This document shows, piece by piece, positions 1 to 61,996 of a stretch of 61,996 nt of DNA. Each line of letters opens with the position of its first letter. Position 1 is the first letter of the stretch. Location: positions 1-61,996 of the IMG/VR virus record IMGVR_UViG_3300044302_003481; one strand, 5' to 3'. Under the pieces are notes generated by a model. It searched no databases, was not told where the DNA came from, and saw only the letters and a list, made by a program, of their open reading frames with translations. The translations under genes were made by a program, and so were the position numbers. The DNA is from a virus.

Positions 1-2
1 AC

Positions 3-155
3 ATGACTAATGAAAATAGTCAGGAAGCAATAAAAGAGATATATAAAGACAATTTTTACTCGCTTCCTGCAAACAGACACAAACGAGACGAATTAATAAA
101 AAAGATACTCTTTGAACAAAATGAACTAGACAATAAAAAAGCCCCACCGAAGTGA
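3..155 (+). CDS. Small hypothetical protein (50 aa)
   Basis: An open frame from the ATG at position 3 to a TGA at 153-155 encodes a charged, lysine- and glutamate-rich 50-residue protein with no membrane segment or motif I recognise. Because it begins two bases into the window, the true start may lie upstream and this may be only the C-terminal part. The stop codon lies inside a terminator-like hairpin, which supports it being the last gene of a transcript. Function unknown. Confidence 0.5.
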   Translation: MTNENSQEAIKEIYKDNFYSLPANRHKRDELIKKILFEQNELDNKKAPPK

Positions 156-161
156 GGCTTT
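137..161. terminator. Hairpin terminator between convergent genes
   Basis: The arms AAAGCC-CAC and GTG-GGCTTT pair around a CGAA loop with one mismatch. The plus copy runs into TTTAATTAAA, and the minus copy is also followed by T-rich sequence. It lies between a plus gene ending at 155 and a minus gene ending at 170, so it probably serves both directions. Confidence 0.6.
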
Positions 162-169
162 AATTAAAA

Positions 170-310
170 TCAAGCAACTGATTTCTTTTTCTTTGCTTCG
201 TAATGATACTTAGTTCCACGATAAGTATGTGGAGCGTCAGAAACAGTTTCTCTTGTAGGAGCTGAAACGTTCTTTTGATAAACGATTCCGCGATAAGTAA
301 GGCTTGCCAT
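170..310 (-). CDS. DUF4278-like small protein with two YRG motifs (46 aa)
   Basis: The frame starts at the ATG at 310. It encodes 46 residues that begin MASLTYRGIVY, contain a second TYRGTKYHY motif near residues 29-37 and end in a lysine-rich tail. A YRG..Y motif at the N-terminus is the hallmark of DUF4278, a family of tiny proteins abundant in marine picocyanobacteria and their phages; no function is established. Two motif copies in such a short protein suggest an internal duplication. It is convergent with the gene at 3-155 across a shared hairpin. The family call is by eye but the motif is distinctive. Confidence 0.65.
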   Translation of the reverse strand: MASLTYRGIVYQKNVSAPTRETVSDAPHTYRGTKYHYEAKKKKSVA

Positions 311-410
311 GGTAAGCACCGTGTGTGTTTATTCTTTAAGTATACCGATTTGGTAGCCTTTGATACCGTTTATAGTGATACATTAAATGTTAAAAAATTA
401 TTAAGAAATT

Positions 411-515
411 GAAAGGGGTAACCCCACCGCTGTTCCTTCGGCAGGGTTATCGTTCACTAGACGCAGGAAACAGTAAAAACTACGCCTCCCCTTCGGGCCT
501 GACACTGTTCTTCTC
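411..515. other. GC-rich inverted-repeat cluster (possible terminator)
   Basis: In this AT-rich window the stretch is conspicuously GC-rich. It holds GGGG-TAA-CCCC at 415-425 and further short complementary pieces (CCG/CGG, AACCC/GGGTT) around 421-448. On the minus strand the first hairpin is followed by TTTC and an AT-rich tract, so it could terminate the minus-strand transcript of the genes at 480-1326. No gene is visible between 311 and 479. Confidence 0.35.
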
Positions 516-749
516 CGACCCACGGAGTATCTTATACTCGCTAATCTTTTCTTTTAATTCTTCGGCTGCTTTTTCTGCTTCACTTCTGAGTTCGTAGCTT
601 TTATCCCACCAAACAGTCTTACCGTCGTAGTACCAAGGTTGGAACTTAAGTAAATAACCATGAGCAATAGGATTTACTCCATACTTATGATCATATAAAT
701 CAACTGATCGATAAGGATAAAGCAACTTAACTAGGTAAAATTTGACCAA
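480..749 (-). CDS. Hypothetical protein (89 aa)
   Basis: This 89-residue protein is rich in aromatic residues in its first half, including a WYYDGKTVWWDKSY stretch near residues 39-52. A charged helix rich in Glu and Lys follows at about residues 55-75. I recognise no family. Its start overlaps the end of the upstream minus gene at 727-1326 by 23 nt, so the two are probably translationally coupled. No signal peptide or membrane segment is seen. Confidence 0.6.
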   Translation of the reverse strand: MVKFYLVKLLYPYRSVDLYDHKYGVNPIAHGYLLKFQPWYYDGKTVWWDKSYELRSEAEKAAEELKEKISEYKILRGSEKNSVRPEGEA

Positions 750-1326
750 CTAATTCTAGTGTCTCTTCCATTGAAAATTCTTTTTTATCTCCTTTTGGCT
801 TAACACGAAAACAATCAAAGTATTTTTCACCAGTAGTGTTAGCTGCCCGATCAATTGGTGTAATAGGAGTAATGTCAAATGATTTCCAAACTGCATCATC
901 TGGATAAGGAGGTCTATACCAATAAAAAGATTTTTGCTCATAATTAATAACCCACTCTGGATGATACTTATGCCAACGACTCCAAGCGTGAAATTGCCTA
1001 TCAGGATCACCAGAAGTACAATCCAGTTCTACACAATCTCCTGGTTGAATTAACCAACGTAATTTCAATACTTCCTGAAAACCTCGACGAATAGCTTTCA
1101 TCCCAGTTCTTCCAGTTATCTTTTGATGTAAGGATCTGGATCTTTTATTCTTTCTCTCATTAAACCAATCATTTAATTGACGATTAGATTTACCAACTGC
1201 AAAACCAACCTTCCAACTCCAATAGCCTTCCCTATATTCTCGAAGAGGATTCAAGAAAATTTTACATATTTGATCATCAATGCAAAATTTAGTACTCGTA
1301 AACTTGCGGCGTACTCGATAAGTCAT
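727..1326 (-). CDS. Hypothetical protein (199 aa), Trp/Arg-rich
   Basis: This is a soluble, basic 199-residue protein with many Trp, Arg and Lys residues, for example EGYWSWKVGFAVGKSNRQ near residue 33. A WHKYHPEWVINYEQKSFYW region lies near residue 120. I recognise no catalytic motif. The ATG at 1326 sits one base from the putative GTG start of the divergent plus gene, so one start may be misplaced or the promoters lie inside the neighbouring genes. It is followed on the same strand by the overlapping 89-aa gene. Confidence 0.6.
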   Translation of the reverse strand: MTYRVRRKFTSTKFCIDDQICKIFLNPLREYREGYWSWKVGFAVGKSNRQLNDWFNERKNKRSRSLHQKITGRTGMKAIRRGFQEVLKLRWLIQPGDCVELDCTSGDPDRQFHAWSRWHKYHPEWVINYEQKSFYWYRPPYPDDAVWKSFDITPITPIDRAANTTGEKYFDCFRVKPKGDKKEFSMEETLELVGQILPS

Positions 1327-1327
1327 C

Positions 1328-1612
1328 GTGGAAGAATTACTAAGACTGATTCAATCAGACCCCCAACTTTGGGAAATAGTTGAACAACTAAAACACCAAG
1401 ACGAAGAACCTGCTGACTTCTTCCTTAATGTAGCGAACATGTTATCAGTTGAGCTAGAAGAGCTACATCGAACTGATCTAAGCGATAAGCTTGCAGCACT
1501 ATTTGGTGGACTACCAGAACCCGCCTATAAAATGGTGCCATTACTACTACACGTTGCATTAGATATATGGATGATGAAATCAATTCCCAACCATGAATCA
1601 ATTAAGGATTGA
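1328..1612 (+). CDS. Hypothetical protein (94 aa), first gene of the polymerase cluster
   Basis: The proposed start is GTG at 1328. The 94-residue product is acidic and predicted helical, with Leu/Glu repeats in the first 60 residues and a hydrophobic MVPLLLHVALDIWMM stretch near residues 69-83. It resembles no family I can name. It runs head-to-tail into the gene at 1616 with a three-base gap and then into the DNA polymerase, so these three probably form one early transcript. The start is uncertain because it is immediately back-to-back with the ATG of the minus gene. Confidence 0.55.
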   Translation: MEELLRLIQSDPQLWEIVEQLKHQDEEPADFFLNVANMLSVELEELHRTDLSDKLAALFGGLPEPAYKMVPLLLHVALDIWMMKSIPNHESIKD

Positions 1613-1615
1613 ACC

Positions 1616-1849
1616 ATGCAAAGCGGATACGTCTTGTGGGATTCCGAAAACCTAAAAGTTCTATGTATCTCTGAAGATAAAAAGGGAGTTGAATTAATTG
1701 AAATAAAGAAAACAAATGGATTAAATAAAACTCTCTGCCTCCCAGATTTAACTTCAGCTAAGAACGTAGATGAGAGACTTCGAAAGCTTGGCTTAATCGG
1801 AGAACTTGATATAGTGAATGTGGCGAAGCTTTATAAGCATTGTTTTTAA
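1616..1849 (+). CDS. Hypothetical protein (77 aa) upstream of DNA polymerase
   Basis: A 77-residue soluble protein with a beta-rich N-terminal half and a helical C-terminal half. No recognisable motif is present. It lies three bases after the preceding stop and three bases before the DNA polymerase start, so a role in replication or its control is plausible from position only. Confidence 0.55.
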   Translation: MQSGYVLWDSENLKVLCISEDKKGVELIEIKKTNGLNKTLCLPDLTSAKNVDERLRKLGLIGELDIVNVAKLYKHCF

Positions 1850-1852
1850 TTC

Positions 1853-3685
1853 ATGTTGAGACTAGTACTGGACTGTGAGACTAATGGTCTAGTCCATCAA
1901 TTAGACAAAGTACACAGCCTTGTACTCAGGGATGTTGATACAAACCATGTTTATAGCTGTTCAGATGAACCAGACTATGAACCAATTCATAATGGCTTAT
2001 ACCTTATATCTCAAGCTGATTTAATCATCGGTCACAATATAATCAACTTTGATTTCAGAGCATTAGCAAAAGTTTACCCCAATATTAAGAAGAAACCAGA
2101 TTGTATACTCTGTGACACCCTCATAATGAGTCGTGTTTTATGGCCTGAGTTAGATCCAGTAGATGAGCAAAAATTCTCTCATATTGATCCTAAATATAAA
2201 GGTAAACATTCTCTAGGAGCATGGGGTGACAGGTTAAATGTCAATAAGTCTGATTTCCCAGTAGAGGATGGTGCTGATAAATGGGATAAGTGGACTCCAG
2301 AGATGCAGAAGTATTGCGAGAATGACACCCTAGTCTCATTAGAGCTGTACAATTACCTCGCTTCTCAGAAATTGGACCCTCGCTGCTATGAGTTAGAGCA
2401 TAACTTTGCAGTCTTAATGACCCTTCAGGAGGACTATGGATTTCCTTTTAACGAAAAAGCAGCGTATGCTTTGGTTAACACTCTTAAAACACGACATACA
2501 GAAATCGATGAACAGTTACAGAAAGTTTTCCCGCCAATTACAGAAGAAAGGATTTCAGTCAAGACGGGGAAAAGACTTAAGGACAAGGTCACTACGTTTA
2601 ACCCCGCTTCGCGTAAACAAACTGCGGATAGGTTACGAGAGCGTTACCCTGAGATTAGATTCTCCAAGACCGAAAAAGGGAATGTTAAGGTTGATGATGA
2701 CGTCCTTGAAATCTTGGGTAAAAAATATCCAGAGGCGTCTCTTCTAGCTGAATATCAATTACTTAATAAAAGACTCGGTCAAATAATTGAAGGTAAGGAA
2801 GCTTGGCTAAAACATAGTCAGAAATATAAAGACGGAAGAATACATGGCTCAGTTATTACAAACGCTTGTGTGTCGGGACGATGTAGTCATCGAGGTCCCA
2901 ATATGGCTCAAATTCCTAGAGTTGGTCACCAATACGGCGCAGAATGTAGAGCCTTATTTCATGCAACACCTGGATGGCTACTAATAGGAGCTGATGCTAG
3001 TGGTTTAGAGCTACGTGCATTAGGTGCTCAATTAGCCTACTTCGATGATGGGGAGTATGCAAAGCTAGTTAGTACAGACGATTTTGATATTCATACTCAT
3101 AATGCAAAATTATTTGGCATATTTGATGGTAAAGGTGAAATAGATAAAAAGACGAGAGAGCTTGCAAAAACTATGATTTATGCCGTACTTTATGGAGCCG
3201 GCGCCCAGAAACTTGGTTCTATCTTAGATGTCTCTTTAAGTGAACAAAAAAGAAAAGAATTAGGCTATGAAACTATCAATACTTTCTACAAAAATTTACC
3301 TGCTATTAAAGAATTAAAAGATAAAGTTGATGAACGTGTTTTACAACGAGGATATTTAACTGGAATAGATGGTAGACATTTACAAATCAGATCTCGACAT
3401 TCCGCTTTAAATCAGCTACTTCAATCAACAGGTGCAATAACAGTTAAAAAAGCTACATGTATCCTATACAAGGATTTGTACGAAGCAGGATTAAAATGGG
3501 CTTGTCACTTTGCATTCGTCGCACACATACACGATGAGATTCAGGCTCTTGTAAAACCTCAATTTGAGGATCTTTACAAAAGTTTAGCCATCGACTCTTT
3601 TCGTAAGTCTGGAGAATTTTTCAATTTAAAGTGTCCTCTAACTGGCGAAGCCAAATCAGGAAAAAACTGGATGGAGACCCACTAA
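1853..3685 (+). CDS. T7-type family A DNA polymerase with 3'-5' exonuclease
   Basis: This is the replicative DNA polymerase, 610 residues against about 700 in T7 gp5. The exonuclease domain shows Exo I DCETNG at 7-12, Exo II HNIINFDF at 61-68 and Exo III YCENDT at 154-159. The polymerase domain shows motif A DASGLELR (Asp381), close to the T7 form. The O-helix carries Arg435, Lys439, Tyr443 and Tyr447. Motif C is HDE at 560-562. All catalytic acidic residues are present, so it should be active with proofreading. Its stop overlaps the next start (TAATG). It probably works with the primase-helicase at 11009 and the SSB at 5511. Confidence 0.95.
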   Translation: MLRLVLDCETNGLVHQLDKVHSLVLRDVDTNHVYSCSDEPDYEPIHNGLYLISQADLIIGHNIINFDFRALAKVYPNIKKKPDCILCDTLIMSRVLWPELDPVDEQKFSHIDPKYKGKHSLGAWGDRLNVNKSDFPVEDGADKWDKWTPEMQKYCENDTLVSLELYNYLASQKLDPRCYELEHNFAVLMTLQEDYGFPFNEKAAYALVNTLKTRHTEIDEQLQKVFPPITEERISVKTGKRLKDKVTTFNPASRKQTADRLRERYPEIRFSKTEKGNVKVDDDVLEILGKKYPEASLLAEYQLLNKRLGQIIEGKEAWLKHSQKYKDGRIHGSVITNACVSGRCSHRGPNMAQIPRVGHQYGAECRALFHATPGWLLIGADASGLELRALGAQLAYFDDGEYAKLVSTDDFDIHTHNAKLFGIFDGKGEIDKKTRELAKTMIYAVLYGAGAQKLGSILDVSLSEQKRKELGYETINTFYKNLPAIKELKDKVDERVLQRGYLTGIDGRHLQIRSRHSALNQLLQSTGAITVKKATCILYKDLYEAGLKWACHFAFVAHIHDEIQALVKPQFEDLYKSLAIDSFRKSGEFFNLKCPLTGEAKSGKNWMETH

Positions 3686-3864
3686 TGAAAAAGAAAAAAC
3701 ACCAAATCAAATCATCTTGGTATTACATCTTCTGGGGAATCATGTCAGCTTCAGTAGTAGCCGGACAAATTTACGTCGGTACTGGTTACAGAGAGATGTC
3801 GGAAAGTATCAGAAAGAGCATCATCTTATTTGATCCTCCTTCAGCCTTTCCACACATACGTTGA
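3685..3864 (+). CDS. Small single-pass membrane protein (59 aa)
   Basis: The start ATG overlaps the polymerase stop (TAATG), which argues for translational coupling. The 59-residue product has a lysine-rich N-terminus followed by one hydrophobic segment at about residues 12-30, then a short polar tail. That arrangement suggests an inner-membrane protein with a cytoplasmic N-terminus. Function unknown. Its 3' end overlaps a convergent minus-strand small gene by 44 nt. Confidence 0.55.
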   Translation: MKKKKHQIKSSWYYIFWGIMSASVVAGQIYVGTGYREMSESIRKSIILFDPPSAFPHIR

Positions 3865-3943
3865 GACATGTCTCTTCCTCATCGTCTAAATAACAATGAG
3901 AAATGCATTCAAAGTAACGTTCAACTGGATCGTGTGTGTTCAT
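3821..3943 (-). CDS. Tiny protein with paired CX3C motifs (40 aa)
   Basis: An ATG at 3943 opens 40 codons, beginning MNTHDPVERYFECISHC and containing CLNVC near residues 26-30. Two CX3C motifs separated by an acidic linker would place four cysteines on two helices, as in a disulphide or metal-binding helical hairpin. The composition looks like a real small cyanobacterial or cyanophage protein rather than noise. The gene overlaps the convergent membrane-protein gene by 44 nt. Function unknown. Confidence 0.55.
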   Translation of the reverse strand: MNTHDPVERYFECISHCYLDDEEETCLNVCVERLKEDQIR

Positions 3944-4006
3944 TTCAAAACTTTAGCCCATGTTGTACTAAAAACTTAGTGAGTACAAATTCTCAAAAAA
4001 TTAAAT

Positions 4007-4327
4007 ATGGATAAACATGACATCCCTTTCTTAGGAGATTTTTATACTAAAAGTGAAGTAGACGCCATGGTTGCAGCTGCTGTTGAAGAAGCTAGAGCAA
4101 TCGATGAAGCATCGATGGCAGAACATAACTTCAAGGCAACAATTATTAGTATGGTTTTAGGCTTTATATGTCTAGCACTATTTGTAGATGGATTACTTCG
4201 CATACTTGGTATCATTCCACCATTCGCAGGTCTTGACGTTAATATTCTGGATGATATCGCAGAGAAAACTACAAAGATAGTAGAAAAAGACTTGGCTCCA
4301 GTATTAAATAAAATTCCTAGAATTTAA
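4007..4327 (+). CDS. Membrane protein with N-terminal helical domain (106 aa)
   Basis: Residues 1-40 are acidic and alanine-rich, consistent with a helix. A strongly hydrophobic segment at about 46-66 should cross the membrane, and the remainder is a short amphipathic tail. No known family is recognised. It overlaps the 3' end of the convergent minus gene at 4317 by 11 nt. The 63 bp between 3943 and 4007 hold the start regions of two divergent genes and no further ORF. Confidence 0.55.
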   Translation: MDKHDIPFLGDFYTKSEVDAMVAAAVEEARAIDEASMAEHNFKATIISMVLGFICLALFVDGLLRILGIIPPFAGLDVNILDDIAEKTTKIVEKDLAPVLNKIPRI

Positions 4328-4763
4328 TTAAGCCTTTTAAAAAATCTCCTGTTCTTTTACCTATATCAGTTTCAGGATTATTACTTATACCAAATTGACC
4401 AACTTGTAAATCAGGCATAGCTTCAGTTGCTTGATCCAAAGCTGATCCTTCTTGACCTTGTCCCCAAAGCTGAGCCCCTATAGCAGTTGGTCCTGCATAA
4501 TTTTTAAGAAAATCTAAACCTCTTAAAACAGCTTGACGCCCTAATGGAGTTGGTCCCGACATGAAGCCACCTTCATTAGCAGGCACACCTGGTCGGAATC
4601 CACGAGTTAAATCCCATCCTCCTTTCGAGCCTCCTTTACCAAACTTACCTCTCTGACTCCAATCATCTCTAAAAAGATCTCCCCAACTAGCAGTAGCTTC
4701 ATTAGGAATACGAGTATTTTGTCCTTTAAAAAACCAATTTGTAACAGGGTTAGACATTACCAA
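4317..4763 (-). CDS. Hypothetical Gly/Trp-rich protein (148 aa)
   Basis: A 148-residue protein rich in Gly, Asn and Trp, with a low-complexity RGKFGKGGSKGGWDLTRG stretch near residues 38-55 and a helical, Ala-rich segment near residues 75-100. The composition resembles the unidentified virion-type proteins encoded on the same strand at 20747-22251 and 58394-61534. An internal or minor structural role is a guess. Its start overlaps the stop of the upstream gene by 7 nt. Confidence 0.5.
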   Translation of the reverse strand: MVMSNPVTNWFFKGQNTRIPNEATASWGDLFRDDWSQRGKFGKGGSKGGWDLTRGFRPGVPANEGGFMSGPTPLGRQAVLRGLDFLKNYAGPTAIGAQLWGQGQEGSALDQATEAMPDLQVGQFGISNNPETDIGKRTGDFLKGLIKF

Positions 4764-5263
4764 CCCTTACCTAGAGGTACTACTTGTGGAGGAAATCTTG
4801 GATCATATGTACCAATAGGACCTAAACCTGCTCCTGGATCACCATCTCTTTCGTAATTCCATTCCATAGTCTTTACTCCTGGATGATGTCCCCAACCTGG
4901 TGCTCGTTCTCCCCAATCATATTTTGGAAAAGGTACAGGTGTATTTGAATCATTACCACCAAAAATACTTCGATCATATTTTGGAAATGGTACAGGGGTA
5001 ACTGGTCCTCCTAAAACACCTGTACTCCGTACAGTAGGTGGTAATCCATTTGCTTTCTTCCATTCTTCAAATTCCTGTGGAGTCATCAAAGCTACTTCTG
5101 GATTCGTTTTACGAGCTTGGTAAAACCCAGATTCTCTCTTAGCTTGATCCTCTTGACGATGATCATACCCCCACGGATGTATAGGTCCTCCATAATCTCG
5201 ATTATGTTCAACAAAAGAATTTCCTAGCACACCATCGAGGTTTTTCTTAATCAGTGGATTCAT
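4757..5263 (-). CDS. Hypothetical Pro/Gly-rich protein (168 aa) with internal repeat
   Basis: A 168-residue Pro-, Gly- and Asp-rich protein. It contains the repeated phrase TPVPFPKYD twice, near residues 88 and 108, which indicates an internal duplication of about 20 residues. No catalytic motif or membrane segment is seen. It is paired head-to-tail with the gene at 4317-4763 on the minus strand. A minor virion protein is a reasonable guess, not established. Confidence 0.5.
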   Translation of the reverse strand: MNPLIKKNLDGVLGNSFVEHNRDYGGPIHPWGYDHRQEDQAKRESGFYQARKTNPEVALMTPQEFEEWKKANGLPPTVRSTGVLGGPVTPVPFPKYDRSIFGGNDSNTPVPFPKYDWGERAPGWGHHPGVKTMEWNYERDGDPGAGLGPIGTYDPRFPPQVVPLGKGW

Positions 5264-5343
5264 ATTATTAACACTAAATAAATAGGTATTATCTTGTCTA
5301 TTTTAGATTATCCAAGTACAGTTGCTATGCACATAAATATCTC

Positions 5344-5508
5344 ATGCCACCACGTACTAAAAAAGAAAAGCCTTTTACCGAGATGTCGAACGAAGAGCTT
5401 TCACAACTACAAAGTGGTTACATAGACTTACGTAACCACGCTGACTACTATCTCCAAGCAATCCTCAAAGAAATGCAGGTGCGCTTAGAACAAAATCTTG
5501 TTAAGTAA
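5344..5508 (+). CDS. Small basic helical protein (54 aa) before SSB
   Basis: The frame from ATG 5344 to TAA 5508 encodes 54 residues: a lysine-rich start (MPPRTKKEK), then a helix rich in Leu, Gln and Glu. It ends two bases before the SSB start, so it is very likely co-transcribed with it. The upstream stretch 5264-5343 contains TATTAT- and TATTTTAG-like AT-rich elements that could form a promoter, but I cannot define it. Function unknown. Confidence 0.55.
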   Translation: MPPRTKKEKPFTEMSNEELSQLQSGYIDLRNHADYYLQAILKEMQVRLEQNLVK

Positions 5509-5510
5509 CC

Positions 5511-6209
5511 ATGAACATTATCAACGCATGCGCCAAGTACACAGGGTACGAAGAAAGCATCAAAGCTTTACGTTTTGAAATACCTGGGAAAGGAAAAAAT
5601 CCTGCTACCCCTCTATTTGTAATTTATAGTTTTGCTGCCCAAGAAACCAGTGCTAATCCTAGTGCATTTGAAATAGGCTCAAATGTATTAATAACAGGGA
5701 GACTCTATAAAAGGGTTCAACCAGATGAAGAAGAAAAAGATGGTCGTATGTATGTCGTACCTACCCAAGAATTACAGATTACTCATCCTAATTGCGAATT
5801 AAATCAAGTTCAGCTCGCTGGTGCAGTGGGTTGGAGAGGAGATCTAAAAGTACTTCCTAGAGGGAATGGAGTCGTTAACTTCCTTCTACTATGCCAAGCT
5901 AGTAAACAGAAACAGCTTAATCACGAATGGGATGATAGTGTCCCCTTTAAAATTGAGGCATGGGGAGAAGAAGCAAAACGATTTGATAAACATGTCTACG
6001 TAGGTAGATCACTTGCTCTAGGAGGAGCTTTAAAATTTGACTGTTGGACTGCAAAAGATGGTTCCAAGCAAGGAGGCTACAAAGTTTCAGCAAAAAATGC
6101 TCAACATGCCTTATTTGGAAAAAGTCAAAAGACTGAAGAAAAAACTGAACCAGTTACTACTCCAGCTGTTGAAGTTACAAAAGATGCCGAAGATGGCATC
6201 CCTTTTTAA
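5511..6209 (+). CDS. Single-stranded DNA-binding protein with two OB-fold-like halves
   Basis: This is a 232-residue SSB-type protein. Residues about 100-200 match the bacterial SSB OB-fold, with NQVQLAGAVG at the start, a PRGNGVVNFLLL strand, a VPFKIEAWGEEA strand and a GRSLALGGALK strand. The preceding 90 residues show a similar strand pattern and may be a second, diverged OB-fold. The C-terminus ends in DAEDGIPF, the acidic tail through which SSBs recruit other replication proteins. It should coat ssDNA during phage replication and recombination. Confidence 0.85.
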   Translation: MNIINACAKYTGYEESIKALRFEIPGKGKNPATPLFVIYSFAAQETSANPSAFEIGSNVLITGRLYKRVQPDEEEKDGRMYVVPTQELQITHPNCELNQVQLAGAVGWRGDLKVLPRGNGVVNFLLLCQASKQKQLNHEWDDSVPFKIEAWGEEAKRFDKHVYVGRSLALGGALKFDCWTAKDGSKQGGYKVSAKNAQHALFGKSQKTEEKTEPVTTPAVEVTKDAEDGIPF

Positions 6210-6242
6210 AAACGCTATCCTTTAAACAAACTCAAAAAAATT

Positions 6243-7190
6243 ATGTCTTTATTAGACCGTTACCTTGACACTGAAAAATATCAAGGAGAAATACGTCCTT
6301 TACCAAAAGCTTTGTTTTATCAGAGATTTGGTAAGCATGAATTATGGATGACAAATATGGATGCTGACAAAGCTGGCATTGATATTAAAAAACTTAAAGA
6401 ACAACCTGATGCTCAAACAGCAAAAAGAAAATTTGGAGCTGGAGCAGGTGCTGAAACAAAAGAAGGAATTGTATTTAAGACTCCAAGATTAATGGTCATC
6501 CGAGGTGCAAAATTTGATGACCCTGTTTTCTGGGAAGATAAAAGACAAGAAGAAAGAGGAAAAGTCTATGGTCAAGTAGGCGTCATTCCTAATCTTTGGG
6601 AAGAATGGAACAATGATGATAGTAAACCCGGCGATCCACCATTTAGAAAACGTCGCGTAGTACTATTTTTCATAGTTGATGCAAATGGTATTCCTATTCA
6701 TGGAAAACCAATTTCTTTAGCTCTACATGGAGGAGCATCAAATAAATTTGTTGAACGCTATCAACAATTCTTAGAACAATTAGAAGCAGCCTTTAGTAAA
6801 AAGTATAAAACTAAATCAGCTGCAGCTATGAGTGATCTACAAGCCGCTGCTTCAATTTGGACTCCTACATTTGATGCAGAAGAATATGGAACTGATGCAG
6901 GATCATCAGCAATTACCGTTGCTGAATCATGGGTTATTCCTACACCAGAAACCCTTGAGGATTTCTATCCGAAAAAAGAAGAGGACTTTAAATATATCGA
7001 AGAAGTTTACGAATCTCTTCCACCCGCTCTTATGTATAAGCGTTATTTTGCAGCATGTGAAGATGAGTCCAGTTGGCATCCATTAGTTGCCGGAGCATTG
7101 GATAGTCTCAAACTTCCAGAAGCAAGAGATGGAGGAGCTGCACTAGGAGCTAAAGATGAAACTGGTGCTTTAGTTGGTGGCCTAAAGTAA
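6243..7190 (+). CDS. Hypothetical protein (315 aa) in the SSB operon
   Basis: A soluble 315-residue protein with no motif I can assign. It has a charged N-terminal third, a central beta-rich core around KRRVVLFFIVDANGIPIHG (about 138-156), and a Gly/Ala-rich C-terminal tail. It starts 33 bp after the SSB stop on the same strand, so it is probably co-expressed. A role in ssDNA handling or recombination follows only from position. Confidence 0.65.
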   Translation: MSLLDRYLDTEKYQGEIRPLPKALFYQRFGKHELWMTNMDADKAGIDIKKLKEQPDAQTAKRKFGAGAGAETKEGIVFKTPRLMVIRGAKFDDPVFWEDKRQEERGKVYGQVGVIPNLWEEWNNDDSKPGDPPFRKRRVVLFFIVDANGIPIHGKPISLALHGGASNKFVERYQQFLEQLEAAFSKKYKTKSAAAMSDLQAAASIWTPTFDAEEYGTDAGSSAITVAESWVIPTPETLEDFYPKKEEDFKYIEEVYESLPPALMYKRYFAACEDESSWHPLVAGALDSLKLPEARDGGAALGAKDETGALVGGLK

Positions 7191-7198
7191 AACTTAAT

Positions 7199-7330
7199 AT
7201 GGAGTATTCAACTCTCTATTTAGTCATGACAAAATTGCTGTTCCTCTCCATTGGGGCTGGGGCAGCTTTTTTAATTGTTGGACTACTAGCAGCTACTCTT
7301 CAAGACTTAGAAGAGGATAATTTAGAGTAA
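7199..7330 (+). CDS. Small single-pass membrane protein (43 aa)
   Basis: An ATG at 7199 opens 43 codons. The product is almost entirely hydrophobic at residues 11-33 (a Leu/Ala/Gly-rich helix) and ends in an acidic tail, DLEEDNLE. It follows the 315-aa gene by 8 bp, so it could be the last gene of the SSB transcript. Its 3' end overlaps a convergent minus gene by 31 nt. Confidence 0.5.
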   Translation: MEYSTLYLVMTKLLFLSIGAGAAFLIVGLLAATLQDLEEDNLE

Positions 7331-7437
7331 GCCTTTTCAGCTTTCTTCATAATCTTTAGTGCCTTTTCTCTAGAGACACATTTCTCTGCCTTGGTCGCCA
7401 GCTTGACCAACTTCTTATACTGTTTTGCTGAGTTCAA
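7300..7437 (-). CDS. Small lysine-rich helical protein (45 aa)
   Basis: A TTG codon at 7437 overlaps the TGA stop of the upstream minus gene and opens 45 codons. The product is highly basic and helical (AKQYKKLVKLATKAEK), probably a nucleic-acid-binding or structural peptide. The overlap suggests re-initiation after the upstream gene. The non-ATG start and short length make this a moderate call. Confidence 0.4.
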   Translation of the reverse strand: MNSAKQYKKLVKLATKAEKCVSREKALKIMKKAEKAYSKLSSSKS

Positions 7438-7682
7438 CCGTCGTAACTTTTTTTAATCACACCTTGAGTCTCTATTTCTGCTAAACGTTTGCAAAGACCA
7501 CGAATAACTGCTTGACGCTGAATCGCTATACCCAACAAATTCATAGCCCCATGTCGTAATTCCTCAATATCCTGTACCTTTTCAATCTGAGTTGAAACAG
7601 CTTTAAGAGTAAACTCATCTTCCAAACTAGGAGTTTGGTCAATGGGTTCAAAAGATAGTTCGACTACTTTAAAAGACGACAT
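7434..7682 (-). CDS. Hypothetical protein (82 aa)
   Basis: An 82-residue protein with an acidic N-terminal half and a helical, Ile/Arg/Glu-rich C-terminal half. No motif is recognised. It is transcribed away from the promoter at 7720-7747 and overlaps the start of the basic 45-aa gene by 4 nt. Function unknown. Confidence 0.5.
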   Translation of the reverse strand: MSSFKVVELSFEPIDQTPSLEDEFTLKAVSTQIEKVQDIEELRHGAMNLLGIAIQRQAVIRGLCKRLAEIETQGVIKKSYDG

Positions 7683-7719
7683 AACTGAAGAGACCTATTA
7701 CTTAGTCTAACTAATGTTA

Positions 7720-7747
7720 TTGACAGAGACCGAACTAAGATTAAAAT
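7720..7747 (+). promoter_or_regulatory. Sigma70-type promoter
   Basis: A perfect -35 box TTGACA (7720-7725) is followed after 16 bp by TAAAAT (7742-7747). It lies about 23 bp upstream of the ATG at 7770 and should drive the plus-strand run from 7770 onward using host RNA polymerase. This fits the absence of a phage RNA polymerase in the window. Confidence 0.6.
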
Positions 7748-7769
7748 CGGATCACAGATCACTTAATTA

Positions 7770-7907
7770 ATGGCTAAAGCTGCTTGGACAGATGGTAAAA
7801 AGCAAAGCGATGCAATACCAAAAAAGACCTCTATAGGTGATGGCAGACGTAAGCGTGGCTCATATGCTTGGAAAAGTAAAAAGAAATATAGAGGACAAGG
7901 AAAGTAA
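7770..7907 (+). CDS. Small highly basic protein (45 aa)
   Basis: The ATG at 7770 opens 45 codons, of which about one third are Lys or Arg, including GDGRRKRGSYAWKSKKKYRG near the C-terminus. Such a composition suggests nucleic-acid binding. It sits directly downstream of a strong promoter and its stop overlaps the next start (TAATG), so it is probably early-expressed. No family is recognised. Confidence 0.6.
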   Translation: MAKAAWTDGKKQSDAIPKKTSIGDGRRKRGSYAWKSKKKYRGQGK

Positions 7908-8509
7908 TGGCAGACCCTATCTCTTATCTTCGTCTATTAGAAGAAGGTGAACAAATTGACTATTTATTAAACTCACCAGATGTAACTGACGAAGAAAAAG
8001 AGGAACTTAAATACATATGGAACTCGCTTAAGTCTAGAAAAGAATCTAAATTTGACGCCATTGTAGGTGTTATTAAAGAGTGTGATGCGATCATAAATAA
8101 ACTAGAAAGAGAAGAAAAAGAAATAAAAAATAGTAAAGAACACTGGAAAAAGAAGAGATCTAATGTTATTAACATTATTAAAATGGCATATGAAAAACGA
8201 TTAATAAGTTCAAAACCTACAGGTGATAAGTATCAAGCAACTATTAGACCAACTAAAACAAAATTAATTGACAATTTTGATAAGTGGACACGTAATGAAA
8301 AGGAAAATTTTGGACTCTATAAAAGAACTGTAATTACAAGAGCAATAGATAACTCAATCATTAATCAAAAGCAAGAAGAGCTGCCAGATCGAGAGAGAAT
8401 TAGAAAAGTCTTATCTGATCATCCAAAAGAGGCTCCCTCCACTTCACGACTAGTCCAAAGAGTCTCACTTGTTTACGGTTTACGAAAAAGAATTAAGAAA
8501 GGAGTATAA
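7907..8509 (+). CDS. Gp157-like helical protein (200 aa)
   Basis: The N-terminal 110 residues are a long charged helical region. The pattern IINKLEREEKEIKNSKEHWK followed by a shorter helix recalls the siphovirus Gp157 family, often found in phage recombination and replication clusters near SSB and RecT-like genes. The C-terminal 80 residues are basic and may bind DNA. It shares its start with the stop of the 45-aa basic gene. The family assignment rests on pattern only. Confidence 0.5.
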   Translation: MADPISYLRLLEEGEQIDYLLNSPDVTDEEKEELKYIWNSLKSRKESKFDAIVGVIKECDAIINKLEREEKEIKNSKEHWKKKRSNVINIIKMAYEKRLISSKPTGDKYQATIRPTKTKLIDNFDKWTRNEKENFGLYKRTVITRAIDNSIINQKQEELPDRERIRKVLSDHPKEAPSTSRLVQRVSLVYGLRKRIKKGV

Positions 8510-8567
8510 AGATCTTGAAAGCAAAACCTTCAAATGTCATATTATTAATAAAGAGACGATTTCCCAG

Positions 8568-8882
8568 ATGTATTCATTACTCTGTGTACCATTCTCAGAC
8601 CAACGTCTAATCGTTTCCATTGCACATCCACAAGACTACATCTCACCTAGATCTTGGTCAGTTTCTATAACTGAAGATGGTGTTTTTGATTTTCCAGAAA
8701 CACTTCTTCAAAAACTTAACTGGTCTACAGGTGATGAAATCGAATGGATTGATAAGGACAACGGCACATTCACTCTTACTAAAATCAATGGAACCGCATC
8801 GCAAAAGAATGTATCACGATTTAATCGAAGATTCAGCCAGAAGGAAAGACGAAAGATCCAAATGGGATCTGATTCCACCTAA
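8568..8882 (+). CDS. AbrB/MazE-like DNA-binding protein (about 104 aa)
   Basis: Residues around SVSITEDGVFDFPETLL and QKLNWSTGDEIEWID match the swapped-hairpin AbrB/SpoVT fold, a small DNA-binding domain of antitoxins and transition-state regulators. I chose the ATG at 8568; an in-frame TTG at 8469 would add 33 residues but overlaps the previous gene. The 3' end overlaps the next gene by 74 nt. A second AbrB-like gene lies at 55214-55396. Likely a transcriptional regulator; the target is unknown. Confidence 0.55.
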   Translation: MYSLLCVPFSDQRLIVSIAHPQDYISPRSWSVSITEDGVFDFPETLLQKLNWSTGDEIEWIDKDNGTFTLTKINGTASQKNVSRFNRRFSQKERRKIQMGSDST

Positions 8883-8961
8883 AAAACCAAGCCAGAAAGA
8901 CATTGAAGCGGCAAAGTTTAAAGGTAATCTTGACGAACAATACAAGCTCTTTGATCGCTAA
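8809..8961 (+). CDS. Small hypothetical protein (50 aa)
   Basis: An ATG at 8809 opens a 50-residue charged protein beginning MYHDLIEDSARRKDE and ending in a helix. It overlaps the C-terminal coding region of the AbrB-like gene by 74 nt in another frame. Its composition looks protein-like, but one of the two overlapping frames could be spurious at its end. Function unknown. Confidence 0.45.
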   Translation: MYHDLIEDSARRKDERSKWDLIPPKKPSQKDIEAAKFKGNLDEQYKLFDR

Positions 8962-9003
8962 AGATTAGGGCAGATAAGGTAGTCTTGTTGTTGCAAACCA
9001 GCA

Positions 9004-9243
9004 GTGAGACAATCAAAAAAACTTCGGTATCGAGGAGGACCATCGGAAATCCTCGATTCAATAATATTTTCCGATTATGAAATAAAAAGTTTAAAACATG
9101 GAAATACAGGACATGTCCTTTTTAAATTTCCAAGCAAACTCTACAACTGGGAGGGATGTTGGACCATGGATCTTCAAACAGCAAAAAGTGGAGTTCTTAA
9201 ATATCAAGAGCATTTAGCGAATCCGAATAAAAAAGAAGAGTAA
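9004..9243 (+). CDS. Hypothetical protein (79 aa)
   Basis: A GTG at 9004 is the best start. The 79-residue product is basic at the N-terminus (RQSKKLRYRGG) with alternating strand-like residues and a final helix. No recognised family. It lies in the plus-strand early run and has 42 bp of free sequence upstream. Confidence 0.5.
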   Translation: MRQSKKLRYRGGPSEILDSIIFSDYEIKSLKHGNTGHVLFKFPSKLYNWEGCWTMDLQTAKSGVLKYQEHLANPNKKEE

Positions 9244-9277
9244 GACAACCGTAGAATCAAAAATACACAGGAAAAAA

Positions 9278-9520
9278 ATGAAGACAAACCTCATGGATGA
9301 ACTAGCAAAAGACATCCATACCTACCTACTGGAAGTCTCAACTGATTTCGAGGGTAACCACTTAGTTCTTATACCTATTACAGAAGTGGTTAAAAAATTT
9401 GGGCGCAATCATAGAACTATTCAACGTCGTATTCATGCCCTCAAAGACGAGGGTCTACTTACCCCTGTAATTAGAAGAAGTACCATTTCTCTATACCACA
9501 TTCAAAATTTGGAGGACTGA
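9278..9520 (+). CDS. Winged-helix/HTH regulator (80 aa)
   Basis: Residues about 34-62 (VVKKFGRNHRTIQRRIHALK, then DEGLL) form a clear helix-turn-helix with a wing at LTPVIRRSTISLYHI, as in small transcription factors of the GntR/MarR-like fold. The upstream AGGAAAAAA provides a modest ribosome-binding site. It probably regulates phage or host transcription; the binding site is unknown. Confidence 0.65.
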   Translation: MKTNLMDELAKDIHTYLLEVSTDFEGNHLVLIPITEVVKKFGRNHRTIQRRIHALKDEGLLTPVIRRSTISLYHIQNLED

Positions 9521-9522
9521 TT

Positions 9523-9828
9523 ATGCCAGAACATGCCACCCCTGATCCAAATCTGGAACACCTAGATTTTCTTCTCTCATCATTTACCGATAATGGAAAA
9601 TCTTTACGCGCTTTCACCATTAATCCTCAGGAACTAGCAATTACTATCTTGACTTCCGGTTTATTAGCTAATTCTAAACTAATGATAAGTCCTGAAGATG
9701 CTATCAAATCAGCTTTTGATATTCATGCGAGAATCCAAGCACATGTAGGACAATTTCAAAACATGCAATTCGCATCCAAAATTGAAAATTGCTTTACTGA
9801 AAGACCACCAGAAGTTGAACACGACTAA
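9523..9828 (+). CDS. Hypothetical protein (101 aa)
   Basis: A 101-residue soluble protein following the HTH gene by two bases, so clearly in the same operon. It is predicted mostly helical in residues 40-80 and has no recognised motif. Its stop overlaps the next start (ATGA-type overlap at 9828). Confidence 0.55.
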   Translation: MPEHATPDPNLEHLDFLLSSFTDNGKSLRAFTINPQELAITILTSGLLANSKLMISPEDAIKSAFDIHARIQAHVGQFQNMQFASKIENCFTERPPEVEHD

Positions 9829-10010
9829 TGAAAACTAAACCAGAACTAATCCTGACAACACCTCAAGGAGGCACTGTTCATACCTATCCTTTAACAGGAG
9901 GTAAAACAACATTTGAAAGATATTTAAGTTGTTACATAGGAAGTTGTAAGTTCTTTAACAACATAGAAGAGGCTAAAAAACATCTAATAGATATTGAACC
10001 TAAAGAATGA
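9828..10010 (+). CDS. Small hypothetical protein (60 aa)
   Basis: A 60-residue protein whose ATG overlaps the previous stop, so translation is coupled. It has alternating hydrophobic and polar residues consistent with a small alpha/beta fold and an acidic end. It ends one base before a hairpin that separates it from the exonuclease gene. Function unknown. Confidence 0.5.
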   Translation: MKTKPELILTTPQGGTVHTYPLTGGKTTFERYLSCYIGSCKFFNNIEEAKKHLIDIEPKE

Positions 10011-10055
10011 GCAAGATTTAGGAGGGTTATTCTCCTTAAGATCTATACATCTTGC
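10011..10055 (+). promoter_or_regulatory. Leader hairpin before the exonuclease gene
   Basis: GCAAGAT (10011-10017) pairs with ATCTTGC (10049-10055), and inside it AGGAG pairs with CTCCT. The inner arm holds the only good Shine-Dalgarno-like sequence (AGGAGG) before the GTG start at 10059, so the fold would hide it. This could be an RNA switch or simply an intercistronic processing hairpin. Confidence 0.4.
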
Positions 10056-10058
10056 GAC

Positions 10059-10898
10059 GTGTCGAATAATGATTTGGATTATCGCTCCCAAGGAGACACA
10101 AGAGTAACAATTGGTGGATCGAGACATTACAAAACGCCATACGGCGCACTCCCTTCAGTTACTACAATTTTATCGGCTACTTCAGGAAATAAAGCTGCTT
10201 TAGAAAGATGGGCTAAGAAAAATCCAGGAGGTAGAGAAGCTGCCGCAGCTAGAGGAACTAAGGTCCATTCCTTAATGGAAGAATATTTATTAGGTGTTAA
10301 CAAAGAACCACAAATTGAAGACCCAGAAATAGCAGAATTTTGGGACGGATTATCAGATAATTTAGATAAATTAGAAAATGTTGTTTGGGCAGAAAATCCA
10401 GCTAATCCTGATGATTATGGTTGGACAATGGGTGGAGATGGTATTTCTCGTGTATGGCATCCTGGTGTTGATGAAAATAAATCTCATGGATGGGCAGGAG
10501 CACCTGACATAGTTGCAGAATACAGAGGACAATTAGTACTTGGAGATTTAAAAACAAGTAATGGTCCTTATTACTCCAGATGGCCTGGAGCTGGAACTCC
10601 AAAAAATGAATATGGTAAAAGGAGAGCAGGCTTTATGAAATATTCCAAATGTCAATTACAAATGGCAGCCTATGCACTAGCTCTAGAACACACCATTGGA
10701 CTTAAACCAGAATTGATTATGACTTTTGTTGCAACAAGAGAAGATAGCCAAGTATTTGTAATTCAAAGCACAACAATTGAGAAGTATAAACAAAAATGGT
10801 TAGACACAGTAAGCAAATATTACAACGAGATTTTACCTGCTCAAGAAAAGGCAGAAGTTGAGATGGAAGGTATAGACGGGGATAAAGAGGAAACTTGA
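10059..10898 (+). CDS. PD-(D/E)XK exonuclease (RecB/Cas4-like)
   Basis: This 279-residue protein carries the nuclease core GAPDIVAEY (Asp150) and LGDLKTS (Asp163, Lys165), preceded by ARGTKVH (His70) and followed by QLQMAAYAL (Gln199, Tyr205). These are the motifs of RecB-type PD-(D/E)XK exonucleases that degrade host DNA or process phage ends for recombination. The start is GTG. It sits between the early regulator genes and the primase-helicase, consistent with a DNA metabolism role similar to T7 gp6. Confidence 0.85.
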   Translation: MSNNDLDYRSQGDTRVTIGGSRHYKTPYGALPSVTTILSATSGNKAALERWAKKNPGGREAAAARGTKVHSLMEEYLLGVNKEPQIEDPEIAEFWDGLSDNLDKLENVVWAENPANPDDYGWTMGGDGISRVWHPGVDENKSHGWAGAPDIVAEYRGQLVLGDLKTSNGPYYSRWPGAGTPKNEYGKRRAGFMKYSKCQLQMAAYALALEHTIGLKPELIMTFVATREDSQVFVIQSTTIEKYKQKWLDTVSKYYNEILPAQEKAEVEMEGIDGDKEET

Positions 10899-11008
10899 AG
10901 GATAAATAAATTTCCTATACATTGGTTATACAGCACACCTAGCGTTTTAACGAAAAGTAGCTACGCTACTGCTGGTGTTATTACCGAAATATACGAAAAG
11001 AGAAAAAC
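10899..11008 (+). promoter_or_regulatory. Intergenic leader with perfect hairpin before primase
   Basis: The gap contains AGTAGC-TAC-GCTACT (10956-10970), a perfect 6-bp stem with a 3-base loop. No T-run follows it, so it is unlikely to be a simple terminator. It may be a processing site or a regulatory leader for the GTG-started primase gene. I see no gene here. Confidence 0.35.
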
Positions 11009-13597
11009 GTGCCTACTGCCTCACAAGAACCAAAACGTCCTGATAATCATCTAAAAGCAGGTGAAATCAATCTTGACTTAATACCTGCCCACTGGCCTTT
11101 AACTCCATTAAGGGATAAAAGAGCATATATTGCTGGCTGGACTTCTCAACCTTACTCTGTTGAGCGTATCCGACAAGAATTAGAAGACGGAGCTGCAACT
11201 GGTGTAGGACTTATAAGTGGGCAATGGTCTAATGAAGGTGGGCTTATTTGGGTAGATATTGATGGTCCTGACGCAATACCAGAACTTGAAGCATTAGCCG
11301 GTGGAGCTATAAATACAATCTTTCCTCCAACATTAACCATTTCCTCTGGTAAAGAAGGAAGACAAAGAATGCTTTTTAGCATCCCTTCTTCAAAACTTTC
11401 TTTATTACCAGATAAAGCAACTATTAAGATTGGGATTCCTTCATTTGAAATCCTCTTTCGCTCCCGTCAAGGAGCACTTATGGGCAGTCATCCTGATACT
11501 GAAGGTTATTACACTACTCCCCATGGTGGCTTCGAATATGCGAAAAATCCTCCTGAGTTACCTGAATGGTTATTTGAGGCAATAGCTAAAAAATTTCCCA
11601 CTAATAAATATCGTAAATCTCCATCCGTTGGTGTTGTTACTCAACAAGTAAACCTTAGTTACGAAGACGGTTCTGAATATCAAAAAGAAGACTTAGTAAA
11701 TGAAGCTAAGATTTATCTTGATCATCTTAATCCAGAACGTGCAATTGATTATGAGGAGTGGATAATTGTTGGAGTAGCCCTTCATCAAATTGATGAAACC
11801 TTACTACAAGACTGGGTTGATTGGTCTTCTGAAGCACCTAATTTTGAGGTAGGTGTTTGTGAACAAAAATGGGAAACATTTGAAAAAATGCCTGGGGGTC
11901 CGGCTCCAGAAGGAGGTGCAGGTCTTCATACTCTTAGAGCAAAAGCTAAAGAAGATGGCTTTGTAGAATTTGGTGGCTTTGTAGTTGAATCTTCTCCTGA
12001 AGTCTTAGCTAAACGCGCAAAAGCTTTATTTAAGGAAGGAACTGGAGCAAAAAAAGAAAATATAGCCGATTTAAATACAGCATTAAAAGAAATAATCGGT
12101 CCTCCCTCCCAAAAAGAAAAAGAAGAAATAGAACAAGCAGTCAAAGGTAGAGCAAGACCTAAAACTCCACCAGCTTCAGAACTAGCTGACTTTGTTACTG
12201 GGATGGTAATTGAATGTGGATGGAGATATGACCCTAAATTTGATACCTTTATGTTCTATCAAAGAAGTAAAGGAACTTGGAGACGTGAGGAGTATCGCCA
12301 CGAATACAAACACTTCGTACAAGACCTCTTTTTAAGGGAAAATATTCCTACTCCAGGGGGTTTTACTTCTCACTTACTTAGTGATGTCGTTAACTTAACT
12401 CAGGCTTACATTACCCATACCTACTGGGATGACGATGATGATCGATTAGCCTTTAAAAATGGTGTTCTTGAAATAAGTACTGGAGACTTTCTTGATCATA
12501 ATCCTGAATACTATCTAACATGGGGTCTTGATTTTGATTATGAACCTAAAGCAAGTCCTGGTCCTATCATCGACTGGTTGAAGCGTACACAGTATGGAGA
12601 TGAAGAAAGAGTACAAGTCCTACGAGCTTGGCTTAAAGCTTGCCTGATCGGTCAGGGGCATGAGCTACAACGATTTTTAGAAGTCATTGGGCCTGGAGGT
12701 AGAGGTAAATCAACTTTTGCAAATCTATGTTGTGCATTAGTCGGACATGGTAACTACGCCAGTACAACCCTAAACCAACTAGAACAAAGTCGATTCGAAG
12801 TTGCTTCAATCAAAAACAAGAGATTGACTCTAATCAATGACTCAGAACGTTATGGTGGATCAGCTCAAATCTTCAAAGCACTAACTGGAGGAGATAACCT
12901 CAGATTTGAAGAAAAAAATAAAAATGTTGGAGAACCTTTCGTCTATACAGGCATGGTTATGGTTTGTGCAAACGAACCAATCCAAACAACAGATAACACT
13001 TCTGGATTGTCAAGACGACGCTTAACTGTCGAGTTTAATCGCTCATTATGGGATAAAAATTCTCAAGCGAAAGAGATGATTAAAGTCGAAGGTGGAGTGG
13101 TAAAGGGCTTATGGAAGAACTTCTTACCTGGATTAGTTAACTGGGTATTAGATATGAAAACTGAAGAGATGCGTGAATATCTACTAGATACCTATGAAAA
13201 AGTTCATTCACTAAAAAGAGTACGTAATGAGATTCTCCTTAATAGTAATAATCTAGTTGAATGGCTCCAGTCTGAAATAATCCATCAAGCAGACGTCGTA
13301 TCTTCTGTAGGTAAGAAAATTCCAGCTGCCAAAGATGCTAAAGAAAGATACTGCAATAGTAATTTTCACCTATATGCCAGCTACTGCTCATACTGTGAGG
13401 ATACAGGCTCAAAACCAGTAGGTCAGAAACGCTTTATTGCACTCCTTCTTGATTGCTGTAAGAACCAATTAGATTTAAAAAATGTAAGTCACTTTACTAA
13501 GCAAGGACGCCCATTTATCAAAGGTTTAGCCGTTAGAAAGTCTGATCAAAAGCACGAATCTTCTCCAACCATACTGCCAGAAAATAAATTGGCATAG
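11009..13597 (+). CDS. Prim-Pol / D5-type primase-helicase (862 aa)
   Basis: This is a bifunctional replicative protein. The N-terminal archaeo-eukaryotic primase-polymerase domain has the catalytic WVDIDG motif (Asp83, Asp85). A PriCT-like helical region follows near residues 245-310. The C-terminal superfamily 3 helicase shows Walker A GPGGRGKST at 561-569, Walker B RLTLINDSE at 605-613, sensor MVMVCANEP with Asn655, and an arginine cluster at 669-671. A D5_N-like region precedes the ATPase. It should unwind the fork and prime synthesis for the T7-type polymerase. The start is GTG and the gene ends at a terminator. Confidence 0.92.
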   Translation: MPTASQEPKRPDNHLKAGEINLDLIPAHWPLTPLRDKRAYIAGWTSQPYSVERIRQELEDGAATGVGLISGQWSNEGGLIWVDIDGPDAIPELEALAGGAINTIFPPTLTISSGKEGRQRMLFSIPSSKLSLLPDKATIKIGIPSFEILFRSRQGALMGSHPDTEGYYTTPHGGFEYAKNPPELPEWLFEAIAKKFPTNKYRKSPSVGVVTQQVNLSYEDGSEYQKEDLVNEAKIYLDHLNPERAIDYEEWIIVGVALHQIDETLLQDWVDWSSEAPNFEVGVCEQKWETFEKMPGGPAPEGGAGLHTLRAKAKEDGFVEFGGFVVESSPEVLAKRAKALFKEGTGAKKENIADLNTALKEIIGPPSQKEKEEIEQAVKGRARPKTPPASELADFVTGMVIECGWRYDPKFDTFMFYQRSKGTWRREEYRHEYKHFVQDLFLRENIPTPGGFTSHLLSDVVNLTQAYITHTYWDDDDDRLAFKNGVLEISTGDFLDHNPEYYLTWGLDFDYEPKASPGPIIDWLKRTQYGDEERVQVLRAWLKACLIGQGHELQRFLEVIGPGGRGKSTFANLCCALVGHGNYASTTLNQLEQSRFEVASIKNKRLTLINDSERYGGSAQIFKALTGGDNLRFEEKNKNVGEPFVYTGMVMVCANEPIQTTDNTSGLSRRRLTVEFNRSLWDKNSQAKEMIKVEGGVVKGLWKNFLPGLVNWVLDMKTEEMREYLLDTYEKVHSLKRVRNEILLNSNNLVEWLQSEIIHQADVVSSVGKKIPAAKDAKERYCNSNFHLYASYCSYCEDTGSKPVGQKRFIALLLDCCKNQLDLKNVSHFTKQGRPFIKGLAVRKSDQKHESSPTILPENKLA

Positions 13598-13599
13598 TG

Positions 13600-13625
13600 A
13601 AAACCCTTACTACATCTGGGTTTTT
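13600..13625 (+). terminator. Rho-independent terminator after primase-helicase
   Basis: AAAACCC (13600-13606) pairs with GGGTTTT (13618-13624) and runs into T residues. It lies immediately after the primase stop at 13597 and closes the replication transcript. Confidence 0.7.
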
Positions 13626-13665
13626 AGATGTTAGTTTAGGAAGGTCTTAGATATTTTCGACAACA

Positions 13666-14040
13666 ATGATTAAGCCTATTATTTTTGCAGCTGCTGCTGC
13701 TTCTTTAGCCGCTCCTGCTGCATTTGCAGGCGGCCTCTATGCAAACGTCGAGTCAAATGCGTCATACACAGGTTCAGACTATACCTCTAGAACAACAGAT
13801 TTCCATATCGGCTACGAAGGTGGTACAGATTCTTTTGGATACTATGTACAAGGCGGTCCTGCAGTAGTTGCTGCTGATGGTGTTGACTCTGATACAAGAA
13901 TTTCAGGAAAAGTTGGAGCTAACTTAGCTGCTACTGAAAAGCTTGGTTTCTATGGTGAGCTATCAGTTTTAACTGCAGATGCAGACACCAATGATGATAA
14001 GTCTTGGGGTACTAAAATTGGAGCTAAGTATAAGTTCTAA
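13666..14040 (+). CDS. Secreted beta-rich outer-membrane-like protein (124 aa)
   Basis: The first 21 residues form a signal peptide (MIKPIIFAAAAASLAAPAA with an AFA-GG cleavage site). The mature part of about 100 residues alternates polar and aromatic residues in strands and ends in an aromatic residue (KYKF), the pattern of small outer-membrane beta-barrels. It sits between two terminators, so it is its own transcription unit. A role in modifying the host envelope is plausible; I know no assigned function. Confidence 0.7.
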   Translation: MIKPIIFAAAAASLAAPAAFAGGLYANVESNASYTGSDYTSRTTDFHIGYEGGTDSFGYYVQGGPAVVAADGVDSDTRISGKVGANLAATEKLGFYGELSVLTADADTNDDKSWGTKIGAKYKF

Positions 14041-14062
14041 TCTAACTTTTAAGAGTAAAATA

Positions 14063-14095
14063 AAGCCTGCTAGTACTCCACTAGTGGGCTTTTTT
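14063..14095 (+). terminator. Strong rho-independent terminator
   Basis: AAGCC..CTAGT pairs with ACTAG..GGCTT around an ACTCC loop and is followed by TTTTTT. It follows the secreted-protein gene and abuts the SET-domain start at 14096, so the SET gene must either be read through or have its own promoter further upstream. Confidence 0.8.
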
Positions 14096-14383
14096 ATGAC
14101 TTATCAAGCACTACCTAATCAACTACATGTAAAGAATAGTCCTATAGCAGGACAAGGGATTTTTGCTAAAGAGACTGTACCAGCTGGACATGAATTAGGA
14201 ATGTCTCACATCATCCACAATGATGAAATTTATAGGACACCTTTAGGAGGTTTTATTAACCACTCTGATGAGCCTAATTGTCAAAAATATCCAAAAGATC
14301 AGTTTTATTTCATTAAAACTATTAAAGAAATAAGAGAAGGAGAAGAATTATTCTTGAATTATACTTTTTACAAGATTAATTAG
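14096..14383 (+). CDS. SET-domain protein (95 aa)
   Basis: Residues 17-30 (IAGQGIFAKETVPA) and 51-62 (GGFINHSDEPNC) with Asn55-His56, then EGEELFLNY (Tyr89), reproduce the core of the SET fold, a lysine methyltransferase that uses S-adenosylmethionine. At 95 residues it is minimal and lacks a post-SET cysteine cluster. Its start lies one base after the T-run of a terminator. The target could be a host or virion protein; this is unknown. Confidence 0.75.
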   Translation: MTYQALPNQLHVKNSPIAGQGIFAKETVPAGHELGMSHIIHNDEIYRTPLGGFINHSDEPNCQKYPKDQFYFIKTIKEIREGEELFLNYTFYKIN

Positions 14384-14403
14384 TAATAACCGTAATCAAT
14401 TAG

Positions 14404-14419
14404 TAGGTATTTATACCTA
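14404..14419. promoter_or_regulatory. Perfect palindrome upstream of the hli genes
   Basis: TAGGTAT-TT-ATACCTA is a perfect 7-bp inverted repeat 57 bp before the first hli start. It contains the TAGGTA core also seen in the 22484-22773 region, so it could be an operator. Downstream AATATAAAG resembles a -10 element. Confidence 0.4.
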
Positions 14420-14475
14420 TTTGTAACAAAACTTAATGTAATATAAAGGGGTGAATATTTTACACAAATTTAATC

Positions 14476-14583
14476 ATGACTCCTGAAGCAGAAAAGTTCA
14501 ATGGCTGGGCAGCAATGCTCGGTGTCGTAGCAGCACTAGGTGCATATGCTACAACTGGTCAAATTATTCCTGGAATCTTTTAA
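14476..14583 (+). CDS. hli: High-light-inducible protein (35 aa)
   Basis: This 35-residue protein is a single-helix member of the chlorophyll a/b-binding superfamily. The EKFNGWAAMLGVVAALGAYA segment corresponds to the Hli helix and the product ends TTGQIIPGIF. In cyanobacteria, Hli proteins bind chlorophyll at photosystem assembly sites and protect against excess light; phage copies are thought to keep photosynthesis running during infection. It is the first of three tightly packed Hli-type genes, followed by one base and the next start. Confidence 0.85.
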   Translation: MTPEAEKFNGWAAMLGVVAALGAYATTGQIIPGIF

Positions 14584-14584
14584 A

Positions 14585-14779
14585 ATGGATTCTCATATAA
14601 CAACTGAATATGGTAAGCAAAATATCTTCGCAAAAGAAGTTCAACCTAGAATCAGCGAAGAATATAAAGGATACATTGAGGAAGCTGAACTAGCTAACTC
14701 TCGTTGGGCCATGATTGGATTTGTTGCTTTACTAGGAGCATATCTAACAACTGGTCAAGTTATCCCTGGTATTTTCTAA
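14585..14779 (+). CDS. hli: High-light-inducible protein (64 aa)
   Basis: The Hli helix is AELANSRWAMIGFVALLGAY with the conserved E..N.R.AMIGF signature, preceded by about 30 soluble residues. The C-terminus TTGQVIPGIF is nearly identical to that of the upstream 35-aa Hli, so the two are probably duplicates differing by an N-terminal extension. The product should sit in the thylakoid membrane. It is packed within one base of both neighbours. Confidence 0.88.
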   Translation: MDSHITTEYGKQNIFAKEVQPRISEEYKGYIEEAELANSRWAMIGFVALLGAYLTTGQVIPGIF

Positions 14780-14780
14780 G

Positions 14781-14888
14781 ATGGAAAACTCTAACGCAGC
14801 TATTTGGTCAAGAGCAAATGGCAGGTTTGCAATGATGGCATTTTGGGTACTCATCGCTGCTTACACTAAATTCACATACTTCACATAA
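14781..14888 (+). CDS. Hli-like one-helix protein (35 aa)
   Basis: A 35-residue protein with WSRANGRFAMMAFWVLIAAY, which keeps the NGR.AM core of the Hli helix but lacks the GQ-IPGIF ending. It probably is a diverged one-helix protein acting in the thylakoid membrane alongside the two upstream Hli proteins. It overlaps nothing and follows the previous stop by one base. Confidence 0.75.
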   Translation: MENSNAAIWSRANGRFAMMAFWVLIAAYTKFTYFT

Positions 14889-14912
14889 TCACCTATTCGT
14901 GATTAAACCTAA

Positions 14913-15074
14913 ATGTCAGACGTTCAGTTAGCATTATTTTTTCCTTATCTTCCTGTTGTCGTCTTACTTATCATCTACTTTGCCTCTGGTGCAGATATAG
15001 ATGATGATGACGACGATTCTCAGGGAGGTAAAGGAATATTTCAACCTATCTATGCACCAGCTCCTACTTCATAA
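14913..15074 (+). CDS. Small membrane protein with acidic tail (53 aa)
   Basis: Residues 5-25 form one hydrophobic helix (FFPYLPVVVLLIIYF), followed by a run of about seven Asp residues and a short Pro-rich tail. It follows the hli cluster by 24 bp and probably shares its transcript. The acidic tail is unusual and could bind metal or a basic partner. No family is recognised. Confidence 0.55.
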   Translation: MSDVQLALFFPYLPVVVLLIIYFASGADIDDDDDDSQGGKGIFQPIYAPAPTS

Positions 15075-15126
15075 TCGCTATATTAAGTGACTATAAGGTA
15101 AGTAAATAATTCTTGGTATGTGGTAA

Positions 15127-15255
15127 ATGGAAAGTGCAGTCCATGCATGGCAAAACCTAAGTTGGTTTGACGGATTCATGTTCTCAGTTTGGCTTGGTAT
15201 TTTGTACTACGGCAAACTGAGAATTGATCTGCACTTCTATAGAAAGCGTAAATAA
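15127..15255 (+). CDS. Small membrane-associated protein (42 aa)
   Basis: A 42-residue protein with an aromatic hydrophobic segment (FDGFMFSVWLGILYYG, about residues 14-29) and a basic C-terminus (FYRKRK). This topology suggests a thylakoid or plasma membrane peptide with a cytoplasmic tail. It ends one base before the convergent minus gene at 15257. Probably the last gene of the photosynthesis-related cassette. Confidence 0.55.
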   Translation: MESAVHAWQNLSWFDGFMFSVWLGILYYGKLRIDLHFYRKRK

Positions 15256-15256
15256 T

Positions 15257-15508
15257 TTAAGAGTAAACTGCTTTACCTTTAGTTATTGCAGCATCAATTG
15301 CTGTAAAACTTTCAGTTGTCCATATAGAGGTTGTTCCATCCTCTTTTTTGTATGCCTTGATAATTTCAAGATGCTCTACATTACGCTTCATTGCATCCTT
15401 GTACTCAGCGTCTGTTTCTTCTGATGTCTTAGCTGTATTGATTACAGTGACGCTATCACCAGCTGCAGAAAAAATCTCTGCTACTTCATCGGCTGTTCTT
15501 TCTGCCAT
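15257..15508 (-). CDS. Hypothetical protein (83 aa) after fibre gene
   Basis: An 83-residue soluble protein, mostly helical in its first two thirds, beginning MAERTADEVAEIFSAAG. It lies just downstream of the 958-residue fibre gene on the same strand, so it may be a fibre chaperone or minor tail component. That suggestion rests on position only. Confidence 0.55.
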   Translation of the reverse strand: MAERTADEVAEIFSAAGDSVTVINTAKTSEETDAEYKDAMKRNVEHLEIIKAYKKEDGTTSIWTTESFTAIDAAITKGKAVYS

Positions 15509-15540
15509 GATAATAAAAATTAATTAGCTATATTCTAATT

Positions 15541-18417
15541 CTAACCTGCTTTAAGTGCTTTAACTTCTATAGATAATTCCTTCACTGCATTAACTAATGC
15601 CCATAAAATAGGATCAGTTTGAACAGTCTTTGCTCCACGCTCACTTACTTTTATACATTCAGGAAGAACAGCTTCCACCTCTTGAGCAATAACACCTGTT
15701 TGAATTTTTCCCTCTCTATTTTTACCAAGACAAACTTGATCTGGTTTTTCTGCTAATGGAAACTCACTCATATCAATTTCATCTTCTGTTCTATATTCAA
15801 AATTAGTTACTCTTAATTGATCAATTTCAGCAAGTCCTTTAGTACTTTCTACTATATTCTTCTTAAGTCGTCTATCTGAAGTAGTATCCCAAGCAGTTTG
15901 GTTACTTCCTTGAATACAGTTACCACTACCATCACCTCTAACCCATACATCAGCTGCACCAGCAGCACCGGAGCCTCTAGCAATATATAGCATATTAGAG
16001 CCAGTTGTAACCTGACCATTACCAGCGTGAGTACCTAAGCAAACATTATGACTACCTGTAGAAATACTATATCCAGCACTTACACCAATAGTTGTATTTG
16101 ATCCTCCTGTTGTAAGATCGTGTAAACCAAGTCTACCAAATGCTGAATTATAAGTACCTGTTGTTATGTTACCTCCGGTACTTGTACCAAAGCAATTGTT
16201 ATAACCGCCAGTAGTAATGTCATAGCCAGCCCAATGACCAACCATAGTATTCTCGTTGGCTGTATTAGTAGCCCCTGCTAAAGCTCTATCACCTAGTGCA
16301 GTATTGTATTGTCCTGTTGTGAGACTATAGCCACAATTATTACCAACAAAAACGTTATAAGAAGCAGTTGTGTTTGAATATCCTGCATATCTACCAACAG
16401 CAACATTCTGTCCTCCTGTAGTAGCATTTTGTAATGAAGAATTACCTACACAAGTATTATTAGATCCTGTTGAAAGCACTGATAATCCAGCGTATCCAAC
16501 TGCAACATTATCATTTCCTGTCGTTATTGAATCACCTGCATAGCCTCCTATTCCTATATTATAACTAGCAGTTGTAGCTTGTAACAGTGAATGATAACCA
16601 ACAGCAACATTATAACCACCTGTTGTATTATCTCTCAGAGCTTCATACCCAAGAGCATGATTACCAGTACCAGTTGTGTTTGAATGAAGTGCTCTAAAAC
16701 CAACTGCTGTACTAGCACCACCTGTAGTATTTGCTTCTAATGCTTCGGAGCCAACAGCAGTAAGCTCAGAACCTGTCGTATTCGTTTCTAAAGCAATATA
16801 ACCAACGGCTGTGTTATTACTTGCAGTTGTATTGTTATCTAAGGCATGATCTCCAACGGCTGTATTAGCACCACCTGTAGTATTTTCATCTAACGCCTTT
16901 GTACCAACAGCTGTATTAGATGCACCAGTATTTACTTCTAATGCTTTATAACCTACAGCAGTATTATTAGCTGAACTGACATTTGTAAACAATGCTTTAT
17001 AACCAACTCCAACATTCTGTACTCCTGAAGTTAGATTTGATAATGCATATGAACCAACAGCAGTTGTTTCTGATGTAGTACTAACTGCGTCTAATGCAAG
17101 ATTACCTACGGCTGTATTATCAGAACCTGTCGTAACTGCATCTAATGCAGCAGAACCAATACCAGTATTACTAGCACCTGTTGTACATTGCTGTAAGCAA
17201 TTCATACCTACAGCAGTATTATTTGCTCCAGTTGTATTAGCTTCTAATGCATCCATACCTACAGCAGTATTATTAGATGCAGTCGTATTGTTATTTAATG
17301 CATTTCTACCTACAGCAGTAAGGGCAGTACCAGTGGTGTTTACATATAAGGAACGTCTACCTACAGCAGTATTATTACTTGCAGTTGTGTTATCTTTTAA
17401 AGCATATGCTCCAACAGCAGTGTTCTCTGCTCCTGTGGTGTTATCTTGTAAAGCAGCTTCACCAAAAGCAGCGTTATTAGAAGCAGTTGTGTTATTAGCT
17501 AAAGCTTGATTACCAAAAGCATTATTATTATTACCTGTTGTAGTAGCTGCTAATGCAGACTTACCAAAAGCACAGCTATAACCTCCTGTTGTAGTATTAG
17601 CCATAGCTTCTCTACCTACAGCAGTATTACCATCAGCACTTGTTATATCAGTACCAGCATCATATCCTATTAAAGTATTAGAATTAGCATCTGTTCCAGT
17701 AAATGCGTCTCCAGCATTCGTACCAACTACAGTATTACTTTGTCCATCTGTAGTTACTAATTTAAGGCCAGAAGCAATCATTGCTGCTGTTATTGTTCCA
17801 GCTCCTGGCGTTGCACTTTGCCAAGAACATGTACCATCTCCATCTTCTCTTAAAAATTTAGTACCCCCGCTTTCTCCTGTAGACAATACAGCGGTACCTT
17901 CCGGTGCATTAGCATCAGAAGCCCACCCTAATGCCCCTGATCCATCTGTTTTAAGTACTTGATTAGCTGAACCATCAGCTGCAGGAAGAGTCCAAACTAA
18001 ATTACTACTTACAGTAGATGGTGCTTGTAAACCTACATAATGTGAGCCATCGGCATCTTTAAATCTAACGTCAGCTGGAAAAGCAAAATCTCCACTATTA
18101 GCAATCTTTGAAGGTGTAACTGAAGCATCAGCTGGCGAGTTGATGTCCGAAGTATCACCTTGAATCATTCCCCAGAAACTTAAAGTAGATGCTGGAGCAG
18201 TCGTAAAGGTAATGACAGCATCGGCTACTGTAAAATCTGTCCCAGGTTTCTGTAAAATACCTCCAAGGATTATCCAAAGTTGATTAACACTCGCTGGAGG
18301 AGACGATGAACTTGATACAGTTAAGTTGAAAGCAGTTGTGCTTCCGTTGAAACTACTTGAGATGTCGTCAAGAACACGATTTTGTCCTCGTACAAGTTGT
18401 CTACCGATGTATGCCAT
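15541..18417 (-). CDS. Tail fibre with YadA-like repeats and S74 chaperone domain (958 aa)
   Basis: Residues 1-90 form an N-terminal module (DDISSSFNGSTTAFNL) shared with the fibre at 35475. Residues about 227-810 consist of 17-residue repeats of the type NNTAVG..AL, which fold as a YadA-head-like left-handed beta-roll trimer. The C-terminal ~113 residues are a peptidase S74 intramolecular chaperone (SDRRLKKNIVE, TGVIAQEVEAVLPE), which self-cleaves at the Ser after trimer assembly. It is probably a host-recognition fibre. The final 20 residues are a coiled coil. Confidence 0.88.
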   Translation of the reverse strand: MAYIGRQLVRGQNRVLDDISSSFNGSTTAFNLTVSSSSSPPASVNQLWIILGGILQKPGTDFTVADAVITFTTAPASTLSFWGMIQGDTSDINSPADASVTPSKIANSGDFAFPADVRFKDADGSHYVGLQAPSTVSSNLVWTLPAADGSANQVLKTDGSGALGWASDANAPEGTAVLSTGESGGTKFLREDGDGTCSWQSATPGAGTITAAMIASGLKLVTTDGQSNTVVGTNAGDAFTGTDANSNTLIGYDAGTDITSADGNTAVGREAMANTTTGGYSCAFGKSALAATTTGNNNNAFGNQALANNTTASNNAAFGEAALQDNTTGAENTAVGAYALKDNTTASNNTAVGRRSLYVNTTGTALTAVGRNALNNNTTASNNTAVGMDALEANTTGANNTAVGMNCLQQCTTGASNTGIGSAALDAVTTGSDNTAVGNLALDAVSTTSETTAVGSYALSNLTSGVQNVGVGYKALFTNVSSANNTAVGYKALEVNTGASNTAVGTKALDENTTGGANTAVGDHALDNNTTASNNTAVGYIALETNTTGSELTAVGSEALEANTTGGASTAVGFRALHSNTTGTGNHALGYEALRDNTTGGYNVAVGYHSLLQATTASYNIGIGGYAGDSITTGNDNVAVGYAGLSVLSTGSNNTCVGNSSLQNATTGGQNVAVGRYAGYSNTTASYNVFVGNNCGYSLTTGQYNTALGDRALAGATNTANENTMVGHWAGYDITTGGYNNCFGTSTGGNITTGTYNSAFGRLGLHDLTTGGSNTTIGVSAGYSISTGSHNVCLGTHAGNGQVTTGSNMLYIARGSGAAGAADVWVRGDGSGNCIQGSNQTAWDTTSDRRLKKNIVESTKGLAEIDQLRVTNFEYRTEDEIDMSEFPLAEKPDQVCLGKNREGKIQTGVIAQEVEAVLPECIKVSERGAKTVQTDPILWALVNAVKELSIEVKALKAG
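15988..17739 (-). repeat. 51-nt tandem repeat array inside fibre gene
   Basis: About 34 imperfect units of 17 codons (core NTAVG) lie in frame. They encode the beta-roll shaft. Such arrays can expand or contract by slippage or recombination, changing fibre length. Confidence 0.75.
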
Positions 18418-18491
18418 TTAAATATCAAACAAGAAGATACTCACTCTTTGCAGAGCTTTCTCCTCATTGTAAGATCACTAATCTGTCAAAC

Positions 18492-20690
18492 TTATGCGCT
18501 TTCTAACGCAGCAACTTTAGTTTCTAGTGTTTCGATTTTTGTGATTGCTTCTTGTAAAGCAGCAGTGAGTAAAGGTACAAGTTTCGATTGGTCTATTTGC
18601 TGATATTCTGGTTTCCCTAAGTCTGCCTCTTTTCTAGTTTTATTATCAACCTGTGCTTGAGTAATAACTTGATCTTTTTCACCAGAAATTGCTTCTGGCA
18701 CTGCTGTTACTTCATGTGCAAAGAATCCGTCAACTGTTGTAGATGGATCTTTTTTAAAGTTAAATCTATATGGTTTAAGAGTTTTTAACCTTGTAATACC
18801 ATCAGTTATTGCTGCAGCATTTTCTTTTAGTCTATAATCTGAAGCTGTATTATATTGAGTTGCAGAACCATGAGATCTTATACTTCCAACTACATCTGCA
18901 TTATCATCTAGAAAAGATATTTGTGATCTATATGTAGAACCAGTAGCTCCTCTATGTCTTATTTGAACACATGAATGATCATCAGTTCCAGCATGATCAA
19001 TATACATTAATTGACCATTTGTACCTCCGTTGGCTGCACTCTTCTGGAATGTAAAAATTTCTGCATTAACAGAACCAGCAGCTCCAAAATGCATAGACCC
19101 ACCAGCTTTTATTCTAATCCTTTCGGCTGAAGTACCACTAGATGTTGTATGAAACTGAATATCACCTTGAGTCGTTGCTGCTGATGCACTGAAATCGTTA
19201 GCATCATTATTACGACCAAATACTATCTTGGCTGTAGTCCTACCATCATGTTCAGATAAAATATAATTAGTAGCTGAAGCATTAGTATTTGTACTATTTT
19301 TTATTCTGAATTCTACATCAACACCAGCAGATTGTTCAACTTGAAATCCATTAGCTGTGGTTAGTGCTCTTAAACCGTGGTCGTAATAGAGTTGTACGGC
19401 TCCATTTTGTAAGCATTTAATAGCATCATCTGCACCACCATCTGTAGCATTAACAGCTACTTGCCAATTAGTTCTAGCTCTATGGTAAACAGAACCAGTT
19501 GTATGGTTTCTGAAGTATGTGTCCGTCCCATCATGAAAAAGCTGTAGATCTTGGCTAGCTCCTAATTGGAGTTTATCTCCATCAACAGGGATATTAATAT
19601 CACCAGCACTTGTTATTCTAAGCCTTTCAGTAATATCTCCATCGCCACCATTAGCTGTAGTATCAACATTTGCAGAAGTTGAAAAGACTAAATCAGCAGG
19701 AGCTAATGATCCAGCAGTTCTATCTACTGCAATCTTTGCCATAACACCAGCATCATTCTCATTCCACCATTCAAGTCTTCCTACCTGTTCTCCAGTAGCT
19801 GAAGAAGGTGATTTAAAATGAAGTTCTCCTTGAGTTTCTACTCCTTCGGTGCTCGTCTCAAAACGCTTTGTGTTGTCATAAAAGAGTTCAACGGCTCCAT
19901 CAGAAACTATATTTATAGCATCATCTCCAGAACCATTAGCTTCAATAGTTAGATTACCAGTTTCATTTCTAATAAAAGAATGCGACCCACTATGCCACAT
20001 CTTTAAATCACTTCCATCTCCCAACTCAAATTGAGCAGAATCTGGCATTTTTACGCCCGAACTAGATGTCTCAAAACGCTTTGTGTTGTCGTGATATAAC
20101 TCTACGGCTCCGTCACCGATAATATTTATCCCACTTTCATCTCCAGCAACTCTGAGATACATATCATCTGCTGACTTTTGATATATATCTCCAGCACTGC
20201 TAATCAAGACAGTATTACTTGAGTCATAATATATTTGAAAATCTGAGCCTGTTCCGAAAGCAGCCTTTGCATTATCATTAAAGATCAAATCATCTGCGGA
20301 CTTGTCCCAAGTAACGTTATAACTCGCACCAGTAAAAGTAACGTCTCCATTAAAAGCTGAAGCACCTGTCACAGATAGAGGATTACTTGGTGAGCTATCT
20401 CCTATTCCTACATTTCCTGCCGAAAAATAAACATGACTACCGGTAGTAATCCATTGCCCAGCTGGATCGGCTATCCAACTTAAATTTCCACTACCATCCG
20501 TAGCCAAAACGTAATTTGCAGAACCATCAGCCGCCGGAAGAGTCCAAGTTACATTGCTCGAAATCGTAGCTGGTGCCTTGAAAGCTACATAATGACTTGA
20601 GTCAGTGTCAGCAAAACGTAAAGAGTTTCGTGCATCAAGTTGAACGTTATCCTTGATATTGTCAAGTAACTGGGCTTTTGTTTGTGACAT
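18492..20690 (-). CDS. Tail fibre with S74 chaperone domain (732 aa)
   Basis: The N-terminus (MSQTKAQLLDNIKDNVQLDA) is followed by beta-rich repeats carrying the phrase ELYHDNTKRFETS or variants at least three times. The C-terminal domain (SDYRLKENAAAI, DGFFAHEVTAVPEAI) is a peptidase S74 chaperone ending in a coiled coil. Parts of the repeat DNA are nearly identical to pieces of the fibre at 35475-38876. It is likely a second receptor-binding or side fibre. Confidence 0.85.
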   Translation of the reverse strand: MSQTKAQLLDNIKDNVQLDARNSLRFADTDSSHYVAFKAPATISSNVTWTLPAADGSANYVLATDGSGNLSWIADPAGQWITTGSHVYFSAGNVGIGDSSPSNPLSVTGASAFNGDVTFTGASYNVTWDKSADDLIFNDNAKAAFGTGSDFQIYYDSSNTVLISSAGDIYQKSADDMYLRVAGDESGINIIGDGAVELYHDNTKRFETSSSGVKMPDSAQFELGDGSDLKMWHSGSHSFIRNETGNLTIEANGSGDDAINIVSDGAVELFYDNTKRFETSTEGVETQGELHFKSPSSATGEQVGRLEWWNENDAGVMAKIAVDRTAGSLAPADLVFSTSANVDTTANGGDGDITERLRITSAGDINIPVDGDKLQLGASQDLQLFHDGTDTYFRNHTTGSVYHRARTNWQVAVNATDGGADDAIKCLQNGAVQLYYDHGLRALTTANGFQVEQSAGVDVEFRIKNSTNTNASATNYILSEHDGRTTAKIVFGRNNDANDFSASAATTQGDIQFHTTSSGTSAERIRIKAGGSMHFGAAGSVNAEIFTFQKSAANGGTNGQLMYIDHAGTDDHSCVQIRHRGATGSTYRSQISFLDDNADVVGSIRSHGSATQYNTASDYRLKENAAAITDGITRLKTLKPYRFNFKKDPSTTVDGFFAHEVTAVPEAISGEKDQVITQAQVDNKTRKEADLGKPEYQQIDQSKLVPLLTAALQEAITKIETLETKVAALESA

Positions 20691-20746
20691 CTACCGACTA
20701 ATTTTTAATCTATATATTCAATTTTACGCTTACAAAATCTAGTCCC

Positions 20747-20974
20747 TTACCTTAATAAGCTTGGAGTTATACCAAATTCTTCGTATCCATAAGGTGCTTG
20801 TTCAGATCCATCAGTAAATTCTCCTTGACTAAACATACTTCCCGTTGGAATATCTGTTCCAGATTGACTATATGAAGAAGATCCACTTCTGTATGTCTTC
20901 CACTTCGTCGCCTTATCCCTAGCTTCGTCTCGGCCTCCATTAGCCATTACTGCTGGGAAATCAGTATCACCCAT
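20747..20974 (-). CDS. Small hypothetical Ser/Gly-rich protein (75 aa)
   Basis: A 75-residue hydrophilic protein rich in Ser, Gly, Asp and Tyr with no motif. It is the last of four small minus-strand genes upstream of the fibre genes, and its start overlaps the stop of the next one. The set looks like minor virion or assembly proteins. Function unknown. Confidence 0.5.
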   Translation of the reverse strand: MGDTDFPAVMANGGRDEARDKATKWKTYRSGSSSYSQSGTDIPTGSMFSQGEFTDGSEQAPYGYEEFGITPSLLR

Positions 20975-21237
20975 TATCCAAATAATCCTCCCAATCCACC
21001 AAATGGACTTTTAGATGCGGCAAAACCGCCTAAACCAAATCCTCCTGATCTCGCAGTATTATCTGCTTCACCTGAGAATCCATATCCTGTAAGACCACCA
21101 AGACCTTGTGCCCATGGATTTTCACTAGTAGCCATCGTTCCTAAAACTCCTTTCATAGGATCATAAGCACCTGTAGCTCCAGCTACTCCTCCCTTCGAAA
21201 AGGCTTTAAAGGGAGAAAAATCACCTGCAAATCTCAT
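20974..21237 (-). CDS. Gly/Phe-rich small protein (87 aa)
   Basis: An 87-residue low-complexity protein dominated by Gly, Ala and Phe, ending in FGGLGGLFG. It resembles the glycine-rich N-terminal regions of the putative internal virion proteins at 59158-60678. No signal peptide is seen. It overlaps the following gene by one base. Confidence 0.5.
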   Translation of the reverse strand: MRFAGDFSPFKAFSKGGVAGATGAYDPMKGVLGTMATSENPWAQGLGGLTGYGFSGEADNTARSGGFGLGGFAASKSPFGGLGGLFG

Positions 21238-21239
21238 GA

Positions 21240-21473
21240 CTAACCGCCTAATCTACTAAGAAAATCGTCAACTCTCTCTCCCACACCTGGCTCCTGAGAA
21301 GCAGCATTCATGGGATTAATTTTCTGAGCCGCTGCCTTATTTGCTTCTGCATAAGGAGCACTAACAGATTGCCCTTGCGTGGCATATCCACCAGGTAATT
21401 TTGATTGTCTACGAGGATCACCAAGATCCTCAGGCATTCCTAATCCAGATGGATCAAATCCTGAGCCGCCCAT
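21240..21473 (-). CDS. Small hypothetical protein (77 aa)
   Basis: A 77-residue Gly/Pro/Ala-rich protein with a short helical segment at residues 40-60 (AEANKAAAQKINPMNAAS). It is spaced two bases from the downstream gene. Function unknown; probably part of the same virion-type group. Confidence 0.5.
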   Translation of the reverse strand: MGGSGFDPSGLGMPEDLGDPRRQSKLPGGYATQGQSVSAPYAEANKAAAQKINPMNAASQEPGVGERVDDFLSRLGG

Positions 21474-21516
21474 TAACTTATTAACTATTTCTATTAATTA
21501 TAAAGCTATAACTATC

Positions 21517-22251
21517 TTATTTATCAAAGACCATCTCATTACCAAAAACATTCCAACCTCGCTTATTCTCAGAAGAAGGTTTTAATAAATGATCTATAGA
21601 TGTGTCATAACTTCTACCATGATCTTTTCTCCATGCCTGATTCCCTAAATATGTTCCCCATCTAGCATCTTCTGAATGACCAGCTTTAGCTGCAGGACTA
21701 TTACGAGTCTTATATAGCCAAGTCGCACGATGATCTATACCATCACCTTCCGGTAAAACACCTCCGATGTATTCACCTTTCCGGTTGTAAAGAGTTTCTT
21801 GATCAGCTAAATCTATTAAAGCCTCCTCACTAGGACCATACTTACCACCTACTTGAAAGTCTTTATTTTCTTTTTCGGACGTAAGCTTCCCTAATAACTC
21901 ACCTAAAGCAGTCCACCTAGCTTGACCAGAAGGCTGATAATCAGGCTGCTTTTTTCCATTATTATTGTTATTTGGCGGAGAGGCATTAAACGCTGTATCC
22001 GTCTTAACCACAGAACTGTCCGTGTTAGCTCTATTACTAACTAATGCTCCGAGCGGATGATTACTTGTGTCACTTAAATCTCGTTTCATCCAGTTAACAT
22101 CATCAATATCCAATTCTTGGCTTTTAAATGGATTCAAATTTATTTTATTTTTATTTATATAATCATTCAGCATTATTAAACCAATACCAGCCGTATTAAC
22201 AGCTGGAGTCAACCACCAAGGCGCTGTAGCAATCGCAATAGGTACCGGCAT
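21517..22251 (-). CDS. Hypothetical protein (244 aa) with N-terminal hydrophobic segment
   Basis: Residues 5-28 are hydrophobic (AIATAPWWLTPAVNTAGIGLI) and could insert into a membrane. The rest is hydrophilic with an Asn-rich linker (NNNNNGKK) near residue 94. No catalytic motif is recognised. It starts divergently from the small plus gene at 22319 across 67 bp that includes a TATAAT box. Confidence 0.55.
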   Translation of the reverse strand: MPVPIAIATAPWWLTPAVNTAGIGLIMLNDYINKNKINLNPFKSQELDIDDVNWMKRDLSDTSNHPLGALVSNRANTDSSVVKTDTAFNASPPNNNNNGKKQPDYQPSGQARWTALGELLGKLTSEKENKDFQVGGKYGPSEEALIDLADQETLYNRKGEYIGGVLPEGDGIDHRATWLYKTRNSPAAKAGHSEDARWGTYLGNQAWRKDHGRSYDTSIDHLLKPSSENKRGWNVFGNEMVFDK

Positions 22252-22318
22252 ATCTTTAAATTCTAAAAAAAGTATTATCTAGTTCCTATAATATTATCAC
22301 TGGGAAATTGTAAATAAA

Positions 22319-22483
22319 ATGACGACTTTGCCCCACGGAACAACAATTGAAGTCCTCGGAGATAAAGGCTTATACCAACACCGAGTCTGTTGTCCGGGAG
22401 GAGGTATCTGCCGCATAGCTAGAGACTCATATGAAGCCGACGATTTTGCCCGTCTCTATGAATCAATGTTCAATTATCGTTAA
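22319..22483 (+). CDS. Small hypothetical protein (54 aa)
   Basis: An ATG at 22319 opens 54 codons. The product is a compact strand-rich peptide with a CCPGGGIC core near residues 24-31. The upstream TATAATAT at about 22287 is a plausible -10 element. It precedes the symmetric regulatory region. Function unknown. Confidence 0.5.
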   Translation: MTTLPHGTTIEVLGDKGLYQHRVCCPGGGICRIARDSYEADDFARLYESMFNYR

Positions 22484-22773
22484 TTTTAGGTAGGGTAAAG
22501 GCCATTTTTTAAGTATTAACACCTGAAAAAGTCTTTTAAGGCAAAGGATTTGCTATGAACACCCAAATTTAGAAAAATAAAGGTGATTTTACTTAGGTAC
22601 GCATATGTTGTGGTTAGGTAAGAGTATGTATATATACAGTAGTGACACACAAGTACCTAACCTCATACTGACTAGAACTAAATAAAATAGGGCAAAAAAG
22701 TTACAATTTGGCTGTCACTGGTTTTTCTTGCTATAACTAAGATCTCAAGCACAACGCACCTCTTACCCTACCA
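22484..22773. promoter_or_regulatory. Symmetric regulatory region with iterated TTAGGTA and inverted repeats
   Basis: These 290 bp hold no gene. The heptamer TTAGGTA occurs at 22486, 22593 and 22614, and its reverse TACCTAA at 22654. GGTAGGGTAA (22489-22498) is matched by TTACCCTACC (22763-22772), one base before the ATG at 22774. GGTTAGGTA (22612-22620) is matched by TACCTAACC (22654-22662), with the palindrome TGTATATATACA (22627-22638) between them. This looks like a multi-site operator or a replication/partition-type iteron region. Confidence 0.6.
22708..22737 (+). promoter_or_regulatory. Candidate sigma70 promoter
   Basis: TTGGCT (22708-22713) and TATAAC (22732-22737) are spaced by 18 bp and precede the ATG at 22774 by 36 bp. 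The proposed right-hand operator arm (22763-22772) would cover the start of this transcript. Confidence 0.45.
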
Positions 22774-23913
22774 ATGACTCCTGAAGAATCGCCTTTTTTA
22801 GACACAGATCTAACTCCACAAGATCAAATAACCTTTGCAATTGCCTTTCAAGTCGCCATTAAAGAGCTAGGAAAAGATAAATGCTGGTGTCTCAAAGAAA
22901 ATAATAAAATCGCTCTTCAAGGCTTTAAAACGACGAAGATTGATGTCCCTTTCTATAAAAACAGAGATGCAAGACCCTTACTATTAGCAATGATCGATAG
23001 TTTTAAGGAAAATACAAAAAATATAATTGTGCGGCGATCAATCTGTAATTCTAAATATTGCATTAATCCTACTCATTATTATTGGGGAACAAGATCTGAC
23101 GTTGCATATGAAGAATCAAAACGATGTTTTCCTGTCAATAAAGCTGTTAGTAAGGACTTAATAACTAAATTAAGACTTGAAAAAGAAGAAGGGATAAGTA
23201 TGAAAGATTTAGCAAAAGCATATCAGCTTCCTTATCACAAAGTTAGACGCATTTGCAATAAAATGACTTATGAAGATGTTGCAGGTGATCTAAGACCTGA
23301 TAGTTTTAATGAGGTTTGGGAAAAGCTATTATTAACTTGCAAAGCATTAACTAAAGCACATCCAACTGAAGTTAAGAACTTTCGAATTAACTATCTCATG
23401 AATGAAAGTAAAACATGCCCTTGGCACCAAGGTTTAGAACCAACTCACAAAGGAAATTTTGGTTTAATGGGAGAATGCTTGGACTGTATGGAAGAAATAA
23501 AAAAAGGAAGATGCACTGTAGATGTCACTAATTTTGATTTTCGTACTTTCTATTGGCAAGCTAAAACCTTCTGGGATCAGGTTGACATACAAGGACCAGA
23601 TGACTGTTGGGTATGGAAAGGAGCAACTAGAAAACATGGAACTGAGTCAACTGCCTATTTTCCATCACCTTTTCATGCAGCTAAAACTCAATCAGCTTCA
23701 AGGGTAGCCTTTTGGCTCTCTCGCGGATACACTGGAAAATACCGGATCTTCAGTAGACCAACCTGCAAAGCATTCTGCTGTAATCCGACTCATCTCACAA
23801 TTAAAGAACTTAAAAACTGCAAGCATCCAAATGAAATTGAGAACATCAGACTCACCCATGGAAACATCTTTGAACATCACAAAAAGGAAAAAGGTAGTAT
23901 CAAAAAGAAGTGA
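22774..23913 (+). CDS. Zinc-loop/HTH/zinc-loop protein, probable DNA-binding regulator (379 aa)
   Basis: The protein has two copies of an HNH_3-type (homing-endonuclease zinc-binding) module. The first ends CNSKYCINPTH (Cys91, Cys96, His101) and the second CKAFCCNPTH (Cys331, Cys336, His340), each preceded by a CW motif (Cys37, Cys278). Between them lies a resolvase-like helix-turn-helix (about 124-165, MKDLAKAYQLPYHKVRRI) and a CX2H/CX2C cluster (215-238). The catalytic histidines expected in active HNH_3 nucleases (a..H..A and the H before the Cys) appear replaced by Ser and Arg. A DNA-binding regulator is therefore more likely than a nuclease. Confidence 0.65.
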   Translation: MTPEESPFLDTDLTPQDQITFAIAFQVAIKELGKDKCWCLKENNKIALQGFKTTKIDVPFYKNRDARPLLLAMIDSFKENTKNIIVRRSICNSKYCINPTHYYWGTRSDVAYEESKRCFPVNKAVSKDLITKLRLEKEEGISMKDLAKAYQLPYHKVRRICNKMTYEDVAGDLRPDSFNEVWEKLLLTCKALTKAHPTEVKNFRINYLMNESKTCPWHQGLEPTHKGNFGLMGECLDCMEEIKKGRCTVDVTNFDFRTFYWQAKTFWDQVDIQGPDDCWVWKGATRKHGTESTAYFPSPFHAAKTQSASRVAFWLSRGYTGKYRIFSRPTCKAFCCNPTHLTIKELKNCKHPNEIENIRLTHGNIFEHHKKEKGSIKKK

Positions 23914-23917
23914 GTTA

Positions 23918-24247
23918 ATGCCTAGTAATTACCATTTGGAGACGAAAGAGTATGCTCCAATGGTTGTTATTGGTGGTGAGACAACTTTTGGAGCTTGGTG
24001 TAATACAAAAGAAGAAGCTCAAGCCCGTTTAAATCATCTAGAAATTGCTGTTGATTATCATAACTATCCAACAATGGAAGAAGAGAGTACAGGCAGAGAA
24101 GGAGTTAGGGCTATGGCTGCACGAGTTAGAATAATGAATGAACTATATGAAAAGGACGGCAGAGATGATCTTAATCATCCCATGCACGGACTATTTACTG
24201 GCTTAAGATCACAAAATGAGCAGGTATCTGACAACAATTCCAAGTAA
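23918..24247 (+). CDS. Hypothetical protein (109 aa)
   Basis: I chose the ATG at 23918, four bases after the upstream stop, over an in-frame ATG at 23831 that lies inside the upstream gene. The 109-residue product has a beta-rich first half (PMVVIGGETTFGAWC) and a helical second half. No motif is recognised. Its end overlaps the start of the next gene by 32 nt. Confidence 0.55.
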   Translation: MPSNYHLETKEYAPMVVIGGETTFGAWCNTKEEAQARLNHLEIAVDYHNYPTMEEESTGREGVRAMAARVRIMNELYEKDGRDDLNHPMHGLFTGLRSQNEQVSDNNSK

Positions 24248-24893
24248 TACAGGTTTTTATAATCTAGGAACAGTTCAATCATATCCTACTGGTGGAGCAG
24301 GTCCTACTGCTTATGGACCTACTTCATATTATGGTTCAGATCCACTACCAGCAGAAGATGGCGATAATATATATAATCCCATTGATTTAGGGGATTTTTC
24401 TTCTGTATTCCGTTCATTTTCTATAAAAAATTCACATGGTGGCTTATCTCGTAAGCAAACTACTTTTTATAAAATAAAATTAATCGAACCAAGATCAGTT
24501 CAATTCACACAGGATCAATCTCAATTCTCGTATGAACAGAATACAAACAAAAATACATTATTAGCTTTTTATAGAATAACTGAAGATAAAAGAAGAGAAG
24601 AGTTACCTATCAATGATGATGGTTATGTACATAATGAAGGTGCAATTGACTATACAGATGAGAAGACAGATTTAAGCACTGATGATTATCCAATTACTAA
24701 ATTACCAAAAGGAGAATATTTATTTTTAATTACTAATGATATACGTTACTTAGAAACCACTTATGCAATAAGTTTAAACGTTAACGTCCTCGACTGGGGG
24801 CTAGTTAAAGATAACTTTGACTTAGCACTTAATTTTGGATTAATAACCCAAACTTATGATGAAATGCTCGACTTTGGAGAAGTAACTAGTTAA
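24216..24893 (+). CDS. Beta-sandwich (PPC-like) protein (225 aa)
   Basis: A Gly/Tyr/Ser-rich start of about 50 residues is followed by a strand-rich domain (FYKIKLIEPRSVQF, NTLLAFYRI, KGEYLFLITN). That order of strands recalls bacterial pre-peptidase C-terminal beta-sandwiches, which occur in virion and secreted proteins. It is on the plus strand, unlike most virion genes. It converges on the minus gene at 24901 across a short AT palindrome. The assignment is tentative. Confidence 0.5.
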   Translation: MSRYLTTIPSNTGFYNLGTVQSYPTGGAGPTAYGPTSYYGSDPLPAEDGDNIYNPIDLGDFSSVFRSFSIKNSHGGLSRKQTTFYKIKLIEPRSVQFTQDQSQFSYEQNTNKNTLLAFYRITEDKRREELPINDDGYVHNEGAIDYTDEKTDLSTDDYPITKLPKGEYLFLITNDIRYLETTYAISLNVNVLDWGLVKDNFDLALNFGLITQTYDEMLDFGEVTS

Positions 24894-24908
24894 ATAAATA
24901 TTATTTAA
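24890..24908. terminator. AT palindrome between convergent genes
   Basis: TTAAATAA-ATA-TTATTTAA is a perfect 8-bp stem overlapping both stop codons, followed on the plus strand by ATTTTTGG. It is a weak, possibly bidirectional terminator. Confidence 0.35.
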
Positions 24909-25524
24909 TAATTTTTGGAGTTGCATCACCAATCTCAACCTTATCACTTCTGTCATCCCACTTCTTAATTGTGTCATACCAGTCACGATCAGCCCATGAA
25001 GGCTCTTCAAATTCTGGATAAGAGAATTGTTCACCTCTCTTCTGAGCAATAGCTTTAGCATAGGCTTCTTGAGCAGCTGCAAGACGAGCTTCAGGTCCAG
25101 TAGCAGCAGTACCTAAAGTATTAGGTAAACCTTGAACTGTTGGTCTAATTCTTGCCTGTCTACTAGCACTACCTGGAGAAGCTTTTGGAGCTAACTGACT
25201 AATAATTGCCTGTGTACCACCTAACCCACCTTGTGCAGCCTGCGATCCAAATTGTGGAGCCGGCCCTGGAGAAGTATCACCATACCTAACAGCATCTTCA
25301 GCAGCTCTTAAATTAACAGCCGCATGACTAGATCTAACAGCACCTGGAGTTTCACCAGCTGACCAACGTCTTGCTTCTATAGCTTTCTCACGATCATCTA
25401 ATCTTCTTAAATAATCAGCAGCATCACTATATGATTCTTGAGGCGTTACATCCGTTATCACCTGAGGGGGTGGAGGTGGCGGAGGCATAATTATGGTTGG
25501 GGGTGGAGGCGATTTCCTTCCCAT
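24901..25524 (-). CDS. Proline-rich virion-type protein (207 aa)
   Basis: The N-terminus contains two proline runs (SPPPP and PPPPPPP), then Ala/Arg/Gln-rich helical sequence with many Gly-Gly turns. No enzyme motif is visible. The composition is close to the putative internal virion proteins at 57454-61534. It is an isolated minus-strand gene between two plus-strand runs. Confidence 0.5.
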   Translation of the reverse strand: MGRKSPPPPTIIMPPPPPPPQVITDVTPQESYSDAADYLRRLDDREKAIEARRWSAGETPGAVRSSHAAVNLRAAEDAVRYGDTSPGPAPQFGSQAAQGGLGGTQAIISQLAPKASPGSASRQARIRPTVQGLPNTLGTAATGPEARLAAAQEAYAKAIAQKRGEQFSYPEFEEPSWADRDWYDTIKKWDDRSDKVEIGDATPKIIK

Positions 25525-25580
25525 ATCTCTTATTTAAGTTTTATCTCTATACTGATTCTATCTGTCACAAACCCATGTAA

Positions 25581-25982
25581 ATGCTGGACACCAAGAACAC
25601 CGACGGGCAAAAGAGCGAGGATCAACAACAACTCAGCGTAAGTAATCGGGCGGCGCATGACAAACAATATCCTTTCCTCTCAGAGTTTAGCGAACTTGTA
25701 GCTAAATTGTCCATAGAAGAGCTCCTAGAATTAACTACTCATCAGCAAAAACAATTTGCTAAAGCTCTATGGGAAGCTTGCAATTATGGAGGATCACGTA
25801 TTAAATGTGAAAAGAGACTTAAAGAAATTTATGGATCTAAATGGTATGAAATCACCTCAATAGATGAACACATGGATGATATTAACGACTACTATCGATG
25901 GGTTTTAAGGATTGATCATAAAAAACAATGGGACAATCACAATTTTTGGGCTAATATTGCAAAAGATAAAGTCCTCGAATGA
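25581..25982 (+). CDS. Hypothetical protein (133 aa)
   Basis: A helical 133-residue protein with LVAKLSIEELLELTTHQQ near residues 39-56 and a Trp/Tyr-rich C-terminal half. No recognised family. It opens a plus-strand operon in which each gene overlaps the next by 4 nt or less. Function unknown. Confidence 0.6.
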   Translation: MLDTKNTDGQKSEDQQQLSVSNRAAHDKQYPFLSEFSELVAKLSIEELLELTTHQQKQFAKALWEACNYGGSRIKCEKRLKEIYGSKWYEITSIDEHMDDINDYYRWVLRIDHKKQWDNHNFWANIAKDKVLE

Positions 25983-26590
25983 CAGTTATAAAAAATGAGG
26001 ACTGGATTGAAGCTTTAAATCAAACAGATTATGAGCCTATAGAAACTGATGAAAACGTTTATCAGAGCTATAGATTTGTCGATTTAGATATTAACTCAGT
26101 CACAATAGAAAACTATAGAGAACTTCTAGTAGATTCCCTAATTGAACAAGTAGAAATATTTATACCTCCATCAGGTAGCTTTGGAAATCCTGATCTACAC
26201 CGTTATCTAGAACTAGTTTGTAGTTATGAGACAAGCACAACTGATCTAATGCTAGGACTTTCATTAGCTGACCAAATCAGACTTACTTTCAGTGATATGA
26301 GAACAAGCACCATTTGTGATCGTTATCCAGAAATCAACTTGGCAGAGAAACGTAGGTACCGATGCGTTGCAGAATACTTAATACGACAAGGGGAACTAAC
26401 AAAACTAAGAGATGAAAACGGAAAACTAATTAAAAAAATAGGAAATATGCAAAAAGCAGTAGTCCTTTATCAACCATTACCAAAATTACTAGAGACATTA
26501 AAAAAATCAGGGTTAGGTCATCTCATCAAATCTGTATTAAAGAAAAAACCAGAGATTGAAGAAAAGACTGGTGATAAAACAAAAGCTTGA
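25979..26590 (+). CDS. Hypothetical protein (203 aa)
   Basis: A 203-residue protein that starts inside the previous stop (ATGA). It is acidic in the N-terminal third and basic in the last 60 residues (LGHLIKSVLKKKPEIEEK). No motif is recognised, but the basic tail may bind nucleic acid. Co-expression with its neighbours is likely. Confidence 0.6.
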   Translation: MTVIKNEDWIEALNQTDYEPIETDENVYQSYRFVDLDINSVTIENYRELLVDSLIEQVEIFIPPSGSFGNPDLHRYLELVCSYETSTTDLMLGLSLADQIRLTFSDMRTSTICDRYPEINLAEKRRYRCVAEYLIRQGELTKLRDENGKLIKKIGNMQKAVVLYQPLPKLLETLKKSGLGHLIKSVLKKKPEIEEKTGDKTKA

Positions 26591-26615
26591 TAAACTTAAT
26601 CAGATAGAGAATCCT

Positions 26616-27023
26616 ATGACAAGTAGACGAAACGAACTCCTCAAAAAACTTCTAAGAACTGTAACTAGTGAAGATGAAGCAAAACTTCTTCAACTAACAA
26701 TCGAACGCATATGTGCAGACATGTGTGAGTTTTATAGCGAATTCTATAAAAAAGAAGGACCTGGGGCAATGGTCTACGTTCCTGATGCACCAGAGAAAAA
26801 AAGTATGTTCTACCTAACAGTAGAACACTTAATAAATGCACTTAATGACTTCAATAATCGAGATATGGAGGGAGTTGCAGAGGTAATGCAGAAGGCAATA
26901 TCAAGAGCTGAGCAGATTGATCCAGAAAAAGAATCACTATTCATTATTCAAGATCAAAAGAAAATGCAACTAATCCATTACAAACATGACAGCGAAGGAG
27001 CTGACTTTGTAAAAATGATGTGA
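26616..27023 (+). CDS. Hypothetical helical protein (135 aa)
   Basis: I chose the ATG at 26616 (26 bp after the upstream stop) over an in-frame ATG at 26556 inside the previous gene. The 135-residue product is almost entirely helical, rich in Glu, Lys and Leu. Its stop overlaps the GTG start of the methyltransferase-like gene (GTGA). Function unknown. Confidence 0.55.
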   Translation: MTSRRNELLKKLLRTVTSEDEAKLLQLTIERICADMCEFYSEFYKKEGPGAMVYVPDAPEKKSMFYLTVEHLINALNDFNNRDMEGVAEVMQKAISRAEQIDPEKESLFIIQDQKKMQLIHYKHDSEGADFVKMM

Positions 27024-27649
27024 AGAATAAAAGAAAGTTACGTTGGGCTAATTACCAATTCGTCTTAGGACGTATAGCTCATCTCAATCATGATTGGATA
27101 ACTCCAGCAGAATATTTACCCTATATCCATGCCTTACTAGGAGATATTGATCTCGATCCCTGCTCCACTCATTCTGCAAACGTCGAATTTGTAAGAGCTA
27201 AAAAAATATATACATTAGAAGAAGATGGTTTAAATATTCAAGAACCTTGGACAGGAAAAACATATTTATTTCCACCTACATTTGGTCGTTGTTCTTTTAA
27301 TAAAGAAAGAGGTACATGGAGATGGAGTGTAAAAGCTGGAACAGCGGCAAAAGCCCCTTCAGTCATATGGTTTAGGCGTTTAGTAAGAGAATGGAAACTA
27401 AGAAACATACCAGAAGCGTTATTTTATACTCTTTACCCTGAAATGATGAGAACATGCCCCGAAATGTGGGATTTTCCAGTTTGTATACCTACTGACCGAG
27501 CAAATACTATTCATGGAGATAAATTATTTACTCTTAAATCACCTATGTTTTGGGGTTATTTTATATATTTACCCAGTCTTGAGTTTGGATTTGATCAAAC
27601 TGAGAGATTTAAAGAGATATTTTCTAATCTAGGAAAAATTATCTGCTAA
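27020..27649 (+). CDS. Dam-like DNA adenine methyltransferase relative, motif IV altered (209 aa)
   Basis: The arrangement matches phage DNA N6-adenine methyltransferases: a WITPAEYL start near residue 26, GDIDLDPCSTHSAN at about 41-54, then EDGLNIQEPWTGKTYLFPP. In the family the last stretch reads NPPY or DPPY, the catalytic motif. Here it reads FPPT, so the residue that holds the target adenine is missing and the protein may be inactive or bind DNA only. The start is GTG. It sits in a small plus-strand operon of unknowns. Confidence 0.6.
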   Translation: MKNKRKLRWANYQFVLGRIAHLNHDWITPAEYLPYIHALLGDIDLDPCSTHSANVEFVRAKKIYTLEEDGLNIQEPWTGKTYLFPPTFGRCSFNKERGTWRWSVKAGTAAKAPSVIWFRRLVREWKLRNIPEALFYTLYPEMMRTCPEMWDFPVCIPTDRANTIHGDKLFTLKSPMFWGYFIYLPSLEFGFDQTERFKEIFSNLGKIIC

Positions 27650-27667
27650 ATTAAGATTTTAACCGTC

Positions 27668-27976
27668 ATGTTAGAGATGACCGATACCCAAATTGAAATA
27701 GCAGCTATCTGTGAAGATGTTAAGGAACTTTTACTCTATAAAAATAAGAAATATGGTAATTCCGCACTTGAACCAGCTCGTATATTTAGTAAAGCTAGTG
27801 CAGTTGAACAACTATTAGTAAGGATCGACGATAAATTAAATAGAATACAAAAAGGTGCAGGCTTGATTGGTGAAGACGAAGATGTCATTATGGACTTAAT
27901 TGGCTATTTAGTACTGCTTAAAATAGGACTAAAGCGTCAATCAAAGGCTTTACCATCATGCAGTACGAAACCTTAA
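27668..27976 (+). CDS. MazG-like / Nmad1-type NTP-pyrophosphatase-like protein (102 aa)
   Basis: Residues 25-75 carry NKKYGNSALEPARIFS, then QLLVRIDDKLNRIQ and DEDVIMDLIGYLVLL. These acidic helical motifs resemble the all-alpha MazG-like family (DUF1599/Nmad1) of nucleotide metabolism proteins. Such proteins hydrolyse dNTPs or (p)ppGpp-like nucleotides, or act in nucleotide modification pathways. The DDK and EDxxxD pattern should bind Mg2+. It is encoded directly after the methyltransferase relative. Confidence 0.65.
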   Translation: MLEMTDTQIEIAAICEDVKELLLYKNKKYGNSALEPARIFSKASAVEQLLVRIDDKLNRIQKGAGLIGEDEDVIMDLIGYLVLLKIGLKRQSKALPSCSTKP

Positions 27977-28332
27977 TAGACAATTACACCCCAGAACTAC
28001 AACTAATAGACGCTCTAGACATGCTTAAACACTATGAGCCTAAGGCGGCGGAGATCCTAGACCAGTGGGCTTCTGAGTCCAATATCGAAAGAACTGGCGA
28101 AGAACCTCACCAGACGGGTCCCACTCAGACAACTTTCTCTCAAGATATTCAATTGCTTTCAACTGATTGGGAACCCCAGTATAAGTCTCAGGGAGATTTA
28201 ATAGACATCTCTTCACCCGACAACGATGGGGAACTAACGTGGGAATCTCTTTATCTGCAGCGTAATAAGTATCCAATTCAACACGACGTCTATCTCTCAT
28301 CAGATCACCCCCAGACAGCCAAATTTGATTAA
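27958..28332 (+). CDS. Hypothetical protein (124 aa) overlapping a convergent gene
   Basis: The ATG at 27958 lies inside the end of the MazG-like gene. The first 30 residues look like a normal helical protein, with ALDMLKHYEPKAAEILDQW. From residue 28 on, the coding DNA (28040-28332) is also the 3' end of the convergent minus-strand lysozyme-like gene, in antisense. Both frames are open, so either this is a true 293-bp overlap or one C-terminus is not translated. Function unknown. Confidence 0.45.
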   Translation: MQYETLIDNYTPELQLIDALDMLKHYEPKAAEILDQWASESNIERTGEEPHQTGPTQTTFSQDIQLLSTDWEPQYKSQGDLIDISSPDNDGELTWESLYLQRNKYPIQHDVYLSSDHPQTAKFD

Positions 28333-28771
28333 TATAAGGGCTCCACTCACGAATAATCTTAGTTTTACCAGCAGAAGAGTTTATTAGCTCTAATAGACGA
28401 CAAGTTTTAAACGAAGAAATACCAATACTATGAGCAAAACTCAGAATAGCCGCCTTCCTATTAGTATTTAGAGGGACAAATACATATTTAGCTACTAAAT
28501 CTGAAAACTCTTTTAAATCCTCTTCTAGCTGAATGTCTATCTCTTCTTCAGTAGCTTTATCTGTAGATGATAACCATCTCTTTTCTAATTTTTTACTTCC
28601 ATATCCAATACGCCATATATCTTCACCATATTCCTTATAAGAAGCATAACGCCCCATACCTATGTGGGTACGGGGCAATGAATGAGTTTTTATTAAATTT
28701 ATGCCTTTTCTAGTTAAAAAAGGATGTTCCTTCCATCTAGTACGTAGTTTTTGATTCTTATGGGACGACAA
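28040..28771 (-). CDS. Lysozyme-like (GH24-type) protein with altered active site (243 aa)
   Basis: The order of motifs recalls T4-type lysozymes: a first helix (GINLIKTHS), a strand RIGYGS, a helix LNTNRKAAILSFAHSIG and a C-terminal SGGDLMRDRRRVELDTYY helix. In an eye alignment the catalytic Glu of the first helix is Ser, the Thr before IGYG is Arg and the following His is Ser. About 80 residues beyond the lysozyme-like part overlap an opposite gene. It may be a non-catalytic wall-binding relative or an unusual endolysin. Confidence 0.55.
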   Translation of the reverse strand: MSSHKNQKLRTRWKEHPFLTRKGINLIKTHSLPRTHIGMGRYASYKEYGEDIWRIGYGSKKLEKRWLSSTDKATEEEIDIQLEEDLKEFSDLVAKYVFVPLNTNRKAAILSFAHSIGISSFKTCRLLELINSSAGKTKIIREWSPYINQIWLSGGDLMRDRRRVELDTYYAADKEIPTLVPHRCRVKRCLLNLPETYTGVPNQLKAIEYLERKLSEWDPSGEVLRQFFRYWTQKPTGLGSPPP

Positions 28772-29141
28772 CGCTACCGCTGTAACTTACCCCAGAATAA
28801 CCATCTAACTTAAGTAACACAATATAGTCTTTAGAAGCATTAGTTACTGTTACACCTACAACTCCTTTACCTTTTCCATCTCTAGCAATGTTTGCAAATT
28901 TTGAATAGCCATTTGGAGCAGAGCCTGCTGTATAAGCATCTTCTTGGAAGATCTCCATAGTATTAATGGAGCTACTACGATCAAGTGTTACCTTGATATC
29001 TCCTGTACCACCAGGATTAACACGGAAGCCTCTAACAGCCTCCCCAGGGTTATTAGCAGCTGTAGAACCGAGATAAGTAATCTCAGAACCAGCATCAACG
29101 CTTTGTGTATCTAGAGTGCCTTCAATTGTGCGAGTAGCCAT
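28758..29141 (-). CDS. Beta-sandwich (PPC-like) virion or surface protein (127 aa)
   Basis: A 127-residue, strand-rich protein with a long N-terminal Ser/Asp-rich stretch and the pattern GTGDIKVTLDRSSSINTMEI ... DYIVLLKLDGYSG. That is the layout of pre-peptidase C-terminal-like domains, also suggested for 24216-24893. It overlaps the lysozyme-like gene by 14 nt and follows the NblA-like gene by 4 nt. Confidence 0.5.
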   Translation of the reverse strand: MATRTIEGTLDTQSVDAGSEITYLGSTAANNPGEAVRGFRVNPGGTGDIKVTLDRSSSINTMEIFQEDAYTAGSAPNGYSKFANIARDGKGKGVVGVTVTNASKDYIVLLKLDGYSGVSYSGSVVVP

Positions 29142-29145
29142 GGTA

Positions 29146-29361
29146 CTAAGAAATCTGTCCTACAGTGGAGATGTTGAATTGAATATCGGCATCAATGCCG
29201 TGGTCCTTCATGATGTTAAAAAACATCTGCTTATCTAGAGCTTTTTGATGAAGCATCTCAATAAATGCCTCCTCTAAATCCGCACGGTCAAGATTTTGAA
29301 TCGCAAGGGAAGCTGCATGAATTGAAAATTCAACATCAACCGGAAGCTCTAATGCATCCAT
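29146..29361 (-). CDS. nblA: NblA-like phycobilisome degradation protein (71 aa)
   Basis: The sequence LELPVDVEFSIHAASLAIQ, then LDRADLEEAFIEMLHQKALD and a final KDHGID, follows the NblA pattern: an N-terminal L.L...F short helix, a long second helix and a terminal helix. Length (71 against about 60) is suitable. NblA dimers bind phycobiliproteins and deliver them to Clp protease during nutrient stress. Phage NblA homologues are known from freshwater cyanophages and from marine cyanophage contigs. A phage copy would dismantle the host antenna. The call is by eye. Confidence 0.6.
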   Translation of the reverse strand: MDALELPVDVEFSIHAASLAIQNLDRADLEEAFIEMLHQKALDKQMFFNIMKDHGIDADIQFNISTVGQIS

Positions 29362-29386
29362 AAAAAGTTAGAACCTTATAGATATA

Positions 29387-29533
29387 TTACCAGCGCTGAA
29401 CTGACACTGCAATTCCTCGTTTAGAACGCCTACTTATAACCTTCTTTTCACTACGTTTAAGTAGAAGCGTACTAACCCCATAGCTCCCACTAAAGAGCAA
29501 TATAAAATTTAGAGCAATTAACTCCACATGCAT
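29387..29533 (-). CDS. Small membrane protein (48 aa)
   Basis: An ATG at 29533 opens a 48-residue peptide. The hydrophobic helix spans about residues 4-24 (ELIALNFILLFSGSYGVS), followed by a strongly basic tail (KRSEKKVISRRSKRG). It lies just upstream of the NblA-like gene on the same strand. Function unknown; the start may be shared with the divergent oxygenase promoter region. Confidence 0.45.
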   Translation of the reverse strand: MHVELIALNFILLFSGSYGVSTLLLKRSEKKVISRRSKRGIAVSVQRW

Positions 29534-29576
29534 CTATAGTTACACTTATACATTGTACGAGCATTGGAACTTACAA

Positions 29577-30383
29577 ATGCATATAGATGAATTAACTAAA
29601 ATAGCAAAACACTTAACAAGATCAGCAGTATGTGGAGTAACAAAAGAACAGCTCTTAAGAACTTTTAAAGAAATGTATAATTTAAGTGATAATGAAATCA
29701 AAGCTTTACTTATACTCTGTAACTTCAAATCAACACCAAAATCAATTGATTACGAACATTTCTATAACAATCCCTTAATACATAAAACAGAAAGAATAAA
29801 TTATCCTTTTACACAAATACACTTTCATAGAAACTTTTTGACAGACTATGAATGCAAAGAATTAATTGAATGTATAAACAAATCTACAAGGAAATCTACA
29901 TTATCAAACGATAAAGATGAAGCAATCACATCTGACTACAGAACTAGCGAAACAGCCGATCTACACTTTTTTCCAGCAGATTTAATCTTTGATATAGATA
30001 ATAAATTAGAGGACTTAATGGAGATAGACCCTTTCCTCGGAGAAGCTATGCAAGCACAAAAATACACGCCTGGACAATATTATAAAGAACACTGGGATTT
30101 CTTTCCACCTAGAGAGAAAAAGCAGCATAAAGTTTATTGCGAATGGATGGGACAACGTACATGGACAACAATGATGTATTTAAATCATGTTGAAGAAGGC
30201 GGAGAAACTTATTTTAAACATTTAAATCTAAAAATTAAGCCAGAGACTGGGCTACTTTTAGCTTGGAATAATTTGTATAGAGATGGAAAACCAAATTATA
30301 AAACTATGCATGAAGCATTACCGCCAATAAAAGGGGATAAATATGTAATAACAAAATGGTGGAGAAGCTGGCCTTTAATTTAA
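29577..30383 (+). CDS. 2-oxoglutarate/Fe(II) dioxygenase, prolyl-4-hydroxylase type (268 aa)
   Basis: The double-stranded beta-helix core shows the iron-binding His172-x-Asp174 (KEHWDFF), a distal His245 (TMHEALP) and Lys255 (DKYVITKWW), which binds 2-oxoglutarate. This is the P4H-like family common in cyanophages, which hydroxylates proline or other residues on proteins. An N-terminal helical region of about 70 residues precedes it. I prefer ATG 29577; a TTG at 29553 would add eight residues. It is divergent from the small membrane protein and NblA-like genes. Confidence 0.85.
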   Translation: MHIDELTKIAKHLTRSAVCGVTKEQLLRTFKEMYNLSDNEIKALLILCNFKSTPKSIDYEHFYNNPLIHKTERINYPFTQIHFHRNFLTDYECKELIECINKSTRKSTLSNDKDEAITSDYRTSETADLHFFPADLIFDIDNKLEDLMEIDPFLGEAMQAQKYTPGQYYKEHWDFFPPREKKQHKVYCEWMGQRTWTTMMYLNHVEEGGETYFKHLNLKIKPETGLLLAWNNLYRDGKPNYKTMHEALPPIKGDKYVITKWWRSWPLI

Positions 30384-30557
30384 CTATGTAGTTATAATTC
30401 TATCGTCCATTTTTTCCCTTACAGTAGCTGGTTTTTCTCCAGCTATAGCTCGTCTTCCAACATTTACATCACGTTCATATCTATGATCTTCCATTTCATC
30501 AGCAACCTTCATTGCTCTTTCACGTAAAAATTCATAAGGATCTCTTTGAGGTTCCAC
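30384..30557 (-). CDS. Small hypothetical protein (57 aa)
   Basis: A GTG at 30557 opens 57 codons of a highly charged helical protein (DPYEFLRERAMKVADEMEDH) with a basic second half. It ends one base after the convergent oxygenase stop and starts 12 bp after the HNH gene, so it is probably co-transcribed with that gene. Function unknown. Confidence 0.5.
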   Translation of the reverse strand: MEPQRDPYEFLRERAMKVADEMEDHRYERDVNVGRRAIAGEKPATVREKMDDRIITT

Positions 30558-30569
30558 TGTACTAAATAA

Positions 30570-30890
30570 CTAACACCACTGCTTTAGTTTAACAAATCTC
30601 TCCTCGCAGTAATGTTCATTCTCTTCCGTATACCAATCTTCAAGCTTTGACGTAGCTTTTGCTTTATTACAAGGACTACAACAGCAACACATATTTACTC
30701 TAATGTGCTGACCACCTCTAAATTTAGGAATTATGTGGTCAATTGTAGCTGTTTCAGGTGTTAATTGCTCCCCACAGTAAGCACACTTCCATCCCCAAGC
30801 TTCAAAAATATACTGTCGAAATCTATGTCGAGCATTATTTGTAGTAAGAACAATTAAGTTGGAGAGAAGGTCTTGCTCGCAATGAAACAC
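30570..30890 (-). CDS. HNH endonuclease (106 aa)
   Basis: A classical HNH nuclease: CX2C at 36-39 (CAYC), DHIIP with Asp51-His52, Asn66 and the second CX2C (Cys71, Cys74). The Zn-stabilised beta-beta-alpha fold is complete and should be active. Such small HNH proteins occur as free-standing homing endonucleases or as packaging cofactors beside terminases; here it is remote from the terminase, so the former is more likely. The N-terminal 30 residues are helical. Confidence 0.8.
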   Translation of the reverse strand: MFHCEQDLLSNLIVLTTNNARHRFRQYIFEAWGWKCAYCGEQLTPETATIDHIIPKFRGGQHIRVNMCCCCSPCNKAKATSKLEDWYTEENEHYCEERFVKLKQWC

Positions 30891-30931
30891 AGAAGTTTTT
30901 CGCGTATGAAAAAACTGTAAAACGCATTAAC

Positions 30932-31165
30932 TTAGCTTTTTACTTCCTCAATAATCGTTATATTTTCTTCATCTGCTGGATCGTAATCAGCATCCTCTAA
31001 TAACTTGAGTAAATAATAATGGATTCGATCTGTAACCCAGCGAAGATCTTCATCACTAACATCACAGACAATTGCATCTATGGAGAGTTCACGAGACGGA
31101 GCACGTACATGCTCTGCTAGTAACTCAAGGGCTCGGTATCGACTTTTGTTCAACTCGCCCAACAT
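30932..31165 (-). CDS. Small helical hypothetical protein (77 aa)
   Basis: A 77-residue acidic helical protein (NKSRYRALELLAEHVRAP, then a DLRWVTDRIHYYLLKLLED helix). No family is recognised. It lies in a run of minus genes between the HNH and the C39-like genes, following its neighbour by 4 bp. Function unknown. Confidence 0.5.
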   Translation of the reverse strand: MLGELNKSRYRALELLAEHVRAPSRELSIDAIVCDVSDEDLRWVTDRIHYYLLKLLEDADYDPADEENITIIEEVKS

Positions 31166-31169
31166 GGTA

Positions 31170-31376
31170 TTAGGGGTCTACGCCCTCGGTAGTGTTTTCA
31201 TTAGCTGCTGCTTCAGCTTGTTGTTTTTGAATTGCAGAGAACTCTTGAGCACCTAAAATTTTTAAATAGCCCTCTTTAGAACGCATCAACTGCGCTTCAA
31301 GCTCTTTAATTTGTGCTTCTAACTGTTCACGCTGTTCTTGCAACTGATCGTCTAATGATTTCGGGGCGTCAGACAT
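31170..31376 (-). CDS. Coiled-coil small protein (68 aa)
   Basis: Residues 5-45 are a heptad-rich coiled coil (LDDQLQEQREQLEAQIKELE), followed by an Ala/Gln/Glu-rich tail. It is probably oligomeric. It is the fourth gene after the candidate holin and C39-like peptidase on the same strand; a spanin-like role is possible but there is no membrane segment or lipobox. Confidence 0.5.
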   Translation of the reverse strand: MSDAPKSLDDQLQEQREQLEAQIKELEAQLMRSKEGYLKILGAQEFSAIQKQQAEAAANENTTEGVDP

Positions 31377-31401
31377 GGCTTAAAAAATAATTGCTCATCA
31401 A

Positions 31402-31418
31402 AGAGAGAATAGCTCTCC
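31402..31418 (-). terminator. Hairpin after the C39-like gene
   Basis: On the minus strand GAGAG pairs with CTCTC around CTATT and is followed by TTTG. It lies between the stop at 31424 and the next start at 31376, so it may reduce read-through. Confidence 0.4.
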
Positions 31419-31423
31419 TTAAT

Positions 31424-32224
31424 CTAGATCTCTCTAAAATTTAGCCAACACCAACCAGATGCGCCACCACTGGCAAATAATCTAGGGTTCATATCCTTAA
31501 AGCTGTAACGCACATCCTTTCCCGCTAAAGGGTTTCTATCAGACCAAAGTCCATTAATTAAATCCATTTCTCCGAATGGATCTTGAACTAACCAGTAATC
31601 TTTTCCATATCCGGTAATAGCTATAAGATGAGTTTTACCCGTTGGATATTCAGGTGTTCCTCTACATAGAAGACTTGCAGCAACTGGTTGACCATTTTTT
31701 ATCTGTTTTTTTATGTCATAGGAATCAGCAGAGTAGGTAAACGTAGCCTTTATCCCAAATTCTTCTAAAGCTTTAACATTTGAACTCTTGATTCGACTTA
31801 AACCATGCTTATTAACAGCTTCTACATAATCCATAACCCCGTTAATACCTGGTATTTTGAGATATTTTAAGCACATGGCAAAAGTGAAAACATGGCTATC
31901 ATCATTCTTATCTGACTCTTGGTAGTAGTAAGGAAAATCTTTTAAAAAGATTAAATCTCCATCCACTTCATAAGGCTTATCTTCAGTATCGGTAGACAAC
32001 CCATTCCAATGACTATCTAACACCCACCAGTCACCTAAACCGCGCATATCTAGCCTTGTATGCTCATCCTTCCGATCAAGCACCTTACAGCGCAATATAG
32101 AGCGCGATGGCATTACTTGAGCTTTCTCCTCAACAGTTAATTTATTTGCATCTACAGGATGGCTTTTTAACCATGTATGACATCTTGATGTGACGGAAAC
32201 CCATGCCCAATGAATAGATGACAC
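31424..32224 (-). CDS. C39-like peptidase fold with Ser at nucleophile position (266 aa)
   Basis: The N-terminal ~90 residues contain an SH3-like strand pattern (ILRCKVLDRKDEHTRLDM). A C39-type papain-fold follows: FPYYYQ at 97-102, then DDSHVFTFAMCL at 108-119, KTHLIAITGYG with His199, and VQDPFG with Asp215. In C39-like cyanophage proteins known to me the residue before the helix is Cys, while here it is Ser110. His and Asp are kept. It is downstream of the candidate holin, so it may be a cell-wall lytic or processing enzyme. Confidence 0.6.
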   Translation of the reverse strand: MSSIHWAWVSVTSRCHTWLKSHPVDANKLTVEEKAQVMPSRSILRCKVLDRKDEHTRLDMRGLGDWWVLDSHWNGLSTDTEDKPYEVDGDLIFLKDFPYYYQESDKNDDSHVFTFAMCLKYLKIPGINGVMDYVEAVNKHGLSRIKSSNVKALEEFGIKATFTYSADSYDIKKQIKNGQPVAASLLCRGTPEYPTGKTHLIAITGYGKDYWLVQDPFGEMDLINGLWSDRNPLAGKDVRYSFKDMNPRLFASGGASGWCWLNFREI

Positions 32225-32268
32225 ATTTTAGAGAAAAGCTGTCCGTATATTACCCAATCCTTATCTAG

Positions 32269-32733
32269 TTACAACTGATACTTTGTAGCATCTTTAGAAT
32301 TAGGATTTTCAGCCTTAATTATTAATGGAGCTTGCTCAATTCTAATAGTTTGTACAGCAGAATTAGCAGCAGCTTTTGCAATCATTTCCTCCATATCTTT
32401 CTTACTAACTTGACCATTATTATCGCCATTCATTTTCATCGTTCCATCACCTTTTTTAGACGCTGTAGCAATTCCAAAACTGGCGAGAACGCCCGTGAAC
32501 ACTGACGCGATGAAGGTTGGATCTATTTTCTGTTGAGGTACACCTGGGATCGCAACATAATTTAACGTCAAGATCGCACCGGACCACCCAAGTACTACAA
32601 TTCTGACCCCTGTAGATATAATTGCAGCCTGTTCTTCTTGATCAGGAATAAGTGCATCTTTTACTTTTCCAAACACACCTTTTTTCTTTTCAGTATCATT
32701 TTTTACCGAAAAATCTTTTACCTTTTCAGTCAT
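32269..32733 (-). CDS. Candidate holin (154 aa)
   Basis: Two hydrophobic segments lie at about 39-63 (VRIVVLGWSGAILTLNYVAI) and 72-92 (FIASVFTGVLASFGIATA). The N-terminus is polar and the C-terminus is an acidic/Asn-rich tail. Size, topology and position just upstream of the C39-like gene fit a holin that permeabilises the membrane for lysis. Other small membrane proteins in the window are alternatives. Confidence 0.5.
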   Translation of the reverse strand: MTEKVKDFSVKNDTEKKKGVFGKVKDALIPDQEEQAAIISTGVRIVVLGWSGAILTLNYVAIPGVPQQKIDPTFIASVFTGVLASFGIATASKKGDGTMKMNGDNNGQVSKKDMEEMIAKAAANSAVQTIRIEQAPLIIKAENPNSKDATKYQL

Positions 32734-32804
32734 CGTATAGTAGCAAGACGTATTAAGTTTAACCTCAGGTAAACTTATATTGCGACAAAGAAGTATTTAG
32801 TCCT

Positions 32805-33317
32805 ATGTGGAAACTAATCCCCTTATTAATGTTCTTTATTGCACCTTCTGTAAAGGCAGATCTAGTTCATAGGCTATCAACGTCAACTCAGCTATCGGTC
32901 ACGGGAGCAGCAACAAGTGCAGAAAGAATTGGCTCAACCTACGCCGTCTCAGGATCAAACATTAAAGTTGGTTCTGGAAATAGTGACGTGTTTGGAGGAT
33001 TGACGATTGGATCAGCAACAGCTGCTGCAACTATGAAAGCAGGTACTTACGACGTAAATACTGCAGGTAGTGCTTTCAGTTTTTCGGAAAGTTTCACTCA
33101 AGGAGACGGAATACCTGCAATAGGTAGTGGTGTGGATGTTACCTCTGGTGTGGTAGCTGATATGCCAGCTTTTGGTAATACTACAACGCAATCTGGTGGT
33201 GTTGCCGGTACCCTCGCAGGGACAATTACCAGCGCTGGAGTGGTTACGATAACCGGTGGAGGCGCTGGTACCACTGCTACCGGACAATTTGTGAGCGAGG
33301 TAGTCATAGGAGACTGA
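32805..33317 (+). CDS. Secreted Gly/Thr/Ser-rich protein (170 aa)
   Basis: A signal peptide occupies residues 1-18 (MWKLIPLLMFFIAPSVKA). The mature protein is rich in Gly, Thr, Ser and Val with alternating strands, suggesting an extended beta structure or beta-helix. It opens a three-gene plus-strand cassette inside the minus-strand region. No function is known. It could be exported to the host surface or be part of the virion. Confidence 0.65.
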   Translation: MWKLIPLLMFFIAPSVKADLVHRLSTSTQLSVTGAATSAERIGSTYAVSGSNIKVGSGNSDVFGGLTIGSATAAATMKAGTYDVNTAGSAFSFSESFTQGDGIPAIGSGVDVTSGVVADMPAFGNTTTQSGGVAGTLAGTITSAGVVTITGGGAGTTATGQFVSEVVIGD

Positions 33318-33327
33318 GTAGGCTACG

Positions 33328-33759
33328 ATGAAACGCTTATTAACCGTCTTATCACTACTGTTTATACCTGAAGCTGGTGCAGTTCCTGTGATTCCAAATT
33401 TCACTCAAGGAGGAATGACCAGCCATACAGAGACAACATCTAAAGTAACGGAGACGATAAATTCAATTGATTATCAGACAGGGTGGCAGTATACTGTGAC
33501 CGGCACAGGAGTTGAGCATTCGGGATCAAGTATCTCGCCAGATGCGGTAACTGGCAATTCAAATACGCTTCAAGGTGTGACTTCTACATGGACGGGTCTA
33601 GACGCTGCAAACAAACCAGATTGGACAATAGTAAATCCTGGTGGCAGCTTTCAATTTACCGAATCATATCGCTCGCCTGGTATGGTCAATCAGACAATAA
33701 TCCAGAGAGTCACAGAAATCCAAAGCGTCACCGACACAACTTCAACTTTCAGCAACTAA
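33328..33759 (+). CDS. Secreted beta-rich protein (143 aa)
   Basis: The signal peptide is MKRLLTVLSLLFIPEAGA (1-18). The mature part is Thr/Ser-rich with repeating amphipathic strands (WQYTVTGTGVEHSGSS), similar in style to the protein upstream. The genes are 10 bp apart and are clearly co-transcribed. The 3' third overlaps the next frame. Function unknown. Confidence 0.65.
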   Translation: MKRLLTVLSLLFIPEAGAVPVIPNFTQGGMTSHTETTSKVTETINSIDYQTGWQYTVTGTGVEHSGSSISPDAVTGNSNTLQGVTSTWTGLDAANKPDWTIVNPGGSFQFTESYRSPGMVNQTIIQRVTEIQSVTDTTSTFSN

Positions 33760-34475
33760 GCTACCTTTTATTAGTTTTATTAAATGCGAATGTATTATTC
33801 CCGACAGCAGTACGCTCTTCGGACGTTGGCGGTGTTAGCGCCACTGCTAATCCTGTTGCTAATAGTTCAGGTTCTGTCACCAACCAAGCCATCCAGGTTC
33901 TTCAAGGACCGTACATTACCAACACCTACGGAGATGGAATCAGTTGCCAAGGACCTACCCTAAATATCACACCCTTCATTACTGATAGTCATAGCTTTCA
34001 AAAACCTAGAGAATATTATTATGAAGATCCTGTATATGATGTTTCTGACTCCGACAATGATGGCATCGTCGATAATCCCGGCTCCATCCTCTACTACGTG
34101 CCCACAAGAACAGGTCAGAAGGATCAATTTAATTTGTCCTTGGGAATTTCCGCAACCATTTCAATACCCCTTGATGGAGGACTGCAAGCCAGATGTAAAA
34201 AATCAGTGGACACAAGGCTTGCCATGCAAAATCAGCTTATTGCCAATAAAAGATTAGATTTCGAAATAGCACGTCTAAAAAATTGTGGTGAACTATTAAA
34301 GGCGGGAGTAACCTGGCACCCTAAATCCAAGTCAGCAGTTATTTGTTCAGACGTTATATTGGTGAATCCTCCAGGTGTAGTTGGTCCGCATACACATTCT
34401 ATTTCTTCTTCGGCTCCTTTAAAGGAGGGAGACTCCTTTTCTCTCGGTACTGATTTGAACGAATCTCAGAAATAG
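33588..34475 (+). CDS. Secreted or anchored protein without clear start (up to 295 aa)
   Basis: The hydrophobic segment LSYLLLVLLNANVLF, at about residues 55-69, followed by a processing-like site, looks like a signal peptide. The conserved part contains an Asp-rich DVSDSDNDGIVDN Ca2+-binding-like loop, a VPTRTG region and a C-terminal HxHS motif. In this frame there is no ATG, GTG or TTG near the signal peptide; the only ATG, at 33588, is deep inside the previous gene. An unusual start, frameshift from the upstream gene, or a sequence error is possible. The C-terminal end overlaps a convergent minus gene by 77 nt. Confidence 0.5.
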   Translation: MDGSRRCKQTRLDNSKSWWQLSIYRIISLAWYGQSDNNPESHRNPKRHRHNFNFQQLSYLLLVLLNANVLFPTAVRSSDVGGVSATANPVANSSGSVTNQAIQVLQGPYITNTYGDGISCQGPTLNITPFITDSHSFQKPREYYYEDPVYDVSDSDNDGIVDNPGSILYYVPTRTGQKDQFNLSLGISATISIPLDGGLQARCKKSVDTRLAMQNQLIANKRLDFEIARLKNCGELLKAGVTWHPKSKSAVICSDVILVNPPGVVGPHTHSISSSAPLKEGDSFSLGTDLNESQK

Positions 34476-35160
34476 TTAATTTTCTTGGAGCCTTACCAAG
34501 TTTCTTTTGAACTGCTGTAATAACTTTTTTGACGACAGGTTTTACAGTTTTCAAAAGTAAGTCAGCTAAGGGTTTTGCAAGGACACTAGAAATAACAGCA
34601 GTAGACGCAATAACTGCAGTAGTGGTAGCAAGTTGTGCTGATGGAAGATACTGTTCAACAGCTCCAATATCCTCATATAACGTTATACAAATTGTCTTAT
34701 CTTCATTCAACTCAAAACCTACTACCTTTTCTTTTTGATTCTGAGCAACGTCTCCTATACGCGGAGCATTAGGACCAGGGCATGGTACCTCTTTCTTAGG
34801 TACTTTAGGAACCCCTGTCTCTGGAGTTTCAGGAGCAGGTGGAGCTGCATAGGCAGGAGGTTGCGCTGCAGTTGTATAAATTAGATCCTCAGGACTATAA
34901 TCCATAGCGTTGAAACTAGGATAGTGTCCATTAGGACATAACGTTCTTAAACCATTATTATCCTCTATTGGTAAATTTTGTGCTCTCTTATCATCAGGAT
35001 GAAATTCAACACAACCTGGTATATCAACTACAGGGGTACCTATAAGTACAGTAACTGGTGGAACCTCAGGAGCTGTAGGTCTTACAGGTAGACTCCATAT
35101 CTGAATCTGTGGTGTACCTATCTGAGTAACCTGAATATTAATATCAGGTATCTGCTCCAC
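34399..35160 (-). CDS. Pro-rich protein with C-terminal membrane helix (253 aa)
   Basis: Residues 1-60 are Pro/Val/Ile-rich (RPTAPEVPPVTVLIGTPVVD), residues about 90-130 are a Pro-rich linker, and a hydrophobic helix lies at about 178-197 (TTTAVIASTAVISSVLAKPL). The tail is highly basic. It overlaps the upstream 85-aa membrane gene by one base, so the two are coupled. A virion or host-envelope role is likely; the family is not identified. Confidence 0.55.
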   Translation of the reverse strand: MEQIPDINIQVTQIGTPQIQIWSLPVRPTAPEVPPVTVLIGTPVVDIPGCVEFHPDDKRAQNLPIEDNNGLRTLCPNGHYPSFNAMDYSPEDLIYTTAAQPPAYAAPPAPETPETGVPKVPKKEVPCPGPNAPRIGDVAQNQKEKVVGFELNEDKTICITLYEDIGAVEQYLPSAQLATTTAVIASTAVISSVLAKPLADLLLKTVKPVVKKVITAVQKKLGKAPRKLTISEIRSNQYREKRSLPPLKEPKKK

Positions 35161-35417
35161 TATTTAGGAAGACTTAAACTCTTTACACCTAATTGTGCGG
35201 CTCCTCCTGCTTGAGCTGGACCAGTCATTTGTGGCATTTTAGTATCCACTAAAGAAGGTAGTGATCCAGTAACTGATTCAAGGACTTGAGACTTAACCTT
35301 ATTAATAAGTTGATCTCTTTGTAAGTATATAAATAAACCGCTCCCGACAACGGCAAGAGATACAGCGCCAGACGCAACAGCAATGAAGTTGACAACTTTT
35401 TGAACCTTACAAGACAT
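35160..35417 (-). CDS. Small membrane protein (85 aa)
   Basis: Residues 7-31 are hydrophobic (VNFIAVASGAVSLAVVGSGL) and form one membrane helix. The rest is a soluble amphipathic tail. It precedes and overlaps the Pro-rich membrane gene. Together they may form a complex. Function unknown. Confidence 0.55.
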   Translation of the reverse strand: MSCKVQKVVNFIAVASGAVSLAVVGSGLFIYLQRDQLINKVKSQVLESVTGSLPSLVDTKMPQMTGPAQAGGAAQLGVKSLSLPK

Positions 35418-35474
35418 TGTTTATGAAATCTTTGAATTTTGTACCGCCATCATACTCCCATGCATATCCTTATT

Positions 35475-38400
35475 TTATTTAGCCTCCAATGCTGTTACTT
35501 TTGCTGATAGTTCCTTGATTGCGTTCACTAAAACAGGAACCAATCTTTCATATTTCAAACCGTATGCTGAGTCATCTTCATTGAGATTGACAACTAACAT
35601 ATCATCTTTATTCGTTGGATTCCCTTCAATAGCTAAGACATCTTGAGCTAAAAATCCAATATGTTTCTTATTACGTTTCTTACTACCATCAGGGGTGTTG
35701 TCGTCATACCAACAACGCTTGTCCCAACGATATGTTACAGGTTTTAATTGATTAATCCAATTCAACCCATTAGTAAAGTCAACAACATCAGTTTTATCTC
35801 TCTTATCAGAAGATGAGATAGATGTATCCGCACAATATAAATTAGTAACATCATTATTACCTAGACATACAATATTATTACCAGTTGTAACTGATCCTGA
35901 AGGAGAAGAACCTGATCCTGCAGCCCAACCCAACATAGTATTATTATCTCCATCTGTTATCTCGTCCCCAGCGGTCATTCCTAAAGCAGCGTTATAATGC
36001 CCAGTTGTGAGGTTTGCTATCGCTTGATAACCGCAACCAGTATTATCGTTTCCAGTATTTATCTTCTTTCCACATTCATAACCTACGCTGACATTCCTAT
36101 GACCATCTGCTGTACCATTTTGGTCAGAACATCCTGAATAAGTACCAATAGCAACATTTTTCTCTCCATTATCTATATCTTTACCAGCATAATAACCAAT
36201 ACATGTATTTTTAGAACCTGCTGAACTTGTACTTAATGCATATGAACCTACTGCAGTATTTTCTCCTGCAGTAGTATTTTCAGCCATTGTGTATCTACCT
36301 ATAGCAACATTACTACTAGCAGTTGTGTTCTTTCCTAATGCGTGATAACCAATTCCTACACCGCCTGAACCAGTCGTATTAGCATCTAAAGCTTGTGAAC
36401 CAACAGAAACATTTTCTACACCTGTTGTATTTGCTTTTAATGCATAATTACCAACAGCACTGTTATTATCACCACCAGTATTTAAATTTAATGTTTCAAA
36501 ACCAACAGCTACATTATCATGTCCTGCATCAGTAATAGTATATAAAGCACTATTACCTACAGCAGTATTTCTAGATGCTTCAGTAATGCTGTAGAAAGCA
36601 GTACTACCTATTCCAGTGTTGTTAACACCAGTGGTATGGTTCTGACCTACTCTATACCCAATAGCAACATTACCTGTTCCTGTAGTGGTAGATTTAAGTG
36701 CTTCGTAACCAATAGCAATTTGATAACTACCATCTGTTGCAGTCTTTAATGCCTCGTACCCAATAGCAACTTTACCGTTGCCATTTGTGCCTGAAAGCAT
36801 TGCACGATGACCAACACCAACATTATTACTTCCAGTATTTACGTTTAAAACACCATCACCAACACCAACATTAGCAGCACCTGTTGTATTGGTTTCTAAA
36901 GTATTATGTCCTATAGCAACATTATAAGAGGCAGTGGTGTTTGCACCTAATGCATTTCTACCTACTGCTACGTTTTGAGTACCTGTAGTATTAGCATCTA
37001 ATGCAACAGAACCAACAGCAACATTACCATCACCCGTTGTGTTTGCACTTAAAGAGTTTGTACCAACAGCAGTATTACTAGCTCCAGTAGTATTTGCTCC
37101 CATGCTATATCTTCCAATAGCAGTGTTGTAATGAGCCGTAGTATTTACTTTTAAAGCGTCTCTTCCTAATGCTGTATTATGTATTCCTGTTGTGTTTAAA
37201 TATAATGACTGATGACCTACAGCAGTATTTTCAGTAGCAGTTGTATTTGAACTTAAAGCATTAACACCTACAGCTACACATGAACCGCCAGTAGTGTTTG
37301 CATCTAAAGCTAAAGCTCCAACGGCTGTATTTTCATATCCAGTTGTATTATTTTGTAAAGCAAGTCTTCCTACTGCTGTTTGATTACTTGCGGTTGTATT
37401 TTCGTATAATGCTAGATAACCAACGGCAGTATTATTACTTGCAGTTGTTTGTACACCTAATGCGCCGTAACCAACACCAGTATTATTTGATCCTGTCGTA
37501 TTGGCATCTAATGTATTAAGACCAACAGCACAATTTAATGTTCCAGATGTATTTGCAGCTAATGAGTTATAACCAAAAGCAACATTATTATTAGCAGTAG
37601 TAAGCGCACCTAAAGAGTTATACCCATAAGCAGTATTCTGTACTCCTGTTGTACATGCGTCTAAACAAGTAACACCGACAGCAGTATTACCATCTCCAGT
37701 AGTTATCGCTGTTCCAGCGTTATATCCAATTAACGTATTACTAGTTGCATCTGTTCCAGAAAAACTATCACCTGCACCTGCACCAACTCTGGTGTTATTT
37801 TGAGCATCAGTGGCGTCAATACCTCCCTCTGCAACTAGTATTCCAGTAACTGTCGCTCCCGTATTTGATGTCTCAAAACGCTTGGTGTTGTCGTAATAGA
37901 GTTCTACAGCTCCGTCTGCTATGAACTTAGCCATAGCCTCATTTCCAGCAGCATTCAATATCTGTGCTTTTGAAGAAAGTAGGTTTAAATTTCCAGTACC
38001 AGTATCAGCGAGGTATGAATCACTCCCGTCATGGTAAATAGTTAAGTCCGATGAAGTTCCAAATGCAGCCTTTGCATTGTCATTAAATATCAAATCATCT
38101 GCTGATTTATCCCAAACAACGTTTGCAGCTGCACCAGTAAACGTTACATCTCCGTCGTGTGTAGCTCCATCGTCTACACAAACTCCTATAATATTGAATC
38201 CAGCAGCGTTTGTATGCGCTTTTAATATATTATTATGATATAGCTCGCAAGCACCATTAGCAGCACCTACTAAATAATTTTCTCCTGCAGCACTAGTTAA
38301 CTTAAGATCATCTCCACGTATAAAGAAAGTCCCCGTGTCATTTTCTAGATATGTATTTGTAGAATTATGATATAGCTCTAGGTCATTACCTGTTCCGATT

Positions 38401-38876
38401 TGTAATTTCTTATTATCAGGTAAATTAAAACCATCTCCACTAAGACTAAACGTTAAGACACCATCTGAAGTGAAACCCATCGTTCCACCAGTTACAGAAT
38501 ATAGCCCTGTGTTGTTGTCCGTTCCAAAGGTAATACTTGGCGCGGTAGCACTACCTGCAGGGAACTCAGTACCTACTGTGACGTAGTCTGCACCAGATAA
38601 GATAACACCAAAGAAAGCATGTCCATTAGCTGGAGCTGAACTAAATACAATATTATTTCCTAATAGTTTGAAACCTGCACTACCCGTCGGATCAGGTTCT
38701 TGAATGACTCCATTAACTGAGATATAAATCTGCTGAGTGTTAATTGGGAAAGGTACTGGAGCAGCTCCTCCAACTAATAATGCAAACGAAGTTGTGCTCC
38801 CGTTAAAACTAGAACTTATATCGTCAATAATTTTGTTGCCTGACTCCGCAACTTGCAGATCATTCCCAATATACAT
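35475..38876 (-). CDS. Large tail fibre with YadA-like repeats and S74 chaperone (1133 aa)
   Basis: The N-terminal module (DDISSSFNGSTTSFAL) is shared with the 958-aa fibre, suggesting the same attachment site on the virion. Residues about 110-345 contain phrases such as VELYYDNTKRFETS, shared with the 732-aa fibre. About 640 residues of 17-residue NTAVG repeats follow. The C-terminal S74 chaperone (SSDKRDKTDVVDF, HIGFLAQDVLA) ends with a coiled coil. It is the longest fibre and probably a receptor-binding shaft. Confidence 0.88.
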   Translation of the reverse strand: MYIGNDLQVAESGNKIIDDISSSFNGSTTSFALLVGGAAPVPFPINTQQIYISVNGVIQEPDPTGSAGFKLLGNNIVFSSAPANGHAFFGVILSGADYVTVGTEFPAGSATAPSITFGTDNNTGLYSVTGGTMGFTSDGVLTFSLSGDGFNLPDNKKLQIGTGNDLELYHNSTNTYLENDTGTFFIRGDDLKLTSAAGENYLVGAANGACELYHNNILKAHTNAAGFNIIGVCVDDGATHDGDVTFTGAAANVVWDKSADDLIFNDNAKAAFGTSSDLTIYHDGSDSYLADTGTGNLNLLSSKAQILNAAGNEAMAKFIADGAVELYYDNTKRFETSNTGATVTGILVAEGGIDATDAQNNTRVGAGAGDSFSGTDATSNTLIGYNAGTAITTGDGNTAVGVTCLDACTTGVQNTAYGYNSLGALTTANNNVAFGYNSLAANTSGTLNCAVGLNTLDANTTGSNNTGVGYGALGVQTTASNNTAVGYLALYENTTASNQTAVGRLALQNNTTGYENTAVGALALDANTTGGSCVAVGVNALSSNTTATENTAVGHQSLYLNTTGIHNTALGRDALKVNTTAHYNTAIGRYSMGANTTGASNTAVGTNSLSANTTGDGNVAVGSVALDANTTGTQNVAVGRNALGANTTASYNVAIGHNTLETNTTGAANVGVGDGVLNVNTGSNNVGVGHRAMLSGTNGNGKVAIGYEALKTATDGSYQIAIGYEALKSTTTGTGNVAIGYRVGQNHTTGVNNTGIGSTAFYSITEASRNTAVGNSALYTITDAGHDNVAVGFETLNLNTGGDNNSAVGNYALKANTTGVENVSVGSQALDANTTGSGGVGIGYHALGKNTTASSNVAIGRYTMAENTTAGENTAVGSYALSTSSAGSKNTCIGYYAGKDIDNGEKNVAIGTYSGCSDQNGTADGHRNVSVGYECGKKINTGNDNTGCGYQAIANLTTGHYNAALGMTAGDEITDGDNNTMLGWAAGSGSSPSGSVTTGNNIVCLGNNDVTNLYCADTSISSSDKRDKTDVVDFTNGLNWINQLKPVTYRWDKRCWYDDNTPDGSKKRNKKHIGFLAQDVLAIEGNPTNKDDMLVVNLNEDDSAYGLKYERLVPVLVNAIKELSAKVTALEAK
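35860..37800 (-). repeat. 51-nt tandem repeat array inside fibre gene
   Basis: In-frame units of 17 codons with core NTAVG or NVAVG, homologous to the array at 15988-17739. Boundaries are approximate. Confidence 0.75.
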
Positions 38877-38926
38877 TTTGTATTAGATGACTTTGTTATC
38901 TTCTATTGTATTTCTACTCTATTTAT

Positions 38927-39253
38927 CTATTCCGCTTCAAACTTAGTATTTGGACCATTAGTAGTAGGTGCTTTAGGCCAAACGACTGATCCATAGCCAG
39001 ATGACGCATATGTTTGACAAATATCTCTCAATGCTTGACGATATGCTGCCCATGCTGCTTGATCGACACTACAACCAGGTGTCATTGTCCAATCAGTTGT
39101 ACGTAATAAAAAATCACGTTTCTTACGAATAATATCCCAACTTGTTTCATCTAATTTTAAAATTGCTCTATCAAACTGCTTATCAAGCTCTGCTTTAATC
39201 TCTTCAAACTTTTGTTGAAGAACACTTATATCGCCAAATGTAGATAGTCCCAT
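38927..39253 (-). CDS. Phage tail assembly chaperone-like (Phage_tail_APC) protein (108 aa)
   Basis: The second half has the signature RDFLLRTTDWTMTPGC, then AWAAYRQALRDICQTYASSG and VVWPKAP. This is the Phage_tail_APC pattern (R..LL..DWT......W..YRQ.LR) found next to tail fibre genes. The N-terminal half is a long helix. It sits directly before the large fibre and probably assists its folding or attachment. Confidence 0.75.
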   Translation of the reverse strand: MGLSTFGDISVLQQKFEEIKAELDKQFDRAILKLDETSWDIIRKKRDFLLRTTDWTMTPGCSVDQAAWAAYRQALRDICQTYASSGYGSVVWPKAPTTNGPNTKFEAE

Positions 39254-39256
39254 GAC

Positions 39257-39598
39257 TTAAGTCTGATCAAGGTAACTCAGTGTCAGATCCATTGCAGTGG
39301 CAGTATCACAACGTGCTCTTAATACATCACTAGCTTCGAGGATGATTTTACTTCCTGTAATCAACTCAAGAGAAGACCCAGCTGGAACCGGAACACTCTT
39401 TAGTAGATAAACATTATCCCCACTATTAGGAACCATGTAGACATCCACGTTTGCACTGGTAGATGTTTTATTAGCAACTAAAGCATTAAGAATAATAAGA
39501 GTTGAAGATGCTCCAGCTGTCAACACATTTGTATTGGTGCTACTTACAGCATCTGTAACTAAACTGGATTTAGTTGCTTGTTTGAAGGTATTTGCCAT
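39257..39598 (-). CDS. Beta-structured minor tail protein (113 aa)
   Basis: A 113-residue strand-rich protein (STLIILNALVANKTSTSANV, LKSVPVPAGSSLELITGSKI) of the kind found as small decoration or tail proteins. It is packed between the APC gene and an Mtd_N-type gene. No exact family is named. Confidence 0.5.
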   Translation of the reverse strand: MANTFKQATKSSLVTDAVSSTNTNVLTAGASSTLIILNALVANKTSTSANVDVYMVPNSGDNVYLLKSVPVPAGSSLELITGSKIILEASDVLRARCDTATAMDLTLSYLDQT

Positions 39599-39599
39599 A

Positions 39600-40004
39600 T
39601 CAGCCTAAAGCCACGATGAGAGCGATGTTGTCATTGGAATTAAATAAACCATTCACAGTCAAGCTTCCTGTAATAGAAACGTTACCTGGAATAGTCGCTG
39701 ATCCACTTCCATCTATTGTAAGCCGAGCAACACCTCCCGTTACTATTGCTATTTGATCAGATCCAGTAGAAATAATTCCTGTATTAGGGTCATTTGCAAA
39801 TTTAAGAGCACAGCTGGTTAATGAACCAAGTCCAAAAGATGCATTAGATCCATCTTCTCTTAAAAGTGCTATACCACCAGCAGTGGAATTATCATGAACA
39901 ACACAGACCTTTTTATCTGTGTCAATAGTAAGTTCTCCTACTGCACCAATGAAAGTAGAAGTTTGATTTGTTGATCCTCGACGGAGTTGTACTTGGGTTG
40001 CCAT
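39600..40004 (-). CDS. Tail fibre-like protein with Mtd_N-type start (134 aa)
   Basis: The start MATQVQLRRGSTNQTSTFIG then GAVGELTIDTDKK, VVHDNSTAGG matches the Mtd_N-like domain found at the base of fibres and knob proteins. The remaining ~80 residues are the usual beta-strand shaft. It is too short to reach far and is probably a collar or fibre base component. Confidence 0.65.
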   Translation of the reverse strand: MATQVQLRRGSTNQTSTFIGAVGELTIDTDKKVCVVHDNSTAGGIALLREDGSNASFGLGSLTSCALKFANDPNTGIISTGSDQIAIVTGGVARLTIDGSGSATIPGNVSITGSLTVNGLFNSNDNIALIVALG

Positions 40005-40008
40005 AAGC

Positions 40009-42300
40009 CTATCCTAATGCAACTGCTATTGCAGTAGCGAAACTTTCGGTTGCGATGTCCCCAGTTTCATCTGGGAGAGTTAAAGTTCGATCCGCAGTTG
40101 GATCGGTAACTGCAAGAGTTGTTTCATAAGAGTTAGCCGTAGCACCCTCAAAGACAAGTGGACTTGCTCCTGCAAATACAGCGCTTCCTGCAGTAATCGT
40201 TCCTGTAATCGTAGGACTGGTAATACTTTTGTTAGTTAAAGTTTGAGAACCAGCTAACGTCACAACCGTGGAGTCAATCGCGTAAGTTACAGTCGAACCT
40301 GTAGCACTCGTATCAATTCCAGTTCCACCAGTAAGAACTAATGTTGCTGAATCCAAATCAATCGAAATTGATCCAGAATCAGACTGAACATCTAAGTCTT
40401 CAGCTGTAATTTTAGTATCTACATACGCCTTAATACTCTGCTGTGTAGCCAAGTGTGTTGCAGAGTTACTAGACATATTATCTTCATCTTTAATTGATGT
40501 TCCTGATATGGCATCATTTAGAACAGCACTAGTTAATGTCTTATTAGTTAAAGTATCTGAAGTAGCTAAACCAACGAGTGTGTCTGTAGCGTTAGGAAGC
40601 GTAACAATTCGATCTGCTGTTGGATCTCCTACAGTCAAAGTTGTTTCATGAGCATCAGCAGTAGTACCTTCAAATACCATGGAGGCATCACTAAGATATA
40701 AACCAGAAACTGTTGGAGACGTTAACGTTTTATTAGTTAAAGTTTGAGAACCAGCTAAAGTAGCTACGGTACTATCAATAGCAAAGGTAGCTGTAGTACC
40801 TGATCCACTTGTATCTATACCAGTTCCACCAGTAAGTATTAATGGTTCTGAATCTAAATCAACATCAAAGTTACCAGAGTCAGTCTGTACATCTAAATCT
40901 TCAGCAGTGATCTTGGTATCTACATAAGCTTTAATACTTTGTTGTGTGGCTAAATGAGTGGCTGAATCACTCGACATATTATCTTCATCTTTTATTGAAG
41001 TTCCTGATATAGAACCATTTAAAACAGCACTAGTTAAAGTCTTATTTGTAAGAGTTTCAGTGGCGTCAATTAAAGAGATAGTTCCATTAACATCCTGAAC
41101 AGTCAGAGTTCTAGTAGTACTTCCAGAAATACCTGAACATTCAAATGCTAATTGCTTTGTATTATCTGAATTATCGCGAACTCTAAAACCACTATCATCG
41201 GTAACAACTGCAGTAGAAGTAATAGAAGAGAGTCCCGCAATTGTTGTTGCAGTTCCACCTAAAGCAATACCTGTACTTCCAACCGTTACTGAACTATTAG
41301 CAAGCTTTGCATTAGGAATTGCATTTGTTCCTATTTCACCAGATGTGTAAGTTAAACCAGATCCAGATGCAACACTAATATGTGCTCTAACTTCAGAAGC
41401 TGAAGGACCTGTATATGTAATAACACCTGTTGAATTGTTATAAGCTAAGCTTCCATCTCCACCTGAATCGGTAACAGAAAGAGAAGTTAATAATGCAACT
41501 GTACCTGTAGCATCAGGTAATGTAATTGTTCTATCAGCTGTCGAATCTGTCGCAGTTACTGTTGTTTCATAAGCGTTAGCTGTTGATCCTTCAAAAACAA
41601 TATTTCCACTTCCGATACTAATTGTATTAGCTGCATCTATCGCGCCTGCATATAAAGTTGTACCTATTATTGATGTAGAAGTTAAAGAACTTAAGCCAAC
41701 AAAAGTAGTAACCGTTGCACCTAAACTTACACCAGTGCTACCAATTGTTACTGCACTGTTTGCTAAATTACTATTTCCTATTGAAGTGGCAGTTGTTAAT
41801 ACAGTTCCAGTTTCATTTGGAAGTGTAATAGTCCTGTCAGCAGTTGGATCAGTCGCAGTTAATGTTGTCTCATAAGCATCAGCTGTTGCTCCTTCAAAAG
41901 TTAAGCCACTAGTGGTTAATTTTAAAGAATTAGCAGCATCTTCAGTACCTACATTTAAGGTGGTTACATTTCCAGTCGTTGCTGTTAATGCTGTTATACC
42001 AGTGAAAGTCGTAACAGTCGCACCAAGTGCAACAGCAGTTCCACCAATTGTTACTGAACTATTTGCTAATTGAGCATTAGGAATAGAACTTGTTCCTAAA
42101 ACACCTGTCGAAGAGTTATATGTTAATCCCTCACCAGAGGCAATACTTATCGCTCCTCGTGCTCTCGCAGTTGTATGATAAAGATTCGTATTCTCAGTAA
42201 GATCAGCTGTCGTATTACCGCCAAAATCTAATTTATCTGAGGAAGTATTTAACTCCTGAAATAAACCACTGACAATTACGAGTGACTTTCTAGTTGCCAT
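40009..42300 (-). CDS. Repetitive tail fibre protein (763 aa)
   Basis: Residues about 80-420 and 430-750 contain repeated modules such as DPTADRTITLPNETGTV, TLTNKTLTSAVLN and SIKDEDNMSS...THLATQQSIKAYVD; the last two occur twice, about 170 residues apart. The protein is rich in Thr, Ser and Gly and looks like a trimeric beta-helical shaft, but lacks the S74 domain. The repeats make it a likely site of recombination. Confidence 0.75.
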   Translation of the reverse strand: MATRKSLVIVSGLFQELNTSSDKLDFGGNTTADLTENTNLYHTTARARGAISIASGEGLTYNSSTGVLGTSSIPNAQLANSSVTIGGTAVALGATVTTFTGITALTATTGNVTTLNVGTEDAANSLKLTTSGLTFEGATADAYETTLTATDPTADRTITLPNETGTVLTTATSIGNSNLANSAVTIGSTGVSLGATVTTFVGLSSLTSTSIIGTTLYAGAIDAANTISIGSGNIVFEGSTANAYETTVTATDSTADRTITLPDATGTVALLTSLSVTDSGGDGSLAYNNSTGVITYTGPSASEVRAHISVASGSGLTYTSGEIGTNAIPNAKLANSSVTVGSTGIALGGTATTIAGLSSITSTAVVTDDSGFRVRDNSDNTKQLAFECSGISGSTTRTLTVQDVNGTISLIDATETLTNKTLTSAVLNGSISGTSIKDEDNMSSDSATHLATQQSIKAYVDTKITAEDLDVQTDSGNFDVDLDSEPLILTGGTGIDTSGSGTTATFAIDSTVATLAGSQTLTNKTLTSPTVSGLYLSDASMVFEGTTADAHETTLTVGDPTADRIVTLPNATDTLVGLATSDTLTNKTLTSAVLNDAISGTSIKDEDNMSSNSATHLATQQSIKAYVDTKITAEDLDVQSDSGSISIDLDSATLVLTGGTGIDTSATGSTVTYAIDSTVVTLAGSQTLTNKSITSPTITGTITAGSAVFAGASPLVFEGATANSYETTLAVTDPTADRTLTLPDETGDIATESFATAIAVALG

Positions 42301-42380
42301 ACTTCAGTCCAACTCAGTTCTATATTTTTTTTACAAAAAAGAACTATTATTTAATATCTATCCTACCAATAATACAGTTA

Positions 42381-42845
42381 TTAATTTCTAACTAAGGGTG
42401 CCTCTATCTTGACAATTAGTTGAGTTGTACTCGATGCTCTTCCAACGCGTACTAAATAATGTGTACTACCCGTTGGAGGAGTTGATGTTATACCACCTGC
42501 ACTAGTATCTGATAAATAGTAATCTGCAGCTCCAGTTAATCCTGAGGTTGATAATTGACCATGAGTAACAACATCTACAGTCTCTCCTGTCGTCTTAGTC
42601 GTTCTAACAAAACCAATACAAGTAGCTTTATCAATCGTGTCATTTGCAATTGCTTTTCCTATCTTTCCATCGCTAGAACGAGAATAAACAGCATCTCCTT
42701 GACTAACATTTTCAAAAGCAGCAGCACTAAACCCAATAATCGAGTAAACCTGTTTACCAGCTATTGTTGTTTTTAAATCTATTAGAACACCTATTAAGCC
42801 TTCTGCATTTGACTCATAAGGTTCTTGATCTTTTGCACCTGACAT
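42381..42845 (-). CDS. Virion protein, paralogue of the upstream gene (154 aa)
   Basis: The protein is a tandem paralogue of 42845-43378: both begin with an NAEG/NVEG..VLIDL stretch and share AFENVSQGDAVYSRSSDG and a strand-rich C-terminus with RVGRASSTTQLIVKIE. The two genes overlap by one base. They are probably minor fibre or decoration proteins. An older duplication is implied. Confidence 0.6.
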   Translation of the reverse strand: MSGAKDQEPYESNAEGLIGVLIDLKTTIAGKQVYSIIGFSAAAFENVSQGDAVYSRSSDGKIGKAIANDTIDKATCIGFVRTTKTTGETVDVVTHGQLSTSGLTGAADYYLSDTSAGGITSTPPTGSTHYLVRVGRASSTTQLIVKIEAPLVRN

Positions 42846-43378
42846 TAATCTATCCTTATAGGTGGTTCTACACGAATACTAAAAATAGAAGTTGTAGCAC
42901 CTTCTCCTACTCGTACAATAGCTTGACCCGATCCTGAAGGAACTGTAGTTGTAATAGCACCTGCAGTTGAAGGACTTAGATAATAAATATCTCCTGGATC
43001 GATAGTACTTGGCATCGTTTTAACACCAGTTGTTATTACCTTGCATGTGCCTGTGGCTGAAGTAGCAGCATCAGCTAAACCAATAACATGAGAATTTTCT
43101 AAAGACCCATTAGCCGCACTAGCCTTACCTACCTGCCCATCTGAAGCTCTCATATATAAAGCCTCACCTTCAGCTACATTTTCAAAAGCAGTGGCGTCAA
43201 AACTTAAACGTGTCGGAGCATACGTAGGAAAACCTTCTTTTAAATCTATTAATGCATCTACCAAACCACGATAATTTGGTTCATACGGAATTCGTGTTTT
43301 AGTAAAAGAATTTGCATCTAGCAGATCAACTAAAACTGCTATTGCACCTTCTACATTTGGTTCGTATCCTGTAGCCAT
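42845..43378 (-). CDS. Virion protein, paralogue of the downstream gene (177 aa)
   Basis: See the paralogue at 42381-42845. Here the shared segment reads ATAFENVAEGEALYMRASDG, and the start contains two copies of a YEPN..G..V.L.DL motif (residues 4-21 and 33-50). It lies in the minus-strand fibre block, so it is probably a tail protein. Confidence 0.6.
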   Translation of the reverse strand: MATGYEPNVEGAIAVLVDLLDANSFTKTRIPYEPNYRGLVDALIDLKEGFPTYAPTRLSFDATAFENVAEGEALYMRASDGQVGKASAANGSLENSHVIGLADAATSATGTCKVITTGVKTMPSTIDPGDIYYLSPSTAGAITTTVPSGSGQAIVRVGEGATTSIFSIRVEPPIRID

Positions 43379-43445
43379 AATCTTTATCTATTAAATATCA
43401 TTTTAATTTGTAAACTCCTTTAGAATAGAAATATAGGAGGTCAGA

Positions 43446-43691
43446 ATGTCAACAGAAGTAATAGCCGCCATTATTTCAGGAAGCATTGGTGCTTTTGCTG
43501 GTATAACGCGAGCATTCTCAAACTTTAATCAAAAATTAGAAAAGAGATTTGAATATATTGAGCGTGACCTTGATAATCTAGAAGATAGAGTTGTACGTGA
43601 TTACGTGTTAAAAGAAGACTTTTTAAGAGAAATGCAAGCTGTCCATAACAAATTGGATCGCATCCTAGATCATTTGTTAGCTCAGCATTAA
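43446..43691 (+). CDS. Membrane-anchored coiled-coil protein (81 aa), opposite strand
   Basis: A hydrophobic N-terminus (EVIAAIISGSIGAFAGI, about 4-20) precedes a long coiled coil rich in Leu, Glu, Arg and Asp (QKLEKRFEYIERDLDNLED). It is encoded alone on the plus strand within 26 kb of minus-strand virion genes, and an AGGAGG precedes its ATG by 6 bp. It overlaps the next minus gene by 4 nt. It could be a spanin-like or anti-host membrane protein. Confidence 0.65.
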   Translation: MSTEVIAAIISGSIGAFAGITRAFSNFNQKLEKRFEYIERDLDNLEDRVVRDYVLKEDFLREMQAVHNKLDRILDHLLAQH

Positions 43692-44119
43692 GGACCTATA
43701 ACAACCCAAGAGGTACTTGCAAGTAAGTAGATAGCTAACTTACTGGTAGACGTATTATAGTGTAACTGACCATCTACAGGATTAGCCGGATAACCAGCAC
43801 TTACAGAGGCAACGGCTTTAGCTGTCTGCCAATTGGAACCATCATATATTTTATAGATCTGAGTACTAGCTGTATCTAACCAAGATTCACCTTTACTAAG
43901 AGAACTAAAACCTGCTGCAGAAGTATTAGGAGCAGTCGAACCAATAGAAATAGGTCCTACTTTAATTAAACCTGTTGAAGGAGAAGATGTATTATCAGCG
44001 AAAAAGAGTCCAGGGTCGCCTGCATTATTATTAACAGCTAACTCAGCAGTACCAAGACGAATAGGATAAGGTCGGTCATTGAGAGTACTAGAACGACGAG
44101 AAAGAATTTGTACAGCCAT
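43688..44119 (-). CDS. Tail fibre base-like protein (143 aa)
   Basis: The N-terminus (LSRRSSTLNDRPYPIRLGTAE, cut by residues L5 to E25) resembles Mtd_N domains, followed by strand-rich sequence (GSNWQTAKAVASV). It is short for a receptor-binding protein and is probably a fibre base or collar protein. It is three bases from the 754-aa protein. Confidence 0.55.
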   Translation of the reverse strand: MAVQILSRRSSTLNDRPYPIRLGTAELAVNNNAGDPGLFFADNTSSPSTGLIKVGPISIGSTAPNTSAAGFSSLSKGESWLDTASTQIYKIYDGSNWQTAKAVASVSAGYPANPVDGQLHYNTSTSKLAIYLLASTSWVVIGP

Positions 44120-44121
44120 AT

Positions 44122-46386
44122 CTAAATATTAATATAAAGATCAGAATCAACAACGACATCCTGATCAGTAATAGGATTATAAGTATCGCTATCTATTGTA
44201 CTTGTAGAAGCCGTAGTACTAGTAGGAATACCATTAATAAAAGCACCTCCATCAATAACACCTGCTTCATAATCAGAAGCAAATTCATCAATAGGCTTAT
44301 CAACTATGCCAAGCTTTGTATCTTCTAATAAAGCTGGAGATCTATTAAATAACTTGTTAATTAACGTAATCATTCGATTAGTAGTATTAACAGCTTTTCC
44401 ATCTCGACTCAAATTCCCATCTGCATCTCGTTTTAAACCATCAGTAAGGGTCATTCCAATTACAGATGGATCAAAATCAGAAATAGATTGGGGTTGATTT
44501 CGATTACCAATAACAGTTTTGCCTCCACTCCACTTTGTATTTTGTTGAGTTAATTTTAATAACTCATAGTTATCTTGTACTTTTAATTTCTCTTTACTAA
44601 AGTTCTTTTCAAATTTCTCTAAACCAGCTCCAATAGGTTTATCACTTGGCTCTAATAACCAAGAACGAACATAATCATGTTTTTTTAAATTACTAACGGT
44701 GCAATAACCACTGCCAGTATCACTGAAAGGATAAACAACAGTAAAACTATTTGGATCAGGTACCGAACTAATGGTGTATTCACCAGAAACGGCATTGCCA
44801 CTTGTAAATGTCAGTTCTATCTTAGTATTAGCTTGTAGATTATGATTGTCAACATTAACAGTTATATTTGGACCATCTTGAACGTACTTAGCAGCTAAAT
44901 CAATAGGTTCATTTCCTTCATCATGTGTAAGAGCAAACATCGCTGCATAAATATGCTTACACCAACGCATTTGATAATACATTAAACTCTGAAAATCAAC
45001 TGATTTTGTATCTTCATATTCTGGTAATTCATAAAAATTATTAATAACGGTAAAACCTAAATCTCTAAAAGTACCTGGAATATCTCTTTCTTCACTGACT
45101 GTTCCATCTGGCTGTAAAACACCACCTGGTTTAGTTGATCTAACAGTCGTTCTTGGAAATTTATCAGAAAGTAAATCACTATATAAATTATAACTATCAC
45201 GTCTTGAAAAGTCTTGACAAGAGCATTGCCATCGTAATTCAGTTGTTAAAAATCTACCTACAAGAAAACCACGATGAGCAGGTACAACAGTCGATGTCAC
45301 CTCATCAGCAGTTGTAGCTCCATAACTATCAGCTCTTTGAAATATAATTTCTTTTGTTACAGCATCTAAACCAGTAACCGTGTAACCTACATAATTTTTG
45401 TAATCTCTACCTCTAAGTAGACGACTAACAGTTACATTACCTGATGTTGTACCACTAAGAAGAGTACTTAAAGTGAACTGAGTAGTACTAGTAACAGTAA
45501 TTGTATATCGACCAGAGGTAACAGTACCACTAGTGACATCAATAAATACCTTATTTCCTGAAGATAAACCATGAGCAGATGGACATGTAATTGTAACTGT
45601 AGAGCCACTTCTTGAATAAGTGGAGGCAAGCCCTGGATCTTTTTCTATAATCCGATCAGCTAACCGTTCGCCTGAAAAGAAAGAAAGCTCTGTAGGCAAA
45701 TAACGAATACGAACTCTTGTAGTAGTCCAACGCGAATCCCCAAAAGTAGTCGATAAATAATAGTTAACATTTCCGTTGTTAGTTGCCGATGCTGAAGTAG
45801 TGACAGTAAATGTATTTTGTGTAGTGCTTACGATTGAGAGTGTTTCGTCAACACCTCCTCCAGTTGAAATATCTAACCAGACACTTTCTCCAGGATATAA
45901 ACCATGATCTTGTTTAGTAACAACTAACGTTGTACCTGATTGACTGTATGTAGCACTGACAGATTTACCTAAATATCTTACCCCAAGGATTGGCAAACCA
46001 TAATCGTAAAAGCTGAATGCATCTGTATCACGCATTCCAACAATATGTTCTCCTAATTCTTGATTAGTAGAGGGAAAAGTATAGAGTCTTGCAGGAATAA
46101 ATACACCTGGAAACTGCTGAAAAGTAAAGTATAAACGGTAATCACCACGACGTTGTCTTTCGTTCGCAGTGGAACCTAACATACTTTGAGTTAACGTATA
46201 TAATTCAAATCCTTTACGCCATCTACTCCATAATGAATCGGTATTATAAAATCTAATTTCACTATTTTTATAACTTCTTCCACCACTTTCGGCTACAGAA
46301 AAAGCACCATTATCTAGATTCTTTGAAAACCCTTTATCAAAATCTGTTTTGGGCGAAGTATTAAATTTACCTATACCAAAAGGCAT
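44122..46386 (-). CDS. Large tail protein (754 aa), possible nozzle, with inserted beta domains
   Basis: Size and position fit the nozzle or tubular B protein of short-tailed phages, but I see no diagnostic motif. It contains at least three copies of a small beta domain with pattern HGL..G..V.......G...I....TFTV (about residues 158-205, 270-320 and 505-560). A related domain occurs in the neighbouring 262-aa protein, suggesting shuffling of an Ig-like module. It starts 8 bp after that gene. Confidence 0.55.
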   Translation of the reverse strand: MPFGIGKFNTSPKTDFDKGFSKNLDNGAFSVAESGGRSYKNSEIRFYNTDSLWSRWRKGFELYTLTQSMLGSTANERQRRGDYRLYFTFQQFPGVFIPARLYTFPSTNQELGEHIVGMRDTDAFSFYDYGLPILGVRYLGKSVSATYSQSGTTLVVTKQDHGLYPGESVWLDISTGGGVDETLSIVSTTQNTFTVTTSASATNNGNVNYYLSTTFGDSRWTTTRVRIRYLPTELSFFSGERLADRIIEKDPGLASTYSRSGSTVTITCPSAHGLSSGNKVFIDVTSGTVTSGRYTITVTSTTQFTLSTLLSGTTSGNVTVSRLLRGRDYKNYVGYTVTGLDAVTKEIIFQRADSYGATTADEVTSTVVPAHRGFLVGRFLTTELRWQCSCQDFSRRDSYNLYSDLLSDKFPRTTVRSTKPGGVLQPDGTVSEERDIPGTFRDLGFTVINNFYELPEYEDTKSVDFQSLMYYQMRWCKHIYAAMFALTHDEGNEPIDLAAKYVQDGPNITVNVDNHNLQANTKIELTFTSGNAVSGEYTISSVPDPNSFTVVYPFSDTGSGYCTVSNLKKHDYVRSWLLEPSDKPIGAGLEKFEKNFSKEKLKVQDNYELLKLTQQNTKWSGGKTVIGNRNQPQSISDFDPSVIGMTLTDGLKRDADGNLSRDGKAVNTTNRMITLINKLFNRSPALLEDTKLGIVDKPIDEFASDYEAGVIDGGAFINGIPTSTTASTSTIDSDTYNPITDQDVVVDSDLYINI

Positions 46387-46394
46387 CTTTTAAT

Positions 46395-47183
46395 TTAGTA
46401 ATATCCACCTTGTATATTACAATAGAAACCATTCGTCAAAGCCGCTGTACCGCTAACAGAGACGTATAAAGCCTGTCCACGCTTAAGCATTAATCCTCTT
46501 TGTTTAGGAGCTATTTCATTATTAGCAGAACCAAAATTAGAACCAGCCTGAACAACAGGATGATTAATAAGAGGTAGAACTTCTTTTAAAGTTAAACTAC
46601 AATATTGTGTAGCAGCTACAGCATCAATACTTGCAACAAATAGTGGGAAGAACTGATTAATATTAGTAACTGTTCCTGTACTTACTAAATAAAAACAAAA
46701 ATCAATTGGATCATAAACATCTACATTACCTGTAATTGTTCCACCAAGACTAGGAATAGTAACAGTAAATGTTGTTGGAGTAATAGTGACAATTGTAAAT
46801 GTACCATCTATTGGAACAGTTCCACTGTTATAGCTGGTAAAGTTTAAAAATACTGCTTGACCTACTTCTAAATTATGACCACCAGAAATAGTTATTGTTG
46901 CAGTAGTCGAGTTTGCTGAATAAGTACCAGAAGTCGCTGTTCTAGCATCAATCTTTTCAATTACTCTTTTGCTATAACGAAACCAAATCTCATCTATATA
47001 TGCTCCACTAATAGATGTATCTGTCAAAGCAGAGTCAACATCAAAAACTTTTGTAGAGTTACCAACAGCAGTTGGAATAAGACTGGTAGAAAAGGCTTGA
47101 CCTGATGCAACAGTTAATAAAGTAGAAGTCGTCGCTGGACGATCTACCATTAACGGTTGTTTATTCGAACTACTACTTGACAC
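46395..47183 (-). CDS. Virion protein with a beta insertion domain (262 aa)
   Basis: Residues about 90-155 form the same beta domain as in the 754-aa protein (SGGHNLEVGQAVFLNF then TFTIVTITPTTFTV). The flanking regions are also strand-rich. The N-terminus has a Ser run. It belongs to the tail/connector block. Confidence 0.55.
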   Translation of the reverse strand: MSSSSSNKQPLMVDRPATTSTLLTVASGQAFSTSLIPTAVGNSTKVFDVDSALTDTSISGAYIDEIWFRYSKRVIEKIDARTATSGTYSANSTTATITISGGHNLEVGQAVFLNFTSYNSGTVPIDGTFTIVTITPTTFTVTIPSLGGTITGNVDVYDPIDFCFYLVSTGTVTNINQFFPLFVASIDAVAATQYCSLTLKEVLPLINHPVVQAGSNFGSANNEIAPKQRGLMLKRGQALYVSVSGTAALTNGFYCNIQGGYY

Positions 47184-47228
47184 TTTTATTGATAGATAGA
47201 CTTAATTTCAATTATAACTGAAGGTTTT

Positions 47229-47552
47229 TTACCAGCGAGCTACTTTTGGATCAAGATCTTCTTCAAAAGTTCTCCAAGGATCTTGTTGATCGTATGCATC
47301 GTTCTGCTCTTGTGTTTCCCATGCATCACTATCTTTAGGCTTAAATCCTCTTCCAACACCTTGAGGGGCATCTTGATACCCTGGAGTTATACCTGCAATA
47401 TTCTTCTGTCCTGCCATACGTTGTTGTCTTCCTTCAGTAAAACGCCTACCAGTGTCAGGTCCCTCTGACTCCCAAGGTATTCTTTCTCTTCTTGCACCAA
47501 AAAGATACCCGTTTCTTGTTGTAGGTTGAACAGCGTTAAAACGTCCTGCCAT
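47229..47552 (-). CDS. Hypothetical Arg/Gln-rich protein (107 aa)
   Basis: A hydrophilic, presumably disordered 107-residue protein rich in Arg, Gln and Gly, with RQQRMAGQKN near residue 43. Similar small polar proteins are at 48172-48468 and 47942-48169. It is one base from the beta protein at 47554. Function unknown; maybe a minor virion protein. Confidence 0.5.
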   Translation of the reverse strand: MAGRFNAVQPTTRNGYLFGARRERIPWESEGPDTGRRFTEGRQQRMAGQKNIAGITPGYQDAPQGVGRGFKPKDSDAWETQEQNDAYDQQDPWRTFEEDLDPKVARW

Positions 47553-47553
47553 C

Positions 47554-47898
47554 TTATGCAGCCGCTACATTGAAGGTTACAGTAGCCGCAGTACCACCTG
47601 CCTCACTTACCCAATTTGTTCTTACCCACTTAACTGGTCTTCCAGAAACACTATAAGAAGTTGTTCCATTAGCAGTTATTGTCTGATTAGCTATTATTGG
47701 AGCATAATTAGTTCCATCAACGCTACCTTCTAATCTAACAATTACGTTTGTATCAACACTGGCAACAGTAACAATAAAAGTGTAATCCCTTGTAGAGAAA
47801 GTATTATTAACAGCTACTTGTAAAGCGGTACCAACAGCTGGTGCTGATAACGTACTTTCTGTACTGAAAATAGTATCCTGAAAATAATTTATAGCCAT
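47554..47898 (-). CDS. Small beta-structured virion protein (114 aa)
   Basis: A 114-residue strand-rich protein (RDYTFIVTVASVDTNVIVRL, then PVKWVRTNWVSEAGG) typical of phage decoration or tail-tube-like proteins. I cannot name the family. It is placed between small polar proteins in the virion operon. Confidence 0.55.
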   Translation of the reverse strand: MAINYFQDTIFSTESTLSAPAVGTALQVAVNNTFSTRDYTFIVTVASVDTNVIVRLEGSVDGTNYAPIIANQTITANGTTSYSVSGRPVKWVRTNWVSEAGGTAATVTFNVAAA

Positions 47899-47941
47899 AA
47901 AACTAGAACTGACTTATTACCTAGAATAACAGGGGGAAACG

Positions 47942-48169
47942 CTACGTATTATCCCTAAATTTATTTGCAAAATCCTTTTTAAAAATACTTAAAAATTCCT
48001 TACCTTTACTTTCTTTACTCTTAGCAGTTCCTGTTCTTTCAGTAGAATCAGTCCATCTCTTATATCCACCAAGTGACTTAGGATCTGCCTTGGCAGTTTT
48101 ATACTTTTCTCCATACTTACTACCGCGTTCAGTAGTATTTTCCCAATCCATATCATCGAAAATCGACAT
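47942..48169 (-). CDS. Small basic polar protein (75 aa)
   Basis: A 75-residue protein rich in Lys, Asp, Gly and Thr, without hydrophobic core sequence. It follows the 98-aa gene by two bases and is probably co-translated. Function unknown. Confidence 0.5.
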   Translation of the reverse strand: MSIFDDMDWENTTERGSKYGEKYKTAKADPKSLGGYKRWTDSTERTGTAKSKESKGKEFLSIFKKDFANKFRDNT

Positions 48170-48171
48170 AA

Positions 48172-48468
48172 TTACCTCCAGGGGTCTCTGCTATTTTTTA
48201 AATTCTCAGACTCTGCTTTAGTAGCCTGAGGAGTATTTGAAAATTTATTAGCCGAATGTAATTCTTTTTCTACTTCAGTAGTTTCACTTGGAGTAGGTCT
48301 CTCTATTCTTTCTCTTTCTCTATTAAGAGATTTTTGTCCTTCTGAAGTAGCTCCAAGACGTTGAGCTCCTCTATTACGATCCTGTTGATCCCGTTCTCTT
48401 TGAGAAGCAGAATAATCAGTAGCTAATCGTTTAGCTCTTTCTCTCTTTGCAGCTGGATCTAATGCCAT
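48172..48468 (-). CDS. Small highly charged protein (98 aa)
   Basis: A 98-residue Arg/Glu/Gln-rich protein, helical and probably disordered (RERDQQDRNRGAQRLG). No family is recognised. It lies in the head-tail block between the connector-like gene and another small polar gene. Confidence 0.5.
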   Translation of the reverse strand: MALDPAAKRERAKRLATDYSASQRERDQQDRNRGAQRLGATSEGQKSLNRERERIERPTPSETTEVEKELHSANKFSNTPQATKAESENLKNSRDPWR

Positions 48469-48479
48469 AATGAAAACTC

Positions 48480-48959
48480 CTAACGATAATTAGTTTCAAG
48501 AACAATTCTGGTACCAACAGCAACGTCAGCAGGTCCAGGTAAGGCTTGAATAAATTCAGCCCCTTCTCTATTGAAACGATAACGTGCTTGCTCTGGATTT
48601 CTATAGTTTGGAACATATAAATGGAGAGCTAATCTATCTGTTTCATATAAATAAATCTGCGTCCAAGTTTTAAGTGTCTCTTTAAAATCAGAAGTTGAAA
48701 TTGTTCTATCAACGTCACCTAAAATACTCTCTATTCTACTTTTTGGAACTGAATCATTATTAACGCTACCAGTCATATCAGTGCGTTTTTCAGCCTCGTC
48801 ACAACGACTAATCTGTTCAACAATCTTGTCATACCAAAAAGAGTCCTGAATATTATTCATTGCCTCTTCAAGTCGCGCTTGGTCACCAGCTGGTACCGAG
48901 GTTAAATTATAACCTAGATGCCAACGCACCTTAGATTGTACATAAGTATCAAGCTTCAT
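48480..48959 (-). CDS. Head-tail connector-like protein (159 aa)
   Basis: A soluble protein with a helical first half and a mixed second half (TWTQIYLYETDRLALHLYV, then GTRIVLETNY). Its size and position after capsid genes fit a tubular A/adaptor protein, but this is positional inference. It begins 26 bp after the helix-hairpin-helix gene. Confidence 0.45.
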   Translation of the reverse strand: MKLDTYVQSKVRWHLGYNLTSVPAGDQARLEEAMNNIQDSFWYDKIVEQISRCDEAEKRTDMTGSVNNDSVPKSRIESILGDVDRTISTSDFKETLKTWTQIYLYETDRLALHLYVPNYRNPEQARYRFNREGAEFIQALPGPADVAVGTRIVLETNYR

Positions 48960-48985
48960 TAATCAACACTAAAACAAGCCTAGTG

Positions 48986-49426
48986 TCAGTCTACTCGGAC
49001 TAAGTTCTCCTTAAAAATTTCATCCCAATCAACTCGTTTAATATTTCTCAATTGTTCTAACTTCTGAAATCTTTCACCAGATTGGGAAGTCTGTAAATCT
49101 TTAATATCACGAGCTGTTTTAAGACCTACCCCAGGTAACGCATCAGCAATTTGACGTGCAGAAGCAGTATTAATATTGACACGAGTATCAATGGGGAAAG
49201 TCTCTCTTGTAGTTAGTTTTGCAGGTTTAACTCCTTCAGCTGCTAATTCTGCAGTAAGACGTTCTTCTGTGCGTATTTTTTCATTAGTAGCATCTATATG
49301 AGGAGTCAAATCACACTCATCTACATATAAAACTTCATCTTGTGCATCTAGGCACATCATGATGCCTTCACCATGAGAAGAGATAACTTCAACAAGTCCT
49401 CCAGTGACTTTGTATTGATACAACAT
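48986..49426 (-). CDS. Helix-hairpin-helix protein (146 aa)
   Basis: Residues about 86-112 carry VNINTASARQIADALPGVGL then KTARDIKD, a complete ComEA-type helix-hairpin-helix that binds DNA backbones without sequence specificity. The N-terminal 60 residues are strand-rich. Its place inside the capsid-tail operon is unusual. It may bind packaged DNA at the portal or act as a structural adaptor that reuses the fold. Confidence 0.6.
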   Translation of the reverse strand: MLYQYKVTGGLVEVISSHGEGIMMCLDAQDEVLYVDECDLTPHIDATNEKIRTEERLTAELAAEGVKPAKLTTRETFPIDTRVNINTASARQIADALPGVGLKTARDIKDLQTSQSGERFQKLEQLRNIKRVDWDEIFKENLVRVD

Positions 49427-49477
49427 AAACAGACTAGGTTGATACGTTACGACAATAACCCTACTAAACCTTAGCTT

Positions 49478-49570
49478 TTAAAGCGGATGGTTAGGGTGAG
49501 AGTTATCCATCAATAATCCAATTAAAGCTAAAGTGATACCCATAATAAATATCACAGTGATTAATTGCAT
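49478..49570 (-). CDS. Tiny membrane peptide (30 aa)
   Basis: An ATG at 49570 opens 30 codons: a single hydrophobic helix (QLITVIFIMGITLALIGLLM) and a short polar tail. It sits just after a terminator and could be part of the next transcript. Very short; low confidence. The rest of 49427-49653 holds only the terminator. Confidence 0.35.
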   Translation of the reverse strand: MQLITVIFIMGITLALIGLLMDNSHPNHPL

Positions 49571-49602
49571 AATGAATTTGTCAGTACACAAATTATAGAC
49601 AA

Positions 49603-49628
49603 GAAAAAAGCGAGCCACAAGGACTCGC
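49603..49628 (-). terminator. Rho-independent terminator after the second head protein
   Basis: On the minus strand GCGAGTCC and GGCTCGC pair around TTGT with one bulge and are followed by TTTTTT. It ends the transcript containing the capsid gene and the 273-aa gene. Confidence 0.75.
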
Positions 49629-49653
49629 CTAATTCTCTTAATCTAAAAGATTA

Positions 49654-50475
49654 TTACTCGTCGTTACCACCTAACTGAGAGGCGAAATCGATGAATCCTT
49701 GGATATCATTCCAAGAAACATTAGCAGCAGGACGTAGATAGTTCACGCGGCAAAGAATGTAGCCTGCGCGACCAGCAGTTGAATCGTCAGCACTAATATA
49801 AACACCATCACCAGACACAGAAGTGTTAGTAATTGCGTTTACATTGTATACCTTGAATGTGGTATCTGCTACAACCTTATACATCATGGAATCAGCAGCA
49901 TCACCAGCAGCAATTGTGCTAGTTACGCTTGACCAGAATGGTAGGTTGCCTGTTGTTGTGTCAGCAGCTCCTTGAGCAAAAGCACTAGAAGCAGCAGTAA
50001 TTGAAGAACTAGCTGCAGCTAGACCATTTAACTGAGTAGCTGGAACACCGAGTGGTGCGCCACTGTTGTCAGGTCCTAGAAGTAGTAGCTCAGTACTTGT
50101 AGCTCCTAAGTCAGCTGTTACAGGTGCAGCAGGGAATCCTGCGCGATCTGCAGCGAGAGTAGGAACATCCTGTCCAATAGCGATTGAAGCTCCGTAGACA
50201 TAAGCTGGACGAGCAGCACTAGCTTGTACAACAAGGCTAGTACGATCATCACGAACTCTGTCTCCAGAACGTCTATCAGGAGAAGGTACTGTGATATTGA
50301 AGCTCTTGTAAGAGGCTTTATCAGCCGCTACGTTGGAAACTTTTACATAACCAACAATTTCAAATGCTTCAACACCTGGAAGGCCGAAAACGCCTTCGTC
50401 GTTGTAACCAGAAAGTCTATTAATCTGATTACCTGGCTGGAGAACGGCTCCAGATTGTCCTTTATAAGATGCCAT
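49654..50475 (-). CDS. Probable second head protein or decoration protein (273 aa)
   Basis: The 273-residue, Ala/Ser/Asp-rich protein is predicted beta-rich with no enzyme motif. It begins 14 bp after the capsid stop with a perfect AGGAGG nine bases before the ATG, and ends at a strong terminator. Strong translation signals and pairing with the capsid gene suggest an abundant virion component, such as a capsid decoration protein. This is inference from context. Confidence 0.6.
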   Translation of the reverse strand: MASYKGQSGAVLQPGNQINRLSGYNDEGVFGLPGVEAFEIVGYVKVSNVAADKASYKSFNITVPSPDRRSGDRVRDDRTSLVVQASAARPAYVYGASIAIGQDVPTLAADRAGFPAAPVTADLGATSTELLLLGPDNSGAPLGVPATQLNGLAAASSSITAASSAFAQGAADTTTGNLPFWSSVTSTIAAGDAADSMMYKVVADTTFKVYNVNAITNTSVSGDGVYISADDSTAGRAGYILCRVNYLRPAANVSWNDIQGFIDFASQLGGNDE

Positions 50476-50489
50476 TAGTTAATACCTCC

Positions 50490-51635
50490 TTATTCAGTGA
50501 TAGTGAAGGCTGTTGTAATGAAGTCCTTATTCAAGTTCGCAAAGCCGGCATAAAGTTGCCATATCAAAATGATAAAGCGACTGAAGTCGTCGTTGTTATT
50601 AATTAGAACTTGAGCATTTGGACCACCAATACCTACACCGATCGCCTGAGGGCCGAAGAATAGGCCGGCAGGAGTTTTCTTAGTTTGTGCACCATTACCA
50701 TCGCCGATATCGACCGAGATCTCTTTGTCAGGGAAGTTAGTAGATTCGAAGAATCTAACACCTTCAAAAACAAATCCTGATGGCATAACTGGCTCGCCAG
50801 CTACGAATTGTGCTTGACCGTACTGTCCGCCACCGTAGATAGCCTGGTTAGGAGCCATTGCACCCATAAGAGGGTTAGGCTGTCCCATACCTGGGTAACG
50901 TGCAATTTCACGGAAGCCTTGATCAGCACGTAGATCTTTCATAAGTGAAGGATCTGCTATGCAACGATAGTAGCCATCAGCGAAAACTGGTACGTGACGC
51001 TTACGTAAGCTCTTAACAACGTCTAAAAGGTCAGTTTTTACATTGAACTTGAAGCGCTCAGAAGCGTATTCTGTAGCTGTGTAAGCAGTAAGAGTAGTGG
51101 AGTTACTCTTAGCTTTTCCGTTAGGATAGTAGTAACCACCTTGTGAATCACTACTTTGACCACGTGATTCAGTCTTGAATAGCTCGTCTAAGAAGACGCG
51201 ATCACGCCAACGGCGATAATCATCAAGAAGGGTAAGCGATCCTATTGACTGATGGAACATGTTAAGGTTCCCAGTATCAAGCAATAGACGCTGAGCGGTC
51301 ATTAATGTCTCACGAGCAATCTTGAATGTGCTAGGGAGATTTGTGTTATTTGGATCTGCTGGTCCAGTATATTCACGGAGAGATACTAGAACCTTGTCCT
51401 TGACAATAGATCTGCTGTTTGCTGTACCAATGGTTTGATCCTGAGTACGCTCACGGCTTGTCTTAGTGCCAGGGTTACCAAAGAACCTGTAGCGGTCTAA
51501 CTGAACAGTTTGACCAGGTTGCTTAGTAAAGTCATGTACGACTACTGGTTCGGCAGCCATCTCCACAATATACGCTGGATGGGGCCTATAAAGCTCCGCA
51601 CCAAGCAGTTTGGGGAAATCGTTGTCTATAAACAT
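50490..51635 (-). CDS. Major capsid protein (381 aa)
   Basis: Size, position (after portal and scaffold) and sequence features fit an HK97-fold capsid: an N-arm with PGQTVQLDRYRF, a central helix (LLDVVKSLRKRHVPVFADG) typical of the spine/P-domain, a YRCIADPSL stretch, and a C-terminal strand-rich A-domain. No protease domain or maturation motif is visible. A long structured leader precedes it. Several hundred copies per virion would be expected. Confidence 0.8.
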   Translation of the reverse strand: MFIDNDFPKLLGAELYRPHPAYIVEMAAEPVVVHDFTKQPGQTVQLDRYRFFGNPGTKTSRERTQDQTIGTANSRSIVKDKVLVSLREYTGPADPNNTNLPSTFKIARETLMTAQRLLLDTGNLNMFHQSIGSLTLLDDYRRWRDRVFLDELFKTESRGQSSDSQGGYYYPNGKAKSNSTTLTAYTATEYASERFKFNVKTDLLDVVKSLRKRHVPVFADGYYRCIADPSLMKDLRADQGFREIARYPGMGQPNPLMGAMAPNQAIYGGGQYGQAQFVAGEPVMPSGFVFEGVRFFESTNFPDKEISVDIGDGNGAQTKKTPAGLFFGPQAIGVGIGGPNAQVLINNNDDFSRFIILIWQLYAGFANLNKDFITTAFTITE

Positions 51636-51693
51636 TTTGTTTTCTCAGCGTTTAGTTTGCTGATATCTGAGAACAAAATCCTCTTACGAGGAT
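51634..51693 (-). promoter_or_regulatory. Structured capsid leader with two overlapping hairpins
   Basis: On the minus strand, ATCCTC-GTAA-GAGGAT (51678-51693) forms a 6-bp hairpin followed by TTTTGTT, like a terminator. ATTTTGTTCTCAG (51667-51679) pairs with CTGAG..AACAAAAT (51634-51648, two-base bulge), which includes the capsid ATG and its upstream purines. The two structures share bases 51678-51679, so they compete only slightly. Either could control capsid expression. Confidence 0.5.
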
Positions 51694-51774
51694 GAAGTCT
51701 CTATATCTGGAAAAAATCCATTGAAATAATTATAATATGGGTTTATCAACCTACTTATATAAGTTTGACGTCTA

Positions 51775-51963
51775 CTAGACCATGTTGTACTGAGAATAAG
51801 CAGTAGAAGGTACAACTGCTTGTCCATCAGGCTTTGGATTTGGATTAATATTTTGAGGTTGCAAATCTGATTGAGAAGCTTCTTGTTCTGCAGCAAGAGC
51901 CATCATTATATTCTTGTAGTCTTCAGACTTTTCAACGGCTTCAATAGCTTTTTCTTTGCTCAT
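51775..51963 (-). CDS. Small hypothetical protein (62 aa) before capsid gene
   Basis: A 62-residue protein with a charged helix (KEKAIEAVEKSEDYKNIMMA) and a Pro/Asn/Gln-rich tail. Its ATG overlaps the stop of the upstream gene. It is probably a scaffold-type or minor head protein. The 139 bp between it and the capsid gene form the structured leader. Confidence 0.5.
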   Translation of the reverse strand: MSKEKAIEAVEKSEDYKNIMMALAAEQEASQSDLQPQNINPNPKPDGQAVVPSTAYSQYNMV

Positions 51964-52361
51964 TTTTTCTTAGCAGGTGGATAGCCAACAGGAAGTTGTT
52001 GGAAAGCGGCAGGTGGCATCATTTGTGCCAAGGTCATCTGATATTGTGCAAGAAACATCTTTTGATTATTAATACTTGCATTCAGATTTTGAGTTGATGA
52101 AAGACCATTCATCGGTAATGGAGAACCTGGAAGATTTAATTTCAAATAACTTGACTCTAAATCTTGAGGCATAGGAGAATCATTAACCGCTGGATCTCTC
52201 ATTGCACCATAATTGTCTGTCATTCCATATATAACTTGTCTCTGAGCGTCACCAGCACCAAACATTGTCAGTCCTGGGGCTCCCATACCTCCCCCAGCTG
52301 TACCAAATCCAGAAAGAAATGAATTTGTTCTATCTTGTGCGCTACCTTTCTTTTTTGCCAT
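51960..52361 (-). CDS. Hypothetical Gly/Met/Gln-rich protein (133 aa)
   Basis: A 133-residue protein with a basic start (MAKKKGSAQDR), a Gly-rich region and a helical Met/Gln-rich C-terminal half (MFLAQYQMTLAQMMPPAAFQ). The composition suggests an unstructured head-assembly protein. It is separated from the scaffold gene by a terminator. Confidence 0.5.
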   Translation of the reverse strand: MAKKKGSAQDRTNSFLSGFGTAGGGMGAPGLTMFGAGDAQRQVIYGMTDNYGAMRDPAVNDSPMPQDLESSYLKLNLPGSPLPMNGLSSTQNLNASINNQKMFLAQYQMTLAQMMPPAAFQQLPVGYPPAKKK

Positions 52362-52365
52362 TAGT

Positions 52366-52403
52366 AAAAAAAATAAAATAGGGGGTAGAAAAACTACCCC
52401 TTA
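52366..52403 (-). terminator. Terminator after the scaffold gene
   Basis: On the minus strand AAGGGGTAG pairs with CTACCCCCT around TTTTT and is followed by ATTTTATTTTTTTT. It lies between the scaffold stop (52417) and the next start (52361), so downstream head genes probably need read-through or their own promoter. Confidence 0.7.
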
Positions 52404-52416
52404 TTTAGTTATTGAA

Positions 52417-53457
52417 TTACTCCATTACAAGGAGCTTTTGACGGAAGATTTCAGGATCTTGCTGAGCTGCATTTAGATACTTCCAAGCTTCTTGAGGGTT
52501 ACGATCAGCTGCATTTCCGAAGTTATTCCAGAAATCAGTTGGGTTAGCCGCTCTCTGAGGCTGTGGAGGAACTGGCATCTCAGGGCGTGAAGGAGCTGCT
52601 GCAGCTGGAGCTTGTCCAGTAACATTAGGCTGTCCAGTTACCTGAGGAGCATTTGCATACTGCTGACCTACTGCTTGACCTTGAGGAGCTGCTGGTCTTT
52701 GTGCAGGAACAGGATAAGGACCATTCTCACCAAAGAACTCACATGTGTAATCAGCAAGAACATCTGGATCAGTAAGGATTCTTTCGTAAACCTTATGCTC
52801 TGCAGATAATTCCTTAAGTAGACCTGCTGCCTCATTTAACTGACCATTAGTAGCAGATACAGCATCTTCTAATTGACAAGAATAGTCATTAAGAATAGCT
52901 GCAGTGTCAGGACCAAAATGATCAATGACATTGATGCTTGCAGGACTAACTCCGTTTGCGAGGAGCTGGTCTGGTGTTATCTCCTGTAAGGTTTGGGAAG
53001 AGTTGTCCGAGTATGCCGGGCTGTTGTTGATCCCAGGCATAGAGGTCTGAAGACCCTGGTTGGCGAATTGGGTCGTTTGTTGGGAACCGTAACTGGCCGG
53101 GTCGACTGCTTGAGTCTGAGGCGACTGTTGACCCTGGAACGGGAATTGGACTGGTGAACTCAGGAGCCCCACCACCTTGTTGAACGCCTCCTTGTAAGGA
53201 CTCTCCTGCTGTTGGGGAGCCTGGGATACCTGGGGGCTGTACGCTGTAGGGGCTGAATTCTGGTAAGGTACCGCCGTCTGCGCTGGCGCTTGTGTCATTG
53301 GTGCCGCCATCGGCTGGGAGCTCGCCACCCATTGGGGAGACGTTCCCACTACGGGTGCCTGGGCTGCTGACTGAGCCGCTGGAGCCACGTAGCTGGTCGG
53401 CTGGGTCTGGGATACTTGGGGTGCCGATTGGGTCGGCGCTACGGTAGCGTCCTGCAT
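52417..53457 (-). CDS. Probable scaffolding protein (346 aa) overprinting the portal C-terminus
   Basis: The first ~170 residues are low-complexity Gln/Pro/Ala/Ser sequence, and the remainder has a helical core with ITPDQLLANG (about 165-175) and LEDAVSATNG, ending in a helical tail. Position between portal and capsid and the charged, Ala/Gln-rich nature fit a scaffold. The ATG at 53457 has an excellent GAAGGAAG Shine-Dalgarno seven bases upstream. Its first 512 nt overlap the portal gene in another frame. Confidence 0.7.
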   Translation of the reverse strand: MQDATVAPTQSAPQVSQTQPTSYVAPAAQSAAQAPVVGTSPQWVASSQPMAAPMTQAPAQTAVPYQNSAPTAYSPQVSQAPQQQESPYKEAFNKVVGLLSSPVQFPFQGQQSPQTQAVDPASYGSQQTTQFANQGLQTSMPGINNSPAYSDNSSQTLQEITPDQLLANGVSPASINVIDHFGPDTAAILNDYSCQLEDAVSATNGQLNEAAGLLKELSAEHKVYERILTDPDVLADYTCEFFGENGPYPVPAQRPAAPQGQAVGQQYANAPQVTGQPNVTGQAPAAAAPSRPEMPVPPQPQRAANPTDFWNNFGNAADRNPQEAWKYLNAAQQDPEIFRQKLLVME

Positions 53458-55195
53458 AAGTTACTTCCTTCTGTAATGATTCGAGGGTTCTATATAAAAA
53501 TGGGGTGAGATCAAGTCTCGGGTCTGCAGCCATCGGTAAATTCGGTTGCTGCGGATGCGGAGTCCTCATCTCTTGATTGACTAAGTCAATGAGTTGAGAA
53601 TACGCCCTCTGTACTTCTCCTACCATTCTAAACGGATAACCAGAAAGCATTCCTGCAATCTCGTCATCAGTTTTGGAAGGAAATAAATACTTCAGTGCTT
53701 CTATACTATCAACACCCAATTCTTGTAGGTTTCTTGTGAAGATAGATTGGTTCAATTTATCTTGTGCCGTATCCTCATAAACTGGTCCCATCCAACGCCA
53801 ACTAACTGATCTATCTCCGTCAGGAGCCAGTCCTACAACGCCATCTGGAATCTCTTTAGTCTCAACTGCAGCATCAATAGCTTTCTGTAAACGACTCTCA
53901 TATCTATCTTTTTGCTTTATATACTTCTCATATAGCACTTCATCATCGGGATCTTCAGGAGGAACTGGATATTTAATTCCTGATTGATAAGCTAATGACT
54001 TACGGAAGATTTGTTCTTCTTGGAAGATCATTAACTCAAAACACTTACAGACGCCGTATGTATAAAGCTGTAGGCATTTCTTCTTAGCTGTGGCACTAAC
54101 ACGTCCATAAGCTGATTTAATCTCCGTTGCAGTCACGTTTGTGATGCTTAGGTCATCAATACCACCTAGAGCGAGTCTTATCTCACTTCTAAGCTGTTCT
54201 GCATAACGAGCTTGGTCGGTACCTACAGCATTAGGAGTAATAAAACCAACACGATCAGTTGGCTCCAAATTAGCAATAACTCTTGGAACTCGGTAACCAC
54301 TACCTGGTTTACCTATGTAACCTGGTTGCTGTCTAGTTGTAGGGTCTTGTTTGAAAGTAGAACTAGAAAGATCAAAGTTTGAATTAAAACCAGATTGGCT
54401 AGAAATACTTGGCCTTTGTGCTACATCATCTGAGTTTTGCTCGATAATGTCTTGCTTTGGTCGAGAAGAAAGTAAAGTTGGATTTCCAAAGAATGATAAG
54501 TTTGCACGAATATTCTTTACCATCTCGTCATGAGCAACTATCTGACTAGATAACCACTCAAACTCACCAGCTCCATCAGTACCAAAAGCATCAGGATTAT
54601 TAAAAACTTCTACACATGGAATAAACTCCATACTGTTGTCATGCACTTTCTTATCGAAAGTGGCATAATCCATCTTTTCATTATCGAAAGTTATTTCTTG
54701 TTCACTATGAAATTCTTCAATCTCTTCAGGAGTAATACGTAAACGCATATAACGTTTATCTGTATTTAAACCTGCACCCTTAAATCCCTTAGAAGCTTTA
54801 ACTTTGTAAGGATAGATGATGATTACTTCTTCTAAATCACCTTCTGGCGAGTAATAAGTACGATAAGAATCTTTATCAAACCAATAAAGACGATAAGTCT
54901 TTTGTGTTGGTCGAATATAAAAAAGACCTTTTCCATAGGCTAAAAACCTATCCCATATGGAATCAAGTCTTGCATCTAATTTATTGAACTTTATAACCTG
55001 TTGAATAAAATCAAATCTTTGTGTTCCGAAGTTATCTTGATCAGGATAAAACTCAACTCCTTGACGTATCCCAAACATTTTCATTTGAGATAAATGAGCA
55101 TTAATCAGCATCGTGTCGGCTGATCCGCTACCGTCTCGATTTACTACCGCCTTAATAAGAGGATCGAGTGCGGATTTAGTAGCAGTATCACTCAT
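52946..55195 (-). CDS. Portal protein (749 aa)
   Basis: This large protein follows the terminase in the packaging order. The central core contains EQLRSEIRLALGGIDDLS and ATEIKSAYGRVSATAKKK, with a portal-like helical wing, preceded by strand-rich regions (DKDSYRTYYSPEGDLEEV). The last ~170 residues (beyond about 580) are a disordered Pro/Gly/Ser-rich extension that is encoded by DNA shared with the scaffold gene. The portal forms the dodecameric DNA entry ring of the capsid. Confidence 0.8.
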   Translation of the reverse strand: MSDTATKSALDPLIKAVVNRDGSGSADTMLINAHLSQMKMFGIRQGVEFYPDQDNFGTQRFDFIQQVIKFNKLDARLDSIWDRFLAYGKGLFYIRPTQKTYRLYWFDKDSYRTYYSPEGDLEEVIIIYPYKVKASKGFKGAGLNTDKRYMRLRITPEEIEEFHSEQEITFDNEKMDYATFDKKVHDNSMEFIPCVEVFNNPDAFGTDGAGEFEWLSSQIVAHDEMVKNIRANLSFFGNPTLLSSRPKQDIIEQNSDDVAQRPSISSQSGFNSNFDLSSSTFKQDPTTRQQPGYIGKPGSGYRVPRVIANLEPTDRVGFITPNAVGTDQARYAEQLRSEIRLALGGIDDLSITNVTATEIKSAYGRVSATAKKKCLQLYTYGVCKCFELMIFQEEQIFRKSLAYQSGIKYPVPPEDPDDEVLYEKYIKQKDRYESRLQKAIDAAVETKEIPDGVVGLAPDGDRSVSWRWMGPVYEDTAQDKLNQSIFTRNLQELGVDSIEALKYLFPSKTDDEIAGMLSGYPFRMVGEVQRAYSQLIDLVNQEMRTPHPQQPNLPMAADPRLDLTPFLYRTLESLQKEVTYAGRYRSADPIGTPSIPDPADQLRGSSGSVSSPGTRSGNVSPMGGELPADGGTNDTSASADGGTLPEFSPYSVQPPGIPGSPTAGESLQGGVQQGGGAPEFTSPIPVPGSTVASDSSSRPGQLRFPTNDPIRQPGSSDLYAWDQQQPGILGQLFPNLTGDNTRPAPRKRS

Positions 55196-55213
55196 GAGTT
55201 TTTAACGAATTGT

Positions 55214-55396
55214 CTATTGGTCAATGGTATAACCAGCATGCAAACGTTTTAAAGTAATCACATCACCCTCGGCTTCTACATCAAATCGTTCACTTGGCTG
55301 AAGAGCCAAATCGTGACAAAGTTCATCAGGCAGAGGAATGACAACAGAACCATAAGCGTCCTGTTCGATTTCTACGTTGTAATAGCTGTTTGACAT
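55214..55396 (-). CDS. AbrB/SpoVT-like small protein (60 aa)
   Basis: The sequence SVVIPLPDELCHDLALQPSE then RFDVEAEGDVITLKRL is the swapped-hairpin AbrB pattern (strand, short helix, strand, strand). A DNA-binding regulator, here located between terminase and portal. A second AbrB-like protein is at 8568-8882, so the phage may have an early and a late version. Confidence 0.65.
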   Translation of the reverse strand: MSNSYYNVEIEQDAYGSVVIPLPDELCHDLALQPSERFDVEAEGDVITLKRLHAGYTIDQ

Positions 55397-55423
55397 TGGT
55401 AGGTGTCTTTCCAGTTTAAATCG

Positions 55424-56947
55424 TCAATACTCTAACTCTAGTTTTCCTTTGGTCATTAATCCATTACACAGCCATACCAATGCATCCACACAATCATCAT
55501 GGGAACTAACTCCAAAATTAACAATTTCATCAGTTAAATTAGTAAATCTCCTGTACTTATTAAATATAATTTTTCTCTGTTCAAAAAGACCCATAATTCC
55601 CCTAAAACGTGCAACTTTGTCCCCGCGAAATCCTTTAACTGCATGCCATATCATGTTATATAAACCCTGATCTCCTAAGCATATTCTTTTAAAATCAGCC
55701 TCTAAAGATGCCTGATAAGCAACAGCTTCTGACCAAATATGAACAGCATTTCCAGTAGGGAAATAATTTTTATTATCTTTGTGAATCACACCCCATTCTT
55801 CCATCATTTCCATTAAACTATCTAATTTTTCTAAATTACCCATAAGTCGTATTCTCTTGCAATCGATAATATGAATTTTGTCTTTAATACGACCTCCCAT
55901 TACAAAAACTGTATAGTCATTCTGTTCCCTTACTCCTGCTGATAAATCTACACCTACACCCATTGCATCAAATTGAGTCGCAATAGAACCTTTAACAATT
56001 AAATCTGGTGAAAGAGATAACTCACTTGTCTGTACAATTTGATTTTGATACTGGAAACTATAGGCAATTGGAGCTTGTCTTCGACGATCACGAAGATAAT
56101 CTAATGACCACATCTCAGGCCAATAAGATATTTCATCTCCATTCTTATCTACAGTTATTGCAGATTGAATAATTTGAACCCAATCATTTGCTGGAGTAAA
56201 AGTAGTTTTATGAATATCATCATGACGAAAACGAGTCCCTAGACAAACAGCTCTTCCACCCTCAAACATAGTTGGAACAATAACAGCATTCCAGTTGTCC
56301 TCCATAGCTTGGCGGATATCCCTATTTTTAATATCATCTGCACTCTTAATTGCGTCATCAATAATACAAAGATGAGAACGTTTAGATGTCACAGCACCCT
56401 TTAGACCTGCACAACAAACGGTAAATTCTTCTTCACCAGTAGATTTAATACCTGCAAATTTCCAATCAATACTCCAATATTCGTTTGAGTTTATTCCTTT
56501 AGCAATTTTTACTGTTGGAAAAACCTCTTTATAAGTCTTACTTTCTTCAATAATTCTTTTAATAGCGGCACTCTTAGGTCTTGCCACATCAACCGTATAA
56601 GAAATATATAAAATTTTCAAAGGCATACGCTTTAAAGCATGTACACCAATTGACCAAGCTGTGAACAAACCTAGAACCGTTGACTTAGCTGAACCTCGTG
56701 GAGCAAGAATATCAATATTAGGTCCAGCAATACCAGATAAACATTCACTACTATCACCCGTACATAGATATTTATGCCATTGTTTATGATGACTTGCAGG
56801 AGGTTTATCACCTACAACATCACAAAAATATGCAAAATCGACTCTTGCACGTTCGACATCAATATTGGAAGTCTTTTTGACTACCTGCTGCTTAGCTGCT
56901 GCTCTTGCAGTGCGTCTGTAGACGCTATAAATACTTGTACCTGCCAT
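55424..56947 (-). CDS. terL: Terminase large subunit (507 aa)
   Basis: The packaging ATPase shows Walker A APRGSAKST at 82-90 and a Walker B-like LCIIDD at 193-198. The C-terminal RNase H-like nuclease has VGVDLSAG (first catalytic Asp) and SSHDDCVDAL near the end. It pumps DNA through the portal and cuts at the end of packaging. The N-terminal 50 residues contain a basic linker. It lies downstream of the candidate small subunit. Confidence 0.92.
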   Translation of the reverse strand: MAGTSIYSVYRRTARAAAKQQVVKKTSNIDVERARVDFAYFCDVVGDKPPASHHKQWHKYLCTGDSSECLSGIAGPNIDILAPRGSAKSTVLGLFTAWSIGVHALKRMPLKILYISYTVDVARPKSAAIKRIIEESKTYKEVFPTVKIAKGINSNEYWSIDWKFAGIKSTGEEEFTVCCAGLKGAVTSKRSHLCIIDDAIKSADDIKNRDIRQAMEDNWNAVIVPTMFEGGRAVCLGTRFRHDDIHKTTFTPANDWVQIIQSAITVDKNGDEISYWPEMWSLDYLRDRRRQAPIAYSFQYQNQIVQTSELSLSPDLIVKGSIATQFDAMGVGVDLSAGVREQNDYTVFVMGGRIKDKIHIIDCKRIRLMGNLEKLDSLMEMMEEWGVIHKDNKNYFPTGNAVHIWSEAVAYQASLEADFKRICLGDQGLYNMIWHAVKGFRGDKVARFRGIMGLFEQRKIIFNKYRRFTNLTDEIVNFGVSSHDDCVDALVWLCNGLMTKGKLELEY

Positions 56948-56971
56948 GCACGTAGCATAGCTTAAGAATCT

Positions 56972-57457
56972 CTAACTTTCCTCTTGTAAGATTTTTGTCC
57001 AAACTCCCATTGATGCTTCTGTTAATGGACCTTCAATAGGATCGTCTCTAAAAATAGACAACATTTCTCGTAAAGCTCTGTCTGCTCCAGCAAGAATTAA
57101 ACCTTGTTTATCTAGTAATACCTTCTCATCACTAAGTTGTTTAATCGTTCCCCTTAATTCCTTTTGAAGCATTGCAATTCTGGCGGTACCCATGTCCTGC
57201 TTCACCATACCTTGTTCAATACCAATTCTTAAATTAGAAATATCCTGCTGCATTGAATCAATTTCAGCTTCCAATACTTCATTAAAGTTACGCCTTTTGA
57301 ATTTTCTCTGAGCCCATTTATCGCATTGAACGATGGTACCTGTAAACCCAAGAAATCGGGAATACAAATACATTTGAATTGAGCTTCGAGTTTGTTTACA
57401 AAAGGCTAAAAAGGCTTCTCTATCTTTTAAAGAAAGGCTCTTTAACCATTCGGTCAT
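56972..57457 (-). CDS. Candidate terminase small subunit (161 aa)
   Basis: A helical 161-residue protein with an N-terminal region that could form an HTH (LKDREAFLAFCKQ, then SSIQMYLYSRFLG), a basic WAQRKFKRRNFNE stretch and a C-terminal oligomerisation helix. Its position, 24 bp before terL, fits a small subunit that recognises phage DNA. Sequence alone does not prove it. Confidence 0.5.
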   Translation of the reverse strand: MTEWLKSLSLKDREAFLAFCKQTRSSIQMYLYSRFLGFTGTIVQCDKWAQRKFKRRNFNEVLEAEIDSMQQDISNLRIGIEQGMVKQDMGTARIAMLQKELRGTIKQLSDEKVLLDKQGLILAGADRALREMLSIFRDDPIEGPLTEASMGVWTKILQEES

Positions 57458-58341
57458 ACTCTAGTTGCTGTGCGAGCTTGACTATAATCCCTATCCTCCT
57501 TGTAGCGACGGAAAGCTTCTCTTTGCATATCTGTACGACGTGTCTCTGATCCACGGGTCCTTTCTAACGCTCTGGCTTCTTCACCACCAACTCTTGCTAA
57601 TCCTCTTTCTCCTGTATATTTTTCAGCCTGTGTCTGTCTCTGTTGAGCCCCTCCTTCCCCTAATAATCCCCTTTCACCCGCATACCGCTCCGCTTGAGTC
57701 TGACGTTCTTCTTTTCCTTTAGAACTGACTAATCCTCTTTCACCGGCATAACGTTCGGATTGTGTTTCTCGTTGTTGCTTACCTCCTTCTCCTATTAGAC
57801 CTCTTTCTCCTGCATAACGTTCAGCTTGGGTTTCCCTTGCTTCTGCTGCAGTTGTCTTAACTAAGCCTCTTTCTCCTACATAACGCTCTGCTTGAGTTTC
57901 ACGAGCCTGTCTTCCACTCTCTTGTAATCCTTCGGATTGTGTTAATCGCTCTTGTTGCCCTTTTATACCTTCAGTTAACCTCGTTTGTGCGCCAACAGTT
58001 TCAGCAGTTTCTCGTTGTTCCGCTCCTTCAGTTTCTAACGCCTTTCTTCTTTCTAATCCTTCAACACCTACCTTTAATCGATCCTGCTTACCAATTGCCT
58101 CATACTCACCTTTTTTAAGATCAGAGGCTCCTTGAGCAGCTCTCATCTCTTCTGTTGTGAAATATGTCTTCAGACCCTTATCTTCTTCCGCAGCCAACTT
58201 CATGTTGATCCGCGTTTGTGCCGCAGCTGCCTCGTCCAGTACTAATTGGTTCGTTGTCTCCTGATCAACGGTATAGACATTACCGCCAATCGTATACTTT
58301 TTATCCGCAACCTTATTTGGATCGTTTTTGTCGTCAGCCAT
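57454..58341 (-). CDS. Repeat-rich helical virion protein (295 aa)
   Basis: Residues 147-256 hold five exact-length 22-residue repeats of the form RETQAERYAGERGL plus eight variable residues. Residues about 95-146 show more degenerate 11-residue units. The result should be a very long charged coiled coil. The protein overlaps the next gene by 4 nt. It may be an internal virion or assembly protein acting as a rod. Function unknown. Confidence 0.6.
   Translation of the reverse strand: MADDKNDPNKVADKKYTIGGNVYTVDQETTNQLVLDEAAAAQTRINMKLAAEEDKGLKTYFTTEEMRAAQGASDLKKGEYEAIGKQDRLKVGVEGLERRKALETEGAEQRETAETVGAQTRLTEGIKGQQERLTQSEGLQESGRQARETQAERYVGERGLVKTTAAEARETQAERYAGERGLIGEGGKQQRETQSERYAGERGLVSSKGKEERQTQAERYAGERGLLGEGGAQQRQTQAEKYTGERGLARVGGEEARALERTRGSETRRTDMQREAFRRYKEDRDYSQARTATRV
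57574..57903 (-). repeat. Five tandem 66-bp in-frame repeats
   Basis: The units encode residues 147-168, 169-190, 191-212, 213-234 and 235-256 of the helical protein. Every unit keeps the ERGL core; the last eight residues of each vary. Confidence 0.85.
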
Positions 58342-58393
58342 CTTTAAAATTTATCAATTAGCATTATTTAGATTCTACCAACGGTGAAGCTAA

Positions 58394-59152
58394 CTAACCT
58401 GTGAAGTATGTTCTCTTCAATCCTAATTGACCAAATTCGTTCGCCGCATCTTGTGACTTAGCTCTTGCTTCAATAAGTGCAGCCTTGGCTATACGTGGTA
58501 CTGCAAAAGCTTGTTGAGACATTAAATTAGTTCTTGCCACTCCCATTGGTGAGTTCATATAGTCATACATCTGAGCCTTATCTAACTGATAAGCATATTC
58601 ATTAGCAATCTTGTTATAAAGAAGATTTTGTTCCCTCTCTCTATCCTTCAGCCTCCTATCACGCCATCCCGAATAACCATCTTGTATAATCTTTCCAACT
58701 GACAGACCAGAACCTAGGTTTGGAACTGGGTCCGATGTAACTGCTTTTGTAGGATCATAATCTGGATTTTTCTTTTCAGCAAATATCTCAATAGGTACAC
58801 CTCCTAACGTATTTGGAGCATCTATTCTTCTTCCCCATTCATCTAAACCTGATCCTCTCTTATCAAGATCCCCTTTAGTCCAAGGTAATGCATCATATGC
58901 ACCAGTGAAAACTCTAGGTATACCTAACCACCCAGTAGGTGCATCTTCACTAATAATTACACCATCCCTGACTAATGTTCCATCAGGTAATTGTTCATAT
59001 TGTGGCCCTTTTTTTGTAGGATCAAATCTAGGATCAGGAATAGTTGGGTCCCAATAATTAATCCTCCCAACAGAAGAATTATTTCCCATCCCTAAGATGT
59101 TATTAATCTTAGTTAAGAAATTATCTTTGCGATTATTGAGTTTTGTACTCAT
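58394..59152 (-). CDS. Putative internal virion protein (252 aa)
   Basis: A 252-residue protein with a polar N-terminal half (Asp/Pro/Gly-rich) and a helical C-terminal region (EQNLLYNKIANEYAYQLDKA). No recognised motif. It belongs to the block of large polar genes upstream of the terminase. Such a block in short-tailed phages often encodes ejected internal proteins; that is inference. Confidence 0.55.
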   Translation of the reverse strand: MSTKLNNRKDNFLTKINNILGMGNNSSVGRINYWDPTIPDPRFDPTKKGPQYEQLPDGTLVRDGVIISEDAPTGWLGIPRVFTGAYDALPWTKGDLDKRGSGLDEWGRRIDAPNTLGGVPIEIFAEKKNPDYDPTKAVTSDPVPNLGSGLSVGKIIQDGYSGWRDRRLKDREREQNLLYNKIANEYAYQLDKAQMYDYMNSPMGVARTNLMSQQAFAVPRIAKAALIEARAKSQDAANEFGQLGLKRTYFTG

Positions 59153-59157
59153 GGTCC

Positions 59158-59952
59158 TTAGAAGTATCTAAAGTTGTTTCTGTTTTGCATTGCATTTGCT
59201 ACAGCTTGATTACTAGCTTCAGCCATATTAAATCCTGATGCCTGAGAAGCTTCACTCATCGCTCTAGCCATCTCAATATTCTCTTTTAACTGCTTAGCAG
59301 CGGCTTGACGAGCAAGGTCTGCTTTCTCTTTTCTCTCAGTCTGAGCAAAAGTCGTATCGCCAAGAATATTCATTACATTTGCGTTTGTTCTTGCATCTAA
59401 TTGTCTACCAAGCCTATCGCCAAATGGAACTCCTGCTGGATCTAAGCGATACCAGTAATTACCTTGTGGTCCCATCATCCGGTCAATCGTTCCTGGTGGT
59501 AAATTCTGACTTCCTAAAACATCTCCAGAATTAGGATCTCCTCGTCCTGATAATTGACTAGCTGCAATACCTCCAGTTCTATTTACTGCACCACCAACAG
59601 GTCCACCTGAACCACTTGTAGCCATTACACCTAGACCACTAGCAAGAGGTACACCTACAGCCGCTAAATTTTGTGCTCTTGAAAGAGGAACACCCATCTT
59701 AGTTAAGCCTGCTCTACCTAAGAAACGTGCTTTTGGTCCACCCAGTCCAAATATCTGCCCCATGGAAGCGCCTTGAAGACCACCCTGTATCATTCCTCCT
59801 AATCCTTCACCCTGTAATGCAGATGAACCAAACCCATAAGCACCACCATATTTCCACAAATTATTTCCTAAATGAGTACCAATAGGTCTAGCAAATCTTA
59901 ATGCGTCATCTAAATAAGGAAGACCTTTTGAAACTAGTGTGCCCCAACCCAT
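59158..59952 (-). CDS. Gly/Ala-rich putative internal virion protein (264 aa)
   Basis: The first 130 residues are Gly/Ala/Leu-rich with hydrophobic stretches (GGLQGASMGQIFGLGG), which could insert into membranes during DNA entry. The last 60 residues form an Ala/Glu/Met-rich helix. It is five bases from the 252-aa gene. Function is inferred from position and composition only. Confidence 0.55.
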   Translation of the reverse strand: MGWGTLVSKGLPYLDDALRFARPIGTHLGNNLWKYGGAYGFGSSALQGEGLGGMIQGGLQGASMGQIFGLGGPKARFLGRAGLTKMGVPLSRAQNLAAVGVPLASGLGVMATSGSGGPVGGAVNRTGGIAASQLSGRGDPNSGDVLGSQNLPPGTIDRMMGPQGNYWYRLDPAGVPFGDRLGRQLDARTNANVMNILGDTTFAQTERKEKADLARQAAAKQLKENIEMARAMSEASQASGFNMAEASNQAVANAMQNRNNFRYF

Positions 59953-59993
59953 TTTTTTAATCTCAATACATATATCTAATTATTTTAGTGGCT

Positions 59994-60239
59994 CTAACTC
60001 TTAGACAATAACTCTTCTTTAGCTAATGATAAATAATTCCGCAAAACGTTTAAATCAAGCATCAAAACTCCATCCACTTCATGCACAGCTTCAGGGATAA
60101 TTTCTTGTACTTGTTGTGCCGAAAATCCAGCTCTTAACGATTGAGCTGGATCTATATTTTCTTTATACCGAAATTGAATCGGCTCTAACTTTTTTAACTT
60201 CTCAAGCGCACTCACGGAGCCCCTTAACAAAGAATGCAA
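59994..60239 (-). CDS. S74-type chaperone C-terminal half (81 aa), separate frame
   Basis: The sequence ALEKLKKLEPIQFRYKENID, then GFSAQQVQEIIPEAV and LNVLRNYLSLAKEELL, is the second half of a peptidase S74 intramolecular chaperone domain. The first half of the domain, including DERLK, ends the preceding frame at 60202-60678. The two frames overlap by 38 nt. It is either a separate small subunit, a +1 frameshift product, or a broken gene. Confidence 0.65.
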   Translation of the reverse strand: MHSLLRGSVSALEKLKKLEPIQFRYKENIDPAQSLRAGFSAQQVQEIIPEAVHEVDGVLMLDLNVLRNYLSLAKEELLSKS

Positions 60240-60678
60240 TCTCAGCTAAAGAATCACTAACTTCAGTACTTTCTAGTGGAGCCATATCAACTTTAAGTCT
60301 TTCATCACAGGCGGCAAATAAAGCCTGTGCACCAGCAGAAACTCCAGCACCAACTGCACTACCAAGAAGCTTTTCACCAAGCCCAGGTTGAGAAGGAGCT
60401 GTTGGCATAATAGTTGCCTGTGGATGAGTGTATTGGAATAAGAAGTGTTTACCCTTATCACCTATAGGAGATATTGAACCTCCACCCATTGTTCCAGGAT
60501 TAAATACATTTTTATCTCCACTACCACTGCTACTTCCTCCACCCATTCCACCAGACTTCCAGATATCAAGAAAACTCTTTCCAAACTCAGGTCCGAAATT
60601 TTTAGAGAAGGCTCCCCCAAATGTTTCTTTCTCTTCAGAATTATCATCAACTCTCTTATGGATAGACTTGGTAGACAT
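60202..60678 (-). CDS. Virion protein with first half of an S74 domain (158 aa)
   Basis: A Gly/Ser-rich N-terminal region and a helical GEKLLGSAVGAGVSAGAQA stretch precede CDERLKVDMAPL, the start of a peptidase S74 domain. The frame then ends 30 residues later at TGA, and the rest of the domain continues in the +1 frame from 60239. Asp/Ser before RLK in S74 is the usual cleavage site; here it is CDE. The protein may form a trimer fused to its partner. Confidence 0.6.
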   Translation of the reverse strand: MSTKSIHKRVDDNSEEKETFGGAFSKNFGPEFGKSFLDIWKSGGMGGGSSSGSGDKNVFNPGTMGGGSISPIGDKGKHFLFQYTHPQATIMPTAPSQPGLGEKLLGSAVGAGVSAGAQALFAACDERLKVDMAPLESTEVSDSLAEIAFFVKGLRECA

Positions 60679-60715
60679 TTTAAATCTCTTTTTTATTCAT
60701 TATACGTTCACTCAT

Positions 60716-61534
60716 TTAGAAGTACTTAGTTGTTCCTCTTCCATAAACGTTATTAAGAAATCTATCTACATCCGTAGAAACTCCTGAAGAACCTCCCTGT
60801 ACACCTGGAGTACCCGCCTCGCCTCTTAACTCTATAAGTTCTCTTTTATGAGCATGCTTTAAATTTTCTAACTCAGTCTTAGCACGAGCAGCTTCTCTTG
60901 CTGATTCAACACTTGGGTTGTATTCATTAGAAGATCTACTACCTGTGTCACTTAAATCATAGCCTTCAACAGAATTTGAATAAGATGAACGAGGCTTTCC
61001 ACCTTCAGCAAATGCACTTAAAGCTAAGCCACCTGCAATCAATGGCGCAGCAGCCGTAGTTGCACCAACAACACTTGCAGTTATCTCCGGATTTTCATAA
61101 AGACCTCTTCTCCAACCTCGATCCTTTAAATCTTGAGTACTTTTTAAAAGGACGTCACCACTAGGATTAAAGAAAGTATCCTCAGGTCTAGGTCGCCCTG
61201 TTTGCACAGCACCTGCCTGTTGCTTAGGATTTGCTTTCTCAGTCAATCTACTGTAAGTAGCTCTAGCTGGATCTTCACCCATACGCTTCCAATATCCACT
61301 CATTACATTACCTAAATAGTCTTTTCCTTTAGCTAAAGCAGCATCAGTATCCTTTCCCATTATGTGCATTCCTATATCAGCAATGACGGGCCAATTACCT
61401 GGCAATTTACCAAGTAAAGCTCTTATTCCAACATCTCTTAATTCACTCGCAGTTTGATTTCTAGTTCCATCAGCTTTTACTGTAGGTCTTCTAAAAGTAG
61501 TTGAACCTTCTTTAGTTTCTTCCCAAGCAGCCAT
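60716..61534 (-). CDS. Putative internal virion protein (272 aa)
   Basis: The N-terminal 80 residues are mixed, residues about 160-180 are a hydrophobic helix (ASVVGATTAAAPLIAGGLAL), and a long charged helix lies at about 205-245 (SAREAARAKTELENLKHAHK). The start overlaps the stop of the truncated upstream gene (TAATG). A transmembrane-like segment together with a coiled coil fits an ejected internal protein. Confidence 0.55.
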   Translation of the reverse strand: MAAWEETKEGSTTFRRPTVKADGTRNQTASELRDVGIRALLGKLPGNWPVIADIGMHIMGKDTDAALAKGKDYLGNVMSGYWKRMGEDPARATYSRLTEKANPKQQAGAVQTGRPRPEDTFFNPSGDVLLKSTQDLKDRGWRRGLYENPEITASVVGATTAAAPLIAGGLALSAFAEGGKPRSSYSNSVEGYDLSDTGSRSSNEYNPSVESAREAARAKTELENLKHAHKRELIELRGEAGTPGVQGGSSGVSTDVDRFLNNVYGRGTTKYF

Positions 61535-61996
61535 TACACTGTTACCTCTTGACTTGGAGCTTTGTTAGCCTCATTAGGATTAGCTTCAGTACTACCAGCA
61601 TTAGCGGGTTCTTCAAACATATATCTAAGGTTGGATGAACCTACGAAAGTTTCGTCGTCTATTAGACGCGAGGCATAATATGTATCATAAAACGACTGCA
61701 CATCAGCCGTATCAACTCTATCTGCTAACCCACCTGTCTTATTACCTGGCGCAAAATCATTAAAGGCAAAATTTTCCCACTTCTTATAAGCATCATCAGC
61801 TGGTTTAAACCCTTTCTCATCAGGACTAATGAATGACCTTGCAGATCTATAGAAATCATTATCTCTAACGTCTGGGTTTGTATCATCTAAAAGACCTTTC
61901 CACTGAGCACTACCAGTTGTTTTATCAGGATCGAAATATTTATCTTGACTAAGTGAACCAGCTTCTGCCCATGGATTTACCTTAAGAGTCTTATCC
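61534..61996 (-). CDS. Partial gene at window end (C-terminal 153 aa)
   Basis: An open minus-strand frame enters from the window edge and ends at TAA 61534-61536. The visible part is polar and Asp/Asn/Phe-rich (KYFDPDKTTG, FISPDEKGFKPADD) with a disordered Glu/Pro/Asn-rich C-terminus. The start is outside the window. It overlaps the next gene by one base and is probably a virion protein. Confidence 0.6.
   Translation of the reverse strand, partial: DKTLKVNPWAEAGSLSQDKYFDPDKTTGSAQWKGLLDDTNPDVRDNDFYRSARSFISPDEKGFKPADDAYKKWENFAFNDFAPGNKTGGLADRVDTADVQSFYDTYYASRLIDDETFVGSSNLRYMFEEPANAGSTEANPNEANKAPSQEVTV

Follow-up and report, generated by a model that had tools for sequence, protein, structure and literature searches.

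An out-of-frame overlap of half a kilobase between the portal gene and a putative scaffold gene in a lineage of cyanobacterial viruses

On the minus strand of the virus record IMGVR_UViG_3300044302_003481, analysed over positions 1 to 61,996 (61,996 nucleotides, hereafter the window), the end of a portal gene and the beginning of the following gene are open in two different frames of the same DNA. This raises the question of whether both frames are used and, if so, how the second one is started and which of the two came first. The evidence described below makes it very probable that the shared 512-nt stretch is truly dual-coding, with the second protein, a putative scaffold, initiated internally within the portal gene.

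The overlapping gene pair and its products

The region between 49 and 58 kb of the window forms a head module on the minus strand (Table 1). In it, the portal gene is positioned between the terminase and capsid genes, as expected of a portal, and the scaffold-like gene sits between the portal and major capsid protein genes, as expected of a scaffold, with two short genes separating it from the latter. By the terminase module, a 295-aa protein with repeats of about 20 residues of the type RETQAERYAGERGL is encoded at 57454-58341 (minus strand). The lineage is a widespread virus group of freshwater and marine cyanobacteria.

Table 1. Coordinates of head-module genes and of features in and around the overlap (window positions).
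Feature	Position	Strand	Evidence or remark
Terminase large subunit gene	55424-56947	-	PF17289; phrog_38 5.9e-77
60-aa gene	between terminase and portal genes	-	
Portal gene, 749 aa	52946-55195	-	phrog_64 2.9e-6
Shine-Dalgarno sequence of scaffold-like gene, GAAGGAAG	53464-53471	-	6 nt from ATG; inside portal codons Gln-Lys-Glu
ATG of scaffold-like gene	53455-53457	-	spans portal Tyr580(TAT)-Ala581(GCA)
Scaffold-like gene, 346 aa	52417-53457	-	ORF
Portal/scaffold overlap, 512 nt, very probably dual-coding	52946-53457	-	ORFs; both frames under purifying selection
Conserved helix of scaffold-like protein, PYKEAFNKVVGLLSSPVQ, residues 87-104	53146-53199	-	scaffold-dominated segment
Portal C-terminal motif QPGILGQLFPN, residues 725-735	52991-53023	-	portal-dominated segment
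Major capsid protein gene	50490-51635	-	phrog_1357 major head protein 1.2e-14

A sequence-only reading of this DNA had proposed a same-strand overprinting of 512 nt, and its coordinates, strands and lengths were reproduced to the base. The scaffold-like gene is read in the +1 frame relative to the portal gene, and the overlap comprises 170 portal codons plus the stop codon. The enrichment in G+C that had been described for this stretch was evident as well (59.8%, whereas the portal core has 38.4% and the scaffold tail 44.9%), as was the low complexity of both encoded segments, which are dominated by Gly/Pro/Ser in the portal and by Gln/Ala/Pro/Ser in the scaffold-like protein. Their supposed disorder agrees with the structure models of both proteins, neither of which shows a fold there. 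A tandem-repeat origin of the GC-rich stretch was rejected, the sole tandem found being an unrelated one of 11 nt.

Profile and predicted-fold comparisons concur in identifying the 749-aa protein as a phage portal. With its low-confidence model, nearly all of the top 40 Foldseek matches were phage portals, and alignment with VIA-align gave Z scores of up to 7.0 over residues 52-206. The modelled core is folded to about residue 582, where a final long helix (564-582) ends; codon 580 is the first in the overlap. Residues 580-749, encoded in the overlap, are predicted from the same low-confidence model to form a disordered tail. Near its end lies the pattern PGIL-x-QLFPN, which was matched in 218 of 227 sequences of the lineage; the six non-matching sequences that were listed have near variants (PGIF, LFPS). 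The portal stop codon follows this pattern at a distance of 5 to 74 residues among the relatives.

The second protein is acidic (net charge -16) and yielded an AlphaFold model with a mean pLDDT of 45.8 and helices at pLDDT 55-72. In this model the N-terminal half is disordered with one short helix, followed by a long helix (185-229) and a C-terminal helical hairpin (306-344). The short helix (modelled over residues 87-100) coincides with the motif listed in Table 1, which was present in 205/227 relatives. No match was detected in Pfam, PHROG or PDB, and a sequence search of solved structures with the portal and scaffold alignments returned nothing convincing. The label "scaffold" in the sequence-only reading is thus backed by gene position and predicted architecture, not by homology. 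Taking gene position, acidic charge and predicted architecture together, it is quite likely that the protein is an assembly scaffold, and it will be called the scaffold below.

Persistence of both frames and selection on them

Scans of IMG/VR and of genome contigs yielded 399 loci, from which 234 distinct relatives (distinct portal genes), each with both genes complete, were counted. The dual open frame was found in 231/234 of them, with overlaps of 464-677 nt. They fall into two deep clades, A and B, whose portals are approximately 54% identical; both carry the overlap. Bacterial genome contigs contained four related stretches; the overlap was present in 3/3 readable ones. Scans with degenerate motifs and for outliers recovered overlapping members only, apart from the three exceptions L225, L254 and L337, which seem to reflect errors in the sequences or one-off mutations. 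The first contains frameshifts all through, including in its capsid gene. In L254, which shares its contig (IMGVR_UViG_3300030110_000115) with L215, a single indel within the overlap shifts both frames and, in the L215/L254 sequence, joins the N-terminal part of the scaffold to the C-terminal part of the portal; this is probably an error of assembly or, failing that, a double mutant that occurs in nature. In L337, one substitution turns portal codon 567, just upstream of the overlap, from CGA into TGA and leaves the remaining tail intact; this is either a sequencing error or a natural truncation. The distribution among relatives indicates that the overlap is old and widespread in aquatic viromes.

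Among isolate phages, only Synechococcus phage S-EIV1 (KJ410740) was matched by portal, scaffold or capsid in tblastn searches (54%, 36% and 70% identity to the window, respectively), and no non-overlapping relative was found. S-EIV1 resembles the window in gene order, in having both frames open and in an ATGCAGG start behind AAAAGGAG. Its sequence contains a full scaffold ORF of 325 aa from position 59287, corresponding to a 554-nt overlap. The GenBank record places the portal at 57537-59840 and, in the scaffold frame, a gene of 134 codons at 59863-60264; as this second gene is opened past the portal stop, the overlap is unannotated and the scaffold gene truncated. Two further features of this phage were observed. 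Its terminase large subunit (L082:2529-5069) is interrupted by a roughly 340-residue intein (PF14890, E 1.4e-11), which the terminase of the window lacks. Its major capsid protein (L082:9308-10459) is a complete 383-aa ORF with a GTG start, in place of which GenBank lists an ORF on the opposite strand (60784-61545) and a truncated fragment of the 3' part (61540-62010).

The S-EIV1 annotation agrees with a reading in which the portal frame alone is real and the second gene does not begin until the portal stop has been passed, the open frame upstream being a by-product of a GC-rich portal segment composed of Pro, Gly and Ser. Support for this reading also comes from the window itself. The sequence-only reading had considered a chance opening of such length unlikely, and the +1 frame of the portal core indeed contains 34 stops in 579 codons, so that 170 consecutive codons free of stops would hardly be expected in that core. 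When, however, the synonymous codons of the overlap were shuffled with the portal protein fixed, the scaffold frame was open in 12% of shuffles using its own codons, and in 2.3% using the codon usage of the portal core. With P = 0.12 in the window alone, a lone GC-rich sequence is no proof, and the claim holds by virtue of the relatives, which supply it. Shuffling own codons opened the second frame in 0.6% of cases in S-EIV1 and in none in another relative, L134.

For the comparative analysis, substitutions were scored by their effect in both frames with an own script in the style of OLGenie, not OLGenie itself (method: PMC7531306), and ratios of the dN/dS type were derived from 113 disjoint pairs. 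Mock frames taken in non-overlapping DNA gave values spanning 0.74-1.44 overall: 0.76 for the frame relation of the scaffold (in the portal core) and, for that of the portal (in the scaffold tail), 1.13-1.16 in clades A and B with wider intervals, and up to 1.44. In the overlap, scaffold dNN/dNS was 0.27 (0.25-0.30) and portal dNN/dSN was 0.47 (0.44-0.51), both below the mock values. These ratios show purifying selection on each frame, with the other frame accounted for, and provide the constraint in both frames that the sequence-only reading had suggested looking for.

Position-specific divergence changed in the same region. On entering the overlap, portal third-position divergence dropped from 0.47 to 0.20 in clade A and from 0.455 to 0.148 in clade B, and at portal first positions, which are third positions of the scaffold, divergence rose from 0.12-0.13 to 0.25. 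Scaffold third-position divergence was 0.51 in clade A and 0.41 in clade B outside, falling to 0.26 and 0.25, respectively, inside the overlap. When resolved over 20-codon windows, the scaffold frame was dominant nearly throughout, most strongly over the conserved helix FNKVVxLLSxPVQ, where portal-synonymous divergence went down to 0.04-0.07. The portal frame was dominant in alignment columns 140-180 past the overlap start, with a ratio of 0.19-0.20 at PGIL-x-QLFPN. Portal constraint was slight across the central part of the overlap (0.66-0.83) and disappeared beyond the LFPN motif (1.0-1.5), and portions of the portal tail may therefore be merely tolerated.

The reading in which only the portal frame is real is very improbable in view of (i) the scaffold ratio of 0.27 compared with the mock value of 0.76; (ii) the loss of over half of portal synonymous divergence exactly at the scaffold ATG; (iii) the maintenance of this ATG and its ribosome-binding site by biased synonymous choice (see below); (iv) simulated evolution. 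When selection was applied to one frame only, the other stayed open in ≤2.7% of runs, and simulated selection on the portal alone left the scaffold frame open in ≤2.7% of lineages, compared with the 231/234 observed. Comparative constraint and one-frame simulations likewise rule out a chance open frame. Relatives lacking one frame, or a lack of dual constraint, were what the sequence-only reading had named as speaking against an overprinted gene pair; nearly all keep both frames, and both are constrained.

Initiation of the scaffold and origin of the overlap

The strong ribosome-binding site previously ascribed to the scaffold gene was borne out by its predicted duplex with the anti-Shine-Dalgarno sequence (-6.2 kcal/mol, compared with +0.5 kcal/mol for that of the portal itself), which ranks second among the 12 structural-region genes that were checked. 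Overall, pairing energies ranged from -6.2 to -8.9 kcal/mol for the scaffold and from +0.5 to -4.6 kcal/mol for the portal. Comparison of the scaffold start among relatives, another check that had been proposed, placed it in one portal alignment column in 227/227 clean sequences, and start and ribosome-binding site alike are conserved in both deep clades.

Codon choice in the portal frame at these sites is biased. The Lys-Glu pair at the ribosome-binding site is encoded by AAA GAG in 100 relatives, AAG GAG in 98 and AAG GAA in 28. AAA GAA, the sole one of the four possible pairs that breaks the site, occurred at 0/226 Lys-Glu sites there and at 117/192 in the portal core, where it is the commonest. 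Similarly, the Tyr codon providing the AT of the scaffold ATG was TAT in 227/227, whereas 12/12 other invariant Tyr columns mix codons. As the sequences are related, these counts are not independent events. They indicate that synonymous choice in portal codons preserves the scaffold ATG and its Shine-Dalgarno sequence.

Two blocks of low synonymous variation were noted in the portal core. In either clade, synonymous sites hardly vary within them. The first, at 53693-53716 (minus strand), lies some 250 nt ahead of the scaffold ATG and had a 4-fold divergence of 0.23-0.29, compared with ~0.58; the second, likewise ahead of the ATG, covers approximately codons -35 to -29 relative to the overlap. 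These blocks possibly represent a cis element for the scaffold-capsid genes. An internal sigma-70 promoter for the scaffold was considered and rejected, none being present in 53300-54300, and the whole window contained no match to an Rfam element.

These observations suggest the following model. Ribosomes translating the portal gene would continue through the overlap in frame 0 and add the long disordered tail ending in the conserved PGIL-x-QLFPN motif; since no stop intervenes, the tail would be translated of necessity. A second set of ribosomes would be recruited by the Shine-Dalgarno sequence within the portal gene, some 510 nt ahead of its stop codon, to begin scaffold synthesis in the +1 frame. 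Most likely, internal initiation at this moderately strong site would yield much scaffold and little portal from one message, and the weak ribosome-binding site of the portal fits the need for few portals (~12 per particle) and many scaffolds. Both proteins are presumably made in the cell from these starts. Known portal structures are the basis for placing the portal tail in the capsid. By analogy, it would lie inside and act via its terminal motif. A programmed frameshift producing a portal-scaffold fusion, instead of or alongside internal initiation, would suit the shared strand, the +1 relation and the long common open region, but it is very improbable given a scaffold-frame stop (TAA or TGA) that usually lies 6 nt before the ATG and the conservation of a dedicated ribosome-binding site and ATG.

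With regard to the origin of the overlap, there is about an even chance that the scaffold gene is the older one, that loss of the portal stop codon let the portal frame extend into it, and that the portal tail is an overprinted novelty. Such a history would account for a folded portal core ending at about residue 582, right at the scaffold start; for solved portals among the matches being mostly 430-560 residues long; for the stronger constraint on the scaffold frame; and for a portal stop that drifts by up to ~70 residues among relatives, the last part being unconstrained. It is somewhat at odds with codon usage in the overlap, where the portal frame departs less from the phage norm than the scaffold frame (mean log-odds -0.28 vs -0.48), and the scans found no relative in the ancestral, non-overlapping state. 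The reverse order, in which the portal tail came first and the scaffold gene was extended by a new N-terminal half from a start gained further upstream, is distinctly less likely, though a real candidate. It is in line with a codon usage that slightly favours the portal frame, neither frame being typical, and with predicted capsid-binding helices of the scaffold that all lie outside the overlap; against it stands the tighter constraint acting on the scaffold frame, its conserved helix 87-100 included. The sequence-only reading had also suggested that one of the frames may have arisen from the other. The indicators of polarity disagree and no non-overlapping relative was found; an older scaffold gene is tentatively favoured over an older portal tail.

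It seems rather unlikely that the portal tail and the N-terminal half of the scaffold are interacting partners in the procapsid and that the overlap is a coupling device, not a stop-loss accident. If this were the case, every mutation would test both partners together, and recombination could not part them.

Comparison with known overlapping genes

Overlapping genes are well known, and the scaffolding proteins phiX174 B and lambda Nu3 are encoded within other genes. Tailed phages seldom have long out-of-frame overlaps, and gene callers usually drop those that occur. In the case described here, recognition of the overlap corrects the annotation of S-EIV1, the only isolate of the lineage. Among same-strand +1 overlaps of dsDNA viruses the median length is 14 nt, with an interquartile range of 8-26 (PMC8903798). 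The frame relation is the same here, but the 464-677 nt found in this lineage are far beyond the usual range. No report of a half-kilobase out-of-frame portal/scaffold overlap across a tailed-phage lineage was found in the open-licence papers searched.

In phiX174 (Microviridae), the internal scaffolding protein B is nested in gene A. Like the scaffold described here, B is a flexible scaffolding protein encoded out of frame in an essential gene and has its own internal start. However, phiX174 has a small ssDNA genome with tight packaging limits, and B is wholly nested in a replication gene, whereas the present case is a tailed dsDNA phage with a genome of ~80 kb, in which the overlap is terminal and the partner is the portal. 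The lambda pair C/Nu3 is similar in that the scaffold start lies within the upstream head gene and one stretch of DNA serves two head proteins; yet Nu3 is in the frame of C and shares its sequence, whereas portal and scaffold are read in different frames and have no sequence in common. The overlap is an unusually long case, kept across a lineage, of a known phenomenon, and it shows that two head-assembly genes can share code by way of disordered segments in the shared part, each frame with a short motif of its own.
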